Under the pieces are notes generated by a model. The model was not told the DNA's origin, did not search any database, and saw only the letters and a list, made by a program, of their open reading frames with translations. A program made the position numbers and the translations under genes. A stretch of 64,000 bases of DNA from Holophagales bacterium (lineage in GTDB: Bacteria > Acidobacteriota > Thermoanaerobaculia > Multivoradales > Multivoraceae). Location: assembly GCA_009836625.1 (NCBI GenBank), contig VXVC01000004.1, positions 1,325,037 through 1,389,036 of the forward strand, given 5' to 3'. Shown piece after piece: positions 1 through 64,000 of the stretch; position 1 is the stretch's first letter, and every line of letters begins with the position of its first letter.

Positions 1-2
1 CG

Positions 3-983
3 ATCACCTCGTTCGCGCTCTACGGCTTCCCCGAGTCGCACTCCGCCAGCTTCGCCCTGATCGCCTACGCCAGCGCCTACCTCAAGCGCCACCACCCGAC
101 CGCCTTCTTCCTGTCGCTCCTGAACGCCTGGCCGATGGGCTTCTACCACCCGGCGACCCTGGTCCGCGAGGCGCAGCGCGCGGGGAGCGCAGTGCTGCCG
201 ATCGACGTGAACGAGTCGGGGGTGAGGTGCCGCTGGCAGGACCGGCCGGCGGATGACGACGAGCCGGAGCGGCCCGGCGAACCGCCCCCGGCGGGCGCGA
301 TCCGCCTCGGGCTGCGCTACGTCAAGGGCCTGCGGCGCGAAGCGGCGGAACGGATCGAGGCCGAGCAGGCGGCGAGGCGCTTTGCGAGCATCGAGGATCT
401 CGCCGAGCGCTGCCGCCTGCGCCGGAACGAACTCACAGCGCTGGCGTCGATCGGCGCGTTGCCTGGGAGCGGCCGGCGCGCCGCGCTGTGGCAGGCGGCC
501 CAGGTCGAGAAGCCGAAGGGTCCCCTGTTCGCCGATCTCACGACGGCCACTCCTTCGCCACTCGACGAGATGACGCCGATGGAGGAAACCGCCGCCGATT
601 TCGCCATCGCCTCGATCACCACCGGCCCCCACCCGATGGAGTACTACCGCCGGGCGCTCGACCGCCGCCGCGTCGTGACTGCCGCGGCGCTCCCGGACAA
701 GCCCGCCGGACGACGCGTACGCACCGCCGGCTCCGTCATCGTCCGCCAGCGTCCCGGCACCGCCCGCGGCCTGCTGTTCCTGACCCTGGAAGACGAGACC
801 GGCATGAGCCAGGCGGTCGTCATGCCGGACCAGCTCAAGAAGCACCGCCGCACGATCGTCTCCTCCTCCGGGCTGATCGTCGAAGGCGTCCTGCAGAAAA
901 AGGACGGCTCGCTATCCGTCAAGGCGGACAGGTTCTGGTCCATCGACCGGCTGGAGCGGATTCCGAGCCACGACTTCCGGTAG
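3..983 (+). CDS. dnaE2: Error-prone DNA polymerase DnaE2 (ImuC), C-terminal part
   Basis: The frame is open from the left edge, so only about the last 326 residues of a protein usually near 1,050 residues are present. DnaE2 is the catalytic alpha-type subunit of the SOS mutasome and acts in translesion synthesis with ImuA' and ImuB. The visible part begins in the conserved block with GFPESHSASFALIAYASAYL, followed by PMGFYHPATLVREAQR, which is typical of DnaE2. The last 100 residues hold an OB-fold (GLLFLTLEDETGMSQAVVMP), and the protein ends SHDFR as the family often does. No internal stop is seen. imuA and imuB would lie outside the window. It is convergent with the next gene, 24 bp away. 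The family assignment is secure; DnaE1 is less likely because of the short end and these motifs. Confidence 0.93.
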   Translation: MTSFALYGFPESHSASFALIAYASAYLKRHHPTAFFLSLLNAWPMGFYHPATLVREAQRAGSAVLPIDVNESGVRCRWQDRPADDDEPERPGEPPPAGAIRLGLRYVKGLRREAAERIEAEQAARRFASIEDLAERCRLRRNELTALASIGALPGSGRRAALWQAAQVEKPKGPLFADLTTATPSPLDEMTPMEETAADFAIASITTGPHPMEYYRRALDRRRVVTAAALPDKPAGRRVRTAGSVIVRQRPGTARGLLFLTLEDETGMSQAVVMPDQLKKHRRTIVSSSGLIVEGVLQKKDGSLSVKADRFWSIDRLERIPSHDFR

Positions 984-1007
984 AAACCACTGGGTGCGCC
1001 GGCGGCT

Positions 1008-3410
1008 CTACTGACCCCTGACAGGAATCCCCTGCCGGTACTGCTCCAGCCTGCGATTCAGCAACTCGAGCAGCCGCTCCCGGTCGGGCGAGTCGTTCCG
1101 CGCGTCGCCGACGATCTCGAGCGCCTTCTCTACCGTCCGCGCCGCCGCTGCGAAGTCGCCGGTCTCGGCCTGGGCGGCCGCCAGGGTCTCGAGCAGAGCC
1201 GGCTCGGCGCCGCCGGCGACCGCGTTGAGTTCGAGGGCGATCAGGAGCGCGAGCTGGCCGTCGCGCCGGCCGGCGTCCGGATGGGTTGCCAGGGTCCAGG
1301 CGATGTCATTGCCCCGCGCCAGGAGGTTCCGGTCCTCGACGTAGGCGCGACGGAGGTGCTCCGCGCCCTCGGCGGCCCCGGCCGGACCGCCGCGGATCAG
1401 GGCCAGTCCGAGTTCGTGGCGGCCCGCGGCGTGATCGGGGTCGTGCGAGAGCAGCGCCCGGTAGTTCTCGATCGCCTCTTCCAGGCGGCTCGCCGCGGCC
1501 GCGATCCGGGCCGCTCCGTAGAGCGCCTCCGTGTCCCGCGGTTCGACTTCGAGGATCGCCCGGTAGTGTCCCCAGGCGGCGCCGAGTTCGTCACTGCGGA
1601 CGGCGGCTTCCGCCAGGACCCGGTGAGCTTCGACGTGGCGCGGATCGATCGTGACAACGGCCGCGAACTGCTCCATCGCCTCCCGCAGGCGCTCCGCCTT
1701 GCCCAGCAACTGACCGTAGAGATACCGCAGCTCCACGTCACGCGGACTCTCCGCCACCGCGCGCCCGAGCTCCAGCAAGGCCTCGTCCGTGCGTCCCTCC
1801 CGGTCGAGCAGTTCGGCAAGGCGCACGCGGGCCGCCACGTCTCCCGGATTGGCGGCGAGCGCGGCCTCGGCCTGCGCCCGCACCGAGCCGGTGTCGCCGG
1901 CATCGAGGAGAGCGTTCTGCCAGGCGGCCCGCGCCGCCGGATCGTCGGGTTCGAGGTCGAGGGCGGCGCGGGCATACCGGGCCGCGGCCTCGTTGTCCCC
2001 ACGCCGGCCTTCGAGCACGGTCAGGCGCTGGAGCGACCTGAACAGGCGATCCCGCGCCCCCTGCCGCTCGAATGACGCTGCGCCGCCATCGTCGAGGCGA
2101 GCCTGCTCCACGTCGACCGAACGCCGCAGCAGGGCCACGGACTCCTCGGGAAACCGCTCCTCGTACCAGCGCGCGTAGCTCGCGAGCGACACTTCGTCCG
2201 GGGGCTCCGTGAACCAGCGGCCTGGAAGCGCCGCCGACGCGACGCGCAGGTCGGAGTCCCGCGCGTCGAGCAGTTCGAGGTCCGCGATCAGGTCATTGGC
2301 GGTCACGCCTCCCCGGTAGAGCACGGCGACCCGGCCCTCGCCGTCGAGCAGCATGGAGAACGGGAGCGACAGCGGGAAGCGGCGGTCGAACAGCGATCTC
2401 TTGACGATCTCGACCTTGTCCAGCGTCTCCTCGGTCGCCATGCCGTTCGGGAACGGGAAGCGGATCTCGTCCATGAAGCTCCGCGCCGCCGCTTCGGTCG
2501 TGGTCGGGACGTCGCCCATGCCGTCCGTCGACAGCGCGGCGATCTCGAGACCAGCGGCCCGCAGCGCACCCTCCTCGTTCGCCAGGTCCTGCAGCTCGAA
2601 ACGGCAGGGAACGCACCAGCTCGCCCAGATGTTGACCAGCACCGGCCGGCCCTGGCCCGCCTCGACCGCGACCGGTTCGGAGGCGTCGAACGAGCGGAGC
2701 GTCAAGGAAGGGGCCGGCGGACGCGGCGCCAGCACGACACGCGCGCCCGTGGTCGCCGACGGCGGCGCCTGGGCACGCGGCGTCAACGGTGCCCGTCTCG
2801 GTCGCGCCGGCGCGGCCTCCGCCCGGCCGCTGCCCTGGACGATGCGGTAGCGGCCTCCGGCCTCGACGCCGGCGAACGTCTCGCTGCCGCCGCCGGGCCA
2901 ACGGACGCTCACCGGACGCGAAACCTCGCTGTCGCCGAGACCGAAGTGGAGCCAGCGGCTCGACTGCGAAAGGAAACCCTCGCCGGCACGGACGGTGCGC
3001 CGCAACACGCCGTCCGTCGTCGCCAGCTCGACCCGCGCTCCGACCGCGTCCCGGTTCGTGCCGGCGCCGTCCCCCTCAAGACGCAGGGCAACGAAGCGCC
3101 GCCCCGCCGGGAGTTCGTTGCGCATCAGCCGCAAACGTGGCGCGGTGCGGTTGCTGATCGCCACGTCCAGGTCACCGTCGCCCTCCAGGTCGAGGAAGCC
3201 GACGCCGCGGCCGTCGTCCGGGAAGTCCAGGCCGCTCACCGCCGACGCGTTGGCGAAGGCGCCGCCGGCATCACCGGGGTTCAGAAAGACACAGTTCCGC
3301 TCGTTGCCGCTGAAGGAGAGTCCCTCGTCGAGCCGTTCGTGAAGTGCGCGCAGCGACTCGAGATACGGCTCCAGCGAGCGGTCATCCGGCGAACTGGGCG
3401 CACGCGGCAC
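1008..3410 (-). CDS. ASPIC/UnbV - thioredoxin (TlpA-like) - TPR protein, 3' part of a frame split by TGA
   Basis: This is the downstream half of one long frame. It stays open back to the TGA at 3432-3434, and the codons between that TGA and the GTG at 3410 read SFFWRQVV, so the protein probably does not begin here. Order of domains from the GTG: a last FG-GAP-like unit (GFLDLEGDGDLDVAISN, about residues 70-90), an ASPIC/UnbV domain (about 105-190), a TlpA/ResA-type thioredoxin fold with active site WASWCVPC (about 262-269), then many TPR units to the end (about 490-790). The GTG has no convincing Shine-Dalgarno sequence and lies inside a hairpin. The family is extracytoplasmic; the thioredoxin CVPC pair suggests disulfide or redox chemistry. 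Independent expression from GTG 3410 is possible but looks poor. See the entry spanning 1008-5234. Confidence 0.85.
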   Translation of the reverse strand: MPRAPSSPDDRSLEPYLESLRALHERLDEGLSFSGNERNCVFLNPGDAGGAFANASAVSGLDFPDDGRGVGFLDLEGDGDLDVAISNRTAPRLRLMRNELPAGRRFVALRLEGDGAGTNRDAVGARVELATTDGVLRRTVRAGEGFLSQSSRWLHFGLGDSEVSRPVSVRWPGGGSETFAGVEAGGRYRIVQGSGRAEAAPARPRRAPLTPRAQAPPSATTGARVVLAPRPPAPSLTLRSFDASEPVAVEAGQGRPVLVNIWASWCVPCRFELQDLANEEGALRAAGLEIAALSTDGMGDVPTTTEAAARSFMDEIRFPFPNGMATEETLDKVEIVKRSLFDRRFPLSLPFSMLLDGEGRVAVLYRGGVTANDLIADLELLDARDSDLRVASAALPGRWFTEPPDEVSLASYARWYEERFPEESVALLRRSVDVEQARLDDGGAASFERQGARDRLFRSLQRLTVLEGRRGDNEAAARYARAALDLEPDDPAARAAWQNALLDAGDTGSVRAQAEAALAANPGDVAARVRLAELLDREGRTDEALLELGRAVAESPRDVELRYLYGQLLGKAERLREAMEQFAAVVTIDPRHVEAHRVLAEAAVRSDELGAAWGHYRAILEVEPRDTEALYGAARIAAAASRLEEAIENYRALLSHDPDHAAGRHELGLALIRGGPAGAAEGAEHLRRAYVEDRNLLARGNDIAWTLATHPDAGRRDGQLALLIALELNAVAGGAEPALLETLAAAQAETGDFAAAARTVEKALEIVGDARNDSPDRERLLELLNRRLEQYRQGIPVRGQ

Positions 3411-3434
3411 GACCTGCCGCCAGAAGAAGCTTCA
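3404..3434 (-). promoter_or_regulatory. SECIS-like hairpin following in-frame UGA
   Basis: On the minus strand the stop codon TGA (3434-3432) is followed by 11 nt, then the perfect 6-bp stem GCGGCA/TGCCGC (3420-3415 with 3409-3404) closing the 5-nt loop GGTCG (3414-3410). The published bacterial SECIS pattern is a stem-loop whose 3-14 nt loop begins about 16-37 nt after UGA and has a G in its first two positions. The E. coli fdhF element has the loop GGUCU 18 nt after UGA, and SelB contacts that G and U. Here the loop begins 18 nt downstream. No bulged U in the stem is obvious, which is a difference from fdhF. Confidence 0.6.
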
Positions 3435-5234
3435 CAGGTCGTCCGGGAGTGTCTGGGTCAGGTTGCCGTTGGCAACCACCAGGTCCTCCCAGCCGTCGTT
3501 GTTGATGTCGGCGAAGACGGACGACCAGGACCAGCGACCCATCGTGACGTTGGCGTCCACGCTGCGATCGCGGAAAGCGCCGCCCGAAGTACCCGCGAAC
3601 AGGGAGTTGCCGCGCGCCATGCGCTGGACCTCCGCCAGCGGACCGGCGCGCTGCCGGTCGCGCTCGAACTTCCGCTGATAGGTGATCCGGTTGCCGGCCG
3701 CCGAGAACATGTTGCCCACGTAGACGTCCATCCGTCCGTCCCGGTTGTAGTCGGCCCAGCTCACGGACATCCCGGAGGAGATGTCCTCGACGCCTGCCTC
3801 GCCGGCCACGTCGACGAAGCGGCCGCCGTCATTGCGGTACAAGTTGTTGCGGCCGTAGTCGTTCGCGACGTAGAGGTCCGCGTCGCCGTCGCCGTCGAAG
3901 TCCTCCCAGGATGCAGCCAGGCTGAAACGGCGGTTGTTCACATCGAGTCCCGCCTCGACCGTCGCATCGACGAAGCGGAAGCCCCCGTCGTTGCGCAGCA
4001 GCACGTTGCGGCCGCCGTTGTTCGCGTCGTGGTAGGGCACGGGACTGGCGACGCCCCGCTCGTCGTAGGCACGCCGGTAGCCGCAGATGTAGAGATCGAG
4101 GTCGCCGTCGCCATCGTAGTCGGCGGCGGACAGCGAGTTGCTGTCCGGGATGTTGCCGGCGATGTGGCGAACGCGGGCGAATTGACCGCCGCCGTCGTTC
4201 TCGAGCACCAGCACCGCGGGCCGGCTGGACAGGACGAGGTCCTGGTCGCCGTCATTGTCCAGGTCGACGAACAGCCCGGCGAGGGCGCGTTCCAGGTAGT
4301 CGATCGCGGCTTCCGCCGAGCGGTCGTCGAACGTGCCTTCCCGGTTCTGAACATAGAGACGGTTCGGCAGGCCGCCCTGCTCGGGCAGGAAGATGTCGTC
4401 CAGCCCGTCCCCGTTGACATCGGCGACCGACACGCCCTGCCAGCCGGTCTTGTTGTAGCCGACCGCCTTCGGTATCCGGTTGAGCCAGGCGTCGGGCGAC
4501 TGCAGCAACTGGTCCTGGTAGCTAGGGTTGTGGCCGACGGCGGCTTCGGTGACGTCGACGAAGAGGGGGCCGCGGGGAGTCGACGTCTCCTCGTAGTCGG
4601 CAACCTCGACCCTGAGCATCAGCGGCCCGCCGTCGCCGTCCGCCGGCAACCTCCAGATGGTCGACCAGACCGCGTTCAACTGCCGGCTGCCGGCCGGTCC
4701 CGCGACCGAGGCCTCGAAGTGCGCAAGGATCGTGAACCCGGCGGAGCCGGCATCAACCGAGTAGAGCTTGAAGTCCGCCCGCGGAGACCGGTCGCCGGCC
4801 AGCCGCTCGGCGAGAGCGCCGAGTGCGCGCCTGAAGCCCTGGGCGCCGCGATAAGTCGTAGCCGCGCCACTCACGCTCCCGCTATCGACGGCGAACGCCG
4901 TGCCCCGGTAGCGCGCGGTCAGTTCACCGGGCACGAACCCCGACGACTCGAAAGCCTGATCGACGACCGACGCGACATCCCCTGACGCCAAGGCATCGGG
5001 GCCATCCGCGGCAACGTCCGCGAGCCACGCAGCGACGCTCTTGAGCTGGGCCTCAGCCTGTTCGCTGAGCGCCTCGGTGTCCCAACCGTCGGCCCGCGGA
5101 TCGACAGCGGCGGCGAAGTTCTCAGGCTCGAAGGCCGGTGTGACTTGCGCCTGCGCACGCTGCGCCGACGCCGCGGACGGAGCGACCGCCACGGCCAGCA
5201 CGAGGACGACTCGGAAGATCCGCACCGCCGACAC
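3432..5234 (-). CDS. FG-GAP/VCBS repeat protein (CRTAC1-like), 5' part of a frame split by TGA
   Basis: It starts with a clear signal peptide (MSAVRIFRVVLVLAVAVAPS, cleavage near ASA-Q), so the product is exported. About residues 30-250 form a poorly recognisable N-terminal region. From about residue 265 there are repeated calcium-binding FG-GAP units with DxDGDGxxD loops (VNGDGLDD, LDNDGDQD, YDGDGDLD, FDGDGDAD, YNRDGRMD, INNDGWED), which build a beta-propeller. Homologous CRTAC1 proteins continue directly into an ASPIC/UnbV domain, but here a TGA follows the residues LPDDL and the next codons continue the same frame. It is divergent from the molybdopterin oxidoreductase gene, with 28 bp between the two starts. 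Read alone it would be a propeller lacking its last blade. The family call is secure; whether this is a complete protein is doubtful. Confidence 0.85.
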   Translation of the reverse strand: MSAVRIFRVVLVLAVAVAPSAASAQRAQAQVTPAFEPENFAAAVDPRADGWDTEALSEQAEAQLKSVAAWLADVAADGPDALASGDVASVVDQAFESSGFVPGELTARYRGTAFAVDSGSVSGAATTYRGAQGFRRALGALAERLAGDRSPRADFKLYSVDAGSAGFTILAHFEASVAGPAGSRQLNAVWSTIWRLPADGDGGPLMLRVEVADYEETSTPRGPLFVDVTEAAVGHNPSYQDQLLQSPDAWLNRIPKAVGYNKTGWQGVSVADVNGDGLDDIFLPEQGGLPNRLYVQNREGTFDDRSAEAAIDYLERALAGLFVDLDNDGDQDLVLSSRPAVLVLENDGGGQFARVRHIAGNIPDSNSLSAADYDGDGDLDLYICGYRRAYDERGVASPVPYHDANNGGRNVLLRNDGGFRFVDATVEAGLDVNNRRFSLAASWEDFDGDGDADLYVANDYGRNNLYRNDGGRFVDVAGEAGVEDISSGMSVSWADYNRDGRMDVYVGNMFSAAGNRITYQRKFERDRQRAGPLAEVQRMARGNSLFAGTSGGAFRDRSVDANVTMGRWSWSSVFADINNDGWEDLVVANGNLTQTLPDDL

Positions 5235-5262
5235 TCTAACGCTGCTCTTCTATGATCGGTCG

Positions 5263-7473
5263 GTGAGCCCCAGCCCGCGGACCCCCTTTGGCCTGGGGCA
5301 AACCAAACCGCGCCACTACCTGGAAATGGCCAAGGTGGCCTGGCGGAACCGGGACGAAGCGGGATATGCGTGGCGCATTCTGCGAGACGGCGTCTGCGAC
5401 GGCTGCGCGCTGGGGACCTCGGGGCTGCGCGACTGGACGCTGGACGGCGTGCACCTGTGCATGGTCCGGCTCGATCTGCTGCGGCTGAACACGATGCCGG
5501 CGCTCGACCCGGCGCTGCTCGCCGACGCCGAAGCTCTGGCCTCGCGCGGCTCCACGGCGATGCGCGGTCTGGGGCGACTGGCCTGCCCGATGCTGCGTCG
5601 AGCCGGCGAGCCGGGTTTCCGGCGCGTCTCCTGGCCCGAGGCGATCGACATCGCCGCCATGGGGCTGGCCGGAGTCCGCGAACGCGACCCCACGCGCGCG
5701 GCCTTCTTCCTGACCTCGCGCGGCATTCCCAACGAGACCTACTACGTGGCGCAGAAGGCCGCCCGGTTCTTCGGCACACCCCACGTCGACACCGCCGCGC
5801 GCCTCTGCCACGCGGCGTCGACCATCGCGCTCAGGCGCGCCCTGGGGGTTGGCGCGGCCACGAACTCCTATCGCGACTGGCTCGATGCGGACCTGATCGT
5901 GTTCTTCGGTTCCAACGTGCCGAACAACCAGCCGGTCACCATCAAGTACCTTCACTTCGCGCGCCGCCGCGGCACGGAGATCGCGGTGGTGAACCCCTAC
6001 CGGGAACCCGGCCTCGACCGCTACTGGGTGCCATCGGTTGCGTCGAGCGCCCTGTTCGGCACCGACCTCGCCGAACACTGGTTCGCCGTGGATACCGGCG
6101 GCGATCTCGCTTTCCTCAACGGCACGATGAAGGCACTGCTCGACCGTCCAGGAGGAGTCGCGCGCGATTTCGTCGAACGCTCAACCGAGAACTTCGCCGA
6201 GGTCGAGACGGCGCTCCGCGACACCTCCTGGGAGACGATCGAGCGCTCAAGCGGCGCGTCGCGCGCCGAGATGGAGCGCTTCGCCAGCCTTCTTTGCTCC
6301 AGGCCCAAAACGATCCTGGTCTGGTCGATGGGGCTGACCCAGCACCGCCACGGCGTCGACACCGTGCTGGCGCTCGCCAACCTGGGCCTGATGCGCGGGC
6401 TTCCGGGCAAGGCCGGAGCCGGCCTTGTGCCGATTCGCGGTCACTCCGGGGTGCAGGGGGGCGCCGAGGTCGGCTGCACCCCGGAGTCGGACACGGAAAT
6501 CCTCGACCGCTGGGCGGACGCCTGGGGCTTCGAACCGCCGCGCGGCCCCGGCCTGGCAGCCACCGGGCAGATCGAGGCGGCGGCGGCAGGGGTGATCGAC
6601 GCGTGGTGGATCGTCGGCGGCAACTTCCTCGAGACGGCGCCGGAACCCGAACGCCAGAAGAGCGCCCTGCATCGGCCCGCGCTTCGCATTCACCAGGATG
6701 TCGTGCTGAACACCGCCATGCTGGTCGAACCGAGCGACACCGTGCTGCTGCTGCCGGCGACGACGCGCTACGAGATCCCAGGCGGCGTGACCGAAACGAC
6801 GACCGAGCGGCGCATCGTCTTCTCGCCCTCGATTCGCCACGACGGCGCCGAAAGCCGAACGCTCGGCGAGTGCCGGCCGGAGTGGGAGGTGCTGTGCGAG
6901 GTCGTCTCCAGGGTCCGGCCGGAGCCGGCGGGCGCGCTTGACTTCCCGGACACGGCCTCGGTCCGGGACGAGATCGCCCTGGTCCAACCACGTTACGCCG
7001 GGATCGAGAACCTGAAGCGAAAGGGCGACCAGTTCCAGTGGGGCGGTCCGCACCTGTTCGAGGACGGGCGCTTCGCCACGCCATCCGGCCGCGCGAGGTT
7101 CCATGCGGTCGAACCGCCTGCGGATCGGGAGCTGCTCGACGGCGAGCTCTTCCTCTCCACGCGACGCGGGCGGCAGTTCAACTCGATGGTCCACGCCGGG
7201 CGCGATCCCCTGACCGGCCTCGAGCGCTCCGACCTGCTGATGAACGCGGAGGATGGGCGGGCACGCGGCATCGGAGCCGGCGAGCGGGTCGTCGTCTCGT
7301 CGCCGGTGTCACGGATCGAGTTCGTGGCCCGCTTCGGGCAGATCAAGGCCGGCAACGTCGAAGCGCACTGGCCCGAGTGCATGGAGCTGCTGCCCTGGTC
7401 CCTGGACCCCGACTCCGGCGAGCCGGAGTATGGCGTCCGCGTACACGTCGAACGAACGGAAGCCCTGGCGTGA
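5263..7473 (+). CDS. YdeP/FdhF-type molybdopterin oxidoreductase alpha subunit
   Basis: About 736 residues, the usual size of the FdhF/YdeP family (E. coli YdeP is close to 760). The N-terminal block GVCDGCALGTSGLRDWTLDG and LNTMPALD are family hallmarks. The molybdenum ligand position reads ARLCHAAS with Cys182, where the E. coli FdhF selenoenzyme has Sec in ARVUHGPS. A C-terminal molydopterin-dinucleotide-binding domain lies around residues 600-736 (LFLSTRRGRQFNSMV). It is likely cytoplasmic; no Tat signal is seen. YdeP proteins are linked to acid or nitrosative stress and their substrate is not settled, so formate oxidation should not be assumed. The GTG start at 5263 is chosen because more upstream starts run into the divergent gene; ATG 5326 is an alternative. 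The stop overlaps the fdhD start by 4 nt (GTGA). Confidence 0.88.
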   Translation: MSPSPRTPFGLGQTKPRHYLEMAKVAWRNRDEAGYAWRILRDGVCDGCALGTSGLRDWTLDGVHLCMVRLDLLRLNTMPALDPALLADAEALASRGSTAMRGLGRLACPMLRRAGEPGFRRVSWPEAIDIAAMGLAGVRERDPTRAAFFLTSRGIPNETYYVAQKAARFFGTPHVDTAARLCHAASTIALRRALGVGAATNSYRDWLDADLIVFFGSNVPNNQPVTIKYLHFARRRGTEIAVVNPYREPGLDRYWVPSVASSALFGTDLAEHWFAVDTGGDLAFLNGTMKALLDRPGGVARDFVERSTENFAEVETALRDTSWETIERSSGASRAEMERFASLLCSRPKTILVWSMGLTQHRHGVDTVLALANLGLMRGLPGKAGAGLVPIRGHSGVQGGAEVGCTPESDTEILDRWADAWGFEPPRGPGLAATGQIEAAAAGVIDAWWIVGGNFLETAPEPERQKSALHRPALRIHQDVVLNTAMLVEPSDTVLLLPATTRYEIPGGVTETTTERRIVFSPSIRHDGAESRTLGECRPEWEVLCEVVSRVRPEPAGALDFPDTASVRDEIALVQPRYAGIENLKRKGDQFQWGGPHLFEDGRFATPSGRARFHAVEPPADRELLDGELFLSTRRGRQFNSMVHAGRDPLTGLERSDLLMNAEDGRARGIGAGERVVVSSPVSRIEFVARFGQIKAGNVEAHWPECMELLPWSLDPDSGEPEYGVRVHVERTEALA

Positions 7474-8372
7474 AGCCAGCGGTACCCGAGACGCGAGCGG
7501 AGCGCGGCGCGCTGGTCGAGCGCTCCGGCGACCTCGGGCGCGACGTGGTGGCGGTCGAGGAGCCGCTCGAGATCCGGGTCGACGGCGAGGCCGTCGTCGT
7601 GACGATGCGCAGCCCCGGCGCGGAGCGGGACCTCGCGCTCGGATACCTCTACGCCGAAGGAATGATCGAGCAGGTCGTCGACGTCGAGAAGGTGATCGTG
7701 GACGAGGCACCGCGGCTGGACGAGGCGCTGCCGCCGGACGCCGAGCCGGCCGTCCCCGGATCGATCGTCGACGTGCAGCTCTCGGCAAGGGGACGCCGGG
7801 CGGCGAACCGCCGCGCCGAGACAAGGAAGCGGGAACGGGCCTTCCGCGTCACCAGCGCCTGCGGAGTCTGCGGCAAGCCCTCACTCGAGGACCTGTGGGT
7901 GCGGCTGCCGGCGATCCACCCGCTCGATCTGGAGCCGGACCGTGAGCGGCTCCTGGTCCAGGGACTGCCGGCGACCATGCAGGAAGGCCAACCCCTCTTC
8001 GGCGACACCGGCGGCGTTCATGCGGCGGCCCTGTTCGAGGTCGCCGGCGGGCTGCCCCGATTGCTCTGGCTTCGCGAAGACATCGGACGCCACAACGCGG
8101 TCGACAAGGTCGTAGGCAAGGCGCTGCGGGCGAACCGCCTGCCCCTGGACGACACGATCCTCGCGGTCAGCGGCCGTCTCGGTTTCGAGATCGTGCAGAA
8201 GGCGGCGGTGGCCGGCATCCCCGTGCTTGCCGCGGTCGGCGCGCCGTCGAGCCTGGCCCTGGACATCGCCCACCTGGCCGGCATCCGCGTCTACGCCTTC
8301 GTCGCCGCCGACCGCAGCAATCTCTATCCTGCCGCGCCGGTCGAAGCGCGCCGACTGGACGGTTCCGATTGA
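7470..8372 (+). CDS. fdhD: Formate dehydrogenase accessory sulfurtransferase FdhD
   Basis: FdhD carries sulfur from the cysteine desulfurase IscS to the molybdenum cofactor of FdhF-like enzymes, which need a terminal sulfido ligand. The 300-residue protein has the conserved motif SACGVCGKPSLEDL with the CxxC cysteines around residue 131, the N-terminal EEPLEIRVDG and TMRSPGAERDLALGYLYAEG blocks, and the C-terminal LWLREDIGRHNAVDKVVG and GRLGFEIVQKA blocks. The GTG start overlaps the stop of the upstream oxidoreductase as GTGA, so the pair is translationally coupled and FdhD probably matures its neighbour. A sigma70-like -35 for the following gene overlaps its stop codon. Confidence 0.95.
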   Translation: MKPAVPETRAERGALVERSGDLGRDVVAVEEPLEIRVDGEAVVVTMRSPGAERDLALGYLYAEGMIEQVVDVEKVIVDEAPRLDEALPPDAEPAVPGSIVDVQLSARGRRAANRRAETRKRERAFRVTSACGVCGKPSLEDLWVRLPAIHPLDLEPDRERLLVQGLPATMQEGQPLFGDTGGVHAAALFEVAGGLPRLLWLREDIGRHNAVDKVVGKALRANRLPLDDTILAVSGRLGFEIVQKAAVAGIPVLAAVGAPSSLALDIAHLAGIRVYAFVAADRSNLYPAAPVEARRLDGSD

Positions 8373-8397
8373 CGAGTCCGAACGCTGGGCATAGGTT
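8369..8397 (+). promoter_or_regulatory. Predicted sigma70-type promoter of gdh
   Basis: TTGACG (8369-8374), a 17-bp spacer and TAGGTT (8392-8397). The -35 box overlaps the fdhD stop codon TGA (8370-8372). Transcription would start near 8404, about 50 nt ahead of the preferred glutamate dehydrogenase start. Confidence 0.45.
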
Positions 8398-8436
8398 GCC
8401 CCTGAAAGCGGTTGACCTCTGAGGAGGTGCATGAAG

Positions 8437-8453
8437 ATGACGAGGATTCCGAA

Positions 8454-8457
<4 letters not shown>
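8437..8457 (+). CDS. Possible six-codon upstream ORF coupled to gdh
   Basis: A strong Shine-Dalgarno sequence (GGAGGTG, 8423-8429) lies at ideal distance from ATG 8437. This ATG opens only the mini-ORF MTRIPK (or MKMTRIPK from ATG 8431) and ends at TGA 8455-8457. That TGA overlaps the GTG at 8454 as GTGA, in the glutamate dehydrogenase frame. It could serve as a ribosome-loading leader. It may equally be chance, since gdh could instead start at TTG 8412. Confidence 0.3.
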
Positions 8458-9905
<1,448 letters not shown>

Positions 9906-9941
9906 CCGGCCCTCCTCCCCCTCGCCCCCTTAGCCCATCCC

Positions 9942-10894
9942 GTGCTGATCTCCCTGCTGCTGATTGTGCTCGGCATCGCCGTGCTCTGGGCCGGCGGCGA
10001 GATCCTCGTGCGCTCCGTGACCGGCCTGGCCGCGGTTCTCCGCGTCAGTCCGACGGTGATCGGGCTCACCGTCGTCGCCTTCGGTACCTCGGCGCCGGAA
10101 CTCGGCGTAGCGATAGCGGCCGCGCTGCGGGACTCCGCCGGGCTGATCTACGGCAACGTGGTCGGTTCGAACATCGCCAACGTCGGTCTGATCCTCGGCA
10201 TCTCGGCGCTCGTGGTGCCTCTGCACAACCACAGCGAAGGCGCCGAACGCCAGGCGATCCGCCTGGTCCGCCGCGAGCTGCCCTTCATGCTCGCCACTTC
10301 CCTGCTCGTCCTGACCTTCACCGCCTTCGGCCGCCTGGGCCGGTTCGAGGGCGTGGTCCTCCTCGCGCTGATGGCGTACTTCCTGCTCGTCCTGGTCCGA
10401 GCCGGCGACGCCGAACCAGCCGATCCCCAGGGCGTCAGCGCACCCAAGTCCGTCCTTGGCACCCTCGTGGGACTCATCCTGCTCGCCGTCGGCGCGGCCT
10501 GGCTCCTGGTGCCCGCGGCGGAGAATCTGGCGCTGGACCTCGGCGTCAGCGAGAAGGTCGTCGGACTCACGGTCGTGGCTTTCGGCACCAGCGTGCCCGA
10601 GCTCGCCGCCTGCCTGGTCGCGGCCTACCGGAATCAGCACGGCATCGTGCTGGGGAACATCGTCGGCTCGAACGTGTTCAACATCCTGCTCGTCCTGCCG
10701 GCCGCGATCCTCATCCGCCCCTTCGAAACGACCTTCCTCGCCGAGGGCCTGGACGCCTCGGTCATGCTCTTCTTCAGCCTCCTCATGTTCCTCGCCGTCT
10801 ACCTGCTGCGACACGGCCGCAGCATCGGACGGACCTGGGGCGCGCTGCTCGTGGCAGCCTATGGGGGCTACGTGGCCTGGCTCCTCAGCAAGCT

Positions 10895-10898
<4 letters not shown>
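9942..10898 (+). CDS. Calcium/sodium antiporter of the CaCA family (YrbG-like)
   Basis: A 318-residue inner-membrane exchanger with about ten hydrophobic segments in two inverted halves. Both alpha repeats are clear: [20 protein letters not shown] with [16 protein letters not shown] in the first half, and [20 protein letters not shown] with [16 protein letters not shown] in the second. Their acidic residues bind the cation in this family. A short hydrophilic loop between the halves carries [16 protein letters not shown]. The start is GTG 9942. Its stop overlaps the start of gcvP as ATGA, so the two genes are probably cotranscribed, although no functional link is obvious. The exact ion pair is inferred from the family. 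Confidence 0.92.
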
Positions 10899-13840
<2,942 letters not shown>

Positions 13841-13856
13841 CGGTTCTGGCCGGGAA

Positions 13857-15416
13857 TCAGGACGTCAAGCCGAACTCGATCGCGTCGGCGAGGGCCTCCC
13901 AGCTGGCCTCAATTATGTTCGTGCCCGCGCCGACCGTGGTCCAGCGCTCGCCGCCGGCGACGAAGTCCACGAGCACCCGGGTCGTCGCGGCCGTGCCCTG
14001 GGCACTGTCCAGAATGCGGACCTTGTAGTCGGCGAGCCGCATGTCGCCCAGGGCCGGATAGTGGGGCTCCAGGGCCTTGCGCAGCGCATGCGCCAGCGCG
14101 TTGACCGGGCCGTTGCCCTCTGAGGCCGTATGGGCGATCGTGCCGTCCGGCACCTCGACCTTGACCGTCGCCTCGGCGACGAGACCCCTACCATCGCGGT
14201 GCTCGACCACGGTGAGGAAGTCGATCAGGCGGAACGGCGCCTCGTAGCCCGGTTCCGCCCGTCGCAGCATGAGCTCGACGGACGCCTCGGCGGCCTCGAA
14301 GCTGTAGCCGCGGTTCTCCAGCTCCTTGACCTTGTACAGCACCTCACGCGCGTGGGGGGTCTTCGTGATCCCGGCGCCCGCCGCGAGATGAGCGATGTTG
14401 CCGCGGCCCGAGAGCTCGGAGACCACGGCGCGCATTTCGTTGCCCACGCGTTCAGGTTCCAGGTGCTGATAGCTAGCCGGCTCCTTCAGCATGGCCGCGA
14501 CGTGAACGCCGCCCTTGTGCGCGAAGGCGCTCCGGCCGACATAGGGCAGATGGTCGTCGTGCGCGATGTTCGCCACCTCGGCGATATAGCGCGACAGCGC
14601 CGTCAAGTCCCGGAGCCGCTCGTCGGGAACGCAGGAACAGCCCATCTTGCATTGCAGGTCGGGCAGGATGGTGACCAGGTTGGCGTTCGCTACCCGCTCA
14701 CCGTAGCCGTTGATCGTGCCCTGGACCATGACGGCACCGGCGCGCACGGCGGCGAGCGAGTTGGCCACGCCGCAGCCGCCGTCGTCGTGGGTGTGGATGC
14801 CGATCCGCGCCTGGTCGCCGAGTTCGGCTCGCACCGCCTCGACGCCGGCCTCGATCTGCCACGGCAGGGAACCGCCGTTCGTGTCGCAGAGCACGACGTA
14901 GTCGGCGCCCGCGGAGGCCGCGGCGCGCAGGGTACCGAGAGCGCACTCGGGATTCGCGGCGAAACCGTCGAAGAAGTGCTCGGCGTCGTAGATCACCTCG
15001 CGTCCGAGCTCCTTGAGGTAGCCGACCGAGTCCCGGACCATCGCTTCGTTCTCCGCGATCTCGGTCTCCAGGACCTTCTCGATATGGAGATCCCAGCTCT
15101 TGCCGAAGATCGTCACCACCGGCGTTCCCGCCGCCACCAGGGCCTGGATGTTGCCGTCGTGGGCGCAGGTGTCGTTCTTGCGGCGGGTACTGCCGAACGC
15201 GCAAATCTTCGCCTGCTCGAGTTCGACCTCGCGGATCGCGGCGAAGAAGTCGGCGTCCTTGGGGTTGGAACCGGGCCAGCCGCACTCGAGGTAGGGGATA
15301 CCGAAAGCGTCCAGCCGTCTGGCGATTGCCAGCTTGTCCGCCAGCGACAGGGAGATGTTCTCGCGCTGGGTCCCGTCGCGGAGCGTCGTGTCGTACAGCT
15401 CGATCCTGGTCGTCAT
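13857..15416 (-). CDS. cimA: Citramalate synthase
   Basis: It condenses pyruvate and acetyl-CoA to (R)-citramalate, the first step of the threonine-independent isoleucine route. The 519-residue protein opens with MTTRIELYDTTLRDGTQREN, the DRE-TIM metallolyase signature. It has the metal-binding HTHDDGGCGVANSLA block and NGYGERVANANL, followed by a C-terminal allosteric domain (about residues 400-519). HAHNDSE-type variation and KGGVHVAAM fit the CimA/TIGR00977 branch better than leuA, and a separate leuA is present at 24246-25865. It shares the strand with the SNF2 gene, 25 bp downstream of that gene's stop codon. Homocitrate synthase is an unlikely alternative. Confidence 0.9.
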   Translation of the reverse strand: MTTRIELYDTTLRDGTQRENISLSLADKLAIARRLDAFGIPYLECGWPGSNPKDADFFAAIREVELEQAKICAFGSTRRKNDTCAHDGNIQALVAAGTPVVTIFGKSWDLHIEKVLETEIAENEAMVRDSVGYLKELGREVIYDAEHFFDGFAANPECALGTLRAAASAGADYVVLCDTNGGSLPWQIEAGVEAVRAELGDQARIGIHTHDDGGCGVANSLAAVRAGAVMVQGTINGYGERVANANLVTILPDLQCKMGCSCVPDERLRDLTALSRYIAEVANIAHDDHLPYVGRSAFAHKGGVHVAAMLKEPASYQHLEPERVGNEMRAVVSELSGRGNIAHLAAGAGITKTPHAREVLYKVKELENRGYSFEAAEASVELMLRRAEPGYEAPFRLIDFLTVVEHRDGRGLVAEATVKVEVPDGTIAHTASEGNGPVNALAHALRKALEPHYPALGDMRLADYKVRILDSAQGTAATTRVLVDFVAGGERWTTVGAGTNIIEASWEALADAIEFGLTS

Positions 15417-15441
15417 CGGCCCAATACCCTATTGACCGGCC

Positions 15442-18381
15442 TTACAGCGGCTCGTCGAGGCCCGGCCCCTGCAGCAGCTCGATCAACTCCTCGCGCGAGA
15501 AGATCTTCTTGAGCTGCGGGTCGTCCTCCTGCACCACGCTCTCCATGAGACGGCGCTTGCGATCGATGATCGCGGCGATGCGCTCCTCGAGCGTCTCCTC
15601 GGTGATCAGCTTGAAGACGTGGACCGCCCGCTTCTGACCGATCCGGTACAACCGGTCGGTCGCCTGGTCCTCCCGGGCCGCGTTCCACCAGCGGTCGTAG
15701 TGGATGACGACCGAACCGCCGACCAGGTCGATGCCGGTCCCGCCGGCCTTCAGGCTGCCCAGGAAGACGCGACAGTCCTCGTCGTTGTTGAAGCGGTCCA
15801 CCACCTTGCCGCGCTCGCGGGTCGAACCCGTCAGCGTGACGAACTCGACGCCGAGCTTCGTCAAGTGGCGCTCCAGGATCCCGATCATGCCCAGGTACTG
15901 GCTGAAGACGACGACCTTCTGGCCACTGTCGAAGCTCTCTTCGAGTAACTCCTTGCACAGGTCCCACTTTCCTGATTCGTAGTTCTCGTAGCGGTCGAGA
16001 TCGCCCACCGCCAGCGCGGGATGATCGCAGATCTGCTTCAGCATGTTCAGCAGGGCGAAGATGTGGATGTACGGAAGGGCGCCCCGCTCGCTCCGCAGGG
16101 CGTTCATCAACGTGACGCCTTTCGTTTCGATCGTCTGGCGGTACAGGTCGAACTGCTCGGCGCTCAGGCGGCAGGTGCGGACGTCCTCGATCTTCTCCGG
16201 CAGCTCATCCAGCACCGCAGTCTTCACCCGGCGAAGCACGAAGGGAGCGGTCAACCGGCGCAGGTTCACGGCGTACCACGAGTCGGCATCGAGTTCGTTC
16301 GTCCCGAGGAGATCGAGGTAGGTGTCGTCGCCTCCCAGGTAGCCCGGCAGCACGAGATCGAACAGGCCCTTCAGTTCGGTGAGTGAGTTCTCGATCGGCG
16401 TGCCCGTCATCCCCAGCTTCATCCGGGCCCCGAGCGCCACGGCGGCACGGTAGCCCTGAGTGCTCCGGTTCTTGATCTGCTGCACCTCGTCGAACACGAT
16501 GAGGCCCCAGCGCCGTTCACCGAACCGCTCGACGTCGTTGCGCATCACCCCATACGAAGTGAGGATCACGTCGCCGTCGGCCAGCGACTCCTCGAGGTCA
16601 CGCTGCGGTCCGTGGTAGTACGCCGGACGCAAACCCGGCGCGTACTCCCGGAGCTTGTTGCGCCAGTGGCTGATCACGGTGCGGGGACAGACGACCAGAA
16701 ACGGATCGTCGATCCCCAACTGCTCCCGCAGGATGACCATCAGGGCCATCGCCTGGTGCGTCTTGCCCAGGCCCATGTCGTCGCACAGAAGGCCGGCCAG
16801 ATCGTTCTCGTACAGGAACTTCAGCCACTCGACACCGAGCCTCTGGTAAGGACGCAGGACGCTCGTGAGCCCCTCCGGATCGACCATCGGATCGGCCGGC
16901 CGGAGGTCCAGGAAGCGGCGCAGGAAGTCATGCCGGCTTCCCTCGCCCTCAACGCGGATCGGCGCCGTGCTCGAGGCCTGGAGCCGCAGCAACTCGGCCG
17001 AGGAAAGACGGAGGCCCCCGGAGTCGCCGTTGCCGCTGGCGCCCTCGGCGCGGGCTCGCGCCTGAGCGGGCAGCGATCCGAGGTTTCTGAGCGCCGGCGC
17101 GTTGAGATCGATCCAGCCCGACGCCGTCTCGAGGTAGGGGAGGCCGGCGCCCCTGGCCGCCAGCAGTTCCTCGAGGCTCACGTCGCAGTCACCGAAGCCG
17201 TAGCGAATCGAAAGCGATTCGTCTCCGTCCGGCTCGATCTCGATGTAGTCGAACTCGGTCAGGATGCCGACAGCAGCAAGCGGGTTCTCGGTCAAGGCCT
17301 GCTCGGGCTCCAGAACCGGCCTAACGATCCGGAAAGTCGGAACGCGCGCCGGCTCAAGATCGAGAACGGCGGGCTCACGCCAGCCGCTCTCATCCCGATC
17401 CGAGCGCCGGACGAGCACCTCCAGCTCCTCGAGAAAGACCAGGTCGCCATACTGGAAGCGTTTACGCCGCTCCTCATCGAGTGCGTCCTCCCCCTCCGCG
17501 GCGAGGCGCAGGATCCTGAGCTTGTGTTCCTCCTCGATCTTCGTGTCGGGACCGACATAGAGAAGATCCGCGGCGGACAGGGGCACCACCGAGGTCTGCC
17601 CCGTTTCCTTGAGGAAAGCCAGCGCCGCGTCCACTCGGCGCCGCGGAACGGCAATCTGGAGCAGGTCCGGCCCACCCGCGACCGCGCTGACCGCCAGAAA
17701 GAAACTGCCGCTCGAGAACTCGATCGACGGCTCGAGTCTCACCGTCGCCCCGGCCGTTTCGGGTCTGCCGCCGACGATGTCACCGTACTCCCTCAGGGCG
17801 TGGTAAGCGACGCGGAACCAGAGACTGCCTTCGAAGAACTGCCGGTTCGTCTGCATTCCGGCCTTGTTCAGGTGCTGTTCCTCAGGCGTCCGCATGAACG
17901 TCGACAGCCGGTCCAGCAGACCCGACCGGTCCGCGGTCGACCCGCCGCCCGCGAGCTTCCCGACCCGTTCCAGAAAACGAACCGCGGCGGGAGCCTGCTC
18001 GAGATAGCGAAGGACCTCCACTCCGTCAGGACCGAACAGGCGAATCGGCTCGCCGGCTCCCTCCTGCAGAACCAGGCACTCGGAAGCCGCCGGCAGGCGC
18101 TCCTCGAACAGGGTCTGGGCCAGGCGGAACCAGCCGCTGTGAGCGAAGAGGTCGAACCAACTGCATCCGGTGACCTGGTGAAGCTCCCGGAGCTGACCCT
18201 CGAGCTGCTTCAGGTGGCGGCACCCGCTCCGGCGCCCTGTCGAACAACTGCAGAACGTCAGCGGCCGCTTGGACCCGGCCACCTTGGCCAGATGAACGGC
18301 TGAACCGGGTTCAGGGTCGTGGGGATCGGGGAGCAGGCCGATCCCGGTGCGATGGAACTCGAGGCGTGGAAACAGCTTCAC
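15442..18381 (-). CDS. SWIM zinc-finger SNF2-family ATPase/helicase
   Basis: A 979-residue DNA translocase of the RapA/SNF2 class. Near residue 43 is a SWIM zinc motif (FCSCSTGRRSGCRHL, pattern CxCx(n)CxH). A long central region without clear motifs follows. The ATPase core lies in the C-terminal half: LRPYQRLGVEWLKFL, Walker A DDMGLGKTHQAM, Walker B VFDEVQQIKN, motif III MTGTPIENSL, then helicase C with GSLKAGGTGIDL and YRIGQKRAVHVFKLI ending near residue 945. Such SWIM-SNF2 proteins are common but little studied; a role in transcription recycling or chromatin-like remodelling is inferred only. No adjacent nuclease or methylase suggests a defence system. The start at 18381 gives MKLFPRLEFHRTG. 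It is divergent from the serine hydrolase gene. Confidence 0.9.
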   Translation of the reverse strand: MKLFPRLEFHRTGIGLLPDPHDPEPGSAVHLAKVAGSKRPLTFCSCSTGRRSGCRHLKQLEGQLRELHQVTGCSWFDLFAHSGWFRLAQTLFEERLPAASECLVLQEGAGEPIRLFGPDGVEVLRYLEQAPAAVRFLERVGKLAGGGSTADRSGLLDRLSTFMRTPEEQHLNKAGMQTNRQFFEGSLWFRVAYHALREYGDIVGGRPETAGATVRLEPSIEFSSGSFFLAVSAVAGGPDLLQIAVPRRRVDAALAFLKETGQTSVVPLSAADLLYVGPDTKIEEEHKLRILRLAAEGEDALDEERRKRFQYGDLVFLEELEVLVRRSDRDESGWREPAVLDLEPARVPTFRIVRPVLEPEQALTENPLAAVGILTEFDYIEIEPDGDESLSIRYGFGDCDVSLEELLAARGAGLPYLETASGWIDLNAPALRNLGSLPAQARARAEGASGNGDSGGLRLSSAELLRLQASSTAPIRVEGEGSRHDFLRRFLDLRPADPMVDPEGLTSVLRPYQRLGVEWLKFLYENDLAGLLCDDMGLGKTHQAMALMVILREQLGIDDPFLVVCPRTVISHWRNKLREYAPGLRPAYYHGPQRDLEESLADGDVILTSYGVMRNDVERFGERRWGLIVFDEVQQIKNRSTQGYRAAVALGARMKLGMTGTPIENSLTELKGLFDLVLPGYLGGDDTYLDLLGTNELDADSWYAVNLRRLTAPFVLRRVKTAVLDELPEKIEDVRTCRLSAEQFDLYRQTIETKGVTLMNALRSERGALPYIHIFALLNMLKQICDHPALAVGDLDRYENYESGKWDLCKELLEESFDSGQKVVVFSQYLGMIGILERHLTKLGVEFVTLTGSTRERGKVVDRFNNDEDCRVFLGSLKAGGTGIDLVGGSVVIHYDRWWNAAREDQATDRLYRIGQKRAVHVFKLITEETLEERIAAIIDRKRRLMESVVQEDDPQLKKIFSREELIELLQGPGLDEPL

Positions 18382-18468
18382 GGAAGGTAGACGAAGCGCG
18401 CGCGTAAACGCTCGATTGTAGCGCCGATTCAGAGCGTTGTGTTGGTTTCGGCGCTAGGCTTCCTGACG

Positions 18469-19536
18469 ATGACGACCAGGAGTCGCGCGCTGTTCGCGGC
18501 CATCCCGCTCGCTGCCGCGTGCGCCACTCCGCCCACGGCCGACACCACCGGCCTCGACGACCTCCTGCTGGAGGAAGCGGCGGGAGGCTTCGCCGGCAGC
18601 GTGCTGGTGGCCCGGGGCGGCGACGTACTCCACCGGGCCGGCTACGGCCTGGCGGACAGGGAAGCCGGCGTGCCCTTCCGGCCGGAGACCGTGTCCACGA
18701 TCGGATCGATCACCAAGCAGTTCACCGGCGCCGCGATCCTCAGGCTCCAGGAGCGGGGGCGCCTGCGCGTCGACGATCCGGTCGGCCGCTTCTTCCCCGA
18801 TGCGCCCCCCGACAGGGCCGGGATCACGATCCACGAGCTCCTCACCCACACCGCCGGCCTGCCTCCCGCGCTCGGTTCGGACGAGGAGTACATCGGCCGC
18901 GACGACTACCTCGAAGCGGTCTGGCGCACCGAGTTGCAGTACCCGCCGGGCGAACGCCACGACTACTCGAACACCGGCTACTCCGTGCTCGCCGCGATCA
19001 TCGAACTGAGCTCCGGCACGAGCTACGAGGAGTTCCTGCGGCGGGAGTTCTTCGATCCACTGGGTATGCAACACACCGGCTATCGCCTGGCCGACTGGTC
19101 GGAGACACACGTCGCCGCCGGCTACCGCGACGGTCGCCGCTTCGGCCGGGTCACCGACAAGCAGAGCCACGAAGACGGCTTCTCGTGGCACCTGGTCGGC
19201 AACGGCGGCATTCACTCGACCATCGAGGACATGGCCCGTTGGGTCCGGGCCCTGCGCGGCGGTGAAGTGCTAGACGCCGAGTCGCTCGATGCCCTGTTCG
19301 GCGAGCATGTCGACGAGGGATACGGCGACTCCTTCTACGGCTACGGATGGGTCACCTTCCACCTCCCGAACGGCGAGCGGATGGTCGGCCACAACGGCGG
19401 CAACGGCTTCTTCTTCGCCGACCTGAACTTCTTCCCCGACCGCGACGACCTGCTGTATTGCCTGTTCGTGAACGACGCCCGATCCGAAGAGGTCACTGGC
19501 CGGATCCGCCGGTTGCTCCTTGGGCAGGCCCCTTGA
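18469..19536 (+). CDS. Beta-lactamase-fold serine hydrolase lipoprotein (class C/AmpC-like)
   Basis: 355 residues from ATG 18469. The N-terminus MTTRSRALFAAIPLAAAC has a lipobox ending in Cys, so the protein is probably a lipid-anchored exported enzyme; GTG 18439 would add ten residues. Catalytic motifs of the serine beta-lactamase/D-Ala-D-Ala carboxypeptidase fold are visible: SxxK as SITK (Ser80, Lys83), the YxN tyrosine motif YSNTGY, and the third motif as GHNGG. This family includes esterases, peptidases and true beta-lactamases, and the sequence does not decide among them. The stop codon lies inside the -35 box of the ilv promoter. Confidence 0.85.
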   Translation: MTTRSRALFAAIPLAAACATPPTADTTGLDDLLLEEAAGGFAGSVLVARGGDVLHRAGYGLADREAGVPFRPETVSTIGSITKQFTGAAILRLQERGRLRVDDPVGRFFPDAPPDRAGITIHELLTHTAGLPPALGSDEEYIGRDDYLEAVWRTELQYPPGERHDYSNTGYSVLAAIIELSSGTSYEEFLRREFFDPLGMQHTGYRLADWSETHVAAGYRDGRRFGRVTDKQSHEDGFSWHLVGNGGIHSTIEDMARWVRALRGGEVLDAESLDALFGEHVDEGYGDSFYGYGWVTFHLPNGERMVGHNGGNGFFFADLNFFPDRDDLLYCLFVNDARSEEVTGRIRRLLLGQAP

Positions 19537-19562
19537 CAGCCGCTCCTCTCCTCTCCTACGCT
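19533..19562 (+). promoter_or_regulatory. Predicted sigma70-type promoter of the ilv-leu operon
   Basis: A perfect TTGACA (19533-19538) is followed by 18 bp and TACGCT (19557-19562). The -35 overlaps the stop codon of the upstream gene. A start near 19569 gives a leader transcript of about 195 nt ahead of ilvE, containing the leader peptide and the attenuator. Confidence 0.5.
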
Positions 19563-19574
19563 CCCCCGCACGAC

Positions 19575-19588
19575 CTACCGCCCGGTAG
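19575..19588 (+). repeat. Perfect 6-bp inverted repeat in the ilv leader
   Basis: CTACCG-CC-CGGTAG lies just after the predicted transcription start and ahead of the leader peptide. It could be an operator for a repressor or a small 5' hairpin. One arm (CGGTAG) also appears in the operator-like dyad at 61665-61680. Confidence 0.35.
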
Positions 19589-19609
19589 ATCAACGGATTT
19601 CCTTATCCC

Positions 19610-19678
19610 ATGACTCGTCCCGCCATTCTTCTGTTGCTGGTTCTGGTTCTGGTCCTTGTGACCCAGGGGGCTAACTAG
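19610..19678 (+). CDS. ilvL: ilv-leu operon leader peptide (attenuator peptide)
   Basis: A 22-codon ORF, ATG 19610 to TAG 19676-19678. Residues 6-17 read ILLLLVLVLVLV, twelve branched-chain codons in a row, and the peptide ends TQGAN. This is the structure expected of an ilv/leu attenuation control peptide: charged tRNA-Ile, tRNA-Leu or tRNA-Val shortage stalls the ribosome over these codons. Its last codons (GGG GCT) are the same bases that can pair with the 5' arm of the terminator. The Shine-Dalgarno is weak (ACGGAT). It is too short for ordinary gene finding. The name ilvL is by function, not by homology. Confidence 0.85.
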   Translation: MTRPAILLLLVLVLVLVTQGAN

Positions 19679-19736
19679 GCGCACCAACAGGAAACTGAGC
19701 GACTTCAAGCCCCCAGCACCGCCTGGGGGCTTTTTT
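19651..19736 (+). promoter_or_regulatory. Transcription attenuator of the ilv-leu operon
   Basis: Three mutually exclusive structures can be drawn. A pause hairpin is GGTC (19651-19654) with GACC (19660-19663). The antiterminator pairs GGGGGCT, which is at the end of the leader peptide (about 19666-19672), with AGCCCCC (19708-19714). The terminator is the 10-bp stem at 19707-19732. A ribosome stalled on codons 6-17 leaves GGGGGCT free to form the antiterminator. A ribosome reaching the stop codon covers it and lets the terminator form. Confidence 0.8.
19707..19736 (+). terminator. Intrinsic terminator of the ilv attenuator
   Basis: Perfect 10-bp stem AAGCCCCCAG (19707-19716) / CTGGGGGCTT (19723-19732), loop CACCGC, and a T-run through 19736. 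It lies 26 nt before the ilvE start and 28 nt after the leader stop. Confidence 0.9.
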
Positions 19737-19762
19737 GGTTCAGCCGCTAGTGGAGTAACTGC

Positions 19763-20719
19763 ATGCCCATAGAACGATCAGAGTGGATCTGGATCGACGA
19801 CCAGTGGAAGCCTTGGGACGAAGCGACCGTCCACCTCACCACCCACGGCCTGCACTACGGTTCGTCGGTGTTCGAGGGCATCCGCGCCTACGACACGGGC
19901 GAGACGACGGCTATCTTCCGCCTCGGTCCCCACATCCGGCGCCTGTTCGACAGTTGCCGGATCATGCGCATGGACCCCGGCTACACCCAGGACCAGGTCG
20001 AGGAGCTATGCATCGAGGCAGTGGCCCGCAACCGCCTGGAGTCGTGCTATATCCGCCCGCTGATCTACCGGGGCAACGAGGAAATGGGCCTCAATCCCAC
20101 TTCCTGCAGTTCCAGGCTGGCCATCTACGCGGTGCGGTGGGGCCGCTACCTCGGCGAGGAGGCGATCGAACAGGGCGTCGATGCCGCGATCAGTTCCTGG
20201 CGGCGCTTCAACTCGAACACGGCCGTGCCGCTGGGCAAGATCAGCGGGCAGTACGTAACGAACCAGTTCGTGTCCATTGAGGCACGCGAGCACGGCTACG
20301 CCGAGGGCATCATGCTCGACGACCGCGGGCTGGTCTGCGAGGGCGCCGGTGAGAACCTCTTCCTGATCAAGGACGGAGTGATCCACACGCCGCCGCTCTA
20401 CAACTCGATCCTGGGCGGCATCACCAGGGACTCGGTCATCACGATCGCCCGCGACCTGAAGTACGACGTCCGCTTCCAGCCGATCGCCCGGGAAGAGCTC
20501 TATCTCGCCGACGAGCTGTTCATGACCGGCACGGCGGCCGAGGTGAGTCCCGTGCGCTCCGTCGACCGGATCCCGATCGGCAGTGGCACGCGTGGCGAGA
20601 TCACGCACCACCTCCAGGAAGAGTTCTTCGGGCTGGTCGAGGGCCGGCTCCCCGACCGCCACAACTGGCTCACCCAGGTACCCCGGCTGCAGGAGGCCGC
20701 ACCGCCCCTGGCCGGGTGA
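19763..20719 (+). CDS. ilvE: Branched-chain amino acid aminotransferase
   Basis: Class IV PLP transaminase making valine, leucine and isoleucine from their 2-oxo acids with glutamate. The 318-residue protein has the N-terminal block HGLHYGSSVFEGIRAY, the phosphate-binding GKISGQYVTNQF with the likely PLP lysine at Lys159, EGAGENLFLIKDG, and the C-terminal ADELFMTGTAAEVSPV. It is the first gene of the operon, directly behind the attenuator. ilvB follows after 15 bp. A D-amino-acid transaminase is excluded by the motifs and context. Confidence 0.96.
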   Translation: MPIERSEWIWIDDQWKPWDEATVHLTTHGLHYGSSVFEGIRAYDTGETTAIFRLGPHIRRLFDSCRIMRMDPGYTQDQVEELCIEAVARNRLESCYIRPLIYRGNEEMGLNPTSCSSRLAIYAVRWGRYLGEEAIEQGVDAAISSWRRFNSNTAVPLGKISGQYVTNQFVSIEAREHGYAEGIMLDDRGLVCEGAGENLFLIKDGVIHTPPLYNSILGGITRDSVITIARDLKYDVRFQPIAREELYLADELFMTGTAAEVSPVRSVDRIPIGSGTRGEITHHLQEEFFGLVEGRLPDRHNWLTQVPRLQEAAPPLAG

Positions 20720-20734
20720 CGCGAGGAGGCCGAG

Positions 20735-22627
20735 ATGAGTGACGAAACGACCGCAACGGACCGGGCGAACGAGGAAGCGGGCACGAGCACGGACGCCGTC
20801 GTGCTGACCGGCGCCGAGATCGTGTGCGAGTGCCTGCTGCGCGAGGGGGTCGACATCGTCTTCGGCTATCCGGGCGGGGCCATCCTGCCCACCTACGACG
20901 CCCTGACGAAGTACCCCCAGCTCCACCACGTGCTGACCCGCCACGAACAGGGCGCGTCGCACATGGCCGACGGCTACGCCCGCGCCACCGGCAAGGTCGG
21001 CGTGGCGATGGCGACCAGCGGCCCCGGCGCAACGAACCTCGTCACCGGTATCGCCACCGCGATGATGGACTCGTCTCCGATCGTCTGCGTCACGGGACAG
21101 GTGCCGACCGGCGCCATCGGCAGCGACGCCTTCCAGGAAACGGACGTCACCGGGATCACCCTCCCGATCACCAAGCACAACTACCTCGTGACGAGCATCG
21201 AGGAGCTGCCCGAGGTGATGCGCGAGGCGTTCCACATCGCCCGCACCGGGCGGCCCGGGCCGGTGCTGGTGGACATCCCGAAGGACGTCCAGATCCAGGA
21301 GGCCGAGTTCGTCTACCCGACGGAACCGATCGAACTCCCCGGCTACAGCCCGCCGCGGGCGGCCCGGGCGCGCCAGGTCGACGCGGCCCTGGAACTGATC
21401 CGGAAGTCCAAGCGGCCGATCATCCTCGCCGGCCACGGCATCTCGATGGCCGGCGCCAACCGTGAACTCGCACAGTTGGCGGAGAAGGCGCAGATTCCGA
21501 TCGCCCTGACCCTGCTCGGCAAGGGCGCGATCTCCGAACACCACCCGCTCTGCCTGGGGATGATGGGAATGCACGGCGGCGCGGAGGTGAACCACGCGAT
21601 CCAGCAGGCCGACCTGCTGATCGCCCTGGGCATGCGCTTCGACGACCGGGTGACCGGCAACCTGGCGACCTACGCCCGGGACTCGCGCAAGATCCACGTC
21701 GACATCGATCCCTCCGAGATCAACAAGAACGTGACCGTCGACGTGGGCATCGTCGGTGACCTCGGCGAGGTCCTGAGCCAACTGCTCGACCGGGTCGAAC
21801 GACGACCGAACGAGGCCTGGTTCGACCGCATCGCCGAGTGGCGCGCCGACTCGGAGCTGCGGGAAATCGTGCGGCCGGCCGACGCGCCGCAGCATCCCGC
21901 GGTCCCCGAGGGCAAGCTGCTCGGCGCCCAGGTCATCCGGGACCTGTTCGAGTTCACGGACGGCGGAGCAATCACCGTGACCGACGTCGGCCAGCATCAG
22001 ATGTGGGAGGCCCAGTACTACCACCACGAACGGCCGCACAGCCTGATCACCAGCGGCGGCCTCGGCACGATGGGTTTCGGGCTGCCGGCGGCGATCGGCG
22101 CCAAGATGTCCCGTCCCGACCAGGAAGTGTGGGCCATCGTCGGCGATGGCGGATTCCAGATGACCATGATGGAGCTCGCCACCGCGGTCCAGGAGGAGGT
22201 CAACGTCCACATCGCGATCATCAACAACGGTTTCCTCGGCATGGTCCGCCAGTGGCAGGAGTTCTTCTACGAGGAGCGTTACAACCAGACGCCCATGGTC
22301 AACCCGGACTTCTGCAAGCTCGCGGAGGCCTACGGCATCCCGACCGTCCGCGTCACCGAGCGCGGCCAGATCGAAGAGGCGGTCAAGGCCTCGCGCTCGC
22401 AGACAGCCGGACCGACCCTGATCGACTTCGTGGTCGAGAAGGAGGAGATCGTCTTTCCCATGGTGCCGGCGGGCGCCGACCTCGACGACATGATCCGCCG
22501 GCCGACTCCCGAAGAGTTCGAACAACAGTGCCGGGAGCGGGCAGCCGCGAAGGCCCCGGAACCCGAGACGGCGGAGTCCGAGGAGCCCGCGGCGGCGGCC
22601 GCCCTGGGCTCCCGATTCGGCGTCTGA
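20735..22627 (+). CDS. ilvB: Acetolactate synthase large (catalytic) subunit
   Basis: Thiamine-diphosphate enzyme joining two pyruvates, or pyruvate and 2-oxobutyrate, in the first common step of branched-chain synthesis. The 630 residues include the TPP-contacting glutamate region [15 protein letters not shown] and [19 protein letters not shown], the central FAD domain (about 215-375), and the C-terminal TPP motif [18 protein letters not shown] ... INN (about 470-505). An Ala/Glu/Pro-rich tail of about 35 residues ([20 protein letters not shown]) is longer than usual. GAGG precedes the ATG. The small subunit gene follows after 30 bp. Confidence 0.96.
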
Positions 22628-22657
22628 GGTCGACCGGCTTCTCGAGGAAATCCCGCG

Positions 22658-23203
22658 ATGGCGAAGCACATCCTGGCCGCGCTGGTCGAGAACCGCCCCG
22701 GGGTCCTTGCCCGCGTGGCGAACCTGTTCCGACGGCGCAGTTTCAACATCGACAGCCTGTCCGTCGGCCGCACGCAGCGCGACGAGATGTCAAGGATGAC
22801 GATCGTCATGGAGTCGGACAGCGCGGAAGCGGACCGGCTGGTCAAGAACCTGTACAAGCTGGTCGACGTCGTCCACGTGGACCACCTGCACAGCCAGCCC
22901 TCCGTGGTAAGGGAGATGGCCCTGGTCAAGGTCAAGGCCTCCTCGGAGAACCGGCGGGAGGTGATCCAGCTCTGCGACATCTTCCGCGCCCGGATCATCG
23001 ACGTTTCCGCCGAAAGCCTGGTGGTCGAGATCACCGGCGAGGAGGAGAAACTCGAGAACTTCACCGAACTCGTGCGTCCGTTCGGCATCGTCGAGATGGT
23101 GCGCACCGGCATGATCGCCCTGGGCCGCGGCGGCCACACCCTGAAGGACGAGGGCTTCAAGCCCAACCGCAGCCGCGCGGCGGCGCGCCGCAACGTGCTC
23201 TGA
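22658..23203 (+). CDS. ilvN: Acetolactate synthase small (regulatory) subunit
   Basis: The regulatory partner of IlvB, which binds valine through its ACT domain. The 181-residue length is that of the long IlvH/IlvN type. The N-terminal ACT domain reads [29 protein letters not shown] (shown here in pieces: [14 protein letters not shown], then RRSFNIDSL), followed by a C-terminal domain from about residue 85 ([20 protein letters not shown]). It lies between ilvB and ilvC in the operon with ordinary short spacings. Confidence 0.95.
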
Positions 23204-23241
23204 CCACACCGCTCGAATCACCAGACGAGGAACCCATCCAG

Positions 23242-24243
23242 ATGGCCAAGCTCTACTACGACGACGACGCGGATCTTGCGAGGCTCGACGGCCGCACCGT
23301 CGCCGTCATCGGCTACGGCAGCCAGGGCCATGCCCATGCGCTGAACCTGCGCGACAGCGGAGTCGACGTCGTCGTCGGTCTGCGTGAGGGCAGCGGCAGC
23401 GCCGCCAAGGCGGAGGCCGACGGGCTCGAGGTGCTCGGCAACGCGGCCGCGGCCGCGCGGGCGCAGATGATCATGGTCCTGGCGCCCGACACGGTGCAGG
23501 CGGGGCTCTACGAGCAGGACATCGCCCCGAACCTCGAACCGGGGAACACCCTGATGTTCGCGCACGGGTTCAACGTCCGCTACGGCGAAATCGACGCGCC
23601 GCAGGCAGTCGACGTGTCCCTGGTCGCGCCGAAAGCACCGGGACACAGGGTGCGGGAGGTGTTCACCGAAGGCGCCGGCACGCCGGGCCTGGTCGCGGTC
23701 GAGAACGACGCCACCGGTGGCGCCCTGGCCGATGCCCTGGCCTACGCGAAGGGGATCGGCTGCACCCGCGCCGGAGTGATCGAGACCACGTTCGCCGAGG
23801 AGACGGAGACCGACCTGTTCGGTGAGCAGATCGTCCTCTGCGGCGGCGCCTCCGCCCTGGTCCGGGCCGGCTTCGAGAAGCTGGTCGCGGCCGGCTACCA
23901 GCCCGAGGTCGCCTACTTCGAGTGCCTGCACGAGCTGAAGCTGATCGTCGACCTGATGTACGAGGGCGGGCTCGGCTACATGTGGTACAGCGTCTCCGAC
24001 ACCGCCGAGCACGGCGGCTACCACGCCGGCGACCAGATGATCACGGAGGACGTGCGGGCGGTGATGGACAAGGTGCTCCGCGACATCCAGGACGGGACCT
24101 ACGCCCGCAACTGGATCGCCGAGAACCGGAACGGACGTCCGCGCTTCGATCCCCGGAGAAAGCGGGAGCGGAGCCACCCGATCGAGGAGGTCGGCCGGGA
24201 ACTGCGTCGGATGATGCCGTTCCTGGACGCCAAGGAGGTGTAG
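23242..24243 (+). CDS. ilvC: Ketol-acid reductoisomerase, class I
   Basis: It isomerises and reduces acetolactate or acetohydroxybutyrate to the dihydroxy acid with NAD(P)H and Mg2+. Its 333 residues match the short class I enzymes. The Rossmann loop is [21 protein letters not shown]; the catalytic core has [14 protein letters not shown] and the [18 protein letters not shown] metal-binding helix. The ATG at 23242 gives the standard N-terminus [12 protein letters not shown]. The stop is 2 nt before the leuA start region. Confidence 0.96.
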
Positions 24244-24245
24244 CG

Positions 24246-25865
24246 ATGCCAGACAACGGAGACTGGGTCCGGATCTTCGACACCACGCTGCGCGACGGCG
24301 AGCAGTCGCCGGGCGCGACGATGACGAGCGCCGAGAAGCTGGAGGTGGCCCGCCAGCTTGCAGTTCTCGGCGTCGACATCATGGAGGCGGGCTTCCCCGC
24401 CGCCAGTCCCGACGACCTCGAGGGGGTCCGCCGGATCGCCCGCGAAGTCGGCAAAGGCGACGGACCGGTCATCGCCGGGCTCGCCCGCTGCTGGCGCGAG
24501 GACATCGACAAGGCCTGGCAGGGCGTGCGGGACGCCGCCAAACCCCGCATCCACACCTTCATCGCCACGTCCGACCTGCACATGGACCGCAAGCTGGGCA
24601 TGACCCGGGAGCAGGTCCTGAGCCAGGTCGGCCACATGGTGGCACACGCGCGCTCCCTCTGCGACGACGTCGAGTTCAGTCCCGAGGACGGCAGCCGCTC
24701 CGATCCCGACTTCGTGGTCGAGGTGCTCTCGCTCGCCGTCAAGGAGGGCGCCACGACGCTGAACATCCCGGACACGGTGGGTTACGACATGCCGGTCGAG
24801 TACGGCGACCTCTTCCGCTACCTGATGGAGCACACTGACGGCGCCGAAGACGTCATCTGGTCCGCGCACTGCCACGACGATCTCGGCTGCGCCACCGCCA
24901 ACACGCTGGCGGCGATCGAGGCCGGCGCGCGGCAGGTCGAGGTAACGATCAATGGCATCGGCGAGCGCGCCGGCAACACCTCGCTCGAGGAAGTCGTCAT
25001 GGCGCTCCACACGAGGCCGAAAATCTACGGCGTCGGCACCCGTCTCAACACGACCGAACTCGTACGGACGAGTCGCCTGGTCGCCCACTACACCGGCATC
25101 GCGGTGCCCCGGAACAAGGCGATCGTGGGCGAGAACGCCTTCGCCCACGAGGCGGGAATCCACCAGCACGGCATGCTCCAGGATCAGCGCACCTACGAGA
25201 TCATGACCCCCCAGACGGTCGGCCTGACTCAGAGCAGGCTGGTGCTCGGCAAGCACTCCGGCAAGCACGCGCTCCGGATGCGCATGGAGGAACTCGGCTT
25301 CGAGCTGAACCGGGAAGAACTTGGTGAGGCCTTCCGCCGCTTCAAGCAACTGGCCGACCAGAAGAAGGACATCACCGACGCCGACCTGCAGGCGCTGGCC
25401 AACCAGGAGATCCTGGCGCCGACGGAAATCTTCACCCTGACCGATCTGCAGATCTCCTGCGGACGGCCCGGCATGCCGACCGCGACCGCCCGTCTGCGCG
25501 GGCCAAACGGTCACGAGTACATCTCGCCCGGCGTCGGCACCGGCCCGGTCGACGCGACCTTCCGGGCCATCGACGCCGTGGTCGAAGCGGAGAACACCCT
25601 GCTCGAGTACAACGTCCACAGCGTCACCGAGGGCATCGACGCGATGGGCGAGGTCACGGTGAGAATCAAGAGTCCGACCTCCGGCCGCGGCAAAGGGCGC
25701 GTCTTCGGCGGCTACGGCGCCGACACGGACGTCATCGTCGCCTCCGCCAAGGCGTACCTGGCGGCTCTCAACCGGATGCTCACCGCGATCGGCACCAAGT
25801 ACACGGCCGGCGAGGGAGGCCCCGCCACCCTTCGCGTCTCGAGACCGCAGCCGGTGGACGCATGA
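24246..25865 (+). CDS. leuA: 2-isopropylmalate synthase
   Basis: It condenses acetyl-CoA with 2-oxoisovalerate, the first leucine-specific step. Of 539 residues, the TIM barrel begins [18 protein letters not shown] and has the metal motif [17 protein letters not shown] and [20 protein letters not shown] linker follows, then a leucine-binding regulatory domain (about 400-510). That domain suggests feedback inhibition in addition to attenuation. ATG 24246 is 3 nt after the ilvC stop and is preceded by AAGGAGG. The stop overlaps leuC as ATGA. Confidence 0.96.
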
Positions 25866-27286
25866 GCGAATCAGCCAGGACCCTGTTCGAGAAGATCTGG
25901 CGGCGCCACCTGGTCACCGCCGAGGAGCGCGGCCTGCCGGCGACGATCTACGTCGACCTGCACCTGGTGCACGAGGTGACGTCGCCCCAGGCGTTCACCG
26001 AGCTGGACGAGCGGGGGCTCCCCGTCCGCCGGCCCGACCTGACGCTGGCGACGATGGATCATTCGACGCCGACCGATCCTTCGATCGACGACACGCGGCT
26101 CCGTGTGCTCGACCCGGAGGGCTCCGCCCAACTCGACCGGCTGCAGGCGAACTGCGAGCGGCACGGCGTCCCGCTCTACGCGATGGGCGACGAGCGCCGC
26201 GGCATCGTCCACGTCATCGGACCGGAACTGGGCGCCACGCAGCCCGGAATGACCGTCGTCTGCGGCGACAGCCACACCAGCACCCACGGCGCCGTCGGCG
26301 CGCTCGCCTTCGGCATCGGCACCAGCGAGGTCGGCCACGTGCTCGCCACCCAGTGCCTGCTGCAGCACCGCCCGAAGACCTACGAGATCCGCGTCGACGG
26401 CCGCCTGCAGGAAGGCGTGGTCGCCAAGGACATCATCCTGGCGGTGATCGCCCGGCTCGGCATCGGCGGCGGCACCGGCCACGTCTTTGAGTACACCGGC
26501 GAAGCGATCCGCGCGCTGGACATGGAGGGCCGGATGACGGTCTGCAACATGTCGATCGAAGGCGGCGCCCGCGCCGGTCTGATCGCCCCCGACGAGGTCA
26601 CCTTCTCGTACCTGGAGGGCCGCCCGATGGCGCCCGCCGGCGACGCCTGGGAGGCGGCGCTCGAAGAGTGGCGATCGCTGCCCACCGAAGAGGGAGCGGT
26701 CTATGACAAGACCACGACTCTCGACGGCTCCGCGCTCGAGCCGATGGTCACGTACGGCACGAACCCCGGCATGGCGATCCCGATCGCGGGAGCGGTACCG
26801 GAAGACGACGCCATCGAACCCGAGAAGCGGGCCTCCTTCCGCAAGGCGCTCGACTACATGGCCCTCGAACCCGGCCAGCAGCTTCAGGGCAAGCCGATCG
26901 ACGTCGTCTTCGTCGGCAGTTGCACGAACTCGCGCTACAGCGACCTGATGGCCGCGGCGAACGTGCTGCGCGGCCGCAAGGTCGCCGACGGCCTGCGGGT
27001 GCTCATCGTGCCCGGCTCCGACGCGGTCAAGCGGCAGGCCGAACGGGACGGCCTCGCCCAGGTCTTCGTCGACGCCGGCGCCGAGTGGCGCGAGGCCGGT
27101 TGCTCGATGTGCCTGGCGATGAACGGCGACCAGCTCGCCCCCGGCCAGTACGCCGTCAGCACGTCGAACCGCAACTTCGAGGGGCGCCAGGGCGCCGGTG
27201 GCCGCACCTTCCTGGCCAGCCCCCTGACCGCCGCAGCGTCGGCCATCACCGGCCGCGTGACCGACGTCCGCGAGGTGCTGTCGTGA
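25862..27286 (+). CDS. leuC: 3-isopropylmalate dehydratase large subunit
   Basis: Aconitase-family [4Fe-4S] subunit that isomerises isopropylmalate in leucine synthesis. The 474 residues have [40 protein letters not shown], and the cluster cysteines in VGSCTNSR and [10 protein letters not shown]. It joins leuA by an ATGA overlap and leuD by a GTGA overlap, which implies translational coupling and matched amounts of the two subunits. The family is secure, and the leu context excludes homoaconitase. Confidence 0.96.
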
Positions 27287-27906
27287 GCAACAGCTTCACC
27301 CGCTATACGGGCACGATGGCGCCGCTGCCGATCCAGAACATCGACACCGACCAGATCATCCCGGCCTCCTACCTGAAGGTCACCGACCGCAGCGGCCTCG
27401 CTTCGGGGCTGTTCTCCCGCTGGCGCTACCGGGACGGAGACCCGGAAGGCGAGCCCGTCTCCGACTTCGTGCTGAACCGCGCCGAGCACGGCGCGGCGAG
27501 GATTCTCCTCGCCGGCGACAACTTCGGCTGCGGCAGCTCCCGCGAGCACGCGCCCTGGGCGCTCGTCGGCTACGGCTTCCGCGCGGTCATCAGCACATCC
27601 TTCGCCGACATCTTCCGCAGCAACGCGCTCAAGAACGGCCTGCTCGTCGTGCCGGTGGCCGAGGACGTCTCCGCCGCGTTGTTCGACGCCGTCGCCGCCG
27701 ATCCGGCCACCGAGGTCACGATCGACCTGGAAGCACGGACCCTCAGCCTGCCGGATGGTGGCGAGACGAACTTCGAGGTCGACCCCTTCGCCCGCCGCTG
27801 TCTGCTCGACGGCACGGATCAGCTCGGCTACCTGCTGAACCAGGCGCCTGCGATCCAGGCGTTCGAGGCCGCCAACCCGGCGCGGCTCGACACCCGTTCA
27901 GGCTGA
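27283..27906 (+). CDS. leuD: 3-isopropylmalate dehydratase small subunit
   Basis: The swivel-domain partner of LeuC. The 207-residue protein starts with the typical [20 protein letters not shown] block and contains [17 protein letters not shown] and the [14 protein letters not shown] block. GTG 27283 overlaps the leuC stop codon as GTGA. leuB begins 15 nt later. Confidence 0.96.
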
Positions 27907-27920
27907 GCGAACGACTCTCC

Positions 27921-28991
27921 ATGCAGGCGAACATCGTCCTCCTGCCCGGCGACGGCGTCGGGCCGGAAGTCACCGCGGAAGCGGCAGGCGTCCTGAACGT
28001 CGTCGCCGAACTCGGCGGCCACGAGTTCCAGCTCGACTCCCATCCGATGGGAGGCAACGCGATCGACGACTTCCAGGATCCGCTGCCGCCCGCGACCCTC
28101 ACCGCGTGCAAGGCGGCGGACGCGGTGCTGCTCGGCGCCGTCGGCGGGCCCAAGTGGTCCGATCCGACCGCCGAACTCCGGCCCGAACAGGGGCTGCTCG
28201 ACCTGCGGGCGGAGATGGGCCTGTTCGCCAACCTGCGCCCGGTGCCGGTCTTCGAGTCCCTCGCTCCGTTCGCCCCGCTCAAGCCCGAACTGCTGCGCGG
28301 AGTCGACCTGCTGTTCGTGCGCGAACTGACCGGCGGCATCTACTTCGGCCCTCGCCAGGAACAGGGCGACGGCGACGTGGCCCACGACACCCTCGTCTAC
28401 TCCACCGCCGAAGTGGAACGGGTCGCCCGGGTCGCGTTGCGGGCGGCGCGGGGCCGCCGCGGCAAGGTCGCGTCGATCGACAAGGCGAACGTGCTCGCCT
28501 CGATGCGGCTCTGGCGGCGATCCGTGACCGAGGTCGCCAGCGCCTGGCCGGACGTCGAGGTCACCCACCACCTCGTGGACGCCTTCGCGATGCAGTTGAT
28601 GCGCTCGCCCGCGGACTACGACGTCATCCTCGCAGGCAATATGTTCGGCGACATCCTGAGCGACGAGGCGGCGATCCTCGCGGGTTCGCTCGGCATGTTG
28701 CCCTCAGCCTCCCTGGGTTCCGGCCGCCAGGGCCTGTACGAGCCGGTTCACGGCTCGGCGCCCGACATCGCGGGCCGCGGCATCGCCAACCCCATCGGCG
28801 CCATCCTGAGCGCGGCGATGCTGCTCCGCCACAGCCTCGACCTGAGCGCGGAGGCGGACCGGGTCGAAGCGGCGGTCGCCAAGGTTCTGGACGACGGGTT
28901 CCGTACCGCCGATCTGGCGCCCGACGGCCAGGCCGCCGTATCGACGACCGGGATGGGCCAGGCCATCGCCAGCAGGATCGGCGCCGCCTGA
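27921..28991 (+). CDS. leuB: 3-isopropylmalate dehydrogenase
   Basis: It oxidatively decarboxylates 3-isopropylmalate to 2-oxoisocaproate with NAD+, the last dedicated step before IlvE. The 356-residue protein has [15 protein letters not shown], the substrate-binding [34 protein letters not shown], and the metal-binding [27 protein letters not shown] (given in two parts: [25 protein letters not shown]). It is the last gene of the operon. Its stop codon is inside the loop of a hairpin at 28980-29001. Confidence 0.96.
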
Positions 28992-29001
28992 GGGCGGCGC
29001 C
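28980..29001 (+). terminator. Hairpin at the end of the ilv-leu operon
   Basis: Perfect 9-bp stem GGCGCCGCC (28980-28988) / GGCGGCGCC (28993-29001) with loop TGAG, which contains the leuB stop codon TGA. There is no T-run, so termination strength is uncertain. It also sits at the 3' end of the convergent PKD gene. Confidence 0.5.
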
Positions 29002-29012
29002 CCTGGCTTGAA

Positions 29013-30758
29013 CTACGGTCGGCAACTGTTCGGAAACGCGGCAGCGTCGGTCAAGGCCGGCGCGGGCAGGCCGGGACTCTTGGTGTAGCGGCGCACGTCC
29101 CCGGTCATCATGTCAGTCACCGCGATGTCGAGACCCACGTCGGTCGCCGAGGCCGCGTAGACCCAGTAGTGCCCGTTGAACCAGCAACCGTCCAGGACCT
29201 TGATCAGAACCTCCCAGTTGTCCGGCTCGAAGAACCAGAACAGGCCCGAGTCAACCGTGTCCGGCCTGGCCGAGCGGGCCGCACCCTCCAGACCTTCCGC
29301 CGTCGACCACTCCATTCTGACCTCGAAGCGGCCCTCCTGAAGCAAGAGAGGTGAAGCCGCAACGACACCGCCTTCAGAAGTGTCTTCGACCGCCGTCCAA
29401 GGCGGCGGTCGATTCGCAGTAGTCCCCGGTTCGGCCGAAGCAGCCTCCGGTTCTCCATCGCAGTTGCCGGGGAAAGCGGTCGTGTCCGTCGCTGCGGGAG
29501 ATGGGGTGCCCGGCTCGTTCCGGTACTCCCACGTCTCGCCGTTGGTGGTGTCCGTCACCGTGACTTCGTACTCCAGGGTCGTCGCCGAAGCGAGAAAGAC
29601 CCAGTCCCGGCCGTTGTACGAACAGCCGTCCAGCACCTTGACCAGGACCTCCCAGTTCTCCCTGCTGGGGAAGTAGAGAAGCCCGGAGTCGTTCGTGCCC
29701 GCATGGACCACGCCACCGGCCAGCACTTCGCCGTCCGGATGAGTCCACGTCGCGCGGACCTGATAACGCGACTCCCGCAGGCAGAGCGTGTAGGGTCCCG
29801 GTTCGCAAGTGCCGACGGGGTCGGCTGCCTCCACCAGGAAGACGCGCAACGCCGTGGACTCGGCGCCGGCGCCGGCGACATTGAGGCTAACCTCGTAGAA
29901 GCCGGGCGACGACCAGGCGTAGCGAACGGTCGCACCGGACGGCGCCCTGCCGCCGGTGACATCGAAGTCCCATGAGCGCCGGGCAACGGTGCCGGCACTC
30001 GTGTCCGTGAACGTCACGTCCGCGCCGGTGACAACCCGGCAAAGCCCCGCGTCGCAGGTCGCTCCCGTTACCGTGAACGCCGCCGTCGGCGGCTCAGGCG
30101 GTGGAAGTGGCTCGGGCTCGGGCTCGGGCTCTGGTTCCGGCTCGGGCTCGGGCTCGGGCTCGGGCTCTGGCTCTGGTTCCGGCTCGGGCTCGCGCTCGGG
30201 CCCGGGCCCGGGCTCAGGCTCAGACTCAGGCTCAGGGGGAAGCGGACCTCCGCCAACATCGCCGCCGGGAGGGGCGCCGCCGCCACCAGGGATGTCGCCC
30301 CAACCGCAATCGACGGCCGCGCCATCGTCGTCGACAATCCTGATCCGAAACGGCTGATCGCTGGCGGTCACGCCCGGCGATTCCGGCACAAGACGAAGCT
30401 CCACCCACTCGCAGTCGTCGTCGAGATCGTCGTCAGTCGCGTCCCAGTAGAACACCTGCTCCCGGCGGGTCGGACCGACGTGCCGAAACCCGAAGAGGGA
30501 GTAGTCGTCCCCGGTCGCGCCACCGTGGTGCGTCACATCCACCCGGAACGACACCCGGCGCCCGGGTTGCTGGTCGACCAGAACCCACACGAGGAACCGG
30601 TAGCCCTCCAAGCTGATGGCGTCCGACCGCTTCCAGGAAATCTCCACTTCCGGGTCCTGTGCGAGTGACGCATCCGCCGACGCTCCCAACGCGAGAGCGG
30701 TCACGAGCAGGCGGACGACCGCCGACCCCATTTGATGTCGTCTGAGCGGCGCGTTCAT
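29013..30758 (-). CDS. Secreted PKD-domain protein with Pro-Glu repeat and twin C-terminal repeats
   Basis: About 581 residues from ATG 30758, which has CAGGAGAG ahead of it; ATG 30785 would add nine residues. A signal peptide ([19 protein letters not shown]) shows export. Residues about 30-150 hold a beta-rich region with [11 protein letters not shown] spacer of alternating Pro and Glu follows (about 175-215). A PKD domain ([11 protein letters not shown] ... [10 protein letters not shown], about 225-305) comes next. Two related units of about 105 residues end the protein, each with a core like [20 protein letters not shown] or [20 protein letters not shown] and two conserved cysteines. Such units recur in secreted acidobacterial proteins; their function is not known to me. 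An adhesin or surface role is a guess. Confidence 0.8.
30100..30240 (+). repeat. Imperfect hexanucleotide tandem repeat (GGCTCG-like) encoding Pro-Glu
   Basis: Roughly 130 bp of GGCTCG/GGCTCT/GGTTCC units on the plus strand, encoding alternating Pro-Glu on the minus strand inside the PKD gene. Each unit is six bases, so gain or loss would change linker length without a frameshift. Confidence 0.8.
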
Positions 30759-30884
30759 GAATCTCTCCTGAGTGTTGTTCGTCATCGACGGCGCACTTCA
30801 GAGCGGCAACTACCCGCGAGCGGCGAGCGCACCTCTCGAAGCCGAGAACACGCGACGTAACTACAACAGAGTGCAGGGCGTGCG

Positions 30885-30904
30885 CATCTCCCATTTAGGA
30901 GATG
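30885..30904. repeat. 20-bp dyad between the luxR-type gene and the PKD gene
   Basis: CATCTCC / GGAGATG (7-bp arms, perfect) around CATTTA. It lies 61 bp beyond the regulator's stop and about 125 bp before the PKD start, both read on the minus strand. It could be an operator for the upstream regulator or a weak terminator; no T-run is seen. Confidence 0.35.
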
Positions 30905-30965
30905 GATCAGCCCGGCGTACCGACGAAGAAAGACCGAAGGGAAGCGGCCGAAAGCTCGCCAAACG

Positions 30966-32114
30966 TCAGCGGCGCGGGAAGGCGTACGCGGTCAGAACCC
31001 GCTGCACCAGGGCGATCTGACCGGACACGCCCTGCTTCTTGTAGACCTGCTTCAGAAGCCAGCGGACGTAGCTTTCCTTGTAGCCCGCGGTCGCGGCGAT
31101 CTCGCGCACCGGCCGGCCCTCGGCCAGCAGCGCCGACACCACGCTCTCCGACGGGGACAGCCCGAGCAGCACGGAAAGGCGGACGGGATCGATGCGCGGA
31201 CGGCTCTCCGGGTCCACCACCAGCGCCAGCGCCGCCACCCGCCGACCCCCGAAGTCGGCCTGTTCGGTCTCCACGGGGTGTACGTGAAGCTCCAGCCGCG
31301 ACCGTAGCAGGGGGCGCTGGATCCTCATCGAGCCGCCGGCCGGCGGTTTCGCGCTCCCGAAGACCGGTAGGGCACGCTTCAGCAGCCTCCGTAGCCTGCC
31401 GTCGTCCGCCGGTAGCGAGGCGTGCAGGGCGCCGTCGCGATCGGACAGCCCCTCGCCGCGACGCAGGATGTCCCTTCCGGGCGTGTTCGCCGCGAGCAGG
31501 CGGCCGCTCCGATCCAGGTGCAGGACGCCGATGCGGCCGTTCTCCAGCAAGCCGGTCAGGCCTGCGCTCAGCGCATCGGCGCCGACCAACGCCTGACGGA
31601 CGCGAACGAACTGGCGGACATGCGGCAGCAGGGACTCGATCAAGCGGAGCTGAGCGGGCTGCCAGCCGTCGCTGTCAACGGGATCGTTGAGGGCCCAGAC
31701 GATGCGCAGACCGTCCAGCCCCTCGAAGCGCGTGATCAGGCCGTTCTGGTTGTGAAGGCGGCGATATCCCTCGTTGTACGCGACCGATGTCTTCAACTCT
31801 CTTTCCGTGTACAGCTCGGGGGCATGAATCACTTGCCCAGCGGGCCGCTCAATGACGCGCGGCGGCGCTTCGTCCTGCGGATAGTAGACCTCGAGGTACA
31901 AGCGCGTCAGGTCCTCTCGAGGCTCGCCGCGGTAGAAGTGCTGGTAGAAGTGGACGCGAAGCTCCTCGCCGGAACCTTCGCTGACCGTCAGCACATTGCC
32001 CGTCGTACCGCAGAGTTCTTCGATCAGGGTGGCGGCCGCGGGCCAATGGGCGTCGTCGAGCGCCGCCTGATGCAGCGCCGCAAGGGCGCGATCGAAGGCA
32101 TCGAGTGAGTTCAT
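30966..32114 (-). CDS. LuxR-type HTH transcriptional regulator
   Basis: 382 residues. The last 65 residues form a LuxR/GerE helix-turn-helix: LSVLLGLSPSESVVSALLAEGRPVREIAATAGYK (pieces: LGLSPSESVVSALL, GRPVREIAATAGYK), ending YKKQGVSGQIALVQRVLTAY. The N-terminal 300 residues contain no receiver domain or recognisable autoinducer-binding motif; a PAS-like sensory fold around residues 170-250 (ENGRIGVLHLDRSGRLLAANTPG) is plausible. It lies upstream of the PKD gene on the same strand with 207 bp between, so it may control that gene; that link is only positional. The start at 32114 follows GAAGGAAGACAGG. Confidence 0.85.
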   Translation of the reverse strand: MNSLDAFDRALAALHQAALDDAHWPAAATLIEELCGTTGNVLTVSEGSGEELRVHFYQHFYRGEPREDLTRLYLEVYYPQDEAPPRVIERPAGQVIHAPELYTERELKTSVAYNEGYRRLHNQNGLITRFEGLDGLRIVWALNDPVDSDGWQPAQLRLIESLLPHVRQFVRVRQALVGADALSAGLTGLLENGRIGVLHLDRSGRLLAANTPGRDILRRGEGLSDRDGALHASLPADDGRLRRLLKRALPVFGSAKPPAGGSMRIQRPLLRSRLELHVHPVETEQADFGGRRVAALALVVDPESRPRIDPVRLSVLLGLSPSESVVSALLAEGRPVREIAATAGYKESYVRWLLKQVYKKQGVSGQIALVQRVLTAYAFPRR

Positions 32115-32310
32115 GACACGTCCTTGCCCTGTCTTCCTTCAGGTCACTGTCCTCCAAGGTAGTGTGACGTTCACGAGTGATCTTCTGGCGATCAAGCCAC
32201 GAACGACGCGCGATAATCGGCAACGGGATCAGGCCACTCCGCCCCCTGGTGGGCGGTTCGCGAAAGGGCTCACCATCTACCATCTTGTAGGTGCGCCCGC
32301 GCGTCGCCCG

Positions 32311-33117
32311 CTAAAAGACCAGGAGTAGCACGACGCCGAGCGCCAGCCGGTAGCCGACGAAGACCTGCAGGCTGCGGCGCCTGAGCCAGCCGAGCAGGCC
32401 GCCGATCACCAGGTAGCCGACGACGGCCGACAGCGCGGCGACCAGGAGCAGCGACGGCAGTTGAGACAGCGGCAGCGCCCCGCGCACCAGGTCCAGACTG
32501 TCCTTGCCGGCGACGAAGACGCCCACCGGCAGGGCCAGCAGAAAGGCGAAGCGGGCGGACGACTCGCGGTCGAAACCGAGCAGCCGGCCCGCGCTGATGA
32601 CGACTCCGGCCCGGGAGGCGCCCGGAATGAGCGCCGTTGCCTGCGCCAGGCCGAACACCAGGGCATGCCGCCAGTTCACCTGCTCGAGGCGACGCTCTTG
32701 CGGCCCCCAGCGATCCGCGACTCCGAGCACCAGACCGAAGCCGATCGTGGCCCAGGCGATCACGGCCGGACTGCGAGCGTCTCCGGCGATCCAGTCGCCC
32801 GCCGCGATGCCGACCACGAGAACGGGCAGCGAGGCCAGGGCCAGCAGCGGAATCATTCGCCGCGCACCCTGGCTGCCGTCCCGGGCGCCGTCCTCGCCGC
32901 CGTGAAACAGCGCCCGAACGTAGCCCGCAAGGTCCTTTCGGAAGTACGCTATGACCGCCAGCAGCGTACCCGTGTTGGCCGCTACATCGACCGCCAGACC
33001 CTGATCCTCCCAGCCGAACAGCCGCGGCAGCAGGATGAGGTGCGCCGTGGAACTGATCGGCAGGTACTCGGTCAGCCCCTGCACGAGAGCCACGAGGATC
33101 AACTGCAGCGGCCCCAC
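32311..33117 (-). CDS. uppP: Undecaprenyl-diphosphatase
   Basis: Integral membrane phosphatase that recycles undecaprenyl pyrophosphate for peptidoglycan and other envelope polymers; its overproduction gives bacitracin resistance. The 268-residue protein has eight or so membrane segments, the N-terminal signature ALVQGLTEYLPISSTAHLIL, and the second motif PGASRAGVVISAGRLLGFDRE. LPRLFGWEDQ follows the first motif. It is a single gene between the regulator and the divergent FKBP isomerase gene. The assignment is secure. Confidence 0.95.
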   Translation of the reverse strand: MGPLQLILVALVQGLTEYLPISSTAHLILLPRLFGWEDQGLAVDVAANTGTLLAVIAYFRKDLAGYVRALFHGGEDGARDGSQGARRMIPLLALASLPVLVVGIAAGDWIAGDARSPAVIAWATIGFGLVLGVADRWGPQERRLEQVNWRHALVFGLAQATALIPGASRAGVVISAGRLLGFDRESSARFAFLLALPVGVFVAGKDSLDLVRGALPLSQLPSLLLVAALSAVVGYLVIGGLLGWLRRRSLQVFVGYRLALGVVLLLVF

Positions 33118-33174
33118 GCGACGAGGATAGCGAAGCCGTCACACCGACTCCCGCTTGCGGATACGATGCGCGCC

Positions 33175-33909
33175 ATGAACAAGCCGCGCACACACTTCCT
33201 GTTGACCGCCGCCATCCTCGTACTCCTTGCCGCAGCGCCGGCCTGCACCCAGGAGGAGGCCGTCGCCGACGCCGGCGACGGGGATGAAGGGCCGATCGCC
33301 GAGACCTGGGACGAGAAGGCCTCCTACGCGCTCGGCGTCAACATCGGAAGCAATCTGGGGCCGGACGACCTGCTCCTCGACGCCGACCTGCTTCTCCGGG
33401 GCTTCAGGGACTCGCTTGAAGGGTCGGAGGCGATGGACTCCGATGAGATCGATGTTGTGCTCCGAGAACTCGGCGCGAAGATGCAGGAGCACGCGGACCG
33501 TCAGCGACAGGCGGCAATGATGGAGAACACCGCCAAGAGCGCCGCCTTCCTCGCCCAGAAGGCCAGGGAAGAGGGCATCGTCAAGACGGACTCCGGCCTC
33601 CTCTACAGGGAAGTGCGCCCCGGCGAAGGAGACAGCCCGACCGCCAACCAGTCAGTGACGGTCCACTACCGGGGCACGCTGATCGACGGCACGCGATTCG
33701 ACGGCACCTACGAGCGCGACCAGCCCGCCACGTTCCCCATCGGCAGCGTCATCCCGGGCTGGGCCGAGGCGCTGCAGTTGATGAAGCCGGGCGCCAAGTG
33801 GGAGGTCTTCATCCCCGCCGAACTCGCCTACGGCGCCCACGGCTCGGGGCCCGCCATCCCGCCTGCCGCGGCCCTGGTCTTCGAGATCGAACTGCTCGAG
33901 GTCCAGTAG
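33175..33909 (+). CDS. FKBP-type peptidyl-prolyl isomerase, lipoprotein
   Basis: 244 residues from ATG 33175; ATG 33166 would add MRA. The N-terminus has a hydrophobic stretch ending in the lipobox AAPAC, so the protein is probably anchored outside the cytoplasmic membrane. Residues about 40-120 form the FKBP_N dimerisation domain (SYALGVNIGSNL). The C-terminal 105 residues form the FKBP fold: VTVHYRGTLIDGTRFDGTYERDQPATFPIGSVIPGW in pieces (VTVHYRGTLIDGTRFDGTY, VIPGWAEALQLMKPGAKW, PAELAYG). It resembles FkpA/Mip, which help fold exported proteins. Confidence 0.93.
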   Translation: MNKPRTHFLLTAAILVLLAAAPACTQEEAVADAGDGDEGPIAETWDEKASYALGVNIGSNLGPDDLLLDADLLLRGFRDSLEGSEAMDSDEIDVVLRELGAKMQEHADRQRQAAMMENTAKSAAFLAQKAREEGIVKTDSGLLYREVRPGEGDSPTANQSVTVHYRGTLIDGTRFDGTYERDQPATFPIGSVIPGWAEALQLMKPGAKWEVFIPAELAYGAHGSGPAIPPAAALVFEIELLEVQ

Positions 33910-33919
33910 CGCCCGCGGC

Positions 33920-34636
33920 TCAGTCGGCGTCGGCGGTGAACCGGTAGCCGACGCCGCGGACGGTGTGGAAGTGGCGCGGCCGCTCGGGGTCCGGTTCGAA
34001 GCGCTTGCGCAGCCGGAGGATGAAGTTGTCGACCGTTCTTGACGACGGAAAGGCCTCGTAACCCCAGACGCGGTCGAGGATGTCCTCGCGCGAGACGACT
34101 TCACCCTCCCGCGCCGCCAGGGTCTTGAGGATCATCGCCTCTTTCTGCGTCAACTGCTGCGCCTGGCCGTCCCAGGAAGCGCCGGCGAAAGCCGCAAAAT
34201 CGAAGTGGTTGCCGCCGAAGCGCACCGCATCCGGCGCGTCCCCGGGACGCCATGACCGGCGCCGGAGGATCGCCTGCACCCGCAGCAGAAGCTCCGTCAG
34301 GTGAAACGGCTTGGCGAGGTAGTCGTCGCCTCCGGCTTCGAGCCCGCGAATCCGGTCGGAGACCTCAGCCTTGGCGGTCAGGAAGAGGACCGGCGTATCG
34401 ACGCCGGCGCTACGGGCCTCCTCGCACAACGTGAAGCCGTCCACACCCGGCAGCATCACATCGAGAATCACGAGCTGGTAGCGCGGATCCCGAACCCGCT
34501 CCAGCGCCTGCCTGCCGTCGCGAACCCAGTCGACATCGAGTCCTTCGGCCTCCAGGTTGAAGCGGATGCCGGCGGCGAGGTTCTCCTCGTCCTCGATCAG
34601 CAGGACCCGCACCCGGTCTTCGACGGCGGGTCTCAC
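33920..34636 (-). CDS. OmpR/PhoB-family response regulator
   Basis: 238 residues from GTG 34636, which overlaps the histidine kinase stop as GTGA. The receiver domain shows VLLIEDEENLAAG with the acidic pair, the phospho-acceptor in VILDVMLPGVDG, and FLTAKAEVSDRIRGLEAGGDDYLAKPF with the conserved lysine. The C-terminal winged helix (about 145-238) ends VRGVGYRFTADAD, and QLTQKEAMILKTLAAREGEVVSREDILD is the typical trans_reg_C region. Coupling and adjacency pair it with the kinase encoded upstream. The signal and regulon are not known. Confidence 0.94.
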   Translation of the reverse strand: MRPAVEDRVRVLLIEDEENLAAGIRFNLEAEGLDVDWVRDGRQALERVRDPRYQLVILDVMLPGVDGFTLCEEARSAGVDTPVLFLTAKAEVSDRIRGLEAGGDDYLAKPFHLTELLLRVQAILRRRSWRPGDAPDAVRFGGNHFDFAAFAGASWDGQAQQLTQKEAMILKTLAAREGEVVSREDILDRVWGYEAFPSSRTVDNFILRLRKRFEPDPERPRHFHTVRGVGYRFTADAD

Positions 34637-35775
34637 GACGCCGATCCCACCACCTGCCGCCTGATCGGCCACGTGACGCGAAACACCGCGCCGCGACCCG
34701 GGCCCTCGCTGCTCGCCTCCACTTCCCCTCCCTCGAGCGTCACGAAGCTGCGCACCAGGTAGAGCCCCAGACCGCTGCCCTTCTTGTCGCGCCGCAGTTC
34801 GCTGCCGGGGCGGTAGAACTTCTCGAACAGGCGACGGCCGTCAGCCGGATCGAAACCGACGCCGTCGTCGAGAACTTCGAGTTCGACGGTCGAGTCGAGT
34901 CGTCTGGCAGTGACCTCCACTTTCGTGCCCGCCGCCCGGGCGGACTCGATCGCGTTGCCGATCAGGTTCCGTAGCACCGTACCCAGGCCCACGGGGTCGG
35001 CCTGCAGATCGAGGCCGTCCTCGACCCTGACCTCGATCTCGACGTCTCCGCTGCCGTCGTTCCGGTGCCCGAGTTCGGCAAACGCGAGGGACACCGCCTC
35101 CGCCAGGTCGACCGGTTCGCGGCGCGGCTCGACCTTCGCCTGCTCCAGCCGGTTCGTCTCCAGGAGGTTGCCGATCATCCGCTCCAGGCGCCGCAGGTCC
35201 TCCAGGTTGCGCTCCAGGAGTGAACGCCGGTCGGCCGCCACCAGGTCGCGGAGCAGCAACGTCTCCGTCGTCAGCCGCAGGCTCGCCAGTGGACTCCGCA
35301 ACTCGTGCGACACGGCGGCGAGGAAGTTCTGCTGGCGGGACATGAGATCCGCCTCCCGGCGCAGTACGCCCCACATGAGCAGCACCCCGCCCGCTATCAC
35401 CGCCAGGAAGAAACCCCCCTCCCAGCGATACTGGTTCAGGTGGCTACGGCGGTCCCCTTCGATCGCCGCGCGAGCTTCCGCGCGGATCCTCGCCTCCCCG
35501 GCGTCGATCTCCAGTTGCGGGTAGAGGGCGCGGAGCTCCTCGGGCGACTGACCGGCTCGCAGCGACGCCTCCGCCGCCTCCCGGTCCAGTTCGACCTCGG
35601 CGACGCGGTCCGAGGCAATGCGGTCCGCGAGCCTGGACTGGTCGACCAGCCACCAGACGACCTGCACGGCGGTGATCGCAAGCAGCAGCAGGAAGCCGAT
35701 CTGCAGCCGCCACACCCGGACGCTCTCCGCCGAGCGGCGGCTGTCCCGGTTGAACCGGGCAACATGCTTCGGCAT
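34633..35775 (-). CDS. Sensor histidine kinase
   Basis: 380 residues from ATG 35775. Two membrane segments (about 26-46, LQIGFLLLLAITAVQVVWWLV, and about 118-138, GGFFLAVIAGGVLLMWGVL) flank an extracytoplasmic domain of roughly 70 residues that is rich in Glu and Arg. HisKA follows with the phospho-acceptor in AVSHELRSPLASL, then HATPase_c with N-box NLIGNAIESA, DDGVGFDPADG and GSGLGLYLVRSFV. There is no HAMP domain. It is coupled to the response regulator by GTGA. The long frame continuing upstream of 35775 overlaps the divergent hydrolase gene and is not real. Confidence 0.93.
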   Translation of the reverse strand: MPKHVARFNRDSRRSAESVRVWRLQIGFLLLLAITAVQVVWWLVDQSRLADRIASDRVAEVELDREAAEASLRAGQSPEELRALYPQLEIDAGEARIRAEARAAIEGDRRSHLNQYRWEGGFFLAVIAGGVLLMWGVLRREADLMSRQQNFLAAVSHELRSPLASLRLTTETLLLRDLVAADRRSLLERNLEDLRRLERMIGNLLETNRLEQAKVEPRREPVDLAEAVSLAFAELGHRNDGSGDVEIEVRVEDGLDLQADPVGLGTVLRNLIGNAIESARAAGTKVEVTARRLDSTVELEVLDDGVGFDPADGRRLFEKFYRPGSELRRDKKGSGLGLYLVRSFVTLEGGEVEASSEGPGRGAVFRVTWPIRRQVVGSAS

Positions 35776-35826
35776 CGCTCTATTCTGCAACGAGGGCCGT
35801 ACCGATGCTGCTAGTTTCCGCGACCG

Positions 35827-36687
35827 ATGCTCGAACCGGCCTCCGTCCACCGCGTCCCGTCCACCGACGGCGTCGAAGTCGCGGTCTACGACTACGGCGG
35901 TGAAGGGCCCGACCTGATCGCCGGCCATGCCACCGGCTTTCACGGGCGGGTGTACGACCCGATGCTCGAGCAGCTCGACGGCTTTCGCCGGATCAGCGTC
36001 GACGTCCGGGGGCACGGTGACGCGACCGCGCCGGACGGCCTCGACTACAGCTGGGAGAGCTGCGCGGAGGATCTGGTCGCGGTGATCGACGCGCTGAAAC
36101 TCGGCTCCGAGCGACCGCTGTTCGGTTTCGGCCACTCCATGGGCGCCGCCTCGCTGCTGATGATCGCGCCCGAGAGGCCGGGCCTGTTCGCCGGACTGGT
36201 CTGCTACGAACCCGTCATCTATCCACCCGGCGTCACGGACGACGACGCACGCCTCGGCGTCTGGGTCGAACGGACCAGGCGTCGCCGTAGACGCTTCGCG
36301 TCCCACGAAGCCGCCTTCGCCAATTACTCCGAGAAGGTTCCCTACTCCCTGCTCGACCCGGAAGCGCTCGAGGTCTACGTCCGGCACGGCTTCGCACCGT
36401 CAGCGGACGGCGCGGTCGAGATCAAGTGCCACCCCGACGTCGAGGCGCAGCTCTACCTCATGGGACCCCACCACCGTGCCTGGGACGGCCTCCACCAGGT
36501 GGAATGTCCCGTGACGCTGATGCGGGGCTCGGTGCTCATTCCGGGACCCGCGTACTGGGCCGAGGCGATCGTGAGCGCGCTGCCAAACGTGCTCTTTCTA
36601 GAGATCGAGGGGCTCGGCCACCTCGGCCCGCTGGAGGATCCGGAGCAGATGGCGGTCCTCGTGGCCTCAGCGCTCGCCGCTCGCTAG
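35827..36687 (+). CDS. Alpha/beta hydrolase
   Basis: 286 residues with the alpha/beta-hydrolase fold. Seen: GHATGFHGRVYDPM (oxyanion region), VDVRGHGDATAPDG, the nucleophile elbow GFGHSMGAAS with Ser104, and a C-terminal histidine in EGLGHLGPLEDPEQM. No signal peptide is present, so the enzyme is probably cytoplasmic. The substrate cannot be deduced. It is divergent from the histidine kinase. Its last 21 bp overlap the 3' end of the convergent sulfatase-like gene. Confidence 0.88.
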   Translation: MLEPASVHRVPSTDGVEVAVYDYGGEGPDLIAGHATGFHGRVYDPMLEQLDGFRRISVDVRGHGDATAPDGLDYSWESCAEDLVAVIDALKLGSERPLFGFGHSMGAASLLMIAPERPGLFAGLVCYEPVIYPPGVTDDDARLGVWVERTRRRRRRFASHEAAFANYSEKVPYSLLDPEALEVYVRHGFAPSADGAVEIKCHPDVEAQLYLMGPHHRAWDGLHQVECPVTLMRGSVLIPGPAYWAEAIVSALPNVLFLEIEGLGHLGPLEDPEQMAVLVASALAAR

Positions 36688-39057
36688 GAGCTCTTGCCCG
36701 CGGGCCAGCGCCTGGTGCTCCTCCACCGGCCGGCCCAGCCGGTTCAGGATGTCGGCGAGCACGAAGTAGCCAAGCGCGCCGTCCCGGCCGGCCGGCTCGC
36801 TCTCGAGACCGCGGCGCGCGAACGTCTCCGCTTCGTCGAGATCGCGGCCGTGATCCATCAGCGCCTTCGCCAGGTGGAAGTAACCAACGGTGAAGTCCGG
36901 CGCCGCCTCGACCGCGCCGCGGTAAGCCTCGATCTGGAGATCCGCGCGGCCCTGCCGGCCGTAGAGGCGGCCCAGATTGAAGCGGGGCCGATGGTCCCGG
37001 GCGCGCAGTTCGGCCGCCTGCCGGTAGGCGATGATCGCGGCCTCCATCCTCCCCGACTCATCCAGCAGGACGGCGAGGTTGAAGTGGGCCTCGCCGAGCT
37101 CCGGATTCGAAGAGATGGCCTGCCGGAACTTCGCCTCCGCATCGCCGCTACGACCCAGGAGCGCCATCACCTCGCCCAGCTTGTTCGTGACGACCGCGGG
37201 CGGTTCGCGCCCTTCGGTAGCGGCGGTCAGCACCCTCTCGGCTTCGCTCAGTTCGCCGCCGTCGACGTGGATCCGCGCCAGGGCCATCGTCGCCTTCGCG
37301 TCCTGACCCGCGACTTCGAGCAGCCGACGGTAGCCGACCACCGCCTCGTCGATGCGTCCCAGTTCGCGGTAGGCGTTGGCGAGGCCGAGCAGAGACTGCC
37401 GGTGCTCGGGATCGAGGGCCAGCGCGCTCCGGAAGTGGCCGATCGCCGGCTCCGGGTCGCCCGCAAGGAGGGTGATCGTGCCCAGAAGCTGGTGCGCGTC
37501 GAGCAGCCCCTCGTCTTCCGAGAGCGCCGCCCGCAGCTCGGCCGCGGCCGCGTCGTCGTCGCCGGCGCCGAAAGCGCTCTGCGCCCGCATGATCGCGCGG
37601 TGCAGGTGCGCCTTGTCCTTCGGGTCAGCGCGCGGGCCTTCCGAGTCGCCCCGGCCGGCGGCGCCGCGGCCGGCGAGGTAGCCGAGGGCGCGCAACTGTG
37701 CCAGCGTGTCTTCGTCGAGATCCGGTTCGGCGCTGGAACTCGGGGCCGCCCGATCCAGTTCCGCCGCGAGCTCGAGAGCCTCCGCCCGCAGGAGGCGCGA
37801 CAGATCGCGCTCTTCGAGGAGGATGTTCGCGAGTTCGCCCGGGTCCTCGAGCAGGGCGTAAAGTTCGGGTTCGGGCGCTTCAATGTACTTGTGCTCCGCC
37901 GTGCGCAGCGAGCGAAGCGGCGCCCAGCCGTAGTGGTCGAGCGCGTAGAAGGACTCGGCGTAGACACTACGTTCGGCAAGGGGATTCGGCAGTCCCTGCA
38001 TATCCGGGAGCAGACTCCGGCCCTGGGCGGCGCCAGTTCCGTCGAGGTCCAGAAGCTCGATCAGGGTCGGCGCGATGTCGACGTGGCTAACGGCGTCGGT
38101 CACGACCCGTCCGCTCTCGACGCCGCCGGGCAGCCGCACGATCAGGGGCACATGGACAGTGGAGTCGTAGACGAAGAAGCCGTGGTAGCTCTCGCCGTGG
38201 TCTCCCAGCCCTTCACCGTGGTCCGCCGTCAGCACGACGACGGTGTCGTCGAACAACCCGCGCTCCTCGAGAGCGGCGCGGAACTCGCCAATCAGCGCAT
38301 CGGTGTACGCGACCTCGCCATCGTAGGGCCGCCCCTGGTACTCGGAGCGGAAGGGCTCCGGCGGCTCGTACGGATCGTGCGGGTCGAACAGGTGCAGCCA
38401 CATGAAGAAGGGGCCCTCACCTCCCCCGCCGTCGAGCCAGGTGAGCGCGTGCGCGATCGTCTCCGGACCCGCCCGCTGGACCGAGCCCAGGTTGGCGCCC
38501 GCCATCGCGTCGAGGTCGAAGTCGTCGACGTAGGTGTCGAAGCCGCGGGCGATCCCCCAGCGGGCGTCGAGCACGAAGGCGCTGACGAAACCGCCCGTCC
38601 GGTAGCTCGCGTCCCGGAAGCGCTCGGCGATCGTCACGAGTTCGGGCGCCAGCACATAGCCGACGTTCTCCCGAACCCCGTGGGACGGCGGATAGAGCCC
38701 CGTCATGATCGAGCTGTGGGCCGGCAGGGTGAAAGGCACCGTCGACGACGCGTTGGCGAAGCGGACGCCCTCCGCCGCCAGGCGGTCGATGTGAGGCGTC
38801 GCGACCCGGTCCGAGCCGTAGCTAGACAGCCGGTCGGCCCGCAGCGTGTCGATCGTGATCAGGATGACCGGTGGCTGTCCGGTCGATGCTCCAGCGAGCA
38901 GGCGCTCCACGTCCGCCCGCACCGAAGATGGCGCCGCGTCCTCCGGCTCGGGTCCACAGGCGACAAGGACCAGCGCCAGCGCGGTCGCCGGCGCAAGGAC
39001 CCGGAGGGGCGCGCTACAACCAGCGGCGGACGCGCTTCGCATAGTCCCGGTACTCAT
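36667..39057 (-). CDS. Sulfatase-superfamily lipoprotein with TPR domain
   Basis: About 796 residues. A hydrophobic N-terminus with lipobox LVLVAC indicates an exported lipoprotein; ATG 39042 is an alternative start. The first 450 residues belong to the alkaline phosphatase/sulfatase superfamily: VILITIDTLRADRLSSYG metal ligands, TLPAHSSIMTGLYPPSHG, FMWLHLFDPHDPYEPP, VVVLTADHGEGLGDHGE. The usual C/S-x-P-x-R formylglycine motif is absent; the corresponding place reads STVPFTLPAH, so a Thr nucleophile or another hydrolase activity is likely. Residues about 480-796 are TPR repeats. The start overlaps the methyltransferase gene by about 44 bp, suggesting cotranscription. True sulfatase activity is doubtful. 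Confidence 0.87.
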   Translation of the reverse strand: MSTGTMRSASAAGCSAPLRVLAPATALALVLVACGPEPEDAAPSSVRADVERLLAGASTGQPPVILITIDTLRADRLSSYGSDRVATPHIDRLAAEGVRFANASSTVPFTLPAHSSIMTGLYPPSHGVRENVGYVLAPELVTIAERFRDASYRTGGFVSAFVLDARWGIARGFDTYVDDFDLDAMAGANLGSVQRAGPETIAHALTWLDGGGGEGPFFMWLHLFDPHDPYEPPEPFRSEYQGRPYDGEVAYTDALIGEFRAALEERGLFDDTVVVLTADHGEGLGDHGESYHGFFVYDSTVHVPLIVRLPGGVESGRVVTDAVSHVDIAPTLIELLDLDGTGAAQGRSLLPDMQGLPNPLAERSVYAESFYALDHYGWAPLRSLRTAEHKYIEAPEPELYALLEDPGELANILLEERDLSRLLRAEALELAAELDRAAPSSSAEPDLDEDTLAQLRALGYLAGRGAAGRGDSEGPRADPKDKAHLHRAIMRAQSAFGAGDDDAAAAELRAALSEDEGLLDAHQLLGTITLLAGDPEPAIGHFRSALALDPEHRQSLLGLANAYRELGRIDEAVVGYRRLLEVAGQDAKATMALARIHVDGGELSEAERVLTAATEGREPPAVVTNKLGEVMALLGRSGDAEAKFRQAISSNPELGEAHFNLAVLLDESGRMEAAIIAYRQAAELRARDHRPRFNLGRLYGRQGRADLQIEAYRGAVEAAPDFTVGYFHLAKALMDHGRDLDEAETFARRGLESEPAGRDGALGYFVLADILNRLGRPVEEHQALARGQELLASGER

Positions 39058-39496
39058 CGCCGAACTTCCGCTCCAGGTAGGCCTCCTCCCTCAGGATCAC
39101 GCCCCAGCGCAGCAGCAGCGCTGCCGCTACAGCCAGCCCGACGAACCACCAACTGGCCCTTGCCAGCGCGAGGCCCAGGAAGGCCAGCACCATGCAGGTG
39201 TAGATCGGGTTGCGGGACCACCGGTAGGGTCCCCTGATGACCAGCTTCGCGGTCGGATGATGCACCGGCAGGGAGGAGCCGCCGCGGACCATCGTCAGCG
39301 CTGACCAGATCAACCACCCGAAGCTGGCGACCACGACCACCACGCCGGCGACCACCAGGGGCTGGTTGGTTCCGACTGGCCAGATCCGGAGCGGCAACAG
39401 CCAGGACAGCCCGAAGCCGAGAACCAGGCACACGAGCACGAGCAACGGCGGCTCAAAGGCCGTCTGGGCCCGGTCCGGTTCGCCGCCCGCCGCCAC
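39014..39496 (-). CDS. Isoprenylcysteine carboxyl methyltransferase-family membrane protein
   Basis: 160 residues from GTG 39496, which has GGAGGGG upstream. Three to four hydrophobic segments (LLVLVCLVLGFGLSWLLPL, PLVVAGVVVVVASFGWLIW, near residues 18-36 and 46-64) are followed by the ICMT/PEMT signature RGPYRWSRNPIYTCM and the C-terminal EEAYLERKFGDEYRDYAKRV. Such bacterial proteins methylate lipids or small molecules with S-adenosylmethionine; the real acceptor is unknown. It sits between homocysteine methyltransferase (17 bp upstream) and the sulfatase-like gene. Confidence 0.88.
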   Translation of the reverse strand: MAAGGEPDRAQTAFEPPLLVLVCLVLGFGLSWLLPLRIWPVGTNQPLVVAGVVVVVASFGWLIWSALTMVRGGSSLPVHHPTAKLVIRGPYRWSRNPIYTCMVLAFLGLALARASWWFVGLAVAAALLLRWGVILREEAYLERKFGDEYRDYAKRVRRWL

Positions 39497-39513
39497 GATC
39501 GTTCCGCCCCTCC

Positions 39514-40428
39514 TCAGCCGGGTCCGCGAAGCGCTCCCAGGGCGCGGATGTGCTCGGGCCCCAGACCGCAGCAGCCGCCGACGATCTGAACGCCCGCGGC
39601 GACCCAGCCGCGCGCCTCGGCCAGCAAATCAGCCGGAGCGATCACGTCGACGAAGTTCCAGTTCGGCATCGTGAAGTAGCCCGACTCCGGGTACACGCCG
39701 ACCGGTCCGTCCCACCGCTCCTGGACCATCGCCACGGCCTCGGGAACGGCCGCGATCTCGGAGTGCATCACATGCACGATGGACGGCCCGAGCGGAATCA
39801 GCGTGTCGAGCAACTCCTCGAAGGACTCGTGGGGCCAGTTGAACGGAGTGATCGCGCCCGTCTCCGGGTCCTTTCGGGCGCTGACCCCGAGCCACACCGG
39901 CAACCCGGTCTCCTTCGCCGCCCTGAAGGCGAGCAGGGCACGCTCGTGAAACTGCATCATCTCGAGCGCGATCACGTCGACTCCGGCCTCGGCAAGGAGC
40001 CCGCACTGCTCCCGGTAGGCCGCCATCTGCTCGTCGGCCGGCGGATAACCGCCCTGGATGTTGTTCGCCGGCATCGTCGACATCGATCCGGCCACGAGCA
40101 CGCCGGGACACCCGGCTCGGTCGCGGGCCTCCAGCGCTGCCTCCACCGCCCGCCGCACGATCAGCCCGACCTTGTCGCCCAGTCCGGCCGCTTCGAGCAG
40201 TGGCCGATGAGTCGCGAAGGTATTCGTGATGATCGCATCGGCTCCCGACCGGATGTACTCCTCATGGAGGTCCCGGATCGCCTCCCGGTGCTCCAGCGCC
40301 GCCGTCCCGCACCACGCGGCCGAATCCATCGGCACACCCCGGCGCTCCAGTTCCGTCCCGGTGCCGCCGTCGAGCAGCAGGATCTCCCCCCGGTCCAGGC
40401 ACTCATGCCACTCGTCGACAATCCCCAT
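39514..40428 (-). CDS. Homocysteine S-methyltransferase family protein
   Basis: 304 residues from ATG 40428, preceded by AAGGGGAGAG; ATG 40452 is less likely. It transfers a methyl group (from S-methylmethionine or betaine in known relatives) to homocysteine on a zinc ion. Seen: LLLDGGTGTELERRGV, NTFATHRPLLEAAG, and the zinc cysteines GGCCG near residue 290; the third Cys ligand is probably in the middle of the barrel. It is divergent from metY, 100 bp away, so the region between them probably carries promoters for both methionine genes. Donor specificity is not readable. Confidence 0.9.
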   Translation of the reverse strand: MGIVDEWHECLDRGEILLLDGGTGTELERRGVPMDSAAWCGTAALEHREAIRDLHEEYIRSGADAIITNTFATHRPLLEAAGLGDKVGLIVRRAVEAALEARDRAGCPGVLVAGSMSTMPANNIQGGYPPADEQMAAYREQCGLLAEAGVDVIALEMMQFHERALLAFRAAKETGLPVWLGVSARKDPETGAITPFNWPHESFEELLDTLIPLGPSIVHVMHSEIAAVPEAVAMVQERWDGPVGVYPESGYFTMPNWNFVDVIAPADLLAEARGWVAAGVQIVGGCCGLGPEHIRALGALRGPG

Positions 40429-40528
40429 CCGCTCTCCCCTTCGAAGCGCCACTCTGCCACACCGCGAAGTCGTCGCGGGCTACACTCGCGGTCCGCCTCG
40501 GGGAGTACCCAACCGGGAGGCACCCGCC

Positions 40529-41851
40529 ATGAGCAGCGACTGGTTCTACAAGTTCGACACGCTTTCGCTTCACGCCGGCCAACGGCCCGATCCGACTACC
40601 GGAGCGCGCGCCGTGCCGGTCTACAACTCGACGTCCTACGTGTTCCGGGACACGGACCACGCCGCCGGACTGTTCAACCTGGAGGAAGCCGGACACATCT
40701 ACTCGCGGATCTCCAACCCGACGGTGGCGGTGTTCGAGGAACGGATCGCCGCGCTCGAGGGTGGAGTCGGTGCGGTGGCCACCGCTTCCGGGCAGTCGGC
40801 GTTCCATCTGGCGGCGGCGACGATCCTCTCCGCCGGCGACCACGTCGTCTCCTCGGCCGCGATCTACGGCGGCACGCACAACCTGCTGAACCACACCCTG
40901 CGCCGATTCGGCATCGAGACGACCTTCGTCGAACCGACCGAGCCCGCCAACTTCCGGCAAGCCGCCCGTCCGAACACGAAGCTGTTCTTCGGCGAGACGA
41001 TCGGCAACCCGCGGATCGACGTGCTGGACATCCCAGCCGTCGCCACGATCGCCCACGAGATCGGCGTGCCGCTGCTGATCGACAACACGTTCGGGACGCC
41101 GTTCCTGTCGCGGCCGATCGAGCTCGGCGCGGACATCGTGATGCACTCGGCGACCAAGTTCATCGGCGGCCACGGCGTCACCCTCGGCGGCGTTCTCGTC
41201 GACAGCGGCAAGTTCGACTGGGCCGCCTCCGGACGCTTCCCGATCATGACCGAGCCCTGTCCGGGCTACCACGGCATCGCCTTCGCCGAGCACTACGGCC
41301 CGCCGGCCTTCATCCTCAAGGCAAGACTCGAAGGACTACGCGACTTCGGCGCCTGCCTCAATCCGCAGGCCGCGTTCTACCTGCTTCAGGGGCTGGAGAC
41401 ACTGCCGCTGCGGGTCGCCCGCCATGTCGAGAACGCACGGGCGGTCGCCGAGTTCCTCGAACAGCATGAGGCGGTCGAGTGGGTGAGCTACCCCGACCTG
41501 CCCAGCCACCCGCAGCACGACCTCGCCCGGAAGCTGCTGCCAGACGGCAGCGGCGCCCTGCTGACCTTCGGGATTCGCGGCGGACTCGAGGCCGGGATCG
41601 CCTTCATCGAGGGACTGCAGCTCTGGTCGCACCTCGCCAACGTCGGCGACGCGAAGAGCCTGGTCATCCACCCGGCGAGCACGACGCACCAGCAGATGAC
41701 CGCCGAGGAACTCGCCGAGTCGGGCGTCACCCAGGAGATGGTGCGGCTGTCCGTCGGCCTTGAGGATCCCCAGGACCTCGTGGCCGATCTCGACCGGGCG
41801 CTGAAGCGTTCCCAGCGGCGGGCGCAGCGGCCGCGAGCGGTGGCCTCCTGA
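40529..41851 (+). CDS. metY: O-acetylhomoserine aminocarboxypropyltransferase (sulfhydrylase)
   Basis: PLP enzyme of the Cys/Met metabolism family that makes homocysteine from O-acetylhomoserine and sulfide. The 440-residue length and the N-terminal motif FDTLSLHAGQRPDPTTGARAVPVYNSTSYVF (in pieces: FDTLSLHAGQ, GARAVPVY) favour MetY over MetB/MetC, which are near 390. SRISNPTVAVFEERIAALEGG and the PLP lysine in MHSATKFIGGHG (Lys210) are clear; SLVIHPASTTH is near the end. GGGAGG lies 8 nt before the ATG. Its TGA overlaps the apparent CTG start of the next gene. Confidence 0.95.
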   Translation: MSSDWFYKFDTLSLHAGQRPDPTTGARAVPVYNSTSYVFRDTDHAAGLFNLEEAGHIYSRISNPTVAVFEERIAALEGGVGAVATASGQSAFHLAAATILSAGDHVVSSAAIYGGTHNLLNHTLRRFGIETTFVEPTEPANFRQAARPNTKLFFGETIGNPRIDVLDIPAVATIAHEIGVPLLIDNTFGTPFLSRPIELGADIVMHSATKFIGGHGVTLGGVLVDSGKFDWAASGRFPIMTEPCPGYHGIAFAEHYGPPAFILKARLEGLRDFGACLNPQAAFYLLQGLETLPLRVARHVENARAVAEFLEQHEAVEWVSYPDLPSHPQHDLARKLLPDGSGALLTFGIRGGLEAGIAFIEGLQLWSHLANVGDAKSLVIHPASTTHQQMTAEELAESGVTQEMVRLSVGLEDPQDLVADLDRALKRSQRRAQRPRAVAS

Positions 41852-42687
41852 CCGAACTCGAGATCCAGGGCCGAAAGGCCTACTGCGGCACCGGCGGCTC
41901 CGCCTGGCAGGAGAGGCTGCCCCTGGCGCTGTTGATCCACGGCGCCGGCAGCGACCACACCGTGTGGGCGCTGCAGGCCCGGTCGCTGGCTCAACACGGC
42001 TGGAACGTCGCCGCGCCCGACCTGCCCGGTCACGGCGCGTCCGAGGACCTGGCCGCCATCACGACGATCGCCGACTACGCCGCCTGGACCGTCGACTTCG
42101 CGGTAGCGGCGGCGGAGCGGGCGGGCAGCCGGGACATCGCGCTCGTCGGCCACTCGATGGGCGCCTGCATCGCGGTCGACGCGGCGTCACGCTTGAACGG
42201 CCGCCTGAGCCGGCTGGCCCTGATCGGCGCCGGCGAGACGCTCCGGGTCAATCCCGGCCTGCTGGCGGACACCCTGAAACGGCCACTCGACGCCCATCGG
42301 TTCATCGCTGCATTCGGGCACGGTACCGGCGCCCACTTCGGCGGCGCCGAGTCCCCCGGACTGTGGATGCTCGGATCGACGATGGCGCTGCTCGACCGCT
42401 GCCTACCGGAAGTGCTCCACCGCGACTTCGCAGCCTGCAACGAGTGGGAAGGAAGCGAGACCGCCCCGAGCATCACCTGCCCCACGCTGGTCGTGGCCGG
42501 CGCGAAGGACAGGATGACGCCGCCGAGGGCCGGCCGCGCGCTTGCCGACCGCATTCGCGGCCCGCGTTCCGGGGGCGACAGGGGCGGCGCCGGCTTCGTG
42601 ACTGTGGCGGACGCCGGCCACATGCTGATGGCCGAAGCGCCCGGCGCCGTCACCCGCTGCCTGCGGGGCTTCCTCGGCGCCAAGTAA
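41848..42687 (+). CDS. Alpha/beta hydrolase with apparent CTG start
   Basis: 279 residues if begun at CTG 41848, in a CTGA overlap with metY. The frame has no ATG, GTG or TTG between the stop at 41761 and TTG 41932. Starting at 41932 would remove the first beta strand (LTELEIQGRKAYCGTGG), which relatives carry. Seen: LLIHGAGSDHTVW, VAAPDLPGHGASED, nucleophile elbow VGHSMGACIA with Ser103, Asp in VVAGAKDRMTPP, and His in DAGHMLMAEAP, so the catalytic triad is complete. A functional tie to methionine synthesis (for example MetX-like acyl transfer) is not supported by the length or motifs. Confidence 0.85.
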   Translation: MTELEIQGRKAYCGTGGSAWQERLPLALLIHGAGSDHTVWALQARSLAQHGWNVAAPDLPGHGASEDLAAITTIADYAAWTVDFAVAAAERAGSRDIALVGHSMGACIAVDAASRLNGRLSRLALIGAGETLRVNPGLLADTLKRPLDAHRFIAAFGHGTGAHFGGAESPGLWMLGSTMALLDRCLPEVLHRDFAACNEWEGSETAPSITCPTLVVAGAKDRMTPPRAGRALADRIRGPRSGGDRGGAGFVTVADAGHMLMAEAPGAVTRCLRGFLGAK

Positions 42688-42710
42688 CGGACCGCGTGCA
42701 CGCGGTCCGT
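42687..42710. terminator. 24-bp perfect palindrome between convergent genes
   Basis: ACGGACCGCG-TGCA-CGCGGTCCGT forms a 10-bp stem with a 4-nt loop, exactly in the gap between the hydrolase stop (42687) and the VWA gene stop (42733). It reads the same on both strands and is a likely bidirectional terminator. T-runs are short. Confidence 0.6.
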
Positions 42711-42732
42711 TGGTCGCCGTCCGGCCAGTGAC

Positions 42733-45012
42733 CTACTCGGCTTCGGCCAGGCTCTCCGCGAGGCGCATCAGGGTCACCGCCTCGCGGCGGTAGCCGTACC
42801 GGTCGTCGCCGGTGTTGGCCACGGCGAGCGCGATCGCGTCGCTCCAGGTCCAGTCGCCGGTGTAGACGCCGTTCCGCAGGAGCTGGCCGAAGCCGGCAAC
42901 CGCGGCCGCGAAGCGCTGATCGGTACCGGCCCCGCCCGCGTCGCGAGCGATCGGCAGCTCGATGAGCTCGCTGGTTTCCTCGCCCGGTTCCTTGTAGCGC
43001 AGCCGCAGGAAGGCAAGTTCCCGGGAGCCGCCCCGCCTCCCGGTGGCGACCGGCGGTTCGGCCGGAGGGGCGGCATAGCGCAGCGGCTCGTGTAGGACGG
43101 CCGGGGACCCCACCGGCGTCACTTCGTAGATCGCCGTCACCGAGTGCCCGGCGCCGACCTCGCCGGCGTCGACCCGGTCGTTGCTGAAGTCCTCGCGCCG
43201 GAGAGCCCTCGTCTCGTAACCGATCAGGCGATACTCGGCGGCCGCGGCCGGGTTGAACTCGACCTGGATCTTCACGTCGTCGGCGATCGGGAACAAGGTG
43301 CCGACGAGCTGGTCGACGAGCACCTTCTGCGCCTCGGCGAGCGTGTCGATGTAGGCCGCCTGGCCGTTGCCGTTCTGGGCCAGCGCCTGCATCGTCGCGT
43401 CGTCCAGGTTGCCGCGGCCGAATCCCAGAACCGAGAGGTACACGCCTCCTTCGCGCTGGCGGGCGACGAAGCTCTCGAGCTGCTCGGGGTCGGAGATGCC
43501 GACGTTGAAGTCGCCGTCCGTGGCCAGGATGACGCGCGTGACCTCGCCCTCCGCCGCCATGTCCCGGGCCACCCGGTAAGCCAACTGGATCCCTGCCGCT
43601 CCGGCGGTCGAACCACCGGCATGCAGTCCATCGAGCGCCGTCAGAATCGCGCCGCGATCAGCGGCCGGAGTCGGGTCCAGCACCCGGCCCGCGCTGCCGG
43701 CGTACGCGACGATCGCAACCTCGTCGGCGGAATCGAGCCGGCCGACCATCAGCCGGAACGACTGCACGAGCAGCGGCAGTTTGTTCGGCCGGTCCATCGA
43801 ACCCGAAGTGTCGACCAGGAAGACGAGGTTGAGCGGCGGCCGGTCGTCCGTCGCCGGCTGCCGGCCCTGGATGCCGATGTGCATCAGCAGCGTGCCCGGG
43901 TTCCAGGGCGTCTCCGAGACGGTCACCGTCGGCCGGAACGGCGCCCCGCGTTCCCCCGGCGCCGGATACGCGTACGGGAAGTAGTTGACCAGCTCTTCGA
44001 TCCGCACCAACTCGGGCGCCGGCAGGTAGCCGTTCGTCAGGGAGGAACGGACGACGGAGTAGCTGGCGGTGTCGACATCGATCGAGAAGGTCGAGACGGG
44101 TTCCTCGCTCGTGACCTTCAACGGACTGGCGTCTTCGTTCGCGAAGGCTTCGGTGTTCGACACCTGGGAAGCCCTTGGTTCGCCAGGAGAGGCCGCAAGC
44201 AGGCGAAACCTGTCAACGGCAAGCGCTTCCGCCACCACGGCTCGCGGCGCCGGGACACCGGGAGCCGGAGGCGGCTCGGCTACAGGGGCCGGCGGCGGCG
44301 GCTCCGCAGCCACAACTTCGGGCAGCGCCTCCAATTGAGTCCTGAGCGCCTCCCTCTGTCTCTCCAGGGCGGCGATGTTCGCGTTGAAGGACTCCAGATC
44401 GGCCGTCGCAGCGGCAACGGGGGAAGTCCGTTCTTCAGCCGGGGCCGGCGCTGCCGGCTGGCGCTCCAACTCAGCGACAACCGTCTCCGACGCCTCGCTG
44501 TCAACCGGCAACTCGGTTTCGCGGATCGGCGGCTGGACCTCGGCAGGTTCTCTCGCCGGACCCGCCGGAATCTCCGCCAGATCGGCATCGGCATCGGCAT
44601 CGGCCTGGGGTTCGTCGGCCGGCACGGGTGTCGGGTGTTCCGCTTCCGGGTCGTCTACCAGCGCAACAACGGGCTCCGGCGCGGTACCGGCATCCGCGAC
44701 GACCACCGGAGGTGGCGGAGCCGCACTCCGGCTCACGCTCACCAGGAGCGCAGCGAGACCAACGGCAGCCAGAACACCCACGGTGGCCAGAACAGGCCGG
44801 GAAGTCAGTGCGTTGAGCATGTGTCGTACTCCTTGTTCGATGCCCGCCCAGGTGTTGGCGCGGTCATCGGTACGACGCTGCTCGACGCCCGAGTCTTGGA
44901 CAAGGTCAAAGAGTTGCTGGGCGCGAGCCAGGTTCGCTTTCCGCCTTTCGGCGTCCGGCTCAGGCGTAGCGTCCTCGAATGCGCGTTTCAGATCGTCGAG
45001 TGGATCGGTCAT
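42733..45012 (-). CDS. Membrane-anchored von Willebrand factor A (YfbK-like) protein, possible anti-sigma factor
   Basis: 759 residues from ATG 45012, which overlaps the sigma factor stop as ATGA. Residues 1-75 are hydrophilic (MTDPLDDLKRAFEDATPEP) and precede one membrane segment (VLATVGVLAAVGLAALLVSV). A Pro/Ala/Glu-rich stretch of about 150 residues with a short coiled coil (ESFNANIAALERQREALRTQ) follows. Then comes a VWA domain with MIDAS motif LVFLVDTSGSMDRPNK and ILATDGDFNVGI, and the C-terminal domain usual in YfbK proteins. The topology (cytoplasmic N-terminus, outer VWA) and the coupling suggest that the N-terminus could bind the neighbouring sigma factor; that is inference. Confidence 0.85.
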   Translation of the reverse strand: MTDPLDDLKRAFEDATPEPDAERRKANLARAQQLFDLVQDSGVEQRRTDDRANTWAGIEQGVRHMLNALTSRPVLATVGVLAAVGLAALLVSVSRSAAPPPPVVVADAGTAPEPVVALVDDPEAEHPTPVPADEPQADADADADLAEIPAGPAREPAEVQPPIRETELPVDSEASETVVAELERQPAAPAPAEERTSPVAAATADLESFNANIAALERQREALRTQLEALPEVVAAEPPPPAPVAEPPPAPGVPAPRAVVAEALAVDRFRLLAASPGEPRASQVSNTEAFANEDASPLKVTSEEPVSTFSIDVDTASYSVVRSSLTNGYLPAPELVRIEELVNYFPYAYPAPGERGAPFRPTVTVSETPWNPGTLLMHIGIQGRQPATDDRPPLNLVFLVDTSGSMDRPNKLPLLVQSFRLMVGRLDSADEVAIVAYAGSAGRVLDPTPAADRGAILTALDGLHAGGSTAGAAGIQLAYRVARDMAAEGEVTRVILATDGDFNVGISDPEQLESFVARQREGGVYLSVLGFGRGNLDDATMQALAQNGNGQAAYIDTLAEAQKVLVDQLVGTLFPIADDVKIQVEFNPAAAAEYRLIGYETRALRREDFSNDRVDAGEVGAGHSVTAIYEVTPVGSPAVLHEPLRYAAPPAEPPVATGRRGGSRELAFLRLRYKEPGEETSELIELPIARDAGGAGTDQRFAAAVAGFGQLLRNGVYTGDWTWSDAIALAVANTGDDRYGYRREAVTLMRLAESLAEAE

Positions 45013-45614
45013 CGCCCTGTTTCCTCTTGCCACATGGCACGCAGCCGTTTGCGGACCTCCGAGAGCCGCCAGCTCACGGTGCCTTCGGAGACACCGAGCA
45101 CCTCGGCGGCTTGCGCGTGGGTCATTTCGCCGTCGATCGTGAGCGCGACCGTGTCGCGCAGGTCGCCCGGCAGAGCAGCCATGGTCCGCCGCAGCCAATC
45201 GAGTCCCGCGGCCGTGTCTCTCGCCGTCGCCCGGCGGTTCACTTCCCAGTCCCGCCAACCGTCCGCCGCCTTCGTCCGGCTGGAGTCCCGCCGTCGCCGA
45301 TCATGCGCCGCGTTGACCGCGATCCGGTACAGCCAGGTCATCAGGCGAGCCTGGCCCCGAAAGCTCTTCAGCTTCGCCGGAAGAGCAAGACAGATGTCCT
45401 GCGTCAGATCCTCCGCCTCCTCTCGCCGTCCCGTCAGCCGGAAGCAGAGCCGGAAGATCCGGTCGTAGTGAAGGTCGAGAAGCGCCGCGAAGGCCTCACG
45501 GTCGCCTCCGGCGGCAGCCCGGACCAGATCCCCATCCTTCACGGGCACGCTCGTCACCCTAGCGCCGGTGGAAGCCCACTTGCCCTCGAAGACATGCTGG
45601 ACCGCTTCTGCCAT
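45009..45614 (-). CDS. RNA polymerase ECF sigma factor
   Basis: 201 residues from ATG 45614; GTG 45557 (VTSVPVKDGDLVRAA) may be the true start, because the first 19 residues do not look like the family. Sigma region 2 is FAALLDLHYDRIFRLCFRLTGRREEAEDLTQDI (in pieces: LLDLHYDRIFRLCFRLTG, EEAEDLTQDICL). Region 4 is LPGDLRDTVALTIDGEMTHAQAAEVLGVSEGTVSWRL (pieces: LPGDLRDTVALT, THAQAAEVLGVSEGTVSWRL). It is coupled to the VWA membrane protein by ATGA. The target promoters are not known. Confidence 0.93.
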   Translation of the reverse strand: MAEAVQHVFEGKWASTGARVTSVPVKDGDLVRAAAGGDREAFAALLDLHYDRIFRLCFRLTGRREEAEDLTQDICLALPAKLKSFRGQARLMTWLYRIAVNAAHDRRRRDSSRTKAADGWRDWEVNRRATARDTAAGLDWLRRTMAALPGDLRDTVALTIDGEMTHAQAAEVLGVSEGTVSWRLSEVRKRLRAMWQEETGR

Positions 45615-45652
45615 CCCAACTCACCGGTATGACGCATGAGAACGCCGAATCC

Positions 45653-45680
45653 TTGGCGAAGCTTCCGACCCTGCTATCTT
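45653..45680 (+). promoter_or_regulatory. Possible promoter of the epimerase-like gene
   Basis: TTGGCG (45653-45658), 16-bp spacer, TATCTT (45675-45680). Transcription would begin near 45687, shortly before GGAGG (45694-45698) and the start codons at 45702/45708. Confidence 0.35.
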
Positions 45681-45701
45681 CCCGCGGCAACCCGGAGGTC
45701 G

Positions 45702-46595
45702 ATGACGATGCACCTTTCGATGCATAACTGGATGCGAGCCGAGCCGCTGGAGAAGACGCTCGCGCGGCTCAAGGAGTTCGGATACGAGTCGCTCGAGATC
45801 AGCGGCGAGCCGGAGCTCTACGACACGGCGGAAGTGCGCGAGCTGCTCCGGCGCTACGGCATTCGCTGCTGGGGCTCCGTCACCCTGATGATGGAGGGCC
45901 GCAGCCTGATCGCGAAGGACGAGGCCGAACGTGCGAGCTCCGTCCAGTACGTCAAGGACTGCATCACGATGGTCAAGGAGCTCGACGGCCACGAGATCTC
46001 GATCGTGCCGGGCACCGTCGGCAAGGTCGACCCCGATTCGACGCCCGAGAACGAGTGGAACTGGGCCGTCGAGAGCATGCAGGAAATCTACGAGCACGGC
46101 CAGGCCGCCGGCGTGCTGCTCGCCATCGAGCCGATCAACCGCTTCGAGACCTACTTCATCAACCGCGGCGCCCAGGCGCTGGCGCTGGCCGAGGCGACGG
46201 GCCCCGACTGCGGCGTCTGCCTGGACGCCTTCCACATGAACATGGAGGACCGTGACCTGCTCGGCTCGATCCGCCAGGCCGGCAGCCGCCTCGTCGACTT
46301 CCACGTGGCCGACAGCAACCGGATGGCTGCCGGCATGGGCGCCCTCGACTGGGCGGCAATCGTCGCGACGCTACGCGAGGTCGGCTACGACGGCGCCCTG
46401 ACCGTCGAGTTCGTGGCCTCGATCGACCGCACTCCCGCCAACCGGCACCCGAACGCGGTAGAGACCGAGCCGACCGACATCACGCCGGAGCAGAAGAAGT
46501 TCATCGAGGACCACGGCAGCAACCTGCTGAGCGACGAGTTCTACACGATGCTCACGCGGCGATCGGCGGAGGAGCTGCTGCCGCTGATCCGCTGA
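45702..46595 (+). CDS. Sugar phosphate isomerase/epimerase (xylose isomerase-like TIM barrel)
   Basis: 297 residues from ATG 45702; ATG 45708 has the better spacing to GGAGG. The TIM-barrel AP_endonuc_2 fold is indicated by TLARLKEFGYESLEISGEPE, VLLAIEPINRFETYFINR (glutamate metal ligand), VCLDAFHMNMEDRD (Asp and His) and LTVEFVAS (second Glu). These match D-tagatose 3-epimerase/hydroxypyruvate isomerase relatives. The substrate is not evident. A C-terminal extension of about 40 residues (TDITPEQKKFIEDHG) is present. It is divergent from the sigma factor gene. Confidence 0.88.
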   Translation: MTMHLSMHNWMRAEPLEKTLARLKEFGYESLEISGEPELYDTAEVRELLRRYGIRCWGSVTLMMEGRSLIAKDEAERASSVQYVKDCITMVKELDGHEISIVPGTVGKVDPDSTPENEWNWAVESMQEIYEHGQAAGVLLAIEPINRFETYFINRGAQALALAEATGPDCGVCLDAFHMNMEDRDLLGSIRQAGSRLVDFHVADSNRMAAGMGALDWAAIVATLREVGYDGALTVEFVASIDRTPANRHPNAVETEPTDITPEQKKFIEDHGSNLLSDEFYTMLTRRSAEELLPLIR

Positions 46596-46636
46596 AGCCC
46601 CGGCCGTCGGCGGAGCAGGCACTCGTCTTCGGAGGA

Positions 46637-46888
46637 TCACTCCCGGCGAGCCTCCAGGCGCCGCTCGGCGATGAGTTCGTCGACAGGGTTGCGGCCCGGT
46701 GTAGCGAACCGTTCTTGTAGGCGCCGAATCGCCGATTCCCTGCTCTCGACAATCAGTCGACCGTCCTGCGCTCGGGCGATGAGGGAATCGCCAGGCTTGA
46801 ACCCGAATGCCTCGCACAGGTCGGCCGGCACGACCAGACGGCCCCGCGTGCCGAGCCGGATGCTGACAGGGGTGAGCGGCTCAGGCAT
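46637..46888 (-). CDS. AbrB/MazE-type (SpoVT-AbrB) DNA-binding protein, lone antitoxin-like
   Basis: 83 residues. The first 50 form a swapped-hairpin AbrB fold (VSIRLGTRGRLVVPADLCEAFGF in pieces: IRLGTRGRLVVPADL, FKPGDSLIARAQDGRLIVE). The tail AIRRLQERFATPGRNPVDELIAERRLEARRE (pieces: AIRRLQERFA, VDELIAERRLEA) is the kind of amphipathic end that wraps a PIN-domain VapC toxin. No toxin gene is present downstream: the 41 bp to the end of the convergent epimerase-like gene hold nothing. It may be an orphan antitoxin or a transcription regulator. Confidence 0.8.
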   Translation of the reverse strand: MPEPLTPVSIRLGTRGRLVVPADLCEAFGFKPGDSLIARAQDGRLIVESRESAIRRLQERFATPGRNPVDELIAERRLEARRE

Positions 46889-46969
46889 CGTGCGTCAACT
46901 CTGCCACGGATCTGAGTTGGCGGCATGACTGGGCGTCGGGCGCGGCCCGGTTCGATAGCCTCGACCGAA

Positions 46970-47464
46970 ATGGCCAAGGTACTCCAAATCCAGCACGCGA
47001 CGGTCGTCGTCGACGACCTGGAGAAGGCCTGCGCCTTCTACGAGCGCGAACTCGGGCTCGAACCGCTGCCGACCTTCAACCTCGACTTCCCGGCCCAGTT
47101 CTTCAAGATCAACGAGGAACAGCAGCTTCACGTGACGGAGTGGGAGGATCAGGCCTCCTTCCGCGGCCACCTCTGCCTGCAGGTCGACGACTTCGATTCG
47201 ATCTTCTTCCGGATGCGCGAGCTGGGCGCGATCGACACCTCACCCTGGGGCAAGGTGCGCCGGCTGCCCGACGGCGCAATGCAGATGTTCATCCGCGACC
47301 CGGCCGGCAACCTGATCGAGATCTCCTGTCCGAGCGAGGTTGCCGTCGACGAGACGATCTTCCGGGACGACCTGGTTGACGCGGAGGGCCGGCTCTACGA
47401 GTCGAAGCGCGACGACCCGCGGGGGCTGCACACCGAGGACGCGACGCTCTACCACGGACGATAG
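46970..47464 (+). CDS. VOC-family (glyoxalase/dioxygenase fold) protein
   Basis: 164 residues from ATG 46970. The vicinal-oxygen-chelate fold is shown by IQHATVVVDDLEKACAFYERELGLEPLP (pieces: QHATVVVDDLEKACAFYE, RELGLEPLP), GHLCLQVDDFDSIFFRMRE and QMFIRDPAGNLIEI. Candidate metal ligands are His10 and the Glu of LIEI, with His in GHLCLQV. A tail of about 45 residues extends past the usual end. The substrate cannot be read. It runs in the same direction as the MNT/HEPN pair, which begins 8 bp after its stop. Confidence 0.85.
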   Translation: MAKVLQIQHATVVVDDLEKACAFYERELGLEPLPTFNLDFPAQFFKINEEQQLHVTEWEDQASFRGHLCLQVDDFDSIFFRMRELGAIDTSPWGKVRRLPDGAMQMFIRDPAGNLIEISCPSEVAVDETIFRDDLVDAEGRLYESKRDDPRGLHTEDATLYHGR

Positions 47465-47471
47465 CGGACAG

Positions 47472-47807
47472 ATGACACCGGTCAGCGAGGCAACGCTCAC
47501 TCAGATGGTCGACGCGATCGTCGCCGAAGTGAGTCCCGAGCGAGTGATCCTCTTCGGCTCCCAGGCCCGCGGCGACCAGGAGCACCAGTCCGACGTGGAC
47601 CTGCTGGTCATCCAGTCGGAGCCCTTCAACGCCGTAGGGAAGCGCGACGCCCAGTCCGTGCGGCTCAGCAAGCGACTGGCCCGATTCCCGGTACCGACCG
47701 ACATCCTGCTCTACGCCCGCGACGAGGTCGAGTACTGGCGCGACTCCCTGAATCACGTCGTTGCGAGGGCCCTGCGAGAGGGCAAGGTCCTCTATGAGCG
47801 ACCCTAA
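47472..47807 (+). CDS. MNT-type nucleotidyltransferase (antitoxin-like)
   Basis: 111 residues with the minimal nucleotidyltransferase fold. The active site motif GSQARGDQEHQSDVDLL has the expected GS and DxD. In characterised MNT/HEPN pairs the MNT protein neutralises the HEPN toxin, in some cases by AMPylating it. The gene overlaps the HEPN gene by 14 bp, which fits translational coupling. It starts only 8 bp after the VOC gene, so it may share its transcript. Confidence 0.88.
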   Translation: MTPVSEATLTQMVDAIVAEVSPERVILFGSQARGDQEHQSDVDLLVIQSEPFNAVGKRDAQSVRLSKRLARFPVPTDILLYARDEVEYWRDSLNHVVARALREGKVLYERP

Positions 47808-48186
47808 GTGCGCCCGGGTTCTCGTTGAAGCCGCGGAGCGCGACCTTTCCGCGCTCCACGGCATGACCGACGAGAACGTATTCGCCGACGAGATCGCGGG
47901 CTTTCTCGCCCAGCAGGCCACCGAGAAGCTGGTAAAGGCCTGGATCGCCTTACTCGGGGAGACCTACCCGATCACCCATGACATCGCTCAACTGCTCGAA
48001 GTGCTGACCGCCCGGCAGCAACCGAGGATCGATCTCAGCGCGCTGGTCGAACTGACGCCTTATGCGGTCCGGTTCCGATACGCGGGCCGCGTCCCCGACG
48101 CTCCCGCATTGGACCGCGAGAAGACGATCGCTCGGATCGAAGAGCTACTGGAGCAAGTTCGATCCCGGCTCGACAGGCCAGCTTGA
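47794..48186 (+). CDS. HEPN-domain protein (toxin-like partner of MNT)
   Basis: 130 residues, all-helical. Features of the HEPN family are the first helix ARVLVEAAERDLSALH, the FLAQQATEKLVKAWIALLG helix and the typical PITHDIAQLLEVL. The classical RNase motif RX4-6H is not plainly visible, so an active RNase is uncertain; some HEPN proteins only bind. With the preceding MNT gene (14-bp overlap) it forms a type II or type VII-like toxin-antitoxin module. The start ATG 47794 is chosen by overlap and homology. Confidence 0.85.
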   Translation: MSDPKCARVLVEAAERDLSALHGMTDENVFADEIAGFLAQQATEKLVKAWIALLGETYPITHDIAQLLEVLTARQQPRIDLSALVELTPYAVRFRYAGRVPDAPALDREKTIARIEELLEQVRSRLDRPA

Positions 48187-48218
48187 TCGACACCAGCACC
48201 CTCCGGTGCTCAGGCTCT

Positions 48219-50990
48219 CTAGAACTCGAGCCCGAAGCGGATCATGACCCGCCGCGGGAAGAGGTAGCCGCTCGGCACGTACTGTTCGTCGGCGGGTACT
48301 CTGAGCGTCTCCCACCAGTCCCAGGTGTCCTCGTTGAGGACGTTGAGGAGCTGGAGGTCGAGCTTGAGCTGTACCTGGCCGACATCGAACCGGCGTCCGA
48401 ACGAGAGATCGAAGTTGTTCTGGTTCGGCAAGCGCGTGTCGTCGCTGGCCGGAACGGCGATCACGCTCTGACCACCCTGAGCGAGCGGCGCAGCCGAACC
48501 CCGGCCACCGATCACCACTTGGCGACTGTAAGGTTTACCCGTCATGTAGCTGTAGGTCGCGCTGCCCAGGATCTTCCACGGCAGCTCGAAGCTGCCCTGG
48601 AACTGGAACACATGCTCTCGGTCGTTCTGCAGGGCCTGGTCGGCATTGATCCAGTTGTTCGGGTCACGGCCGCCGGTGGAGGTGTAGAAGGGGTTGCCCT
48701 GAGATTGCAGCAAGGGCCGCGGAATGAACCCGGTCGAGTCGGACCATGTGTACGACGATTGGAAGCTCCAGCCATCGCTGTAGCGCCTGTTGAACGAGAG
48801 GACCACGCCCTCGTACTGCTGGTTGTAGCTCCTTCCCGGCGCCTTGGAGCCCGGACCCGGCCCGTTGCCCTTGCGGGTCGTCGGCTGCTCAATGATGCTG
48901 TACAACTGCTCCGTCTCTCCCGAAAACGGATTCGTCCAGGGCACATTCTCGTAGACACCGTCGTCCAGGATCTCCCAGCCGATCAGGTTCTTGGCCTCCT
49001 TGTACACGCCCTGAATCCCAAAGGTGTAGTTGTCCCCCAGACGACGCTCCCAGCCGAGCGTGAACTGGTCGGTCTCCGGCGCCTTGAGATCCGGGTGGAA
49101 GAGGTTCCCGTGGTACTCGAAGCTGCTCGAGTACGTCCAGGGTCCGTCCAGCGAAGGCCCGTACTCGTAGACGTACTCGGGCGGATTCGGCGGCGGCGCA
49201 TACCAGTTGCCGGTCACGTCGGCGTCGAAGAACTTGCCGTAGAAGGCGCGGAGCACCTGCCTGTCACCGATCTGGTAGGCCATGCCGAGCCGGGGCGAGA
49301 TCAGTGACCAGTCAATCACGTCGTTGACCCCGGGGATGATCTCCGAGGTGGGGCTCCAGTCCTGGTTCAGGATCGGGTAGTCGGGAATGTCGCCGTTGTG
49401 CTTGTCGTATCGCACTCCGACGTTGAGCGTCAGGTTCGAGTTCACTTGCCAGGAGTCGTCGACGAAGGCCGACGCGACTGCCGTCTCGGCGCCGTAGTAG
49501 AACGGCCGGGCGGTGACCCGGTAGTAGTACGGGTAGCCCGGGTAGTACTCGTAGCGGTAGAAGTAGACGCCATTCGGCCCGCCGCCCGTCCGCGTATCGC
49601 CGTGGCCGGTGCCGTAGGAGATGCCAAACTTGAAGTCGTGGTCGCCGCCCAGAAGGTCGTCGGCGTGGTGGGACAGCTTGACGTCCAACTGGTCGCGGCC
49701 GAGCAGCCAGATGTAGGTGTAGCCGGGGCTGCCGCTGGACTGGGGCGGACCGCCGTCGGCGGGCGAGTAGTCCGTATAGGGCGCGGCCGTGCTGCCCGTG
49801 GCCGAGAGCAGGTTGTCGTCGCTGCTGTAGCCGGTGTAGAGGACCTCGAGGTAGTCGTCCGGGGTCAGGACCGATTGGAACTGGAGGCCCCAGGCCGGGT
49901 TGTTGCCGTACTCGGTCGCGATCGCGTCCGGCGTCGTGTTGGGCGCCGCGAAGACGAAGTCGTAGTCCTCGAAGTGGTACTTCGCCTCCATCAGGTTGCT
50001 GTCGTTGAACGCCGCGTTGAACTTGATGTCGGATCGCACGGTCGGGTAGGCGGTCGGGAAGGACGGATCGACCCCCGGCTCTGCGTACGCGTCTTCCGTG
50101 GACTGAATGGACGCGAAGAACCACGCCTTGTCCCGCGCCAGCGGACCGCCGAGAGTGCCCGTGAGGTCGTCGAACTCCTCGCGATGGAAAGCAAGGCCGT
50201 CGATCTCGGCGTTCTCTTCCGTCAGACCGTCCGCCATGTGGTACCAGTCGACCGTGCCGCTGAAGTCGTTGTCACCGGACTTGGTCACGATGTTGATCGC
50301 GGCCCCCGACATGCTGCCGTACTCCGCGGGAGCGCCGATCCCCAGCACCTGCACCTCCTCGATGATCGCCGGGTTCGTCCACCAGAACGCGCGGCCGGTG
50401 TCCGAGGAAGTCGTGTCGAGACCGTCGATGCGCCAGGAGTTCGAGGCCACGCTCGAGCCGAAGGCAGTCAACGAAGTGCTGCCCTCGGAAGCCTGGCTGA
50501 TCCCGGGCGCCACGGCGACCAGATCCCAGAAGTTCCGGTCGGTCGGCAGGTCGTCGATGAAGTCCGCCGTGTAGCTGGTGCCAACGCTGGAACTCGTCAC
50601 GTCGAGGATCGGCGACGCGGTCACCGTCACCTCCTCCTCCACGGCCTCCAGTGACAGGACGATTTCCAGGTTGACCGTCGCTGAGATGCCGACCCGGACG
50701 CCCTCGACCCGGTGGTCCCGGAAACCGTCGAGGCCCGCGGTCACGACGTAGTCGTCGACCTGGAGCGACGAAATGACGAAGTTCCCGCCGACGCCGGTGA
50801 TCGTGGTCCGCGACACGCCTCGATCCTCGATCGTCGCCGTCACCGTTACCCCGGGCAGGCCGTCGCCGTTGGCGTCGCGGACCTGGCCGCGGATGTCGCC
50901 CGTGGTCTGGGCGGCGGCGGACGCCGCGACCGTCAGGGCGAAGGCGGAGGTCGCCAGAATGCGGAGGGCTCGTTCGTTGGGTGACGCCAT
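48219..50990 (-). CDS. TonB-dependent receptor with carboxypeptidase-regulatory domain
   Basis: 923 residues. Signal peptide MASPNERALRILATSAFALT ... ASAAAQ. Residues about 30-115 form a carboxypeptidase regulatory-like/CNA-B domain (GDIRGQVRDANGDGLPGVTV). The plug domain follows (about 120-230; DDLPTDRNFWDLVAVAPGIS), then a beta-barrel rich in aromatic strands that ends RRVMIRFGLEF with terminal Phe, as outer-membrane proteins do. The TonB box is not clear. Such acidobacterial receptors import oligosaccharides, peptides or siderophores; the ligand here is unknown. It is the last gene of a same-strand group with SLC13, two SDRs and a P1 peptidase. Confidence 0.93.
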   Translation of the reverse strand: MASPNERALRILATSAFALTVAASAAAQTTGDIRGQVRDANGDGLPGVTVTATIEDRGVSRTTITGVGGNFVISSLQVDDYVVTAGLDGFRDHRVEGVRVGISATVNLEIVLSLEAVEEEVTVTASPILDVTSSSVGTSYTADFIDDLPTDRNFWDLVAVAPGISQASEGSTSLTAFGSSVASNSWRIDGLDTTSSDTGRAFWWTNPAIIEEVQVLGIGAPAEYGSMSGAAINIVTKSGDNDFSGTVDWYHMADGLTEENAEIDGLAFHREEFDDLTGTLGGPLARDKAWFFASIQSTEDAYAEPGVDPSFPTAYPTVRSDIKFNAAFNDSNLMEAKYHFEDYDFVFAAPNTTPDAIATEYGNNPAWGLQFQSVLTPDDYLEVLYTGYSSDDNLLSATGSTAAPYTDYSPADGGPPQSSGSPGYTYIWLLGRDQLDVKLSHHADDLLGGDHDFKFGISYGTGHGDTRTGGGPNGVYFYRYEYYPGYPYYYRVTARPFYYGAETAVASAFVDDSWQVNSNLTLNVGVRYDKHNGDIPDYPILNQDWSPTSEIIPGVNDVIDWSLISPRLGMAYQIGDRQVLRAFYGKFFDADVTGNWYAPPPNPPEYVYEYGPSLDGPWTYSSSFEYHGNLFHPDLKAPETDQFTLGWERRLGDNYTFGIQGVYKEAKNLIGWEILDDGVYENVPWTNPFSGETEQLYSIIEQPTTRKGNGPGPGSKAPGRSYNQQYEGVVLSFNRRYSDGWSFQSSYTWSDSTGFIPRPLLQSQGNPFYTSTGGRDPNNWINADQALQNDREHVFQFQGSFELPWKILGSATYSYMTGKPYSRQVVIGGRGSAAPLAQGGQSVIAVPASDDTRLPNQNNFDLSFGRRFDVGQVQLKLDLQLLNVLNEDTWDWWETLRVPADEQYVPSGYLFPRRVMIRFGLEF

Positions 50991-51039
50991 GGGGATCTCC
51001 CTGGGTTCCGTCGAGTTAGGGGGCGAGAGGCGATGATAC

Positions 51040-53385
51040 CTAGAAAGGGAACAGCAGCGGCACCATCCAGACGATGACGGCCAGCAGCACGATGGTCAGC
51101 GGCGTGCCGGCCCGCAGGTAGTCCATGCTGCGATAACCGCCCGCGCCCATGACCAGCAGGTTCGCCTTGTGGCTGAACGGCGTCATGAACGCCGCCGATG
51201 CCGCCAGCGCCACGCCCATCATCAGCGGGTAGGGCGATAGCCCCAGACCCGAAGCCGCCTCGAGCACGACCGGCGTCAACAGCACGACGGCCGGCGCACC
51301 GTCGAGACACTGGCTGAGCAGACTCGAAAGCAGGACCAGCGCCGCCAGCACCGCGTACGGGCCGATCGGCCCGGCGACGTTCATCACGCTGCTCGCCAGC
51401 AGGGCCGCGGTGCCGCTGCTCTCCATCGCCGAGCCCACGGGCAGGATCGCCGCGACCAGGAAGATCGCCCGCCACTCGACGGCCCGGTAGGCCTCCTCCA
51501 TCGTCAGCGCGCCGCACAGCACGATCAGACTCGCCGACGCGAACGCGGCGACCTGGATCGGTGCGACTCCCGTCACCACCAGGACCACCATCAACGCGAG
51601 GCAGCCGACGGCATAAGGAGCCTTGTTCAGACGGCGCGGCTCCTCGGCGACATCCGAGAGGACCAGCAGGTCGGGCTCACGGGCGAGCAGACCCAGCCGG
51701 CCCCGGCGCCCCTGGAGCAGCAGCGCGTCCCCGACCCGCAGCGCGAGCCCCGCCAGTCCGCTGCGAATCGGGTGCCCTTCGCGCCAGATGGCGAGCACCT
51801 GCACGCCGTAGCGATCGCGGAACTCGATATCCGCGAGGGTCCTCCCCGCGAGGCCGGACCGCGGCGCCAGAGTCGCCTCCGCCATGCCGACCTCTTCCGA
51901 CTCGAACGCCGACACGGCCACTCCCGATGTCAGTTCGACGCCACCCATCCTCAGCAGTGCCCGCAGTCGCCGCTCCCTGCCCTTGACGAAGAGCCGGTCC
52001 CCAGCCTCGAACAGGATCTGCGGCCCGGGTCCCCAGATGACCTCTCCCTCCCGCTCGACCGCGACGACCGTCAAACCCATCAACCGGCCCATCCACTCGA
52101 CGCCGGCGCCGCTGGCGAGAAGCGTCGAGTTCTCCGGCACGCGGATGACCAGCAGCGGCTGATCCTCGAGCCGGTCGAGGGCCGCGGGACCCCTCTCGTC
52201 GATCGTGAGCACCTCCGGGTCGATCTCCGGCGCGTCGTCGCCGAACAGTCCGTAGAGCACATCCCCCTGCTCGATGGCCAGACTGCCCAGCCGGTCGACG
52301 TGCACATCGCCGTCACGTTCCACCGCGATCACGAACACACGCCACTCTTCACGGAAGCGGGTCTCCGCCAGAGTGCTTCCCACCAGGGGCGACCCGGCTG
52401 ACACGCGCGCCCTGAGGGCCGTAACACCCGCCTCCGGCGTGCCGATCTCGCCCGTCGTGGCCGTACCGAGCGTGGTTGCCGTGCCCAGATCGACGCCCTG
52501 GAGGCGCAGCGTCTGCTCCACCTCTTCCGCGTCGCCCTGCACGACGAGTTCGTCTCCGGCCAGCAGCCGGGTGTCGTCACCAGGCGCCAACTGCCACTCC
52601 TCGCCGCGCGCGACCCCGAGGAGTTGCACCCCCAGCGTGGTCCCGAGCCGCGTTTCGCGCAGGGTCGCGCCGTCGAGACCGGAGCCGGAAGGAATGCGGA
52701 TCGAGAACAGCCCCTCGTGCAGGCCGTAGAGGTCGGCCAACTCCGACTCACCACGGCTGGGAGGAGTGGCCCGGCGGCCCGGCAGCAGGCGCCGCCCCAG
52801 AGTGAGCATGAAGATGACGCCGCCCAGGAGCAGCACGACACCGAAGGGCGTGAAGTCGAACAGCCCGAACGGCTCGAGTCCGCGGTCCCGCAGCATCGCC
52901 GCCGCGAGGATGTTCGGCGGCGTCCCCACCAGGGTCGCGGTGCCCCCCAGGATGGCGCCGAACGCGAGCGGCATGAACAGCCGCGAAGGAGGCAGGTGCG
53001 CGCGCCGCGCCAGACTCGCCACCGCCGGCATCAGCACGGCGGTCGCCGCGATGTTGTTCATGAACATCGACAGAACGCCCGCCACCAGCATGACCGCGAC
53101 GATCAGCGGCGCCTCGCGGCCGCCCACGAAGCGATGAATCGCGCTGCCGACCAGATCCGCGACGCCGGTCTGCATCAACCCGGCGCTGACGATGAAGATC
53201 GACAGCATGGTGATCACGGCCGACGACGCGAAACCCGTGAACGCATGGTCGACCGCAACGTAGCCGGTGAAGACGAGCAGCGTCAGGCCGAGGAAGGCGG
53301 TCAGGTCGATCGGCAGCTTCTCGGTCAGAAACAAGACGACCATGGCCGCCAGGACGACCAGCAGGAAGGCGATCTCGAGAGTCAT
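51040..53385 (-). CDS. SLC13-family permease with multiple TrkA-C (RCK_C) domains
   Basis: 781 residues. Membrane segments occupy about 1-190 (LEIAFLLVVLAAMVVLFLTE, then NNIAATAVLMPAVASLARRA) and about 560-781 (SVMNVAGPIGPYAVLAALVLL, FMTPFSHKANLLVMGAGGY). Two conserved SLC13-type helical hairpins are present. Between them is a cytoplasmic insert of about 350 residues with several RCK_C/TrkA-C units (GATLRETRLGTTLGVQLLGV; STLAETRFREEWRVFVIAVE; GRTLADIEFRDRYGVQVLAI). This arrangement is typical of the bacterial SLC13/YfbS type, which transports sulfate, dicarboxylates or similar anions. The substrate is uncertain. Confidence 0.92.
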   Translation of the reverse strand: MTLEIAFLLVVLAAMVVLFLTEKLPIDLTAFLGLTLLVFTGYVAVDHAFTGFASSAVITMLSIFIVSAGLMQTGVADLVGSAIHRFVGGREAPLIVAVMLVAGVLSMFMNNIAATAVLMPAVASLARRAHLPPSRLFMPLAFGAILGGTATLVGTPPNILAAAMLRDRGLEPFGLFDFTPFGVVLLLGGVIFMLTLGRRLLPGRRATPPSRGESELADLYGLHEGLFSIRIPSGSGLDGATLRETRLGTTLGVQLLGVARGEEWQLAPGDDTRLLAGDELVVQGDAEEVEQTLRLQGVDLGTATTLGTATTGEIGTPEAGVTALRARVSAGSPLVGSTLAETRFREEWRVFVIAVERDGDVHVDRLGSLAIEQGDVLYGLFGDDAPEIDPEVLTIDERGPAALDRLEDQPLLVIRVPENSTLLASGAGVEWMGRLMGLTVVAVEREGEVIWGPGPQILFEAGDRLFVKGRERRLRALLRMGGVELTSGVAVSAFESEEVGMAEATLAPRSGLAGRTLADIEFRDRYGVQVLAIWREGHPIRSGLAGLALRVGDALLLQGRRGRLGLLAREPDLLVLSDVAEEPRRLNKAPYAVGCLALMVVLVVTGVAPIQVAAFASASLIVLCGALTMEEAYRAVEWRAIFLVAAILPVGSAMESSGTAALLASSVMNVAGPIGPYAVLAALVLLSSLLSQCLDGAPAVVLLTPVVLEAASGLGLSPYPLMMGVALAASAAFMTPFSHKANLLVMGAGGYRSMDYLRAGTPLTIVLLAVIVWMVPLLFPF

Positions 53386-53410
53386 CGCGGCTGCGATAGG
53401 GCGGTGCCGC

Positions 53411-54187
53411 CTAGACGGCCGTCCAGCCGCCGTCCACGAGCAGCGTCTGCCCGGTGACGTAGCTCGACGCGTCCGAGGCCAGGAACACGACGGGACCGGC
53501 CAGTTCCTCGCCGCGGCCGGGCCGACCCATCGGCGTCTTGCGGCGGATCCAGCGCAGGGCCTGGTCCGACGCGAACATCTCCTCGGTCATCTCGGACTCG
53601 AACCAGGCCGGGCCGATGGCGTTCACCCGAACGCCTCGCCGTGCCCACTGTGCCGCGAGTTCTCGCGTCATGTTGACGACGCCGCCCTTGGACGCCGTGT
53701 ACGAAGCCTGCGGAATCTGGCCGGCGCCGATGACGCCGAGCACCGATGCGATGTTGACGATCGAGCCCGATCCCTGCTCGAGCATCAGGGCGCCGAAACG
53801 ACGGTTGCACAGGAAGACGCCGGTCAGGTTCACCGCCAACACCTTCTGCCACACGTCGAGCGGTTCCTGCTCGGCCGGCCGCGGGTCGGACACGCCGGCG
53901 TTCGCTACGAGCACGTCCACCTTGCCGAATCGGTCGACCGCCTTCGCCGCCAGCAGGTCGACATCCTCCTCGCTGGCGACGTCGCAGGCGACGGCGAGAG
54001 CCTGCCCGCCGTCGCGCTCGATGTCCGCGGCGAGCTGCTCCAGGCGGTCCAGCCGCCGGGCGGAGACGACCACTGAGGCGCCCGCCGCGGCCAGCGCCTG
54101 CGCGAAGACGATGCCGAGGCCGGACGAGGCGCCGGTGACGACGGCCGTCCTGCCGTCGAGTCGAAACAGGTCTTCGTGGGCGGGCAC
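53411..54187 (-). CDS. SDR-family oxidoreductase (first of a pair)
   Basis: 258 residues from GTG 54187. Classical short-chain dehydrogenase: Gly motif VVTGASSGLGIVFAQAL, NAG motif VLVANAGVSD, catalytic Ser in VNIASVLGVIG, and YTASK (Tyr, Lys) near residue 165. The C-terminus ends FLASDASSYVTGQTLLVDGGWTAV as in many 3-oxoacyl reductase-like enzymes. It begins 41 bp after the neighbouring SDR, and the two share the ending SSY(V/M)TG...VDGGWTA, which suggests an old duplication. The arginine in SARRLDR near the second strand favours NADPH; the substrate is unknown. Confidence 0.92.
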   Translation of the reverse strand: MPAHEDLFRLDGRTAVVTGASSGLGIVFAQALAAAGASVVVSARRLDRLEQLAADIERDGGQALAVACDVASEEDVDLLAAKAVDRFGKVDVLVANAGVSDPRPAEQEPLDVWQKVLAVNLTGVFLCNRRFGALMLEQGSGSIVNIASVLGVIGAGQIPQASYTASKGGVVNMTRELAAQWARRGVRVNAIGPAWFESEMTEEMFASDQALRWIRRKTPMGRPGRGEELAGPVVFLASDASSYVTGQTLLVDGGWTAV

Positions 54188-54228
54188 GACGGCGCCGAGT
54201 CTACTCGCGGCCGTGCCGGCGATGCGGC

Positions 54229-55011
54229 TCAGGCGGGGGGATCGAAGCGGCCGTCGATCGCGGTCCAGCCGCCGTCGACGAAGAGCACGGCGCCGGTCAT
54301 GTAACTCGACGCGTCGGAGACCAGGAACGCGGCCGCGTTGCCGATCTCGTCCGACCTTCCCCACCGGCCCAACGCCGTCTTTCCGGCGTAGGCGCTGTTC
54401 CAGGCCTCGTTCTGCTGGATCGGTTTGGTGAGCGGCGTGTCGACCACGCCCGGCGCCAGGGCGTTGACGCGGACGCCTTTGCGGCCGAACTCGGCGGCGG
54501 CGGTGCGCGCGAGCTGGACGATGCCGGCCTTGGTCGCCGCGTAGACGCCCTGCCCGGGCTCCGTCACCTGGGACCGGATCGAAGACAGCAGCACGATGCT
54601 GCCGCCGCCGGCGTCCGTGAACAGGCGTCCCGCGACCTGGAGCACACACATCGCGCCCCGAAGGTTCAGCGTCACGACCCGGTCGAACTCGTCCGGCTGG
54701 TAGTCGAGCAAGCGTTTGCGCACGTTGACGCCGGGTGTCGCCACCACACCACGCAGATCGTCCAGCGAGGCGAGCGCCGATCCCATCGCCTCCGGATCGA
54801 GGATGTCGAGTTCGGCCGCATCGGCCTGACCGCCCGCGGCCACGATCCGTTCGGCGGTCGCCCGGGCGGCGATCAGGTTCACGTCGAAGCAGGCGACCCG
54901 CGCTCCCTGGCGGGCGCAGGCCTCGGCCGCGCCCTCGCCAATGCCGGAGCCGGCGCCGATCACGGCGACCGTGCGGCCGTCGAGACGGAACGGGTTCGGT
55001 GACGCCGTCAC
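54229..55011 (-). CDS. SDR-family oxidoreductase (second of a pair)
   Basis: 260 residues. Gly motif VAVIGAGSGIGEGAAEAC, catalytic Ser in VLLSSIRSQVT, YAATK near residue 155, and VNALAPGVVDTPLTKP. The NAG motif is replaced by ATPGVN, an unusual variation. FDVNLIAAR at the end of the second strand carries Asp, which favours NAD(H), in contrast to the neighbouring SDR. It begins 9 bp after the P1 peptidase stop, implying cotranscription. The pair may act in sequence on one substrate with different cofactors; that is inference. Confidence 0.92.
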   Translation of the reverse strand: MTASPNPFRLDGRTVAVIGAGSGIGEGAAEACARQGARVACFDVNLIAARATAERIVAAGGQADAAELDILDPEAMGSALASLDDLRGVVATPGVNVRKRLLDYQPDEFDRVVTLNLRGAMCVLQVAGRLFTDAGGGSIVLLSSIRSQVTEPGQGVYAATKAGIVQLARTAAAEFGRKGVRVNALAPGVVDTPLTKPIQQNEAWNSAYAGKTALGRWGRSDEIGNAAAFLVSDASSYMTGAVLFVDGGWTAIDGRFDPPA

Positions 55012-55020
55012 GAGCGGAAC

Positions 55021-56106
55021 TCAGGGCAGGTCGCGGACGGCGAGGACGCCGGGGAGCGACTCCGCGTGACGCACGCTGTTGAGCACCGCGTCGGCGAGCG
55101 CTTCGGCGGCGAGCGCGCCGATGCGGCTGACGTCCGCCGGCCCTTCGAGGACGCCGGTGGCGACCGCGAACACCGTGTCGCCGTCGCCCGGCGTGTGTGA
55201 GGGGACGATCGAGCGCGCTAGTCCATCGTGGGCCATCTGCGCCATGCGGGTAGCCTCCGCCTGATCCAGGGTCGCGTTCGTCGCGACGACGGCGATCGTC
55301 GTGTTCTCCCGGTTCTCCGCCTCCCGCCGGCTGACGCGACGGTCGCGGCCGAGGCCGCTCCGCAGCAGCTTGCGGGCGTCGAGCAGTTCGTCGTTCGGAC
55401 CGCGCACCCCCGCCACCACCTGACCCGTGGCCGGGTCGATCACGTCGCCGACCGCGTTGACCGCGACGAGTGCCGCGACCACCAGGCCGGCCGACGGTCC
55501 CTGCTCCAGCTTGATCGACGCGCTGCCGAGACCGCCCTTCATTCGCGATCCGCGGCCGCCCATCTTGCCCACCGTGGCGCCGGCGCCGGCGCCCACGTTG
55601 CCCTGGGCCACGGGACCCGTGCCGGCCGCCGCCGCGGCCCGGTAGCCGCAGTCGGCGTCCGGCCGTGGCTTGCTGGCGCCGCCCATGCCCAGGTCCATGA
55701 GAGAAGCGGCGACGACGATCGGCACCACTCCGGCACCGACCCGGTAGCCGACGTCCTGCTCTTCGAGGTAGCGCATCACGCCCCCCGACGCGTCGAGGCC
55801 GTAGGCGCTGCCACCGGTGAGTACCACCGCGTGGAGCTCCTGGATCATGTTGTGAGGACTCAGCAGAGCCGTCTCGCGGGTGGCGGGCGCGCCGCCCCGG
55901 ACGTCGACCGCCCCGACCGCGCCATCCAGCGCAAGCACCACGGTGCAGCCGGTGGGCCGCTCCTCGTAGGTGAACTGGCCGACCCGGAGCCCCGCGACCG
56001 CGGTCAGGCCGGGGTCGCCCGCGGCCTCCTCAGCCACGCCTGGGCTCCAGGCGCCCAGGGCCAGCGCTACGAGAGCCGCGATCCGCAATCCACATCGCGC
56101 GAACAT
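55021..56106 (-). CDS. P1-family (DmpA/S58) aminopeptidase, exported
   Basis: 361 residues with a signal peptide (LRIAALVALALGAWSPGVAE), so it is probably periplasmic. Peptidase family S58 enzymes autocleave to expose a nucleophilic Ser or Thr. Seen: VGQFTYEERPTGCTVVL, VLTGGSAYGLDASGGVMRYL, and ENTTIAVVATNATLDQAEATRMAQMAHDGLARSI in pieces (NTTIAVVATNATLDQAEA, MAHDGLARSI). The likely self-cleavage nucleophile is the Thr of ENTT. Relatives cleave beta-amino acids or D-amino acids at the N-terminus. It heads the group P1-SDR-SDR-SLC13-TonB receptor. Confidence 0.9.
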   Translation of the reverse strand: MFARCGLRIAALVALALGAWSPGVAEEAAGDPGLTAVAGLRVGQFTYEERPTGCTVVLALDGAVGAVDVRGGAPATRETALLSPHNMIQELHAVVLTGGSAYGLDASGGVMRYLEEQDVGYRVGAGVVPIVVAASLMDLGMGGASKPRPDADCGYRAAAAAGTGPVAQGNVGAGAGATVGKMGGRGSRMKGGLGSASIKLEQGPSAGLVVAALVAVNAVGDVIDPATGQVVAGVRGPNDELLDARKLLRSGLGRDRRVSRREAENRENTTIAVVATNATLDQAEATRMAQMAHDGLARSIVPSHTPGDGDTVFAVATGVLEGPADVSRIGALAAEALADAVLNSVRHAESLPGVLAVRDLP

Positions 56107-56167
56107 AGTAGTGTGGCGAGAATACTACCGGCCCCAGAACGTAGACACCGGCGACACCCATCGCTCC

Positions 56168-57484
56168 ATGACCTCCTCCGGCAGCGGCCTCGCCAGCCTG
56201 CGCGACGACCTCCTGGACCGCGTCCTGTCCGAGGCCGCGGTCTGCGGCGAAGAGGCGGCGACGTTCGCGGCGGAGTTGATCCGCATTCCGACCGTCAACC
56301 CTCCCGGCGACGCCTACCGGGAATGCGCTGAGCTCCTCGGCGTCCGGCTCGAGGCGGACGGCTTCGAGACCGAGTACCTCCGCGGGCCAGGCGACGATCC
56401 GCAACGTCCGAAGATCAACGTCCTGGGCCGGCGACGCGGTCGCGCCGCGAGACCCGCGCTCCACCTGAACGGCCACATCGACGTCGTGCCGCCCGGCGAA
56501 GGCTGGACCGTCGACCCGTTCGGCGGTGAGATACGCGACGGGTACCTCTACGGCCGCGGCTCGGCTGACATGAAGGCCGGCCTGGCGGCCGCCGTCTTCG
56601 CTGCCGAGGCCGTCCGGCGGACCGGCATCGGACTGCGCGGCACGGTCGAGATCAGCGGCACGGTCGACGAGGAGAGCGGCGGACTGGCGGGCGTCGCCCA
56701 CCTCGCCGCGACCGGCCGGGTCACCAGCCGGACGACGGACTACGTGATCATCCCCGAGCCCTTCAGCCCCAACCGCATCTGCATCGGCCACCGGGGCGTG
56801 CTCTGGTTCCGCATCGTCGCCCGCGGCCGTATCGCCCACGGTTCGATGCCGTTCCTCGGCGCGTCGGCGATCGACGCGGCGGCCGAGGTAGCCCTGGGGC
56901 TCCAGGACGCGATCGGCGACCTGGTCACCGAACTGCCCGTGGTGCCAGAGGGCGCCCGCAGGCCCACGATCAACATGAACTCGATCGCCGGCGGCCAGGT
57001 GATCGAGGGGCTCGACGCGTCGGCGGCGCTGGACGGCCATGGTCAGGGGCTGCCGTCGCCCTGCGTCGCCGACCAGTGCGAACTCGTCGTCGACCGGCGC
57101 TACCTGCTCGAGGAGGGGCCGGACGCCGTGCGCGCCGAAGTCCAGGGAGTACTGGACGCGGTCGAGGCCAGGCGCCCCGGCATTCAGTTCGAGGTCGAGG
57201 AGTTGCTAAGCGTTCTCCCGACCCACACGCCGAACGACTGCGATCTGGTCGAGGCCCTCGGCCGCGCCATCGAGACGACGACCGGCACCGCGGCCGACCT
57301 GGTGGCGAGCCCCGGCACCTACGATCACAAGCACTTCCAGCGCATCGGCGGTATAGGCCAGTGCGTCGCCTACGGACCGGGCGAACTGGAACAGGCCCAC
57401 CAGCCCGACGAACGCTGCCTGCTCTCGGACATCACCAGGTCGACCCAGGTGATGGCACTCACAATCGTCGATCTCTTGAGCTAG
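56168..57484 (+). CDS. M20-family metallopeptidase (ArgE/DapE/acetylornithine deacetylase-like)
   Basis: 438 residues from ATG 56168. The catalytic zinc site is complete: LHLNGHIDVVPPGEGW (His and Asp), GRGSADMKAGLAAAVFAAE (Asp), TVDEESGGLAG (general-base Glu and ligand Glu), the dimerisation-domain His (IAHGSMPFLG) and the last His in YDHKHF. No signal peptide is seen. It removes an acyl group from an amino acid or peptide. The next gene is a class III aminotransferase on the same strand; ornithine or beta-amino-acid handling is possible but not proven. Confidence 0.9.
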   Translation: MTSSGSGLASLRDDLLDRVLSEAAVCGEEAATFAAELIRIPTVNPPGDAYRECAELLGVRLEADGFETEYLRGPGDDPQRPKINVLGRRRGRAARPALHLNGHIDVVPPGEGWTVDPFGGEIRDGYLYGRGSADMKAGLAAAVFAAEAVRRTGIGLRGTVEISGTVDEESGGLAGVAHLAATGRVTSRTTDYVIIPEPFSPNRICIGHRGVLWFRIVARGRIAHGSMPFLGASAIDAAAEVALGLQDAIGDLVTELPVVPEGARRPTINMNSIAGGQVIEGLDASAALDGHGQGLPSPCVADQCELVVDRRYLLEEGPDAVRAEVQGVLDAVEARRPGIQFEVEELLSVLPTHTPNDCDLVEALGRAIETTTGTAADLVASPGTYDHKHFQRIGGIGQCVAYGPGELEQAHQPDERCLLSDITRSTQVMALTIVDLLS

Positions 57485-57574
57485 GGTTACCTCCCACGCC
57501 GCCGCGCCCGCGCGCGGCCGCAACAGCGTAACTACTTGAACGGCCCCAAAGGCGGGCCGCGAGGAACTGCAACC

Positions 57575-58957
57575 ATGACCGTGGCACTTGACGTCGCGAC
57601 CCCTTCCCGATCCCGCAACCTGGAGCTGCCGCCGTGCAGCCACCAGCCGGAGCCCTACCTGGGACCAGGCCGCGAGAAGATCCTGGAGCTGCGCCGGGAG
57701 CATGTGAACCCGGCCCTGTTCACCCTCTACAGCGAGCCCGTGATGCTGGTCGAGGGTCACCGGCAGTACGTCTGGGACGAAACCGGCCGTCGCTATCTCG
57801 ATCTGTTCGCGGGCATCTGCACCGTCGCCTGCGGCCATTCCCACCCGAAGATCGTTGCCGCCGTCCAGAAGCAGATGGCGTTGCTGGCGCACGGATCGAC
57901 CGCCTTCCTCCACCCGAACATGCCGCGCTTCGCGGAGGCATTGCTGGCCAAGCTGCCTCCGAGTCTGGACCGGATCTACTTCGTGAACAGCGGCAGCGAG
58001 GCGAACGATCTGGCAATCCAGATGGCCCGGCTTCACACCGGCCACGCCGACGTCATCGGCATCCGCAACGCCTACCACGGCGGCAGCGCGCCGACCGGGG
58101 CGCTGACCGGCATTCACACGTGGAAGTCCGGCGTGCAGCGCGGCGGGCCGGTGCACCACGCGCTCAACCCCGACCCCTACCGCAATCCGTTCTCCGGAAC
58201 GCCCGAACAGATCGCCAGTCGCTCCGCCGAGGACGTGGCCGAACTCATCCGCTACTCCACCCCGGGTCAGGTCGCCGCCTTCATCTCCGAGCCGATCCAG
58301 GGAGCCGGAGGCGTGACGATGGGCGCACCGAACTACCTCCCGGAGGTCTACGACATCGTCCGGGCGCACGGCGGCGTCTGCATCGCCGACGAGGTGCAGA
58401 CCGGCTTCGGCCGGACCGGCGACAACTTCTGGGGCTTCGAGCGCTCCGGCGTCGTCCCCGAGATCGTCACGATGGCGAAGGGCATCGGCAACGGCCTGCC
58501 GCTCGCGGCCGTGGCCACCACCTCGGAGATCGCCGCCGCCCTGGCGCAGAGACTCCACATCAACACGTTCGGCGGCAATCCGCTGGCGTCCGCGGCCGGC
58601 CTGGCCGTGCTCGAGGTGATCGAGGAAGAGGGCCTGCAGCAGAATGCCCAGGTCCAGGGCAACCGGCTACTCGACGGACTCCGGGCCCTCGCCGAGCGTC
58701 ACGAAGGCATCGGCAACGTCCGCGGCCAGGGACTGATGATCGGCGTCGAACTTGTCGCCGACCGGGCAGCCAGGACGCCGGGCACCGCCCTGACCGGCCG
58801 CGTGCTCGACGAGCTCAAGAATCTCGGAGCCCTGGTCGGCAAGGGCGGGCTCTACGGCAACGTGCTCCGGATCAAGCCGCCTATGGTGCTGACGGACGCC
58901 GATGTCGAGTTCGCGCTGGCGGCGATGGATGAGGCGCTGTCCCGGGCGGCACGCTAA
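57575..58957 (+). CDS. Class III aminotransferase (AGXT2-like)
   Basis: 460 residues from ATG 57575, with GAGGA upstream. PLP-dependent class III transaminase: LDLFAGICTVACGHSHPKIV, the phosphate-binding VNSGSEANDLAIQMAR, IADEVQTGFGRTGDNFWGF, and the PLP lysine in TMAKGIGNGLPL (Lys302). The sequence resembles alanine-glyoxylate aminotransferase 2 (GVQRGGPVHHALNPDPYRNPF in pieces: SGVQRGGPVHH, NPDPYRNPF). It could equally accept beta-alanine, gamma-aminobutyrate or a similar amine. It is probably paired with the M20 gene (90 bp upstream). Confidence 0.93.
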   Translation: MTVALDVATPSRSRNLELPPCSHQPEPYLGPGREKILELRREHVNPALFTLYSEPVMLVEGHRQYVWDETGRRYLDLFAGICTVACGHSHPKIVAAVQKQMALLAHGSTAFLHPNMPRFAEALLAKLPPSLDRIYFVNSGSEANDLAIQMARLHTGHADVIGIRNAYHGGSAPTGALTGIHTWKSGVQRGGPVHHALNPDPYRNPFSGTPEQIASRSAEDVAELIRYSTPGQVAAFISEPIQGAGGVTMGAPNYLPEVYDIVRAHGGVCIADEVQTGFGRTGDNFWGFERSGVVPEIVTMAKGIGNGLPLAAVATTSEIAAALAQRLHINTFGGNPLASAAGLAVLEVIEEEGLQQNAQVQGNRLLDGLRALAERHEGIGNVRGQGLMIGVELVADRAARTPGTALTGRVLDELKNLGALVGKGGLYGNVLRIKPPMVLTDADVEFALAAMDEALSRAAR

Positions 58958-58962
58958 CGAAA

Positions 58963-58990
58963 CGACCCCGCCGGTTTCCCGGCGGGGTCG
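58963..58990. terminator. Bidirectional terminator hairpin
   Basis: Perfect 12-bp stem CGACCCCGCCGG (58963-58974) / CCGGCGGGGTCG (58979-58990) with loop TTTC. It lies just after the aminotransferase stop and before the stop of the convergent thiolase gene. No long T-run is present on either side. Confidence 0.75.
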
Positions 58991-59016
58991 CAGTGCACTA
59001 GCGCTTCGGTCAGGGC

Positions 59017-60192
59017 CTACAGGCCGACGACCGAGACGAAGCTGACGCAGCGGCCCGGGGCGCCGCCGAGGTTGTGGGTGAGGCCGACCTTGGGATCGGC
59101 GATCTGACGCTCACCGGCCTCGCCGCGGAGCTGGAGCCACATCTCGTACATCATCCGCAGGCCGGAGGCGCCGATCGGATGGCCGAAGCTCTTCAGGCCG
59201 CCGTCCGGGTTGACCGGCTGGTCGCCGTCGAGGTCGAAGCGGCCGTCCATCGTGTCCTTCCACGCCTGGCCGCGCGGCGAGAACCCGAGGTCCTCCATCA
59301 GCACCAGTTCGGTCGGCGTGAAGCAGTCGTGGACTTCCGCCATGCTGATCTGCTCGCGCGGATCCTCGATGCCCGCCTGCACGTAGGCGTCCCTGGCGCT
59401 CTCGACGACCTCGGGGAAGGTCGTGAAGTCGTAGTCCTGGCGCTTGGCGCCCTCGGAGGGACCGGCCACGAACGACAGCGCCTTGATGAAGATCGGGTTG
59501 TCGTTGTACTTGTGGGCGTCCTCGGCGCGGCAGATGACCGCCGCGGCGGATCCGTCGGAGACGCCCGAGCAGTCCATGATGCCGAGCATGCCGGCGACCT
59601 TGGGAGAGGCGTTGATCTTCTCGACCGGCACCTCGCGCTGGAACTGCGCCTTCTCGTTGCGGGCGCCGTTGTAGTGGTTCTTGTAGGCGATCTTGGTGAG
59701 AACGTCGCGCATCGTCTCGAGGTCGACGCCGTACTTCTCGGCGTAGGCGGGCGCCAGCAGGGAGAAGTTCGCCGGCGCGGTCATGCCGGACTCGGTGCCG
59801 TCGCCCGGAGGGGCGCTGCCGGTCAGGCCCGAGAACCCGGAGTCCTTCAGCTTCTCGACACCGACCGCCATGACCAGATCGTAGGCGCCGGACGCCACCG
59901 CGTAGGCGGCGTTGCGGATCGCCTCGCTGCCGGTGGCGCACATGTTCTCGAGACGGGTGACCGGCTTGTACTGGATCTTCAGCGGCTCCGAGAGCGTCAG
60001 ACCGGAGATGCCGCTGCCGGTGGTGCCGAGCCAGTAGGCGTCGACGTTGTCCGGCTCGATCCCGGCGGAGCCGTAGGCCTCCTGCACGGCATCGACCAGC
60101 AGGTCGCTGGCGCTGCGATTCCAGTGCTCCCCGAACTTGGTGCAGCCCATGCCGACGATGGCTACGCGATCACAGATTCCCTTGCTGGCCAT
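59017..60192 (-). CDS. Thiolase-family acetyl-CoA acetyltransferase (SCP2/archaeal-like)
   Basis: 391 residues. Thiolase motifs: active-site Cys in RLENMCATGSEAIRNAA, GHPIGASGLRMMYEMWLQL with catalytic His, and the C-terminal GGAPGRCVSF with the second Cys. The sequence belongs to the SCP2-type thiolase branch common in archaea and in bacterial fatty-acid or steroid degradation. It starts 37 bp after the HMG-CoA-synthase-like/DUF35 gene. In archaea a thiolase, HMG-CoA synthase and DUF35 protein form one complex, so a physical complex is plausible here. Confidence 0.92.
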   Translation of the reverse strand: MASKGICDRVAIVGMGCTKFGEHWNRSASDLLVDAVQEAYGSAGIEPDNVDAYWLGTTGSGISGLTLSEPLKIQYKPVTRLENMCATGSEAIRNAAYAVASGAYDLVMAVGVEKLKDSGFSGLTGSAPPGDGTESGMTAPANFSLLAPAYAEKYGVDLETMRDVLTKIAYKNHYNGARNEKAQFQREVPVEKINASPKVAGMLGIMDCSGVSDGSAAAVICRAEDAHKYNDNPIFIKALSFVAGPSEGAKRQDYDFTTFPEVVESARDAYVQAGIEDPREQISMAEVHDCFTPTELVLMEDLGFSPRGQAWKDTMDGRFDLDGDQPVNPDGGLKSFGHPIGASGLRMMYEMWLQLRGEAGERQIADPKVGLTHNLGGAPGRCVSFVSVVGL

Positions 60193-60229
60193 AGGTTCTC
60201 CTTCGTCTCTCCGATCTCCCCGATCGGAC

Positions 60230-61627
60230 TCAGCGCTTCGGACGCGCCTTCCAGAAGTAGTTGTGGACGCCGCCCGCAGTGTACAGGCGGCGGAACGTCA
60301 TTTCCAACTCATCGCCGATGCCCACGTTGTCCGGATCGACGTCGGTGAGCTGGCAGAGCATCCTGCCGCCCTTGTCGAAGTCGACCACGGCGCCGATGAC
60401 CGGCGGCTGCAGCGAATAGGCGAGTCGGTCCAGGGTGTAGGTGCTGATCCGGCATTCGCCGTCGGCGTAGGGCTCGACCGTCGAGTCGTCGACGGCCTGG
60501 CAGACGACGCAGACGCGCTGCGGCGGCAGGTTCGTGTTGCCGCAGCGGTTGCAGCGTGAGCCCAGAAAACCGAACTTCCAGCGCTCGGCGCGCTGCATCG
60601 GCGGCGCCGCGGGCCGATCCGGGTCCGGGCGGCGCGGCGGCTCGAACGGCAGCACCTCGCGCCACTTGAGGTACGTCGTGTAGGCCAGGTCGTTGCGCTT
60701 GGACTCGACCCAGGAGGCCACGGAGTGCTTCGGACGGCCGGCGTCGATCGCGTCGGTGACCTCGAACACGGCCACGTCGACGCCGTCGGCGACCACGGCG
60801 ACCGCGATCCGGTCCCCCGCCGACGCGCCGTCGAGTGCGCTGGCCAGCACCAGGCCGGCATGAGCGGAACCGGCGCGGCCGACCGTTCCGGCCAGTCCAT
60901 CAAGAATCTGTTCGGGCGCGATGCCCGCGGGCCGCGGGAAGCCGCGGAAGACGCGGGCATTCGTGCCGTCGAGCACGACCCGGGAGAGATCGGAAGCAGA
61001 CACGCCGGCGTCCGCCAGGGCACGGCCGAACGTCTCGACCAGGAGCGGCGTGTACACGTCGGCGCCGAAACGCTCCTCCCACTGCTTGGCGAAGGGCATT
61101 CCCGGGCTCTTCCAGACGTCGAGCACCTCTTCGGTGCAGGAAGCGCGGCCGATCAGCCGGGCGATCGGTTCCGTGCCGTTGCCGCCGAGGACGAAGGCCG
61201 CCGCGGCGTCGCCACCGCCGGACTCGCGCGGACCGCTCGGCGCGCCGACGACCACGTCGCTGGCCGCGACCAGGACCGTGCGGCCCGCCGACGCCATGTC
61301 GATGCCGGCCAGAAGGGCCGAGAGACCGGAGCGGGTCGATCCGCCCAGGTCCAGCGCGGTGACCGACTTGGGAAGGTTCGTCGCCGCCTGCAGGGTCGCG
61401 GCGTTCAGCTTCTCGGAGTAGGGGGCGCTGGTCGACGCGAAGGCCACCGTGTCGACCGCGGCGCCTTCCGGCAGTTCGCGGAGCGCCTCGCGCGACGCCT
61501 CGACCGCCATCGAGGCGGAGTCTTCGTCATAGCTGGCGGCAGCGCGCTCACCGCGGCCGGCGCCGATGGCGGATCGCTGGATGCGGTTGAAGGGTACGTA
61601 GCTGCCGTAGCGGACGATTCCGGACAT
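60230..61627 (-). CDS. HMG-CoA synthase-like domain fused to DUF35 (zinc ribbon/OB-fold)
   Basis: 465 residues. Residues 1-320 have the fold of 3-ketoacyl-ACP synthase III/HMG-CoA synthase (IVRYGSYVPFNRIQRSAIG; SMAVEASREAL; TVAFASTSAPYSEKLNAATL). The usual catalytic Cys is absent: the DVxxAC position reads ALDLGGSTRSG with Thr. The HxxN position reads LDGTNAR, so the His is missing too. The C-terminal 130 residues are a DUF35: zinc ribbon CNRCGNTNLPPQRVCVVC and an OB-fold (GECRISTYTLDRLAY). The missing residues suggest a structural or substrate-channelling role for the following thiolase rather than synthase catalysis. It is the first gene after a promoter with a TetR-type operator. Confidence 0.87.
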   Translation of the reverse strand: MSGIVRYGSYVPFNRIQRSAIGAGRGERAAASYDEDSASMAVEASREALRELPEGAAVDTVAFASTSAPYSEKLNAATLQAATNLPKSVTALDLGGSTRSGLSALLAGIDMASAGRTVLVAASDVVVGAPSGPRESGGGDAAAAFVLGGNGTEPIARLIGRASCTEEVLDVWKSPGMPFAKQWEERFGADVYTPLLVETFGRALADAGVSASDLSRVVLDGTNARVFRGFPRPAGIAPEQILDGLAGTVGRAGSAHAGLVLASALDGASAGDRIAVAVVADGVDVAVFEVTDAIDAGRPKHSVASWVESKRNDLAYTTYLKWREVLPFEPPRRPDPDRPAAPPMQRAERWKFGFLGSRCNRCGNTNLPPQRVCVVCQAVDDSTVEPYADGECRISTYTLDRLAYSLQPPVIGAVVDFDKGGRMLCQLTDVDPDNVGIGDELEMTFRRLYTAGGVHNYFWKARPKR

Positions 61628-61664
61628 GGAAACGGGTCTCCTGGTTGACGGGGAGGACTTTCTG

Positions 61665-61680
61665 CCGACCGTTCGGTAGG
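61665..61680. promoter_or_regulatory. TetR-type operator-like dyad
   Basis: CCGACCGTTCGGTAGG, an imperfect 16-bp palindrome (one mismatch per arm and an unpaired centre). It resembles the ACCGACCG..CGGT operators bound by TetR-family regulators of fatty acyl-CoA and phenylacetate degradation. It spans about +6 to +21 of the predicted promoter of the DUF35/thiolase genes. No TetR gene is in the window. Confidence 0.45.
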
Positions 61681-61691
61681 TTGCTGGATGC

Positions 61692-61720
61692 AGTATAGCG
61701 ATCCGTAACGGCGCGCCGAA
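61692..61720 (-). promoter_or_regulatory. Predicted promoter of the HMGS-like/thiolase operon
   Basis: Minus-strand TTCGGC (61720-61715), 17-bp spacer, TATACT (61697-61692). Start expected near 61685, with the operator-like dyad directly downstream. The -35 lies inside the loop of the hairpin at the end of the upstream gene. Confidence 0.4.
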
Positions 61721-61727
61721 CCGTTAC
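61705..61727 (-). terminator. Hairpin at the end of the solute-binding protein gene
   Basis: 7-bp stem GTAACGG (61705-61711) / CCGTTAC (61721-61727), 9-nt loop, embracing the TAA stop. There is no T-run, so termination may be weak. It overlaps the -35 of the next transcription unit. Confidence 0.35.
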
Positions 61728-63082
61728 TGGTTCCGGTTCATCCGCTCGATCCGCTGCTGAAGCGCCTGCATCTCCTCCAGCCGCTTCCGGGTGTACTCCT
61801 CCCAGTACTGCTCGAAGTCGACCGGCTTCCCGTCGACGATCTGGTAGATGCGGGTGAACTTCTGCACGTCGCCGGTCTCGCGGAACTGGATCGTGCCGGT
61901 CACCCCCGGCAGTTCCCGGATCGCTCGCATTCCCTTCAGAAAGTCGCTCGGGACGTTGATCACCTCGAGCTCGGCCAGGGCCCCGATCAGGACGCCCATG
62001 GAGTCGTAGCCGAGACCAGCGTAGTAGCTCGGCGTGTTCAACGCCTCCTTCGCGGCGGCCAGAGCCTCTACCGCCGCTTCGGCTTCCGTCCTCGCGGCCG
62101 CCAGGCCCGGATTGCCGAGATCCATGCCCTGCAGCGCCGTCCTCGCGCGCTCGTCTTCCGCTACCGCCTCCTGGTAGACGGTCCAGGCGGCCGGATCCGT
62201 GAACTTCTCACGGTAGTCGGCAACGAACGACGCCGTCGGCTCGTCCGGACTGTCCACGTCGAACACAGGCGCCGTCATGTAGACGTCGTTGGCCGCCGGA
62301 CCGGCGGCGTCGAGCACCGCCTCGATCATCAGTGACGAACTCGTGGCCAACCGCTTGCCGCTGCCCTCGAAACCCGCGAGACGCAGCGCCTGGATCGCCT
62401 CCGCGAGAGCGGCGCCGGAGGCCGCGACGTAGATGCCGTCCGCCTCGTAACCCAGGGCCTCCTGCACCATCGCGTTCTGGTCGGAGGAGGGAGTGAAGGT
62501 CACCCTGCCCGCCAGTTCCGTTCCCCACACCAGTTCCACCGCATCGGCAAGCGAGTTGCCGAAAGCGGAGTCCTCGACCACCAGGGCCAGCCGCTGGACG
62601 CTCACCCGGTCGCGGAGGAAGGTCGCCATGGTCGACGCCTCGATCTCGGCGCTCGGGAAGAGGCGGTAGAAGTACTCCGACGCGCCGCTCAGTTCGGGGC
62701 TCGACGCCGAAGGCGAGACGAGCACCCGGTCCGCGTCCTCGGCGACCGGCACCATGGCAAGAGCCTCGGCGCTCGTGGCGCCGCCGATCGCCGCCAGCGA
62801 CGTCGAGAAGGCCGTCTCGAGCAGGGACGCGGCCTGCTGGGCGTCGCCCTCGGAGTCGATCACTTCGACGACGACGTTGTAGGCGAGCTGCTCCTCGCCC
62901 GCCGTCAGTCGGTCCTGGCGCAACTGGATCCCGTTGGCGATCTCCTCGCCGTAGATCCCGGCCGGGCCGGTCATCGGCAGGATGACCGAGAAGTTGACGG
63001 TCGGAACCTCGGGGCCACAACCCGCCATGAGCAGCAGGCAGAGCGCTCCCAAGAGCACAGGGGTACGGGTACGGAAGTTCAT
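61724..63082 (-). CDS. Leucine/isoleucine/valine-type ABC transporter solute-binding lipoprotein
   Basis: 452 residues from ATG 63082. LLLMAGC is a lipobox. The periplasmic-binding-protein type I fold is shown by FSVILPMTGPAGIYGEEIANGIQL, GGATSAEALAMVPVAED, LALVVEDSAFGNSLADAVE and GIYVAASGAALAEAIQALR. About 50 residues rich in Ala and Glu (GNPGLAAARTEAEAAVEALA) are inserted in the second lobe, and a coiled C-terminus (EEMQALQQRIERMNRNQ) ends the protein; both are unusual. No permease or ATPase gene is nearby, so the ABC transporter, if any, is elsewhere, or the protein is a sensor. Branched-chain specificity is only the family name. Confidence 0.88.
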   Translation of the reverse strand: MNFRTRTPVLLGALCLLLMAGCGPEVPTVNFSVILPMTGPAGIYGEEIANGIQLRQDRLTAGEEQLAYNVVVEVIDSEGDAQQAASLLETAFSTSLAAIGGATSAEALAMVPVAEDADRVLVSPSASSPELSGASEYFYRLFPSAEIEASTMATFLRDRVSVQRLALVVEDSAFGNSLADAVELVWGTELAGRVTFTPSSDQNAMVQEALGYEADGIYVAASGAALAEAIQALRLAGFEGSGKRLATSSSLMIEAVLDAAGPAANDVYMTAPVFDVDSPDEPTASFVADYREKFTDPAAWTVYQEAVAEDERARTALQGMDLGNPGLAAARTEAEAAVEALAAAKEALNTPSYYAGLGYDSMGVLIGALAELEVINVPSDFLKGMRAIRELPGVTGTIQFRETGDVQKFTRIYQIVDGKPVDFEQYWEEYTRKRLEEMQALQQRIERMNRNQ

Positions 63083-63241
63083 CACTTCAGGTCTCCATCG
63101 TCCGGCAACCTCAGGCCATCGAAGCGGCGCGCCCTCCCGGGCGTCTCGTGCGATCCGGCGCCAGGCACGCGAAATTGCACGATTCAATCCTTGATTCTAG
63201 GAGTCTGCACGGCAGGAACGCAACCTTGCGGACCGCGCCGC

Positions 63242-63835
63242 TCAGATGGGGAACAGGGGGCTCGGAGGCATCCACTCCGAGCCGTTGCGGTCGAGCCGGA
63301 AACCATCGGCGTTCCTTGTCGGCGTCGGCCGGTTCCGCCAGGTGCCGCCGATCCACGCACGCAGCGCGGCCATCACGCCGCCATGAGAGACGACGATGAC
63401 CTGCTGCTCCCGGTGGCGGTCGGCGAGCCCGGCCACGACCGGCGCCGCCCGCGAGGCGACGTCGACGAGCGATTCCCCGCCAGGCGCCCGGTGGTGCCAG
63501 AACTCCTCGATGTCGAGATCGGCCACGACCGTCCGGTACACCTCCCAGGGCTTGCCCCGGAGCTCGCCGAAGCACCGTTCCTCGATCCCGTCGATCTCGA
63601 CCACCGGCAGGCCGACCTCCGCCGCGATCTCGTCGGCGGTCTGGCGGGCGCGGCGAAAGCGGCTGCAGTACAGGTGAGACGGCTCGTACTGCTCCGCCAG
63701 CAGCCGGCCGGCGTCACGAGCCTGCCGGTGCCCGAGCGCGGTCAGGGGTTCGTGATCGTGCCAGGTGTACCGACTCGCCAGGTTCGCGGTGCTCTCCGCG
63801 TGGCGGACCATCAGCAGCGTGGACAGCGGCGTCAG
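63242..63835 (-). CDS. Histidine phosphatase-family protein with apparent CTG start
   Basis: 197 residues if begun at CTG 63835, in a CTGA overlap with the upstream gene. ATG 63811 would start MVRHAES and lose most of the first beta strand (STLLMVRHAES). No ATG, GTG or TTG exists upstream in this frame as far as the window edge. Phosphoglycerate-mutase-like motifs: RHAESTAN with the catalytic His, RFRRARQTADEIA, EERCFGELRGKPWE and SHGGVMAALRA with the second His. Such enzymes include cobalamin phosphatases and broad phosphomonoesterases; the substrate is unknown. Confidence 0.88.
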   Translation of the reverse strand: MTPLSTLLMVRHAESTANLASRYTWHDHEPLTALGHRQARDAGRLLAEQYEPSHLYCSRFRRARQTADEIAAEVGLPVVEIDGIEERCFGELRGKPWEVYRTVVADLDIEEFWHHRAPGGESLVDVASRAAPVVAGLADRHREQQVIVVSHGGVMAALRAWIGGTWRNRPTPTRNADGFRLDRNGSEWMPPSPLFPI

Positions 63836-64000
63836 TCCCCTACCACCCGGGTGACGGGCTGGCTGCCGACCGGGCCGCTGACCCAGCCGCCGATCACGGC
63901 CGAGAACAGGCCCGCGTTGCCGCCGGCATGGACCAGCAGCAACCCGCCCGGCCGGAACTTCGGCACCTGGGCGCCCGCCATCTTCTCCGGCAGGCCCTCG
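63832..64000 (-). CDS. Unidentified protein, C-terminal fragment
   Basis: The last 55 codons of a gene that continues past the right edge. The visible part is EKMAGAQVPKFRPGGLLLVH, AGGNAGLFSAVIGGWVSGPV and GSQPVTRVVGD (consecutive). I do not recognise the family with confidence. Its TGA (63832-63834) overlaps the apparent CTG start of the phosphatase gene, which supports the reading frame and a shared transcript. Confidence 0.6.
   Translation of the reverse strand, partial: EGLPEKMAGAQVPKFRPGGLLLVHAGGNAGLFSAVIGGWVSGPVGSQPVTRVVGD

What the first reader, a model, noticed from the sequence alone, without database searches (positions are those of the whole stretch)
3404..3440. Candidate new selenoprotein: in-frame UGA plus SECIS-like hairpin in a CRTAC1/ASPIC-UnbV protein
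The FG-GAP frame (3432-5234) and the ASPIC/thioredoxin/TPR frame (1008-3410) are in phase and separated only by one TGA. Codons after the TGA read SFFWRQVV and continue normally, and the downstream half has no credible start of its own. Eleven nt after the TGA begins the perfect hairpin GCGGCA-GGTCG-TGCCGC. Its loop starts 18 nt after the TGA. The known E. coli fdhF element has the loop GGUCU preceded by 18 nt, and SelB contacts that loop G and U. Selenocysteine would be residue 601 of about 1,408. I know of no published selenoprotein of this architecture, but I could not search.
Basis: partly seen in the sequence, partly recalled or inferred. Interest (0 to 1): 0.95.

Follow-up and report, generated by a model that had tools for sequence, protein, structure and literature searches.

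The report
Hidden family of bacterial selenium proteins
A stop codon in the middle of a large gene of an Acidobacteriota bacterium is predicted to be read as selenocysteine, the rare selenium amino acid, and the same codon with the same folded signal behind it recurs at the same place in related genes of four bacterial phyla, so a large family of selenium proteins has likely been on record only as chopped-off halves.

Summary
Window 1008-5234 (minus) is one gene with a single in-frame UGA (3432-3434) and a 6-bp hairpin with loop GGUCG (3404-3420). The genome holds selA, selB, selD and tRNA-Sec. All 19 same-genus copies that span the site keep the UGA inside a 13-codon invariant run. In 79 of 80 loci from Acidobacteriota, Planctomycetota, Verrucomicrobiota, a Lentisphaerota genome and a few unplaced bacteria the codon is UGA. 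The hairpin shows compensatory changes and decays in homologues that encode the same WRQV residues without UGA (6/6 pairs in 63 of 67 vs 1 of 15). Of the best 120 database homologues, 91 end exactly before this codon. A 2026 table of 119 prokaryotic selenoprotein families lists nothing of the kind. Relatives without Sec mostly carry residues other than Cys, and Sec tracks a ResA/TlpA-type CxxC later in the same chain (98 of 103 vs 7 of 38 in the main clade). I infer a beta-propeller selenol recycled by the fused thioredoxin-like domain; that chemistry is untested.

The parts
1008..5234 (-). the whole gene, GTG start to TAG stop, 1,408 residues with Sec at 601 (predicted)
   Evidence: read-through translation; full-length homologues without a stop, 40-47% identical over 80-99% of an 850-aa query
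3432..3434 (-). in-frame UGA codon, predicted Sec601
   Evidence: UGA in 19 of 19 same-genus copies and 79 of 80 loci
3404..3420 (-). SECIS-type hairpin, 6-bp stem, loop GGUCG at 3410-3414
   Evidence: compensatory changes; decay without UGA; meets the bSECIS model quoted
5160..5234 (-). signal-peptide-like N-terminus (by eye, not tested)
   Evidence: hydrophobic stretch and APSAASAQ
2829..4586 (-). CRTAC1-type FG-GAP beta-propeller (residues 217-802), which the UGA falls inside
2847..3047 (-). ASPIC/UnbV domain (residues 730-796)
   Evidence: PF07593, 59.5 bits, cut-off 23.4
2316..2717 (-). ResA/TlpA-like thiol-disulfide domain (residues 840-973), CVPC at 874-877 (window 2604-2615)
   Evidence: PF00578 over cut-off; Foldseek matches to ResA and TlpA
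1389..2033 (-). TPR region (about residues 1068-1282)
   Evidence: several TPR families

Best explanation
The in-frame UGA at window 3432-3434 (minus) is predicted to be read as selenocysteine, directed by the hairpin just behind it, so that 1008-5234 would make one secreted 1,408-residue CRTAC1-type beta-propeller selenoprotein with a fused ResA/TlpA-like domain and TPR repeats. Shown by sequence and calls: the UGA, the covarying hairpin, the sel genes, the conservation of UGA across phyla, the decay of the hairpin where UGA is absent, and the link between Sec (or Cys) and a CxxC about 260-295 residues later in the same chain. Inferred: SelB binds the loop and delivers Sec-tRNA; Sec sits at the first residue of a helix in the propeller (predicted model); the selenol would react with a substrate or oxidant in the cell envelope and would be reduced again by the CxxC of the fused domain, or by a separate thioredoxin in the sub-clade that has no fused CxxC. 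The substrate is unknown.
For: Machinery: tRNA-Sec 74.1 bits (cut-off 47) and ARAGORN tRNA-SeC; SelB 326.5 bits, 356.6 with its C-terminal piece; SelA 444.8; SelD 256.3. Genus: 19 of 19 spanning copies have UGA; 13-codon invariant run against 5 for the next. Across phyla: 79 of 80 UGA. Hairpin: 71 distinct elements, 98.8% of cells paired (shuffled mean 94.2), 20 double changes (4.9), both 0 of 500 shuffles; slid partners 11.5-66.7%. Natural control: same WRQV residues, 6/6 pairs in 63 of 67 UGA and 1 of 15 non-UGA elements. Read-through: Trp+4 89 of 89, Arg+5 89 of 89 by five codons, Ser+1 86 of 89 by AGT, AGC and TCG. Databases: 91 of 120 homologues end at the codon. selA over cut-off in 24 of 27 UGA-form and 7 of 16 non-UGA-only genomes outside the class (Fisher p 0.0035) and in 33 of 40 genomes of other loci. 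One UGA-form gene lies 436 nt upstream of selA on the same strand in G148. Own-genome control: none of the 35 other match rows has an in-frame stop. Redox link: CxxC in 98 of 103 Sec, 4 of 5 Cys, 7 of 38 other rows of the main clade.
Against: No experiment. The hairpin's energy is ordinary in wider windows and Rfam found nothing. The loop G-U that I would ascribe to SelB is also the start of an invariant Val codon and is present in 15 of 15 non-UGA elements, so it is no separate evidence. UGA-form genomes without a selA over cut-off exist: 3 of 27 and up to 7 of 40 (completeness unknown, one of these 40 entered by its non-UGA locus). The 9 selA-less genomes are all one genus, so that test holds about one event; inside the class selA is nearly universal (132 of 148) and tells nothing. 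Non-Sec relatives keep the protein with S, D, E, G, N, A, Q, Y, H or F, so the residue is not needed for every member. On the tree the Sec-CxxC link rests on about 6 independent pairs (about 3.5 same way, 0 opposite, median p 0.25), and 11 of 11 evaluable Sec rows of the DLULP/DLUAA-type clade have no fused CxxC.
Confidence: 0.95

Rival explanations
1. UGA is a true stop and the second half is made by coupled reinitiation at the GTG (3408-3410) inside the hairpin; two proteins together fill the propeller.
For: Codon +8 is GTG in 80 of 89 UGA elements and TTG, CTG or ATG in 6 more; the hairpin could help reinitiation.
Against: Residues between UGA and GTG are kept as protein: Trp+4 89 of 89, Arg+5 89 of 89 by five codons, Ser+1 86 of 89 including TCG, and continuous homologues have the same SFFWRQVV. 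Three elements have GCG at +8. The propeller that aligns with CRTAC1 spans the site. It does not explain why the stop is UGA and never UAA or UAG at the column, nor the sel link.
Confidence: 0.02
2. UGA is read by Sec insertion mainly as a selenium-dependent switch that decides whether the thioredoxin-like and TPR tail is made; the Sec residue itself has no catalytic role.
For: The residue is dispensable in relatives: S 7, D 6, C 5, E 3, Q 2, G, A, Y, H among 27 non-stop database homologues.
Against: Termination would leave a truncated propeller. Sec or Cys goes with an intact CxxC and other residues mostly with its loss, as expected of a redox pair. Sec is kept over deep branches (118 of 182 tree rows, 12 changes at least).
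Confidence: 0.15
3. Sequencing error, pseudogene, or general reassignment of UGA in this genome.
For: None found beyond the bare stop codon.
Against: Same codon in 19 of 19 genus copies and 79 of 80 loci; the neighbouring FdhF/YdeP-type and FdhD genes end in TGA; 35 other own-genome match rows have no in-frame stop; synonymous constraint at the site.
Confidence: 0.005

Closest known systems
Bacterial selenoproteins with an in-gene SECIS (e.g. formate dehydrogenase FdhA)
   Same: UGA followed at once by a short hairpin; loop after 17 nt, G in the first loop positions, 6-bp stem, -10 kcal/mol, within the model quoted from PMC13188914; selABCD in the genome.
   Different: Scaffold is an FG-GAP/ASPIC propeller, absent from the 119 families of that paper's Table 1; non-Sec relatives are mostly not Cys; many copies per genome in some Planctomycetota.
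CRTAC1 (cartilage acidic protein 1) / ASPIC-UnbV proteins
   Different: Carries a predicted Sec in the propeller and fused thioredoxin-like and TPR parts.
ResA/TlpA thiol-disulfide oxidoreductases
   Same: Domain fold (Foldseek, ResA 2f9s E 4.8e-9) and a WxxxCxxC-type active-site motif (CVPC).
   Different: Here a domain of a larger chain; scores below NCBIfam cut-offs for ResA (37.5 of 170) and TlpA (40.8 of 230). The listed Sec-type TlpA family has Sec in the thioredoxin motif itself (UGC), this protein does not.

Membership tests
bacterial selenoprotein gene | in-frame UGA with homologous protein continuing past it | tested here: met
bacterial selenoprotein gene | bSECIS: loop 3-9 nt, stem 4-16 bp, G in first two loop positions, 16-37 nt spacing, MFE at most -7.5 | tested here: met
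   5-nt loop GGUCG, 6 bp, 17 nt, -10.0 kcal/mol for the 17-nt hairpin; covariation. In wider windows other folds compete
bacterial selenoprotein gene | selA, selB, selC, selD in the genome | tested here: met
bacterial selenoprotein gene | UGA conserved in orthologues | tested here: met
   19 of 19; 79 of 80; 30 distinct class loci; 30 of 55 phylum locus rows
bacterial selenoprotein gene | Cys-containing homologues at the Sec column (usual, not universal) | tested here: inconclusive
   Cys in 5 of 27 non-stop database homologues, 0 of 20, 0 of 25 rows
bacterial selenoprotein gene | Sec shown in the protein | not testable with these tools
   needs 75Se labelling or mass spectrometry
CRTAC1 / ASPIC-UnbV | FG-GAP repeats plus UnbV_ASPIC domain, CRTAC1 fold | tested here: met
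ResA or TlpA equivalog | NCBIfam cut-off | tested here: not met
   37.5 of 170 and 40.8 of 230 bits; so 'ResA/TlpA-like domain' only

The most novel reading that the evidence does not exclude
A whole, ancient and unrecorded class of selenoenzymes: envelope beta-propellers (FG-GAP/ASPIC) whose selenocysteine is the active residue and is recycled in cis by a fused thioredoxin domain, spread over at least four phyla and multiplied within single genomes (15 UGA-bearing match rows in one Planctomycetaceae genome), making it one of the main selenium sinks of those bacteria. It stayed hidden because annotation cuts it at the UGA and because searches built on Cys/Sec pairs have little to pair it with.
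Probability: 0.55. Interest if true: 0.95.

Novelty: new variant of a known kind. Interest (0 to 1): 0.9.

Why it matters
If true, a widespread family now annotated as truncated 'VCBS repeat-containing protein' is a selenoprotein family, with up to 15 UGA-bearing rows in one genome. It puts Sec into a beta-propeller rather than a thioredoxin-type fold, names a place where Cys/Sec-pair discovery is nearly blind, and gives a bounded, testable question: what does an envelope propeller do with selenium?

Tried and rejected
Rfam over the whole window: no match at gathering threshold. Folding energy as evidence: rejected, ordinary z-scores. selA presence inside the class: uninformative, 132 of 148. 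Loop G-U as SelB evidence: rejected, forced by Val+7 and present in 15 of 15 non-UGA elements. A conserved Cys partner for the Sec in the propeller: none; of C, H, Y and W only Y455, Y466, W568, W570, W605, W779 and the Sec column itself reach 80% in Sec rows. N579 and S642 are kept more in Sec rows than in the other rows (0.92 vs 0.52, 0.90 vs 0.32) and are leads only; model coordinates could not be read, so no distances. NCBIfam for the window protein: 15 families, none over cut-off. Literature: no held paper with selenocysteine and FG-GAP or selenoprotein and UnbV; 14 with selenoprotein and CRTAC1, whose titles and abstract starts concern human, animal or medical work (listing). PMC13188914: passages and parts 1-2 of section 7 read; PMC12013277, PMC4807772 and PMC9312934: passages only. 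Haft and Tolstoy 2025 is not held, so seen only as cited in that review; the groundwater MAG study it cites was not found; the supplementary selenoprotein list of PMC4807772 (two Planctomycetes) was not seen and could hold a member.

Full report
1. The thing itself. On the minus strand 5234-1008 is one frame interrupted by a single TGA at 3432-3434. Read through, it gives 1,408 residues: a signal-like N-terminus (by eye), FG-GAP repeats, UnbV_ASPIC (730-796), a ResA/TlpA-like domain (840-973, CVPC 874-877) and TPR repeats. Eleven nt behind the TGA starts GCGGCA-GGTCG-TGCCGC (3404-3420). The hairpin alone folds at -10.0 kcal/mol, but four wider windows give ordinary z-scores and Rfam gives no match, so the case had to be made by comparison.

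2. The genome can make Sec. tRNA-Sec is over its cut-off (74.1 against 47) and ARAGORN calls the same place tRNA-SeC. The second Rfam hit over the cut-off is a Ser tRNA by ARAGORN, so the Rfam hit alone would not do. SelB, SelA and SelD are over their cut-offs. TGA is an ordinary stop elsewhere: the neighbouring FdhF/YdeP-type and FdhD genes end in it.

3. Within the genus. The family search covered 24 genomes. Nineteen of the 21 same-genus genomes have a copy that spans the site and all 19 have TGA there; the other two hold only pieces that do not reach it. In a codon alignment of these 19 (pairwise identity down to 67%, median 89%), 13 consecutive codons around the UGA never vary; the next run is 5 codons; over the gene 194 of 734 degenerate columns with an invariant residue have an invariant codon.

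4. Across the class and phylum. In the class search 56 of 148 genomes matched. Of the loci fetched, 30 distinct ones have TGA at the column; of 20 without, 18 have Glu, one Asp, one Phe; three rows had a gap and were dropped. The TGA loci fall into motif types D[L/T]U[S/P]xFWR and DLULP[Y/F] or DLUAAF. In a sample of 396 genomes of the phylum 60 matched at 1e-50; 55 locus rows read there give TGA 30 and other codons 25, none of them Cys (several rows are one gene fetched twice).

5. Across phyla. A query made only of residues after the codon found 349 relatives in one genome per species, of which the best 80 were kept. The codon before the motif is TGA in 79 and TCG in one. Titles name Acidobacteriota, Planctomycetota, Verrucomicrobiota, one Lentisphaeria bacterium and a few unplaced bacteria. 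In the protein database search 7,634 proteins passed and the best 120 were listed: 91 end exactly before the codon (two of them are the window's own), two end for other reasons, and 27 run through with S 7, D 6, C 5, E 3, Q 2, G, A, Y, H. Names given by sources are 'VCBS repeat-containing protein' or 'tetratricopeptide repeat protein'.

6. The hairpin is under selection as RNA. I took 74 distinct 36-nt elements and dropped three (L078, L080, L083) whose stem is shifted by one nt around a 4-nt loop, one of them with a mismatch. On the remaining 71, 98.8% of cells pair (shuffled 94.2), 20 cells have changes on both sides (shuffled 4.9), covariation 0.209 (0.098), each 0 of 500 shuffles; slid partners give 11.5-66.7%. 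Middle pair: A-U 34, G-U 19, G-C 12, C-G 6. Two of the six pairs never vary. As a natural control, 15 distinct non-UGA homologues encode the same WRQV: 1 of 15 forms all six pairs, against 63 of 67 UGA elements (the better of two registers was taken in both groups; relatedness is not corrected). The loop G-T is in 15 of 15 of those as well and so proves nothing.

7. The stretch behind the UGA is translated. Over 89 distinct UGA elements, Trp+4 is kept in 89, Arg+5 in 89 by five different codons, Ser+1 in 86 by AGT, AGC and TCG. This speaks against reinitiation at the conserved +8 codon (GTG in 80 of 89).

8. Link to the Sec machinery. Outside the class, selA is over cut-off in 24 of 27 genomes with the UGA form and 7 of 16 with only other forms (p 0.0035). 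The nine without are all one genus at 99% completeness or more, so this is about one event. Of 40 further genomes reached through loci, 33 have selA over cut-off. In G148 a UGA-form gene (FG-GAP, ASPIC, redoxin-type domain) ends 436 nt before selA on the same strand; in G176 of the same genus selA is about 4.3 kb away, and I did not read what lies between.

9. History. On a FastTree of 182 rows (118 UGA, 64 not) UGA needs at least 12 changes, 8 on well-supported branches, against 53 for shuffled labels. The column itself was left in (one of 349 kept columns) and some long branches are unsure. The reading is an old Sec with repeated losses; direction was not tested.

11. Copy number. In nine genomes chosen because they had given UGA loci, 62 of 69 match rows at 1e-25 hold one TGA; one Planctomycetaceae genome has 15 of 17. 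The place of the TGA was not checked in rows without a fetched locus. The window's own genome has only this one (35 other match rows have no stop).

12. Known or new. The bSECIS model and a table of 119 prokaryotic selenoprotein families come from PMC13188914; no FG-GAP, VCBS, ASPIC or CRTAC1 entry is in the table. Searches for selenocysteine with FG-GAP and selenoprotein with UnbV found no held paper. The library is open-licence only and one key 2025 paper is not held, so novelty is likely, not certain. Why it was missed: that review describes Cys/Sec pairing as the basis of SECIS-independent searches, and this family has few Cys forms; this is inference.

Noticed in passing
window 5041-8372 (+): Divergent from the gene: an FdhF/YdeP-type molybdopterin oxidoreductase (579.3 bits, just under the 582.15 cut-off) followed by an FdhD-like gene.
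   Followed up: partly
L018 (G000:C10:26515-27438): The genome's SelD is read with Cys, not Sec, in FCGGCAAK and lies in one frame behind a pyridine-nucleotide oxidoreductase-like domain (by eye).
   Followed up: partly
L108 (G086): Two UGA-bearing ASPIC genes of the DLULP type lie in tandem on one strand.
   Followed up: partly
L139, L181, L190 (NHBP01000056.1): Three UGA-form copies lie on one 89.6-kb contig of a Planctomycetaceae MAG; one search shows five UGA rows on the 'C105' contig of its genome G500.
   Followed up: partly
L167 and L186 (isolate Bpl_9): One genome holds both a Ser form whose middle stem pair is broken (CGT) and a UGA form of the gene.
   Followed up: no
L071, L154, L172 and 'MKDTU' loci L233-L253: Several elements have loop CGTGG or CGTCG instead of GGTCG, following a change of Gln+6 to His or Arg.
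   Followed up: partly
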